A stretch of 24,239 nt of DNA from Perkinsus chesapeaki (taxonomy: Eukaryota > Perkinsozoa > Perkinsida > Perkinsidae). The number at the start of each line of letters is the position of its first letter. Position 1 is the stretch's first letter. The DNA lies in the NCBI GenBank assembly GCA_013115145.1, contig JAAPAO010000048.1, positions 1 to 24,239 on the forward strand, read 5' to 3'. Below, one piece after another: positions 1 to 24,239 of this stretch. Made by a program: the position numbers and the translations under genes. The notes under the pieces are model-generated. The model made no database searches. It saw only the letters and a list, made by a program, of their open reading frames with translations, and was not told where the DNA came from.

Positions 1-347
1 TGTCTTCAGTACTACAATTACCAGATGTTAGTTTCTCATTTTAAGTTGACTCTAATCTTTACAGTTGTTTGATGAATGGTATTATCTGACAATGTAAACT
101 CTGAATGAATCCTAGTACCCTAGAAAGCGATGTTATTAATTCCAAATTTCATGTTATTGTTCTTGTGTTGAACGTCTCGACCCACCTCGGTTGAGTGGCG
201 AGATATCTATATTTCGGAGGTATAATTTTAAGCTTCAAGTACTTTGGCACATCAAATGTTCGTGTCGATGTCTTCATATGTTTTGTTCCAAACAATAACA
301 CTACACGTGCTGAGTGACAACAACATCAACTTCCGTCGCATCTACAG

Positions 348-599
348 CACGGTCACCATTTCGCGATCTTCACGTTGCACCTTGCGGCCCTTCGACTTTG
401 TTATTTTTTGTTGGTATTGTGGCAAGCCGTTGCGAAATCGCCTTTTGCAAATTATCTCACCGTATTCTTATTAGGAACCTCTTTCACATTAAGACGGGTT
501 CGTTGGGTCGAAGGTGCTGCGTTGCGGGCGGAAAATAACAGAACTAGCAGAGACACCATCGACCATAAGGGCATCGGATGTCTCGTTGACAGCAAATAG
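348..599 (+). CDS. possible terminal exon of a small membrane protein
   Basis: Open frame of 83 codons plus TAG, entered through a plausible acceptor (TCTACAG) at 341-347. The product has one long hydrophobic stretch starting around LCYFLLVLWQAV and a second around YLTVFLLG, followed by a basic, hydrophilic tail. An upstream ATG at 258 could supply a first exon, but the donor is not clear. Other frames are also partly open here, so the call rests on the protein-like character of this frame only. I do not recognise a family. Confidence 0.3.
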   Translation, partial: HGHHFAIFTLHLAALRLCYFLLVLWQAVAKSPFANYLTVFLLGTSFTLRRVRWVEGAALRAENNRTSRDTIDHKGIGCLVDSK

Positions 600-774
600 G
601 ACCGAAACTGAGCACAGTTAATTTGTTATGCACGTTGAGGGTGCTCGCTTTTACCTGTAATTCTAGCAGTAGACACTTCGAGTACGCTAACGCCTAATCG
701 AAACAGTATGATGACTCTTGACTTGAAAGTCTTGAGTTAGGTTAGTCGAGGTTGATTCAAGCCCTAGAAGGCTT

Positions 775-1098
775 TTACCTTTTGTGACAAGAAGTTTGCA
801 TTTTCGCTTGCCCAGGGCGCCAGCGCAATCCCCGCGCTCGAATTATTAGATTCCAGCGGGGTGTTCCGAAGACCGTGTTCGGAAAGTAGGCCAAAGGTAG
901 AATGCCGTATAAAATAGACTGTAGATGTATCTTGAGGTTCTTCCAGACTGCAGGCTTCTCTACAGACAGACATTCTATAAGACAGTACTCCGTCTGCCAT
1001 GTTAGTGTTTTCGTAACGCATCTATCGTTACCCTCCATGAATTCTATCGCTCGTATAACTGCCTTCTTGCTCTCCCATTGGTCTACTGCTGAGATCAT
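775..1098 (-). CDS. hypothetical protein, 107 aa (or 88 aa if spliced)
   Basis: ATG on the minus strand at 1098, stop near 775. The first part (residues 1-21) is hydrophilic and helical (start MISAVDQWESKK). An optional 57-nt GT-AG intron at 1031-975 has no in-frame stop, so both the spliced and the unspliced form stay open. The second half has a hydrophobic stretch (SILYGILPLAYF) and ends strongly basic. A second minus frame of 85 codons overlaps it, so this is a moderate call. No family recognised. Confidence 0.35.
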   Translation of the reverse strand: MISAVDQWESKKAVIRAIEFMEGNDRCVTKTLTWQTEYCLIECLSVEKPAVWKNLKIHLQSILYGILPLAYFPNTVFGTPRWNLIIRARGLRWRPGQAKMQTSCHKR

Positions 1099-1326
1099 AG
1101 GTTAGCAAGGAAGGTACAGAGCATGGGTTATATTGTTTTGTTCAGTAAGAGCCCCACCAGGCTGCGATAGAAATAACAAGTATTCACGAACCTGGCCTTA
1201 CCATCTTGTAGGCTTTTGTGAAAATGTTACATGTTCATATGCTGTGACGATGCTATTTATGAGATGTAAGGTTGCTGTGAACAGTATTCAAATGCTGCAG
1301 ATGAGGGCCCCAAAGCTTGACTTTTC

Positions 1327-2110
1327 ATGAACCACGAGCAGTGGTGCGTGAGGACTCGTGAGTTCTTCGACCCACTTCTCGCGACCACCAGCGACCTTCT
1401 CCCTAACGTAGTAGATTTATACTCGGATCACGCTTCAATTGATATTACTGACCTCGCTCCTGCTCCCTCGAATTTGCACCTTGATACCGTCTATTTACTG
1501 TTGTAGTTGGCCTGACCCTCATCGCGGGTGAGTCGGTGCCACACCGCAGTTCGCTTCCGAGCCTTGGATCATCATGGCCACAACTTCACCTCGAAGGCGC
1601 ATTAATACAAACGAGATTAAAAATTGCCCAAGCCGCGTTGAGACTTGCGAGCCACGAGGATGGTGAGAATGAGACTGAAGTTTCCGGGGAAGGTAGCCTC
1701 CAAGCTCTGCCTCACAAAACACACGCAGAAGCGAGCTGGGTTCGGCTGCACCTACTGGAACTAGAGTGCCACTTAACCGAGGTATATTAATGAAGATAAA
1801 GGACATTCTAAGAATGCAATAAGCCTCATAGCCTGAGCTTCTCACACCGCTCTACGCTATAGCGGATGCCATCCGCCGGATGGGGCTCGTTGCGAGGCGT
1901 TATTGCATTCCTATGGCTGCCTTGCCATTCTTACACTGCTTCTGTGAAGGTAAAGGTGATTCTAAGGCCCCAAGAAGCCCGAGGAGCGATGGTAAGGAGA
2001 TTCCGAAACAGTACCGTGACCGAACCTCATCATCCAATCACCCCGTGTCATCAGTCTGCATTACTAAACCAAATTTATGCGAGCAATGTGCAATCGACTC
2101 GCTACAATGA
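1327..2110 (+). CDS. three-exon gene, helical protein of about 228 aa
   Basis: Model: exons 1327-1502, 1550-1781 and 1832-2110, giving 229 codons including TGA with phase agreeing at both introns. Introns are 47 nt (1503-1549) and 50 nt (1782-1831, donor GTATAT, acceptor CTCATAG). The middle is rich in amphipathic helices (for example IQTRLKIAQAALRLA, then WVRLHLLELECHL, then LYAIADAIRRMGLVA), which resembles a TPR/helical-repeat array. The C-terminus has paired Cys residues (HCFCEG and LCEQC) in a hydrophilic tail. The ATG at 1327 follows an in-frame TGA, so it is either the start or just inside an internal exon. An alternative 34-nt intron at 1683-1716 would join a different upstream frame starting at an ATG near 1573. 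Family not identified. Confidence 0.5.
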
Positions 2111-2510
2111 CTCAGCTAGTTGGTCACATGCCAATTCTTAGCTCTTACCCAGAGATTCAATCCCTATCTTATCAAAGTAGATAAACCTTGTAAATCAGCA
2201 CTGGTGATGAGTCCTCTCACACTTGAAGATCAGTGCGGGTGGCGAGCTAATACAATCCGAGGATCTTTTTATGTTTATATTCCATGAAGGATGCATCTGG
2301 TGTGTTGTCTCTCGTGGCGAGGCTAGCTCTGTTACATGTATGTTAGATTCAGTTTTCTCGTATTCTGTCTCGTCGGCGTTAAGCTGATGTCCTCGACGAT
2401 CAACACTTGTGAACACAACATCTGGAGCGGAAATAAAGCATCTACTTCATGATTTTATGAAATACCGAGACGGCGACAGAATTGAAATAATCGTGCAGAA
2501 TCGAGCCACT
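2111..2510. other. intergenic region between two convergent genes
   Basis: Lies between the plus-strand gene ending at 2110 and the minus-strand gene ending at 2511. A 73-codon minus ORF (2416-2195) is present but has neither family character nor splice support. I see no repeat or RNA gene. Probably the 3' flanks of both genes. Confidence 0.4.
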
Positions 2511-3566
2511 TTAAAGACGCATCCAAGATGTCTCCTGCCAAGTTTCAACTCTATTAAAATAAGTATTGACCAAGGCCACCAAGCCTTCGCTAGAGCTGTA
2601 GCTCAGCTGCTGAGCCTGCCCTATATAGCATATCCTTTCGACCTTGAAATAATCATACAGCAACACTCGGTACAGGTGCTCATCGAGTGCGCTGCTGACA
2701 TAAAGGCATTTCCCGTGCAGACCCAAGGAGAGCCCTCTTGGCCTTGGTACAGAGTTTGTTACTGTCAACCATGAGGATGCTCCGAGACTGTCCCAGCAGA
2801 ATACGCTACTATCGAGTAGGTTAACGACAAACACTAGTCCTTTAAGGACCGCGAACTCATATGAGATCAATGGTGCTCCGCAAATGACAGGAGATCGAAC
2901 AGAAACACCAGTGTTGAGGTTAACCCGAACTATGCATTTATTATCTCGATCGCTGAGGTAGAGAAGCTCCCCTCCTTCAGCAATAACTTTCGGTACACAT
3001 GGTCCAAGAGAGCCGTCTCGAAATAGCCATGCTCGGAGGTCCAAGGCCTTGAGCATTTTACGCTTGAGCAACAGCAAACGGGAATCACTAAGTGACACCA
3101 CGAAACCGTCACGGCCGATACCACACACGCTGAGGACGTCGCAGTTGGTAGCCCAAGCGAACTCGGGAAACCGACCGAGTTGGCTCAGTCCAACCACATA
3201 GGGATTTCGGGAGATGATAAGATTGTTGTTATCTTCGTAAGATATACTTACAGAATCACCAGAACGAAAGTAGGCTTCTGGGTGACTAGTTTTCAATAAA
3301 GTTGGTGATGGTGACAGAAATGACCAAAGCTCACTGCAGATTTCTAAAGGCAGCTTTGATACGTAATAGTGAGCAGCAGCCAGACTGATGATTATGTCGA
3401 AACTGCCGTGGTGAGTAGGAGTGTCCCTCAAGCCCTTCAAGTTGGCCATCAGAGCAATAACTTTTACTGTATCGAAAATATGCAAGTGAAAAATGTTGGA
3501 GAGACGACATTTCTCGTGTAGTCGTGGAGGCTTATCCGGTGCTTTTAGAGAGATCTTTGCCCCCAA
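2511..3566 (-). CDS. NHL/beta-propeller-like protein with an F-box-like segment, 351 aa
   Basis: Longest clean intronless ORF of the left half. Residues about 66-90 read LPLEICSELWSFL followed by a short helical stretch, which is F-box-like (LP.E....LWSFL). Residues about 185-240 contain NHL-type blades: GELLYLSDRDNKCIVRVNLN and, later, GKCLYVSSALDEHLYRVLL. NHL and SMP-30-type propellers bind protein or small ligands, so a role as a substrate-recognition or scaffold protein is inference. Met41 is an alternative start. The pairing of a short F-box-like motif with a propeller suggests a ubiquitin-ligase adaptor, but I cannot confirm the F-box by eye. It faces the helical ORF at 3597-4048 head to head. 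Confidence 0.7.
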   Translation of the reverse strand: MGAKISLKAPDKPPRLHEKCRLSNIFHLHIFDTVKVIALMANLKGLRDTPTHHGSFDIIISLAAAHYYVSKLPLEICSELWSFLSPSPTLLKTSHPEAYFRSGDSVSISYEDNNNLIISRNPYVVGLSQLGRFPEFAWATNCDVLSVCGIGRDGFVVSLSDSRLLLLKRKMLKALDLRAWLFRDGSLGPCVPKVIAEGGELLYLSDRDNKCIVRVNLNTGVSVRSPVICGAPLISYEFAVLKGLVFVVNLLDSSVFCWDSLGASSWLTVTNSVPRPRGLSLGLHGKCLYVSSALDEHLYRVLLYDYFKVERICYIGQAQQLSYSSSEGLVALVNTYFNRVETWQETSWMRL

Positions 3567-3596
3567 TTCACCACCAGACGAGAAGAGCTCAATATT

Positions 3597-4048
3597 AAAC
3601 GAACAACAGGTTTAAGACAGATGAATTTGAGTTAGTAGTAAACCATATACGGGATCAGACTGGAAAGTCTCATGAAAGACCGAGAAGCCTCTACGAGATA
3701 TTGAAACTCCTTTCACATCGGTTACTAGTCGATTATGCAAAGTTCACTCAAGCTTGTGATGCGCCGAAAAGATCCTCAGTATCAGAAGAGACAACACATC
3801 TCAGCGTAATGGGATATGAGACGGTTGAACTACTGGTTGATACTGGCAAACTCAGAGCAATCAAGCAATTGCTTCCGAAACAATTATTGCAATGCAAAAT
3901 GTACAGGCAGGAATCTTCGAAGACGGTTCCTATCTCGAAGGTGGCACCAGAGACTCGGCTGATGCTCCTCGGTCCAGTCGACTGCTTGCTATCGACTTTG
4001 GCATCCCAAACACCTAAGCCAAGCCATATGATGTGGAGAGGAGGATAA
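3597..4048 (+). CDS. unassigned helical-protein exon(s)
   Basis: Frame open for 150 codons from a TAA at 3594 to TAA at 4046-4048, with a plausible acceptor (AACAACAG) at about 3603-3610. The sequence is mostly charged amphipathic helix (SLYEILKLLSHRLLVDYAKF, then YETVELLVDTGKLRAIKQLL). Other open frames downstream (4030-4130 and 4145-4288, the latter with GAPIDDIKEGEDASKGED) are protein-like and may be later exons of the same gene, but I could not thread phases. The LVDTG string resembles a retropepsin active site, but its helical surroundings argue against that. A trafficking- or TPR-type helical repeat is as likely. Confidence 0.35.
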
Positions 4049-4299
4049 GGGTCTACGCTTTCACGGGGCTCAAGACTGGCGTCGATGGAGGGCGAATAAC
4101 TGAGAGAGATTTTTCATTAAAATATATGTAAGGGCGAGTGGAGGACATACCTCTACCTTGCTTGTGGGCCTTTGAAATGGTGGAAGTGCCCGGCGCACCG
4201 ATAGACGATATAAAAGAGGGTGAAGATGCCAGCAAGGGTGAAGACAACCATCTGAAGGTTAAAGAGACGTCACAACGTCTCACGAAGCGTTGAATTAAG

Positions 4300-4973
4300 T
4301 GCAGTAAAGGGCCTTACTGTAATTCTGAGAAGGCCAGAGTCTCGTCCGGGCTCCAAGATGTAGTCAGCCCAGAATGACTGTGCTGCTGATGAGGCAGTGT
4401 AACCATCCTGAGAAGGGGGCTTTGGAATTAATTGTACTTAGATCTACATAAAAAGTGTAATTCATTATCAATTGTATCAGTTTCATTCGATTAGTAATGT
4501 AATTAGTATGAAAAGTAGATCAACGAGAGCGTTATCGCTTAGCCTTCTCAGCGGTAAATAGAAGTACTGTGAGACGTACAGTTAACTCTGAGAAAGAAAG
4601 AATAGCGAAATGCATTAAATTGACGTTAATTTGAACCACGCCTGTGATCGAATGTCTACAATCGCTGCCGTGATGACGCAGTCTGACCCTCTGTGGGCCG
4701 CAAGACTACTTTACTCGATATGGTAAGAAGGACGCGAAGGTAAAACAAGTTAACATCGAAGACTTAGTCTCATCACGTGATTGGCCGAGACTAAAGAATC
4801 TTATATTAGAAATGTAAGTGACCTCCCTTATGAGGAGAATCGTTATATATTAGCAGTCAGCCAGTTCATGCAATCGATAACTCCCGTCGTAACGCTAAGC
4901 AATGTCAAGTAGCAAGTAACGATGTTTTGAGCGAAGTATCTTTGATGGGTTTTAGGTGTTGATATAGGTTAAC
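4300..4973. other. AT-rich intergenic stretch
   Basis: No frame with protein character and no repeat or RNA gene visible on either strand. Probably 3' flank of the left neighbour plus promoter region of the gene that follows. Confidence 0.4.
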
Positions 4974-5216
4974 ATGAGAAGTGTTGTCAACAAGGCTTGC
5001 CTACCTTGGAATCGTCTACTCGCCATTTGACAGCTATTGGCTCCACTACGGCTAATGATTCATGTATCGGTAACAATAGTAGAAAAACGATGTTCATTAA
5101 AACAATAGGCTGACTTCCAATTAACCTGTTATGAATCTTGACGACGTTATTGTGAGTGCTCATCAAATTTATTCTCACGCTCAGGATCGTCAAGACTTTC
5201 AAAACTTATTTTTCAG

Positions 5217-6004
5217 AGTTCACCTCATCAAAAGACCAATTTGGGGTTGTCAAATTCTTGCCTATCTTGCAATATCTTGACATTCCCCAACGGAACCGCG
5301 TCAATCAAAAATCATCATCAGTCGGGGCCCAGGCAGCTAATTTGAAAACAGTGTGTGGTGTTGGTATTTACATGTCCGATCCTTGGAAGCTTCAAGTTGT
5401 ATGGCAACGGTTGATTGAGAATGAGACCATGCAATATGCTAACTTTGCCGAGAATATGCAGAAACAAAGAGAAGAAGCGGTAATATTGGTAGAGTGGTGT
5501 AATTCGCGGTATGTATCCGATAACCATGGTTCGATTCTCCGGTAGGGTATTGAGGAACAAGAGCGATATTTACCTCATAAATTAATTAATTTCGAGATCG
5601 TAGTTAGTTTTCTGGAGTGCGAGGCGATTTCATGTGAGTCCAGGAAAAGGAATCTCTTCATCCAAAGCTTCGTAAGAGGCTACCAAGCTGTCAAAATTCA
5701 GAAGAAAAGTTTCACACTTTCCTCAACTAGTCCCGTTTAATAGAATCAATGCTACCGTCGCACTGGGCCGCCGAATTAAGACGTTGAAAACTCATACAAG
5801 CGGATGGTGGAATAGACTCGAAGTTAAGTGGCAAAAGAAATCATTCAGGCAGCAGCAAAGGCAGCTTTGGAAGGTGTAGCATCTCGAAGCATTCAGACAG
5901 ATGGTGATGATCGAGGAGGAAGATCTAATAAAGGCAGGGGAATGGTTGATAGATGTTGTCGAGGAGGGTTTATGCCTCATTTTAAATGGGGTATTTGTCA
6001 TTAG
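5217..6004 (+). CDS. multi-exon gene, 3' part (at least 185 aa), family unknown
   Basis: Exons 5217-5512, 5546-5633 and 5829-6004 give 186 codons to TAG with all phases consistent. Alternative acceptors at 5184 and 5216 are both in frame, and the true 5' end is not resolved; an ATG at 4974 heads a short basic presequence-like peptide (MRSVVNKACLPWNRLLA) that could be exon 1. The first exon is a coherent globular sequence (GVGIYMSDPWKLQVVWQRLI, then YANFAENMQKQREEA). The last exon has an Ala-rich helix (AKEIIQAAAKAALEG) and a Gly/Arg-rich, Cys-containing tail. The 33-nt first intron holds a tRNA T-arm copy; the second intron is 195 nt with an atypical acceptor (GTTAAG). Confidence 0.6.
5513..5545 (+). 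repeat. 33-nt intron carrying a sense tRNA T-arm
   Basis: Donor GTATCC, acceptor CGGTAG. T-stem strands at 5525-5529 and 5537-5541 flank the loop TTCGATT at 5530-5536. The T-stem pairs only partly. Use of the better-looking donor GTATGT at 5509 would force an early stop downstream, whereas the 5513 donor keeps long open frames on both sides, so 33 nt is preferred. The intron ends in an in-frame TAG, so it must be removed. Confidence 0.65.
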
Positions 6005-6694
6005 GTGGAAGTAAAAGGCTTAAGGGGGCAAAGGGAGCACAAGTGCCTGTTGAAGAACGAGTGCGAAGTGCTCATTAGTTTTTCGTTTTATTTTCATTCC
6101 AGATAAAACAGCTTCCAATAGCCTGTAGTAGTACGGGGACATTCCAGCATAGACAGCAGCCGAAGTAATAGCTCTGGTGTAACATGCATTATTATATAAT
6201 ATTAAATGATTCACTGCGGTGATATCTATCATATCTGACCATTGCTCAGTTTATTAAGCCTAACTCGGGGCATAATATCCAATACTGTAGGTAGTTATTG
6301 CTAACAATGTGTTGAAGCGCGAGTAGATTTGACATTATAATATAATACTGTACAATGGTATTTTATATAATATAACATTGTTCATATGGATCAATGTATG
6401 AAGCACGCGTCAACCTAAGATGCGGCTTCAGTGTGTCGCTGAGTATGAGGGCCACTATAGGCCGACGCTTGAAGATTATAAGGAATTGAGGAGGGGAATC
6501 AGACCCCAATTTTCATTTAGTTTCAGGAAGGTGAATTGTGGTCCTCATTAGGTTAGTATTATTTCGATTTACCTTTATAATGTTTATAATTCTTCTCAGT
6601 TCATTGAGCCTCCGTCGCAGGAGCCCTCGTCTTTAACAGTTACTATTAAATCCGGGAAAATACGTGTTCCTTCCGGCACTCATTCACCTTACAC
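6005..6694. other. intergenic region, partly very AT-rich
   Basis: No convincing coding frame. A short AT-palindromic patch (about 6335-6380) could form hairpins. Contains the presumed promoter and 5' UTR of the gene starting at 6695. Confidence 0.4.
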
Positions 6695-7098
6695 ATGAAG
6701 TCATTTGTTTATATATCATCTTCTGCCAGGCCACCCTTGCCGCCGCCATCCAACCCTGCTACTGTTGTTGAGGAGGAGAAAGAGGATCGACCCTATCGAC
6801 ACGGTTTTGTTGATAAATTCAAGAACAGGAATCCTTCAGGTGGTTTTTATCTCGGTTGAACATGTTCTTAACAGTTGTTGCTCCAAAATATCTTGTCGAG
6901 TTTTTTTTTTCAGTCATCGTAAGACCTTTGGGAAATATGGGATGTGAAACCGTCAAGGTATCGAACAGTACCCTCACCATGGACAACGCTCTAGGAGAAG
7001 TATTATTCTCAATAGTATCAAAACTTGTGCTAGAGGATGCTGGTGAGGTCACATTAAGGAAATACTCTTCAACAGCTGCCGGACAGTTTGTGACGTGA
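6695..7098 (+). CDS. two-exon gene, 109-aa hypothetical protein
   Basis: Exons 6695-6839 and 6914-7098. The 74-nt intron has donor GTGGTT and a long T tract before CAG; the codon split is G|TC (Val). Total is exactly 110 codons including TGA. The N-terminus (MKSFVYISSSARPPLPPPS) could be a short targeting or disordered region, followed by an acidic patch (EEEKEDRPYRHGF) and a compact C-terminal domain beginning IVRPLGNMGCETVKV. Family not recognised. The phase match and good acceptor make the gene itself fairly secure. Confidence 0.65.
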
Positions 7099-7426
7099 CC
7101 AGGCGTCACGTAATTTCCAATTGTCCGACAGCATTGATGTTTTGGTTGTTTTTTATATAAGAGTCGTGCTTCGACTTGTGTGCTGCCGAGGTGTTGTCAA
7201 GGTGTTATTCTAGAAGAGTAGGTAAAGCAAGTACTCCATTTAATGCTTTCTGGAGATATGATTATACGACTTTTATATTGACCGTCAATACGGTAGTCGA
7301 CCCAGGGCCAATGAATGACAATATTACATTACTAATATCGATTGAGATAATTTATTGTGATAAGTCGAGTAGCCACTTTTTTTATCATTACCGAACTGTC
7401 GTGCGCTTGATTAGTATTATTTTAAA
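7099..7426. promoter_or_regulatory. intergenic/promoter region
   Basis: Separates two plus-strand genes. It has no coding frame with splice support and an AT-rich 3' end just before the ATG at 7427. No recognisable motif was found. Confidence 0.3.
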
Positions 7427-8517
7427 ATGATAGGCTCGATTGTGCCGTCAACATTGGGAGCATTGTCGACAACCGCAGGGGTCGCTGGAGCATCGGCTAC
7501 AGGTAATGATCAGAAGGAAATTTGGTAGTACTCGGGAAGTTCTTAGTGACTTCGTATCGACCTTTATGATGGTGAAAGCCTGTAATTGATTTCCACTGGC
7601 TTCCATGGACCATTTACCATATCAATGTCTACATCTTACGTGTCTAAAGAGAGCATCCTGTCGACTGTGCAGATAGTGAGTATCTTAGATGTCGTCATCC
7701 GTTCCAATTCCCATACTGCCTTATGTGGAGTAAATGGGCTTTCCTCCTCGTCGCCGTATTGTCTTAAGAAATACCCCTCTATAAAGTGGTATAGGACTTC
7801 AGTTACCCCAGCCCTCCTTATCTTAGGTTCGTATATATTTCACCGTAAGCCAAGGCTGTGTGGGAGGATCGGGGAGTTCCTGTTGCTGGTGTATGCAGTA
7901 TTTAGACTCTCTTTCTTTGCTGGACATACATTACGGGGACGACTTGAGTCTAGTGATGCTATAGAGGAGAGCGATCGGTTAAGAGGTGATGGCAGTTGAG
8001 GCCTTGGCGGTTGGAAAGGTGGAATTCGTAGAAACGCATTTTTGCGGAGACGTCGTGGACAGTACCTCTAGATGGAAGCATAGGCGGCCTTTGGATTCAG
8101 TTTCTTGTACCGAGTTGAACAGTCGAGTATCATCGTTGAGCTCATCCCTGGAAGCAGACACGAGGCTGTTGGATAAAATGGTCCGTTATGTTGGCGGAAT
8201 GGGAATGGATGAGGTATGTGGTTCGACAGGTATCGGGTTCAATTCCCGTGTGATGTGTTTTTGGTAGAATGGGACATCAATGCTGGCGGATCAACAGCGG
8301 ATAGTTGACGATAAGACTGAGGAGTTGAGTGTCGCAAAGCATCGGCGAGATGACTGCTATGAGCGAGCTGCAGAGTGGGAGGAGGTGGGTAGGGCATCAT
8401 CGGCAGCCTAAGCGGGGTGCTCACAGCCTCACGGGTGTTGTCCGGAAGTAATAGATAGATAAGATAAAGAGTGTAATTGACAAACAAACAATAAATCTTC
8501 AATTTTGCGTGCAATGA
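7427..8517 (+). CDS. seven-exon gene, membrane-anchored coiled-coil protein, 207 aa
   Basis: Exons 7427-7502, 7673-7729, 7803-7844, 7899-7985, 8032-8213, 8268-8384 and 8455-8517 total 624 nt, exactly 208 codons including TGA, with every phase agreeing. Introns are 170, 73, 54, 46, 54 and 70 nt. The protein starts with a Ser/Thr/Ala-rich segment, has one hydrophobic span at about residues 42-65 (ITPALLILGSYIF), then long hydrophilic helices typical of a coiled coil (SRVSSLSSSLEADTRLLDKM, later ADQQRIVDDKTEELSVAKHR). It is probably a single-pass membrane protein with a cytosolic or lumenal coiled coil. The fifth intron carries a tRNA 3'-end copy. Exon 1 is also phase-compatible with the exon at 10000, so a read-across isoform cannot be excluded. 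No family recognised. Confidence 0.6.
8214..8267 (+). repeat. 54-nt intron carrying a sense tRNA 3' end plus T-run
   Basis: Donor GTATGT. T-stem TCGGG at 8233-8237, loop TTCAATT 8238-8244, stem CCCGT 8245-8249, 7-nt acceptor strand 8250-8256, discriminator G 8257, TTTTT at 8258-8262, then GGTAG. Four of five T-stem pairs form. The T-run sits where a Pol III terminator follows a tRNA gene and acts as the polypyrimidine tract. Confidence 0.85.
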
Positions 8518-8555
8518 CGCGTCAGCGAGGTTTAAGATATAGGCTTTCGGTCGCA

Positions 8556-9014
8556 ATGTTAAACGCATCTTCCGGGGGTTCGCGGCCTATTACCTACAAG
8601 TCATTTGTATCGTTACCATCACCGTTAAACTTTGAGAGTTAGAAAAGTCAATCTATAGTTGCAAACCTTCGGAGCACAGGTATAGGTCAGCCAGTGTGGA
8701 AGGTTTCTTAAGTTGTCCAATTCGCAATTAGGGATTATTTCATCTTTAATGTATGAATTTTGTCCGACGCTGGGAGTAGCCCTTTTCCGCCAACTCGAGA
8801 AATAATTGTGCTCGAGTGGTTCCCTCAAAAGTTGTAGTGTTGGTAGATCAGATACGATCGATAGTGGTTGAGAGACTTCGACGACAAGAGATATCACCAC
8901 TGAAGATATCTGACTTCTTGGCTATCACTTACATAAAATTGCTGATAGACGTTTATTACTCTGATGGTTACTCAGATGGTCTCAGAGGCACATACCCTAT
9001 CCACCACTATCAGT
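8556..9014 (+). CDS. possible small multi-exon gene
   Basis: ATG at 8556 opens a protein-like peptide (MLNASSGGSRPITYKSFVSL). A second coding-like frame ends with TAG at 9014 and includes a helical stretch (VDQIRSIVVERLRRQE) and a Tyr/Gly-rich tail. I could not fix the intervening splice sites (candidate acceptors at 8662, 8682 and 8778). A competing minus-strand ORF of 91 codons (8900-8625) is also protein-like, so strand and structure are uncertain. Confidence 0.3.
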
Positions 9015-9089
9015 AGGTCTACTAGCTTCACAAGCAAAACGGTATCTGAGCCGCTTACTTGAGCTGTCGGCGAAAAACTGTAGTCAAAA

Positions 9090-9335
9090 ATGTCTTCCAA
9101 TAAGAAAACTGTGCTCGGGGTTGCACATAGTACGAGTAGACCCGCTAGTGAACGCAGTAACATAAATAAAGCATCCTCCTCCGCAGCATTGCCTTTGAAG
9201 TGTAGGAACACTAAGGAGGCAAGTAGCAGTAAAGCAATATCTCTTGCCATGCCTCCAAAGCTAGGCCATTTTCCCGAGTTATTACGGACTGTAGAAAGAC
9301 GCAGAAATCGAGGGCCGGAGTTTTCCTGGAATTGA
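9090..9335 (+). CDS. small basic Ser-rich protein, 81 aa
   Basis: Intronless ORF with a favourable start context (CAAAAATGTC). The N-terminal two thirds is Ser/Lys/Arg-rich and probably disordered; the end (PPKLGHFPELLRTVERRRNR) looks like a short basic helix. It sits only 18 nt before the next gene. A minus-strand ORF with a hydrophobic start (9250-8972) overlaps and is the main alternative. Confidence 0.45.
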   Translation: MSSNKKTVLGVAHSTSRPASERSNINKASSSAALPLKCRNTKEASSSKAISLAMPPKLGHFPELLRTVERRRNRGPEFSWN

Positions 9336-9352
9336 ATGTTTTATTGTAGAGA

Positions 9353-11102
9353 ATGTCCCGAATTACACTTAGTATTTATAGCTTCAGTTTCACCTCTAAT
9401 TTGCTGTCCAAGCACATACGTAAAGCGTCCATGCCAATAATGGCATGTGAGCCGGTGAATGACGTATGTCTGGATTGGCCGGAGATGACCCCCACTGCTG
9501 TTATTGCGGCTGTGGCTGGCGCAGCGACGTCAAGTAGGACGCAGCTGGGGTATTTGTGTGAATATGCAGGAGGCAATGCTATCGCTGTATACGATATTCA
9601 TTTTATATGGTGTTGCTTGTCATGCGCTATAGAGTGCCACCCTATATTAACGATGGGCACTTTCCGTTTTCCGGTGTTGGGTACGGCGAGATGATCAAGG
9701 TGTTAAGGAGTACGGTACGAGCCCTCTAAGAGTGCTTTCGATAAGGAATATGCTCATACTGAAGCCGTAAATTCATTATTTTTGTGAAGGCTTCATTTCT
9801 TCTAGGGCATCCTGGTTGGGATTGGTTTGGGCAATCCTGATGTAGTATGTCGTACATACAATACTCAACTTGGCGCTTGTGATTCGTATACCTGATTCGG
9901 CATGCATCCCCACTGTAAGCTGGATTTTGTATGTGTGTCACGGAAAGGCTCAATAAATACGATGGTCTATTGTCATTTGATAGGTTTAATTGTTTTCAGA
10001 TACAGGAGCGTCCGCTTCGGCCGGTGCAACAGCCTCCCTCCTTCTCTTGAATGACTATGGTCTGCTGCCCTACTCGAAGCCGACGGCTTTCCATGCCGCT
10101 CTAATTCAATCTCTTATTCTCGTCGCTATTCTGTATGTTGCACAATATGTTGTCTCCTATTTGCTTGTTCTGATAAAAATGTTGTTCGTCCGAGCCATTT
10201 CAGATCGTTGTGGGCGTCGACGGCTGGCAATTTCCTCTGCGGTGTCAACCTTGCATGGCATGTCCGCTGTATGGCGAATTATCTCACCAGGCTCCATCTC
10301 GATCGCGATCCGGTCTCGTGAGGAGCCAGCCTGTGTCTTCTGGCCTCTACTGAGCGTTCGCATGCTGGTGGTTCTATCGATTTATATAGCGTCATTTGCA
10401 GTCGTTGGCGGCATGGGTAACTTGGCTCTAGAAATGGTTGTGCCGTCAAGTTCGCCGGAAATGAGGATGCGTCACCATGCGTTGTTGTCGTGGTTGATCG
10501 GTGTCGGACGGACAAGCACGCCCTTGCTGTTTGCAACGATGCTATTAATGTGGATACAAGCAGGAATAATTTTAGGGCGCGCGGTCCGGCCGTTCTCTGC
10601 CGGAGGAGATTTGAAAGCATTGCAGTTCGTTGAGAAGGAAAGAGAGTTGAAGGCGATTGAACGACATGTCATTGAGACGTGGATTGCGCAATTTCGGCTA
10701 AGTCGATGCGTCCATCCAAAATCTAGGGACTTAGCGGAGCGAAGCGAGTCAGGATGCGCCAATTTCGGCGGCCTCGAGCGGCTCTCTTCAAATGCTTTAT
10801 TGAGGATCTGTCACGGTCTGAGTGCTTACAAGATATCCCTCACGACGGCGGAGCGAAGAAATTTATACGACCTCCTCTTGAGTCATCGGGATATTGCTGG
10901 CAGGCTTGAACTAGCGCGGCAAATGCGTGCTACGGTTGGACCGGTTGACGAAGATTTGCTTTACACTAACGCGGCAGTTGAATATCTGAGAGTCGTCGAA
11001 TGGCCGTTAGTAGGGAAATTTGGGGCGCGCGGTTTTGCGTTGGTGACGGCGATTGTGGCTGTGGGTGTATATTGGGGTATGGGCGAGGAAGATATATTTT
11101 AG
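9353..11102 (+). CDS. multi-pass membrane protein, 427 aa, two exons
   Basis: Exons 9353-9533 and 10000-11102 give 428 codons including TAG; the codon split A|AT gives Asn and phases agree. The 466-nt intron has donor GTAGGA and acceptor TTTTCAG. Hydrophobic spans at about residues 93-124, 175-197, 225-252 and 406-422 suggest four membrane helices, with basic loops after the first (SDRCGRRRLA). Between the third and fourth is a long hydrophilic helical region of about 150 residues (FVEKERELKAIERHVIETW). I do not recognise a transporter or channel signature. Exon 1 at 7427-7502 would also join the 10000 exon in phase; the nearer ATG at 9353 is preferred. The exon starts 3 nt after a TTTATTGTAG acceptor-like site. 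Confidence 0.6.
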
Positions 11103-11861
11103 GATGCAAAATCTTTCGAGTGCGAAGATCTTTCGTTTTATTATACGATTGGTACTGTTTAATGTAGTAGCTTGCAGTAAGGTGGCAGATTGGATCCCGG
11201 ACGAGCTATCTCGGGTATATGATCCACATGATTGTACCTCAATCACGGTAATCTACTTGTGTTGCAGTGTTCGAATATCTTTCGGCCTTTCCCAGTTGAA
11301 GCATGCGATGTCCTCACCAAGTAGTGCTAGGAGATTAACTCCTCAATAGTACGTAGCGCAGAATAAGCCAGTATTCGGAGAAATTCCCGCGAAACTGCTT
11401 TCCGTCACAAAGGTATGTGGGGGACAACTTAGATCGGAAAAATACCTTTGAAAATATACCTATATGTCACGTTGGCTCATCACATAGCGCGTCGGATATC
11501 TGTCGGATGACTCAACTGAGTTAAGTCCAAATTGAGGACTCCTAAAGCCTCCTTAGCCATACTGTAGTAAAGTTTGCTGAGAGAAAACGAGAATGCTGGA
11601 GGATGATCTAAGATTGGGATCCGGAGATTCCCGAAAATGCGAGAAGCAGGCGGAATGCTCAAGCATTTTATCTGAAGAGGGCCATTCGGGAGCTATCGCA
11701 TGCCATGCGATAGCTCCCAAATGCGACGCATGACCAAGGGCCTCCAGGCTGAATTATATGTTGAATCTAGATTGGCATAAATTATGAATGGTTTGATAAG
11801 GAGTTGTCCACCACCTCTCAATGGTAGTAACTGCTCGTAGGGATTTCCCTCATACTTCACC
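11103..11861. other. gene-poor stretch with a long palindrome
   Basis: Short ORFs on both strands here lack splice support. The notable content is the near-perfect palindrome at 11688-11718. Confidence 0.4.
11688..11718. repeat. 31-bp near-perfect palindrome
   Basis: Two 15-nt arms, GGGAGCTATCGCATG and its exact complement, around a single central C. Every base of the arms pairs. It lies outside any gene I can support. Confidence 0.9.
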
Positions 11862-12119
11862 ATGTCCGTTGGTGAGTGGATTGGGGAAATCACGAATGCC
11901 AATGGCATCAGGACTTCTGATGCGCCAAAAGTATCTCTCAGTACATTCCATAGCGTCAACTTTGAAGTTTATCTTGAGCCAGGAGTGCTACCGATTTCGA
12001 CAATGGGATTGCTTATGGCATTGCTGCCACCCCCATCGATCATTGTTGTTTCGCGAGGGATAGAGTATACGATACTAGACGTGTCGCCACTTTTTTGGCA
12101 GTACATCAGTACGAATTGA
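11862..12119 (+). CDS. possible small protein, 85 aa
   Basis: ATG in a good context (CACCATG), stop TGA. The second half (EPGVLPISTMGLLMALLPPP, then SIIVVSRG) is a compact hydrophobic strand-helix-strand pattern that faintly recalls Mth938-type domains, but the match is weak. A 40-nt in-frame-compatible intron (GTGAGT at 11873, CATCAG at 11912) may instead remove part of the N-terminus, in which case the true start lies upstream and is unresolved. An overlapping minus ORF (11959-11693) is an alternative. Confidence 0.35.
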   Translation: MSVGEWIGEITNANGIRTSDAPKVSLSTFHSVNFEVYLEPGVLPISTMGLLMALLPPPSIIVVSRGIEYTILDVSPLFWQYISTN

Positions 12120-12126
12120 CTTCAGT

Positions 12127-12193
12127 TCCTGTGCCCCCACGCCCATCAGCCGATATTGGTTCAATACCGGCTAGCGGACGTGGGGGCACAGGA
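12127..12193. repeat. 67-nt nested hairpin
   Basis: Outer arms of 15 nt are exactly complementary (12127-12141, TCCTGTGCCCCCACG, with 12179-12193). Inside, AGCCG (12148-12152) pairs with CGGCT (12168-12172) and ATTG with CAAT around a GTT loop. The two stems are offset by short unpaired stretches. Confidence 0.85.
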
Positions 12194-13100
12194 GACTCAA
12201 TATTATTGAATATCGGATATTCACAAAGTCGGACATTCGATCACTAATATTGTTATCACACAGTCCCTCGTCATAGGCGCTCTGACTATTGTGAATGCGG
12301 ACTTTCAGGAGCTATTGACAGCGCGTCGGACGTGATGGATTATAGCCTATGTTGTATAGGACGCACCGCGTCCTGTAATGTCGGAGAATCCGACTAGGGA
12401 AGCCACTTTATGTGGACGGAGTGGCATGGTTATCTATTCACTGCATTTAAGGTTCTTCATCGAAGTTTGCAGCTCCTGAGCTCTCGCTGATGTTTTCAAC
12501 ATTTGAGCTAAACAATTGTTTCGGAATAGACCCATTAAGTGGAACGGGCGAAGGGGGTTGACGAAGAGAGAGGAAGACTCAAGATCACACAGAGAATGGA
12601 ACCTTAGCTCAGCTTAACACTAGTATCGATGATAGTGTTATAACCTAGTATAGATTCATGTCTCATTTGATCTGATGGTCAACAATCAGACGCCAAAACC
12701 CGAATAATGCGAGATGAGGTATGCGTTACGCAACGTTATCAAGAATTTCGATTTAAGCTATTATTTGCGTTCATTTCTTATATATCGTCAACTGGCCATC
12801 AGAGTTGGCAATTAATGAGTGGAAGTTCCATTTATTATGGATCCTTGCCATTGGAACATTCAGTTTGGGAGTAAAATTTTTTCACTAAAAATGGCTTCAG
12901 AAAAGTGGATATTGTGGTCTCCCAATCACCTGAAAACAGAGGCGTCTCCTCAGAATTATTGCTTTAACAGAAAAATTTCTCGCGTTCGTTTTCGAACAAG
13001 TTGCTTGGGGCAGCCCAACTGAGTGAGTTGTAGTACTAACATCGTGTAGTTGAAACTTTTAAAAGTGCAACCCCAGATTGATGTCCTTGTTTTTGAAATG

Positions 13101-13156
13101 TACAGTAACAATAGCGTCACTGTGACAAGCGTTACAGTGTACTAATAGTAACTGTA
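13101..13156. repeat. imperfect 56-nt hairpin
   Basis: TACAGT...ACTGTA termini, with further pairing around CACTGT/ACAGTG and mismatched internal loops. Could be a small foldback element remnant. Confidence 0.5.
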
Positions 13157-13503
13157 AATTTGGGTAATACAACTCAATTGTATTCCTTATTCACGGCGAA
13201 AGTAATTTCCCTACCCGCCTAGTGGGCGGCCTCAAACGCGAAGAAGATTTCTGGTATTGACGGAATTTCGTGGTTGATCGTTTCTGTGATCGTAATTGCA
13301 TGACGGATGTGAAGAAGTTGAACACGTAATATATCCAGCAGGTCTTTTAAAGTCTTAAAGTTTTCAAAATGAAACCTTCATGTCATTTAATTCACCCGAA
13401 TCTAAATAGGTTCTCAGTCCTCCTACTACTCAGCATCCCACCAATAGGCCCGAGAGGTTGTTCGGATCTGGTGAAGGCCTTGAAGCGGCGGATATATATC
13501 GAT

Positions 13504-13796
13504 ATGTTTCGTGACTGCCTGTGTTTCTCACTCAGTGCAATCTTGGTGTTAACGATTAAGTAAATAACATTCCGGCAGGGCTATTCAGTTGTCTTTCTGT
13601 GTATGGATACCACTGGTACGCCGCAGGAACATACAGGATTGATAAAACGAGCGGTAGGCCGGCATAGGCATCGAATGGCACGGATATCATCTGTAATAGT
13701 GGCTTGAAGCAATATAGTGTTATCTTAGTGCTAGGGTATTGTTGGGAGGCCGCCCCCGGCATTATCAAGGCAGATGTCAAGACTGAGCCTGAGTGA
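13504..13796 (+). pseudogene. possible secreted-protein gene or its relic
   Basis: ATG at 13504 begins a signal-peptide-like run (MFRDCLCFSLSAILVLT). A protein-like frame from 13566 (NIPAGLFSCLSVYGYHWYAA) continues to TGA at 13794 but has an in-frame TAG at 13665. A 46-nt intron (GTAGG... AATAG, 13654-13699) would skip the stop but then ends almost at once. It therefore looks broken, or my splice model is wrong. A minus-strand ORF of 81 codons (13801-13556) covers the same DNA. Confidence 0.3.
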
Positions 13797-14206
13797 ACCA
13801 CCAGGGGGAGGAGGAGGAGGACCTGGATCGGCTACATTGGGATTTAGTGATCTGGAGATTGTAATAGGGAAATGTAAAGTGAATTTGATGAGAATAATGG
13901 GCAAGAGCTCAAGAAGGATTGAAGAAAAATCGGGAACGTGATTATCGTCACAAAAAAGTCAAGTCAAATTTTGGTACCGTCGAAGAAAATAGAGCCATAA
14001 AATTGAATTGTGAAGACAATAGAGGACAATCTTATAGAGGAACTGATGTCATGCATCAACCTAAGATACGTGGTTTGGATGCATTGGCTCCAATTAGAAG
14101 TGACGGAACACAGGCAGTTGATCAATCATCATCGGAGCTCCTTGGTGGGGTACAGCAAGATGGTATGGACGCCAAGGATCTCAAGCCATGTTTTGATGCG
14201 ATGTAG
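13774..14206 (+). CDS. two-exon gene, 125-aa hypothetical protein (longer variant possible)
   Basis: Exons 13774-13937 and 13993-14206; the 55-nt intron has donor GTGATT and acceptor AAAATAG, codon split AC|A. Starts MSRLSLSEPPGGGGGG with a poly-Gly tract encoded by GGA repeats, then a helical part (SDLEIVIGKCKVNLMRIM). The second exon is hydrophilic. A second phase-compatible model uses donor 14150 (GTACAG) and acceptor CTCAG at 14263 to add an exon ending with TAA at 14546. The start ATG directly follows an acceptor-like AAGGCAG. Family unknown; I found no HEAT character, so I do not join it to TOR. Confidence 0.45.
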
Positions 14207-14546
14207 AAGGGGGGAGGGGTGAATCAGATAAGTCGGAAATGTGGTATGAGATGAAGTTCTCAGAAGGAATGCTGTTTTCGTTTGGTCTATGAACACAAAA
14301 GTCTGTCCCCGCTATATCATCATGATCGCATTAGAAACAGTTTTCATCCTAGAGTATCTTATGGAGCTGTTGAAAGTGCACTTCGCTCTTCCATCGGCAA
14401 TGCATCTCCTGTCGGGAGTTACGCTACTTTCTTGTATTTGCGAAAGTGTGCCAAATCTCCGCACTGGAACTACATTTATATTACGCTGCAGTCTCCGACG
14501 ACATGGAGAGCACGAACTCCATTTGGGAGGCGCAACTGGCCGAGTC

Positions 14547-15250
14547 ACGAATAATATTCCTATACACCACGTCGTATCGAGGCCGACTATAATGTATTTC
14601 TTGTCTACTGTGTTTTAAAGAAATCGGGAATCTCGCATATAGTTTTCTATCGGACCACAGCATTTCCCGGTCATGCTTCCGACATGCGCACAGTTATTTC
14701 CGAGATACCGCAGGCAAATATCCGGCGCGTCACAATTATTCCCGACCAGCACCCATTTATCCGATTCGGCCATGTGCAATATCCGACGAATACGGTCATT
14801 CTAATATCTGCACAATTCTACATCTCAAATACCCGATAGCCTACTTTTCAATATCCGCGGGCGCTAATCCAAAAGAATCTTCTGCGCAGAAATCGGAAAT
14901 AACAATGCGCATGTCGGAAACATGACGGGGAAATGCTGTAGTTGGATGTACTATAGCTGCTCAGTGGAGTTAAAGCTCGTACTTAGGCTAGGCATTGGTA
15001 TTCATTTTATAATAAGGATTCAACATGCCCCACTTTTAATTTCTAACTCGGGAACTCTACGAACCCAAAATGAATACGATATCATAAAAGGGACATGTTA
15101 CCTGTGTTCCCTCAATAGTCTCGTCATTCTGATAAGATACAAAATAGGTTAACTCGGTGCCTCAATACAGTTGTGGGAAATTTCGTTTTCTTACCATCAC
15201 TCAGTTGACTTAATTCCCCTTTTCATTGGTTGTTTTCCTAATATTGGCAG
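14547..15250. other. non-coding stretch with a MITE-like element, 5' of the first TOR exon seen
   Basis: Includes the inverted-repeat element at 14658-14938. The DNA from 14939 to 15250 has no HEAT-like frame, and 15216-15250 is a pyrimidine-rich intron end (CTAATATTGGCAG). Upstream TOR exons were not found here. Confidence 0.4.
14658..14938. mobile_element. MITE-like element with 49-nt terminal inverted repeats
   Basis: Left arm 14658-14706 and right arm 14890-14938 are inverted complements at 43 of 49 positions (ends CAGCATTTCCC and GGGAAATGCTG). The 183-nt interior has no ORF of note but repeats the motif AATATCCG three times (near 14718, 14781 and 14850). Weak similarity extends a few bases beyond the arms. 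No clear target-site duplication is visible, so the exact ends are uncertain. Non-autonomous: no transposase. Confidence 0.75.
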
Positions 15251-18200
15251 GCCGCCCACCGCTCAATTGGAAGCCAAGCGTTATCAAGCCTGCTTGAGCC
15301 TTAAAGATATAGCAGCAAGTTCGCCGGAACATTTTGGCCTTTATAAACCTGTTTTCCTACAGCGAGTGTGGACGGTCATACTGGGAGAAGGCCATCGATT
15401 GGTGAGTATTTCATACCATATTTCCCACAACTTTCCTCTAGTCAACGCGCCGTGCTGCTGTCCTTGCTTTACAAGCATCGTTGCCCATTTCTCCACCTGC
15501 ATCGAAGGAGAGCACAGTGGAGCCGAGCGAGTGGTGTGTCTGGACTTTGGCTATCGTCGGGAGAACTTTGGATGACTCAATCCAAGCTGGAGGCCCGTCG
15601 AATTCATCTGTAAAGGAGATGGCTGCCGGCATGCCGCGAGTGAAAAGGACGGAGGCGGCCATACAGGGCAGCTTGATTGTACTGGGCGCTATGGTGGACG
15701 TCGGAGGTCATATTGAGATACTCAAGCGATTGAGTAAGATGGTGATGGTATCTTAGGTCCAACCGTGCGTTCTGATCTGTCATATTGGTTACGGTTAACA
15801 TTACGATATCGTCGGTCGAAGTATAAAAGTGTTGTTCAAGTGGTTGATAGACTTCTGGCCAATTTCGCACAGGCCAGCCCGGAGGAGTTTGCTCTTTGTG
15901 GTGATGAAGCCATTGGGCATTTGATAACCGAAGGTGCTGGTATAGAAGGCTACTGTGGACAAGATGGCAGACCAGCTGCTATCAACTCAGTAAGGGGAGA
16001 CGGGAGAGTAGGATAGTGTAAGGAGTCGAATTGAACTTTATAACAACAAAATTAGTGTAATCAATTATATTAATATAAATAATAAATTACCAATGAAAGA
16101 AATGAAATTAAGTGTCCCTCTGGATACTCCCTCTCGGCATGATTGTGTTACCCGTGGAATGATAGAGGTACTTTGGCTGTCAAATTCTGTTGAAGTGCTT
16201 CGTGGTCTTCCTTTGCTCGTTATGCAGCCTCACTATTTACTACCTTCTCTCGTCCTTATTATTACTCAGTCATATTTTTTATCGTCTTTGCCTGTTGTTC
16301 AGCTCGCTGAAGTCTGTGTGGCGGAGGGATCGGAGAGAATCCTTCCATACGTGAAGAGTATCATTAGTTGTATTGAGTCTGTGTTGGGTGATGACGACAT
16401 TAAAGCAGCTGTTGGGAGGAAGGCTAGTGGAGGTAAGCGTTAGAGGAAGAGGAGGCGGGCCGGTTATTATAATTCAATTTCAGAAGCATCTCCTACGGGA
16501 AGGACGGACAGAATGTATCGACTACACGAGAGCACTCTAGAGTAAGTCCAAATCCTAACTTAGTCACTTCAATAGTTCATCCTCAGGTGTCTGGGTAGAC
16601 TAGCAGAAACTGTTGGTTATGAACTGGGTAAATATTTTGAAGATGCCAATTTATCCTCATTAATATTCTCGGCTGGTTTGACTCCAGCTGTATTGGAGGC
16701 GGTTTGGGATTGTTGTTGTTATTGTCAACCAGTTGTAAGTGCGGCGGCTCCACCTTCACAGCACCATTATTGTTCCCCAAACTGTTTTACTCTCTCCGGC
16801 GGCGTCAGCGTCATTTCTCACGTTGCAATAGACTTAGGCGAATGGAAGGAATGATGCGAAATTGTGCTCGATTTTTTATCTCTGAAAGATGCACCTTCCT
16901 CTCGGGAACTCCGCGGCTCGGTAGAGAGGTTGTTAAATGATACGTTAGAGGTTATAATCAAACCATCGTAACGATTTCCTCAATTGATGGGTATGACTTG
17001 TGAGCTAGATATCCTCACCATTTCATGCGGGACTTATGGTCAAAAAGCGCGTTTTTGGCTGTTCGGTATTTTCCATATTTTCCTCAAATTTTTCTCAAGC
17101 TCGACAACAGATGTAGCCAGCCACGTGCACACTTTCCCAATCGAACGATGCCATCGTGCAATATCTCCTTTTTCATGTTCAAGGTGTTTTCCATCTTTCA
17201 TAAATCCTCTTAACTTCTTCTTCTATCCCTCAACGACTTATAAAAATTCGAGTCCCATCTCGTATACCTATCTTTTACGTAGGTGAGGAAATAATTCACA
17301 GAATTTTCCACGAAATATTTTTTCGTTTTTTTGTAAGTGGCAATTATCCGTTTCCATATCGTTGTTCAACGAGGAAAAGAACATCTCTGTAAATTGGTGA
17401 TATTGGTGGTTCGCTTTAGTGTTCGGCCTTGCAAACTCAACTGCTCGATACAGTATCGACTATCCTACAGAATGTTACCTCGTGCACGAATCCAACTATG
17501 CTAGCTCCTCAGGAGGAACAACAGGTAGGCGGGAAATTGGTATTGATGGGTCGCCATGACGTGCAGGAGATACTTGGCTGTAGTCTGAGTTGACATGAGT
17601 TGCTATAGTGTCCCTTTCATTTAACTTGCACTGCTAGAGTCGTTCATTTCGCTCCCTTTGGCAGCGAGCTGTCTTTAGGAACATCATATTGTAGGTTATC
17701 TCTATTTAGTCTAACGGAAAACAATTGCGGCTTTTCCTGGTAAAAATTAACCTTCCATCATTTCCCCTTGGTTTTTTATTAATAGGTTTTCTGGTTCAGG
17801 CACACCGATCAAGAACGTTCTCGGCAATGTCAGCTGGTAAGCGGTGAGAATAATCCTATCACTTTAAAGTGCACCTCTTTAGGTACCGCTGCCCTCGAAG
17901 CACAGGCTTCAACAGCAGTACTGGCCATGAGGGCCCTTATCAGTTTTGGGCCCTACGATCCACGAGTGAAGCCCTTCCTGTGTGACACTGTCTTGAGGTA
18001 TGCTCTTCAGGGATATGTTTGCTAATCGGTCGGATTAGTAGAATCCAGCCGAATACGCAAACCAACTACGCTGAGCTATATTCCATTGGATGGCCAGGAT
18101 GCTTTTAACTGCTTAAACTTTACCGACAAATGATTGAAAATTTGTTTTTGAAAGTCTTCGAATGTGCATTCTGTTAGTTCGACAAATGGAAGAGTTCATA

Positions 18201-21200
18201 CAGGCAAACATCAAAGATTATGTCTTCTCCGAGATGAATCTCATAATCCTTTTGGTCAAGGATGGTCCTTCCTAGCATTACTCGATTATGTCTTCTCCGC
18301 ATTACGTTATTCTGAGGCCAGATGACTCTTTGTGTAGGTGTTTGGACCATCAACATCCACTCGTCCGTAAAATGGCAGCGAAGACAATCACTAAGTTGCT
18401 CTTGCCGGTCGATCTGCCCACAGACGATGAGAGGGAGAGGAAACCGTCATTTAATGATGAGGTGAGACCATGATAATCGTGCCTGTTACATAGCTGGCGT
18501 GTTGGAGTATCACATTGGTGTCCTCCGCGGAGCCCCACCACAATTTCACGACTCTGAGATTCACGTCAGAAAGTGCTGAGGAAATGTTTTGTCGATTCGC
18601 GCAATATTCCCTAAACTCGTCCCATAGATGTATATAGGGTACCTTATGCGTACCAGCCTAGCTCTGGCTGGTTAAGTCCAGGTGTTTAAGGGATTTCTCG
18701 CTTCCACCTGCTAGCATTAAAAATTGAGTGAATTCACTCGGCTCTATGGAAAGATAAAATGATGTGGATTGAGTTGCTACTGATCGACATTTTGCGATAA
18801 AATGACATTATATCCTTCCGGGCAACCACCGTGATGAGGATTAGCGATTACCTTCACTACTGCAGGAGAAGTTGGGTGAATTTGTGAGCGGTTTTTTCTT
18901 TGTCAGACCCCTCACACGAATGCTTCATCGGAATGTTCGGACACTCAACCCAGTCGAGGGAGACAGATAGTTTTGTGCAAACCGCACCATATAGAAGCCA
19001 TTTCAAGGGTGGTGCAACGCTTGTTAGTTTTAGCGGTTGCAGATACTGATCCGGATATAAGGTGGGTGCTGGGGATCGAACCTGCGTGGTTTGGATGACA
19101 GCTGTTGTAGGTACTCGGTGTTCGACGGTATTGATCGACGATTTGATCCATTCCTTTCGGATCGGACATGTATAGCAGCGATAACTCAGGTAGGCAAGTC
19201 GTGGGTTCGATCCCGGCATGTTGCATTTTTAATAGGCTTTAAATGATGAATCTTTGATTGTGAGGAAGGCAGCGGTGAAGCTCCTCGGAAGGCTCTGTTA
19301 TCATAATCCAGCTTACGTCCTGCCGGCACTGAGAAAGCTTCTTATACAGCTTTTAACAGAGTTGGAATATAATCACGTAAATGGCCACCCGGGTTCGATC
19401 CTCGGCCGGGGCACTTTTCCGTTAGGCTGATCTCGGTGGGGAGGAAGCCGCCGAGTTATTGTGCGATTTGCTTTCAAAAGCTGGCACCCATATGAGCCCA
19501 TATGTTCTGGCAGTCGTCGAGGCGGTTGTATCGAAACTTAGTCGACCGGAGCCGATTCCACCGCGGTGAGAAAATGCTCTTGCCGGGGATCGAACCAGGG
19601 TGGATCCTGTCGCCACAGATACACATCACTCCTGTTGGAGGCTTTAGGCCAGTTGAGCGATATTTCCGGGCAGTCGATTTTATCGAGCGGGATGATCGAT
19701 GATATACTTCAATTGCTTGTAGATAACATTCAGGTAGGTTCCGGGTTCGATCCTCGGTAAGGGTATTTTAGGATACCAGATCGGGTGGCGAAGGTGACCA
19801 AGCTGTACAATGGGACAAGAAAAAAGAAGTCGCATATAGGTGGGTCATGGACGGGAAGCTCTGGGGAATTTACCTTTGGTCTTAAGTGTGAACTCTCGAG
19901 CCAAAATGGACGCCTAACCAGTTGAGTATTTTTCACATCTGGAAATAGACTTTACAGCGAGTCACACTTGTTAGGAACTATACTTTTGTTCAATGATTGT
20001 GAAAAGCTGACGGAGACGATGCCAGAACTGTCACGTCGGGCATGCGGCCTGTACCGGGCCGCGGCTATAGGAGAAGTCGTACTTCTGGATTGGGGTTCAG
20101 ACAGCATAGGTCATGATGAATCTCATTAAAAACTGATGAAAGCTTGTTCAATTTTTTGCACCATTCGCTCCGGAAGTTGATTGTGATGATGAGCAGGACT
20201 CCACAAAGACACATCGGGCATACCGGGCCGGATTAGAATCGTCTTAGCTTGATTAACAGTGAATTATGGCTGTTGCTAGTGTGAATAAAAAGCTCTTATT
20301 ATTGGGCTCTACCGAATAGCTTGAATTATCGCCCTCCTGTTCAGGACCCTATCCCGCGTGATTGAGAACACTGGTTTGGTGGTTGTCCCCTACGAGAAGT
20401 TCCCTCCACTTCTACCCTATATGATTGACTTTCTAAGAGCTGATGCTCAACACACCGCCCATACGGCAGTCAGGCGTCAGGTGCTGCCGCAACCGGGGAT
20501 CGAACCCGGGTGGATCGATTGCTAAATCAGGCTATCCGAGCGATAGGCACATTAGGCGCCCTCGACCCGAGCAGGTTTGATGCGCTGAAGCATATTGCTA
20601 CCATACCAGCGATTGATACCGCCTCTGCTGGCCAGCTGGCACAACAACAACACGACTCGAGATCCTGTAGGGGATAGATGCTTGTTTGCTTACACTTGCT
20701 TTGTTGATAGCAGCGACTTTGGCAACTCAGAGCACTATGGTGGCTGTGTCACACTCACACGGTCTTCCTCCTCCTCCTCCTACTGGAGGAGGACCAAGCC
20801 CTGGGGAAGCAGCGGCATTCGAAGCAAAACCATCAACCGTTGGTGAGAATGTCCTTATTATGTCATAATGTTGTCTTATGGGTCGTATCCTCACAGCAGA
20901 CTAACATAACACACATTTGTGAATCTTGGTGGCTCAATACTGTAACGCCGTCAGAGCTAGCTGCGGTCAGAAAAGGTGTACTGTTGAGAGTTTTGAAAAC
21001 CTTACATTAACCGCGTAGTTGATATTATATATGTACTTCAAAACTGTTATATGTTGCCGTCTGAATGTTTTGCTGGAAAACATTTCTGGGGGAATTTCTC
21101 CGAAGTTCGATCGATATGTGGGCGTTGGTTGAGCGGTGTTACGGATGGTATTACGGTAGATTGAATGATACATCCTTTACTTAGGCACTGTGGTGGCTGG

Positions 21201-23865
21201 TGCCGGGTGTGGTGGTGGTGGTGCACCTTACGCCTGCTATGGGTTCACTGCAAGTATTGCTGCTGGTATGGATCTTCAACAACAACTGTTAACGGTTATG
21301 ATACAAATGGCATCTGAGGAGGTCAGTTGTTGACTTAGTCTTCACATCCGCTTTCTGACTTCAACGTTTAATATATTATTTATTTACTCTGCATACCATA
21401 AAGTCCGGTTTACTGCTGCACTTATCGGTTATGTGGGCTCTTCTTGGATTTACGCTATAACATTAACCCTCCTCCTATCAGACTGCATAGTCACCTCACA
21501 CTGGTCAAATCGGTTTTCGTAGCAAATATTATTATCTAGTTTTATAGACGAGCAAATGCGGGGATTCCGGCGGTGCTTATTAACAGATGTGGAAAAGTGA
21601 ATCTGAATCATCACAAATTCTGGTATTGGTTAATTTGACAACTCGCCATATTGCATGATAGTTTTATAACTGTCCCTTTTTGTGTGCTGTCAGGGTGTCA
21701 GTGGTGATGGCTGCAGTGGTAGTCCTCCAGATGGGATGAGTCAGCAGCGTGACGGTAAGTGCTCATGTGGATACGTTATCATCCATACCGGCTTTCCCAT
21801 TTAGTTGATCAAAATGCGGGGCAGCAGCGTCTGGCTCAGGCGAGTGCGGCTCCAGCTTGGGCGGCGAGTGGAGCAGATAATCCGCAAACATGCAAGTAAG
21901 GCGTAGGAATTGAACCTGGTCACTCGCATGAAAGTCTAACATCATAACCGTTCAGGTGGCTGTACACTTCTCATGCTGTGGCAACTTTATTAAAGATGCT
22001 TTGTGATACATCGCTCCCGAGCGACTATCACAGTCATGTCGTCGATGCACTGATGACTATTTTTCAACACCTCGGTCGTCAAGCGGGAGGATGTGTTATG
22101 CCATTCCTACCCCAAATAATGAACTCGATCATATCAGTGGTACAACGCAGCCCCGCCGACAGCTCGATCGCCCACGAGCGAGCGCCACTTCTTCGACATC
22201 TTGCCTATCTGGTCAAAGTAGCAAACGCCAAGCAAATAGCGCCTTATCTGAAATCGATATTCGACTTGGTTGCTGCAGTATGGCCGCCAGAGCCTGTGCG
22301 CGGCGCTGGTGAGATTTGTGAGAAAGTTGGTATAAATTACATTTATTTGTAGTCCAAGTGCCGCCGCCTCCTCCTCCACCTCCTCCACCATCAATCCTGT
22401 CGAATGGTGAGCCTTCGGGTGGTCAGGGCCCAGGCTCACAGTTGGTCATGGTGGCCGCATTACCGACTACATCACCGCCGAACTCGGACAGAGTTGATCT
22501 CATCCTGGCAGCGCTCGCGCTACTTGAAGAGATATGCAAGCAACATCACCACGAATCCAAGGTGGGATTCGAACCCACGACCTTTCGATTGTTAAGTTCA
22601 GGTCTACATGGGTCCCCTCGTTCCGCGAATTCTCCACCTGTTATCGCCTGACCGCGGCCTCGGGTACAGCAGCCAGGATAATGGTGTCATAGCGAGCAAA
22701 GTTCTCTCGTCATTGGTGGTGTTCGGATCGACTATCACGGAGTTTATGCATTTAGTCATACCGACACTTACCAACCTTTTCGACTATACGCCTTCCAACT
22801 ACGCCAATGAAGGTGAGCTTGGAGGAGAATCTTGTAAATGATAAACTGTCTGTGGATGGGTATCGTAAAGTAGGTCTTGTGGACCTTGTTCTTCGATAGA
22901 GCATCTCGCAAAGCATCAGGCGATCCATCAAAAGCATGTGTTCCTTAAATGACTTTGAGTATTATTTGTGAAGACACGCCATACTCAGTAAAGGCTACCG
23001 GTCAGCTAATAATAATGATCGACAACTTTTCCTAGTGTGAAGCAGTAACAAGAGCTCTATCTTTCCAAAGTGCCGATCAACTATCCGAGTAGCCGGAAAC
23101 ATTTCGAACGAAAGCATATCCCTCCCCGGGTTGCTCTGAATGGGGATATGCGACACAGGATGCTCATCGGCAACCTCAGCTGCTCCAAAGTTGATTATCA
23201 TGTTAAAGCGTTTTATTACATTATAAAAAGTGCTGTGAAACACGAGCGGCGAGAAGTGTGTATCATAATGAGAATACAGTTATGAAGTCAAGGATTAGGA
23301 TCTTACTGGTTGCAATTTGTAAAAAGAAGAAACTGTCCTACCCGGGGATCGAACCAGGGATCTTTTGCTAATGGAAAATCTACGAAATTTTTCGTCGTCT
23401 TGCATTTGCTAGAGTCAAGTCTCACTTAAACATTATTCAGGTCACTCAGTAGTGCCTCCTCCGATGCATATCCGCATTAAAGCCATCAAAGTTGTTGGTG
23501 CTCTATCCAAGCAAGTGCCATTCGCACAGTTCTCCGGTCGGATTACTCATCCTTTGGTCCGAATACTCGACAACGAAAGCGCCCCGCTTGAGCTTAAGCA
23601 CGTTGCCCTGGGCTGCCTGGGTCAGTTGGCTCGCTCCTTCGGCGAAGGCTTTGCCATCTACGCACCGCTAATAAATCGTACCTGCATTCGACACGGCCTT
23701 CCAGCTGTGTTTGATACACCGGAGGGGAAGAGCGAATGTCGAGCGTTCAATCGAATGGTTGTGTCACCGAGATTTGCCCCACCTGGTCGGATGCATTCGA
23801 GGAGCCTGTCCGATGGTGGTGACCTATGTGGCATACCTGACACTACGATTGCTCCGGGCTCACAG
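15251..23865 (+). CDS. TOR: target of rapamycin (TOR) kinase, HEAT-repeat region, partial
   Basis: PI3K-like kinase that senses nutrients as the core of TORC1/TORC2. I thread 27 exons: 15251-15401, 15442-15741, 15822-15989, 16303-16432, 16484-16541, 16587-16734, 17420-17524, 17800-17836, 17883-17997, 18338-18461, 18907-19061, 19111-19189, 19236-19376, 19426-19565, 19619-19733, 19772-19839, 19949-20050, 20345-20480, 20531-20666, 20711-20842, 21185-21321, 21694-21754, 21805-21895, 21956-22308, 22353-22561, 22602-22812, 23441-23865. They sum to 1342 in-phase codons. Diagnostic stretches include [53 protein letters not shown] and [18 protein letters not shown], in the same order as in animal mTOR. 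A Pro/Gly-rich linker (exons 20711-21895) sits where mTOR has a disordered loop. Upstream HEAT repeats and the start are not found; FAT, FRB and kinase domains lie beyond the right edge. Donor 15742 versus 15748 and acceptor 23440 versus 23452 are alternatives. Confidence 0.92.
19062..19110 (-). repeat. TOR intron, antisense tRNA 3' end (49 nt)
   Basis: Read on the minus strand, the T-arm is 19085-19069 with loop TTCGATC (GATCGAA on plus at 19074-19080). The 7-nt acceptor strand is 19062-19068, so the intron begins exactly at the tRNA acceptor strand (donor GTGGGTG). Only the two inner T-stem pairs form. Confidence 0.75.
19190..19235 (+). repeat. TOR intron, sense tRNA 3' end plus T-run (46 nt)
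   Basis: T-stem GTGGG 19201-19205, loop TTCGATC 19206-19212, stem CCGGC 19213-19217, acceptor strand ATGTTGC 19218-19224, discriminator A 19225, TTTTT 19226-19230, then AATAG. The preceding CAAGTC fits a tRNA variable loop. Confidence 0.88.
19377..19425 (+). repeat. TOR intron, sense tRNA 3' end plus T-run (49 nt)
   Basis: T-stem CCGGG 19389-19393, loop TTCGATC 19394-19400, stem CTCGG 19401-19405 (five pairs with one G-T), acceptor strand CCGGGGC 19406-19412, discriminator A 19413, then CTTTTCC and GTTAG. Confidence 0.9.
19566..19618 (-). repeat. TOR intron, antisense tRNA 3' end with A-run (53 nt)
   Basis: On the plus strand: donor GTGAG, AAAA 19571-19574 (a Pol III terminator read backwards), T 19575 (discriminator A), acceptor strand GCTCTTG 19576-19582, T-arm CCGGG-GATCGAA-CCAGG 19583-19599. 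The remainder reads GGATCCACCC on minus and ends at CCACAG. The acceptor at 19618, rather than 19648, is required to keep [15 protein letters not shown] in frame. Confidence 0.9.
19734..19771 (+). repeat. TOR intron, sense tRNA 3' end plus T-run (38 nt)
   Basis: T-stem CCGGG 19741-19745, loop TTCGATC 19746-19752, stem CTCGG 19753-19757, acceptor strand TAAGGGT 19758-19764, discriminator A 19765, TTTT 19766-19769 and immediately AG. Nearly the whole intron is tRNA 3' end. Confidence 0.92.
19840..19948 (-). repeat. TOR intron with a degenerate, near full-length antisense tRNA-like sequence
   Basis: On minus, CTCAACTGGTTAGGCGTCC (19925-19907) looks like a D-arm/A-box, and GGTAAATTCCCC (19874-19863) is a damaged B-box. 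The 34-nt spacing between them fits a tRNA gene. Stems do not pair well. Confidence 0.5.
20481..20530 (-). repeat. TOR intron, antisense tRNA 3' half (50 nt)
   Basis: On plus: T 20485, acceptor strand GCCGCAA 20486-20492, T-arm CCGGG-GATCGAA-CCCGG 20493-20509 with five perfect pairs. On minus the part before the T-arm reads TTAGCAA, an anticodon-loop-like heptamer with AGC (Ala). Confidence 0.92.
21896..21955 (-). repeat. TOR intron, antisense tRNA-like from D-loop to acceptor (60 nt)
   Basis: Acceptor strand GTAAGGC 21896-21902 starts at the donor; T-arm GTAGG-AATTGAA-CCTGG 21903-21919 (inner three pairs). Farther in, the minus strand has CTTTCAT (anticodon-loop-like, TTC) and GGTTATGATGTTAGAC resembling a D-arm, so this copy retains more of the tRNA. 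Confidence 0.8.
22562..22601 (-). repeat. TOR intron, antisense tRNA 3' part (40 nt)
   Basis: Donor GTGGG is itself the T-stem: GTGGG-ATTCGAA-CCCAC at 22562-22578, five perfect pairs. Minus strand upstream reads AAAGGTC (variable loop) and TTAACAA (anticodon-loop-like, AAC). Confidence 0.92.
23334..23358 (-). repeat. antisense tRNA 3' end inside a 628-nt TOR intron
   Basis: Within intron 22813-23440. T 23334, acceptor strand GTCCTAC 23335-23341, T-arm CCGGG-GATCGAA-CCAGG 23342-23358; an A-rich run (23321-23333) precedes it where an antisense terminator would be. Confidence 0.82.
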
Positions 23866-24239
23866 GTGAGGCAGACAGGTTTGCCGTATTGCAATTTGGT
23901 CCATAGTTTTTTCCTTGCTACTGTCAGGGAGCCATCTGGATACTGTAGATTAGTTTCTGAGTACAATTGTGAATATCTTTTTATTTGGTCCAATTTGAGC
24001 ATCAAACATCCATTTGACATCACAGCTGGGATTTATATAGTTGTATTTTTTGAAATAATAGTTTTGCTATCTTATGAGGGCCGGAGATTGGCCTGTCCAA
24101 AATTCGCCTGATTCCGGTTCACTTTTTAATATTATACAATCCCCTTTATTTCCTCTATATATCAAGTATTATACAATCCCCTTTATTTCCTCTATATATC
24201 AAGTATTATACAATCCCCTTTATTTCCTCTATATATCAA
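23866..24239 (+). other. TOR intron, 5' part, running off the window
   Basis: Begins with donor GTGAGG after ...GSQ. No acceptor with a continuing TOR frame was found before the edge. Ends in a tandem repeat. Confidence 0.6.
24130..24239. repeat. 37-bp tandem repeat, about three copies
   Basis: Units 24130-24166, 24167-24203 and 24204-24239 (36 nt, cut by the edge) are identical. Unit begins TATTATACAATCCCC. AT-rich with a CCCC core. Confidence 0.97.

Follow-up and report, generated by a model that had tools for sequence, protein, structure and literature searches.

The origin of new introns is a long-standing question, and the locus described here raises it directly: can introns be made from the 3' ends of tRNA genes? 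An original prediction for the window (the whole stretch of 24,239 nucleotides that was analysed, contig C423:1-24239 of the assembly of 35.4 Mb and 884 contigs that we searched) held that nine introns of a TOR gene carry a T arm with a seven-nucleotide B-box loop, mostly followed by the acceptor strand and discriminator base of a tRNA. The region belongs to the gene of a TOR kinase, as the exon at 23449-23760 matches mTOR and kinase-domain matches lie downstream on the same contig (31.9-33.2 kb). All nine T-loops were located inside TOR introns (Table 1). The eight short introns that had been announced exist, although they span 38-65 nt rather than 38-60 nt, and the layout of seven bases, discriminator and T-run is complete in the introns beginning at 19190, 19377, 19566 and 19734, whereas in the other five it is incomplete or lacking. 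Homology to TOR had been said to fix the intron boundaries; it does so for the five introns between 19062 and 19771, whose ends are anchored by an alignment to mTOR, but not for the intron at 20476, which was placed by hand.

Table 1. Introns of the window that carry a T arm: those of the TOR gene, followed by two probable introns upstream.
Feature	Position	Strand	T arm and flanking sequence	Basis
TOR intron, 49 nt	19062..19110	+	minus-strand T-loop TTCGATC at 19074-19080, T-stem mostly unpaired	splice model, mTOR alignment
TOR intron, 46 nt	19190..19235	+	sense T arm, 7 nt, A, TTTTT, AATAG	splice model, mTOR alignment
TOR intron, 49 nt	19377..19425	+	sense T arm with 5/5 pairs, CCGGGGC, A, CTTTT, AG	splice model, mTOR alignment
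TOR intron, 53 nt	19566..19618	+	antisense; donor GTGAGAAAATGC includes complement of A-TTTT end	splice model, mTOR alignment
TOR intron, 38 nt	19734..19771	+	sense T arm, TAAGGGT, A, TTTTAG	splice model, mTOR alignment
TOR intron, 65 nt	20476..20540	+	antisense T arm with 5/5 pairs	ends by hand
TOR intron, 60 nt	21896..21955	+	weak antisense T arm, 3/5 pairs	splice model, second gene-finding run
TOR intron, 40 nt	22562..22601	+	antisense T-stem forms donor GTGGG	splice model, second gene-finding run
Antisense T arm in long TOR intron (~22813-23449)	23338..23365	-		motif and profile; intron limits by eye
Probable intron	5509..5554	+	sense T arm, GGTTCGATTC at 5528	gene-finder intron label; ends by eye
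Probable intron	8214..8267	+	sense T arm (TTCAATT), TTTTTGGTAG end	gene-finder intron label; ends by eye

A peptide spliced in silico over the five introns from 19062 to 19771 aligned to mTOR with an E value of 5.3e-33 over residues 4-188 of 207; a one-residue gap adjoins the fourth junction, and the fifth junction lies three residues before the end of the alignment. A simple splice-aware gene model recovered seven of the nine T-arm introns with the same ends. It also made the T-loop near 23346 intronic and divided the stretch of about 22813-23449 into three introns, while our home-made gene finder labelled the T arm at 23338-23365 'intergenic'. The segment 20476-20540 is exon in the splice-aware model and was not called as an intron in another gene-finding run; its ends were picked so that the frame agrees with the mTOR sequence. 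Judged by reading frame, GT-AG ends and mTOR homology, the nine T-arm introns are probable spliceosomal introns, whose splicing we infer. A second copy of TOR without the introns was not found with the 207-aa query.

Neither ARAGORN nor Rfam at its gathering score detected a tRNA gene in the window; a sub-threshold tRNA match lies at 22554-22613. A whole tRNA in the intron at 19566 was considered, but according to the mTOR alignment the stretch in question is exon, and the idea was given up for that reason. The two probable introns at the foot of Table 1 both lie outside the region 19062..23358. At its end (24130-24239) the window has three tandem copies of a 37-nt unit, without a difference over the 36 nt common to all. 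It also holds an inverted repeat with 55-nt arms that are 87 percent complementary and 189 nt apart (14649-14947), and a hairpin (12127-12193) whose 32-nt arms are 84 percent complementary and separated by 3 nt; the hairpin gives a weak, sub-threshold match to a microRNA family.

The T-arm motif is far too abundant to have arisen by chance. GGTTCGAWYC occurs nine times in the window, eight of them in the TOR region, against 0.20 expected, and none of 100 shuffles reached nine. A 37-column profile gave 12 window matches above 8 bits against 1.1 in shuffled sequence, including a second-strand echo (20499) and an apparent chance match (1644); the weak T-loop at 21907 is absent from these 12. Over the whole genome, a B box followed by 11 nt and ATTTT was found 504 times against once in the reversed control, while a somewhat stricter pattern whose tail was shifted outward by one base was found 22 times; GGGTTCGATCC was found 298 times against eight. 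Few of these sites are tRNA genes (2 of 61 sampled for the first pattern; 3 of the 61 GGGTTCGATCC sites examined, all true tRNA-Arg genes). Among the first 100 matches listed, 10 adjacent pairs lie within 2 kb of each other compared to 2.8 expected, one of the ten containing a true tRNA gene, and the few identical 3' parts among the 100 matches listed give no sign of a recent master copy. A chance origin of the motif was therefore rejected on the strength of window shuffles, reversed genome controls and the profile test, and short introns of this kind, which resemble the 3' ends of tRNAs, form a real family present throughout the genome.

In sense introns, GT is followed by a short variable stretch, often AGGTC, then by the two T-stem strands around TTCGANN, seven bases, A or G, a T-run and AG. 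Antisense introns show the reverse order, as in GTAAAATGCC (L132), GTAAAAATGCC (L136) and GTGAGAAAATGC (the TOR intron at 19566). Single introns depart in detail: in 19377-19425 one C precedes the T-run, and in 19734-19771 the T-run fuses with the 3' splice site. When the sense introns were collected, the part from T arm to T-run proved common on the 3' side, while the 5' side was variable and overall similarity was low. Among 58 non-tRNA sites chosen regardless of tail, 41 have A at tRNA-equivalent position 73, while the next four positions, 74-77, are T in 43, 47, 46 and 41 sites, respectively; C at position 48 (44/58) and G at position 46 (42/58) are also conserved.

The original prediction had staked itself on an enrichment of T-arm motifs in introns. 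We measured motif density over about 200 kb with the bait sites masked, using the home-made gene finder, which labelled 330 introns. GGTTCRANNC had 20 matches in called introns, at 17 distinct places of which nine lie in this window. Exons held three, one of which is the intron at 20476 that was placed by hand; intergenic DNA held 18, of which nine are tRNA genes by our reading and one is the T arm near 23346; undecided sequence held five. The densities are 0.885, 0.051, 0.182 and 0.238 per kb, respectively. The reversed motif behaved differently, with counts of 1, 12, 5 and 1 in the same order (0.044, 0.205 and 0.051 per kb in introns, exons and intergenic DNA). Once the window, the tRNA genes and double counts were removed, the enrichment held at 0.387 per kb in introns versus 0.037 in exons and 0.085 in intergenic DNA, on counts that are then small: 8 places in 20.7 kb, 2 in 53.5 kb and 7 in 81.9 kb, with 3 undecided. 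Six of the eight intron places sit in loci that had been chosen for a nearby motif (L043-L062); outside these loci and the window, 197 called introns contain 2 motif places.

Sites sampled by motif were also placed against the called genes. Of 58 GGGTTCGATCC sites, 24 fell in called introns, 7 in exons and 27 outside genes, although the error of the gene finder is visible here in that it also called all three true tRNA-Arg genes of this sample intronic; the corresponding figures for 59 sites with the ATTTT layout were 21, 7 and 31. The short introns with the motif that we collected number 49 (38 sense, 11 antisense), a set that leaves out L056, a tRNA gene. Occupancy is not universal: a gene in L040 with 27 modelled introns contains no element, and a profile search of L040-L042 found none. 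(L042 encodes, at 3487-5049 on the minus strand, a protein with a TIR domain match.) The splice profile of the gene finder was built from the 27 introns modelled in L040 together with nine from TOR, seven of which have a T arm, and the program gives preference to lengths near 48 nt; outside TOR, intron length and splice consensus are therefore not independent evidence.

This bears on the first of three alternatives, namely that the elements entered pre-existing introns, which were later shortened to the 45-50 nt that are usual here. One T arm, that at 23338, does lie within a long intron, and a length of about 43-60 nt is usual in this genome (25 of 27 introns in L040). Yet the element makes up most of each 38-65 nt intron, whereas insertion would be expected to leave longer introns at first, and we regard this history as unlikely, bearing in mind that outside TOR the evidence from length is partly circular, because the finder's length prior favours short introns.

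A second possibility is that tRNA gene 3' ends, or tRNA fragments, were captured directly at exon breaks, which is close to the literal claim that the introns are made of tRNA 3' ends. The layout equals that of a tRNA 3' end, L133 and L078 differ from tRNA-Arg(CCT) by one mismatch in 15, and the intron 19734-19771 resembles the tRNA-Arg(CCT) 3' end by eye. In the nine TOR introns, the T-stem has all five pairs in four cases, four in three, three in one and two in one. It also speaks for direct capture that target-site duplications were not found at intron ends, with a longest shared word of 3.88 compared to 4.03 in shuffled sequence. Over larger samples, however, the two sides of the T-stem turned out to be independent. 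In the ATTTT-layout sample, pairs 49-65 and 51-63 form in 19 and 21 of 59 sites versus 27.5 and 21.8 after shuffling; in the GGGTTCGATCC sample, in which position 51 was fixed by the search pattern, pair 49-65 forms in 26 of 58 versus 23.1. By comparison, 18 distinct T arms of this genome's real tRNAs pair in 17-18 of 18 cases at every position. Over a 15-base 3' part, 117 elements differ by 4.95 mismatches from the closest real tRNA 3' end in an incomplete set of 32, compared to 5.21 for column-shuffled sequences, but by 2.90 mismatches from one another (3.49 shuffled). As a group, the elements do not show the paired T and acceptor stems of a tRNA gene or pseudogene; some single elements do pair. 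Since T-stem partners are independent and the likeness to tRNAs barely exceeds that of shuffled sequence, the introns are not plain copies of tRNA ends, and the literal claim falls. The elements are a family with its own substructure, whose likeness to tRNAs is small but real, and direct capture appears quite improbable. That the motif is instead a B-box-like functional site under selection (a TFIIIC site or splicing signal) rather than a mobile element agrees with the conservation of C48, G46, A73 and TTTT amid variable positions and with the scarcity of half-decayed copies in the window, but is very unlikely given its exact tRNA spacing to the T-run, its two orientations and its presence outside introns.

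Longer forms point to what the source may be. Searches with A-box patterns returned 53 and 86 matches, mostly ordinary tRNA genes, from which we picked about 20 degenerate elements by eye. The A-to-B spacing is 42-44 in 17 of 19 of these hand-picked forms. From the loop outward, their T-stem pairs form in 19, 18, 10, 13 and 9 of 19, and an acceptor strand forms about as many pairs with its own partner (2.95 of 7) as with the partners of other elements (2.98). A search for target-site duplications around 20 A-box elements found none (own flanks 4.70, others 4.69). Among 122 sites, an A-box-like word stands at 42-45 nt in 15, five of them real tRNA genes. Five of 20 fetched A-box forms fall in called introns: in L194 (76 nt) and L200 (78 nt) the intron begins at tRNA position 2 or 1 and ends shortly after the T-run, in L203 (80 nt, antisense) it holds the whole element, and in L197 and L208 it is shorter (54 and 48 nt). 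A near full-length tRNA-like sequence bounded by GT...CAG at L028:985 (minus), labelled intergenic, is by eye perhaps another whole-element intron. Separately, L151 and L170 hold two similar copies whose 3' part reads CCCACAGG...; they may represent a type II tRNA gene that ARAGORN did not detect.

A tRNA-like, Pol III-type (SINE-like) family fits these observations better than tRNA 3' ends as the source, and we lean towards the explanation that a large and diverse family of such elements exists in this genome, 5'-truncated copies of which serve as spliceosomal introns when they lie in genes. The elements would comprise a B box, in some copies also an A box at the spacing seen in tRNAs, and a T-run directly after the equivalent of position 73. 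They would have been transcribed by Pol III and retroposed, and truncated copies landing in genes, presumably in exons rather than in older introns, would have become introns commonly of 38-65 nt. In sense copies, a GT inside or just before the element may act as donor and the terminator T-run as the polypyrimidine tract before AG; in antisense copies, the complement of the tail may provide donors of the GT(A)AAAA type. More tentatively, these elements could form a class in its own right among those that make introns, Pol III-type and tRNA-like, in which the terminator becomes the 3' splice tract, the 5' end can become the 5' splice site and the whole unit is one intron, probably at hundreds of places by extrapolation. 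Because a T-tailed element carries a ready polypyrimidine tract, we predict that insertion beside an AG can create an acceptor at once.

The TOR intron 19840-19957 (118 nt in the splice-aware model) contains, in antisense, the 12 bases CCATTTTGGCTC, which also occur in the dinoflagellate spliced leader; with up to three mismatches allowed, an 18-base version of that leader was not found in the window. At the level of sequence, a Perkinsus-type spliced leader is present in the genome: CCGTAGCCATCTTGGCTCAAG, which corresponds to the 22-nt spliced leader described for P. marinus minus its first base (PMC9399869), has eight exact copies and none in the control. A pattern search for 18S rDNA found none, and a Perkinsus or one of its close relatives is the likely source of the DNA. 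In P. marinus, introns are reported to start at 39 bp, with most of them below 100 bp (PMC3101222). The copies in L187 and L188, around position 1500, have similar flanks and are followed by TTCTT with no GT donor, and may not be ordinary spliced-leader RNA genes.

How do these introns compare with known systems? Most described bulk sources of introns resemble DNA transposons, and if an early-branching relative of dinoflagellates drew introns from tRNA-like elements of Pol III type, this would add a different route of intron gain. tRNA-derived SINEs have A and B boxes at tRNA spacing, end in a T-run, are dispersed and do not keep their stems. The elements described here share with them the T-run end, the dispersal and the loss of stems, and some copies, picked by eye, have both boxes at that spacing, although most sampled sites lack an A box; unlike them, they have no body or LINE-like tail that we noticed, target-site duplications were not found, and copies double as introns. 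We found no description of tRNA-like introns in the titles and abstracts of the open-access literature, to which our claim of novelty is limited; what appears new within that scope is the tRNA-like, Pol III-type sequence of an intron-borne element. Introners, known from many aquatic protists, are elements that recur in many introns of a genome and extend as far as the splice sites; DNA transposition is favoured for most families, and RNA-based proposals are cited as well (PMC9860276). Some introner families are reported to lack target-site duplications or terminal inverted repeats, so that the absence of duplications is not in itself new (PMC9860276). SINEs, tRNA and Perkinsus are not mentioned in the main text of that study, and although the introns of this genome may likewise have an element in common, the tRNA-like, Pol III-type sequence belongs only to the one described here. 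The introner elements of Amoebophrya, a related alveolate, are likewise invasive introns, but they are described as having inverted and direct repeats and mostly non-GT-AG ends (PMC7789003), whereas the introns reported here have GT-AG ends and are tRNA-like.
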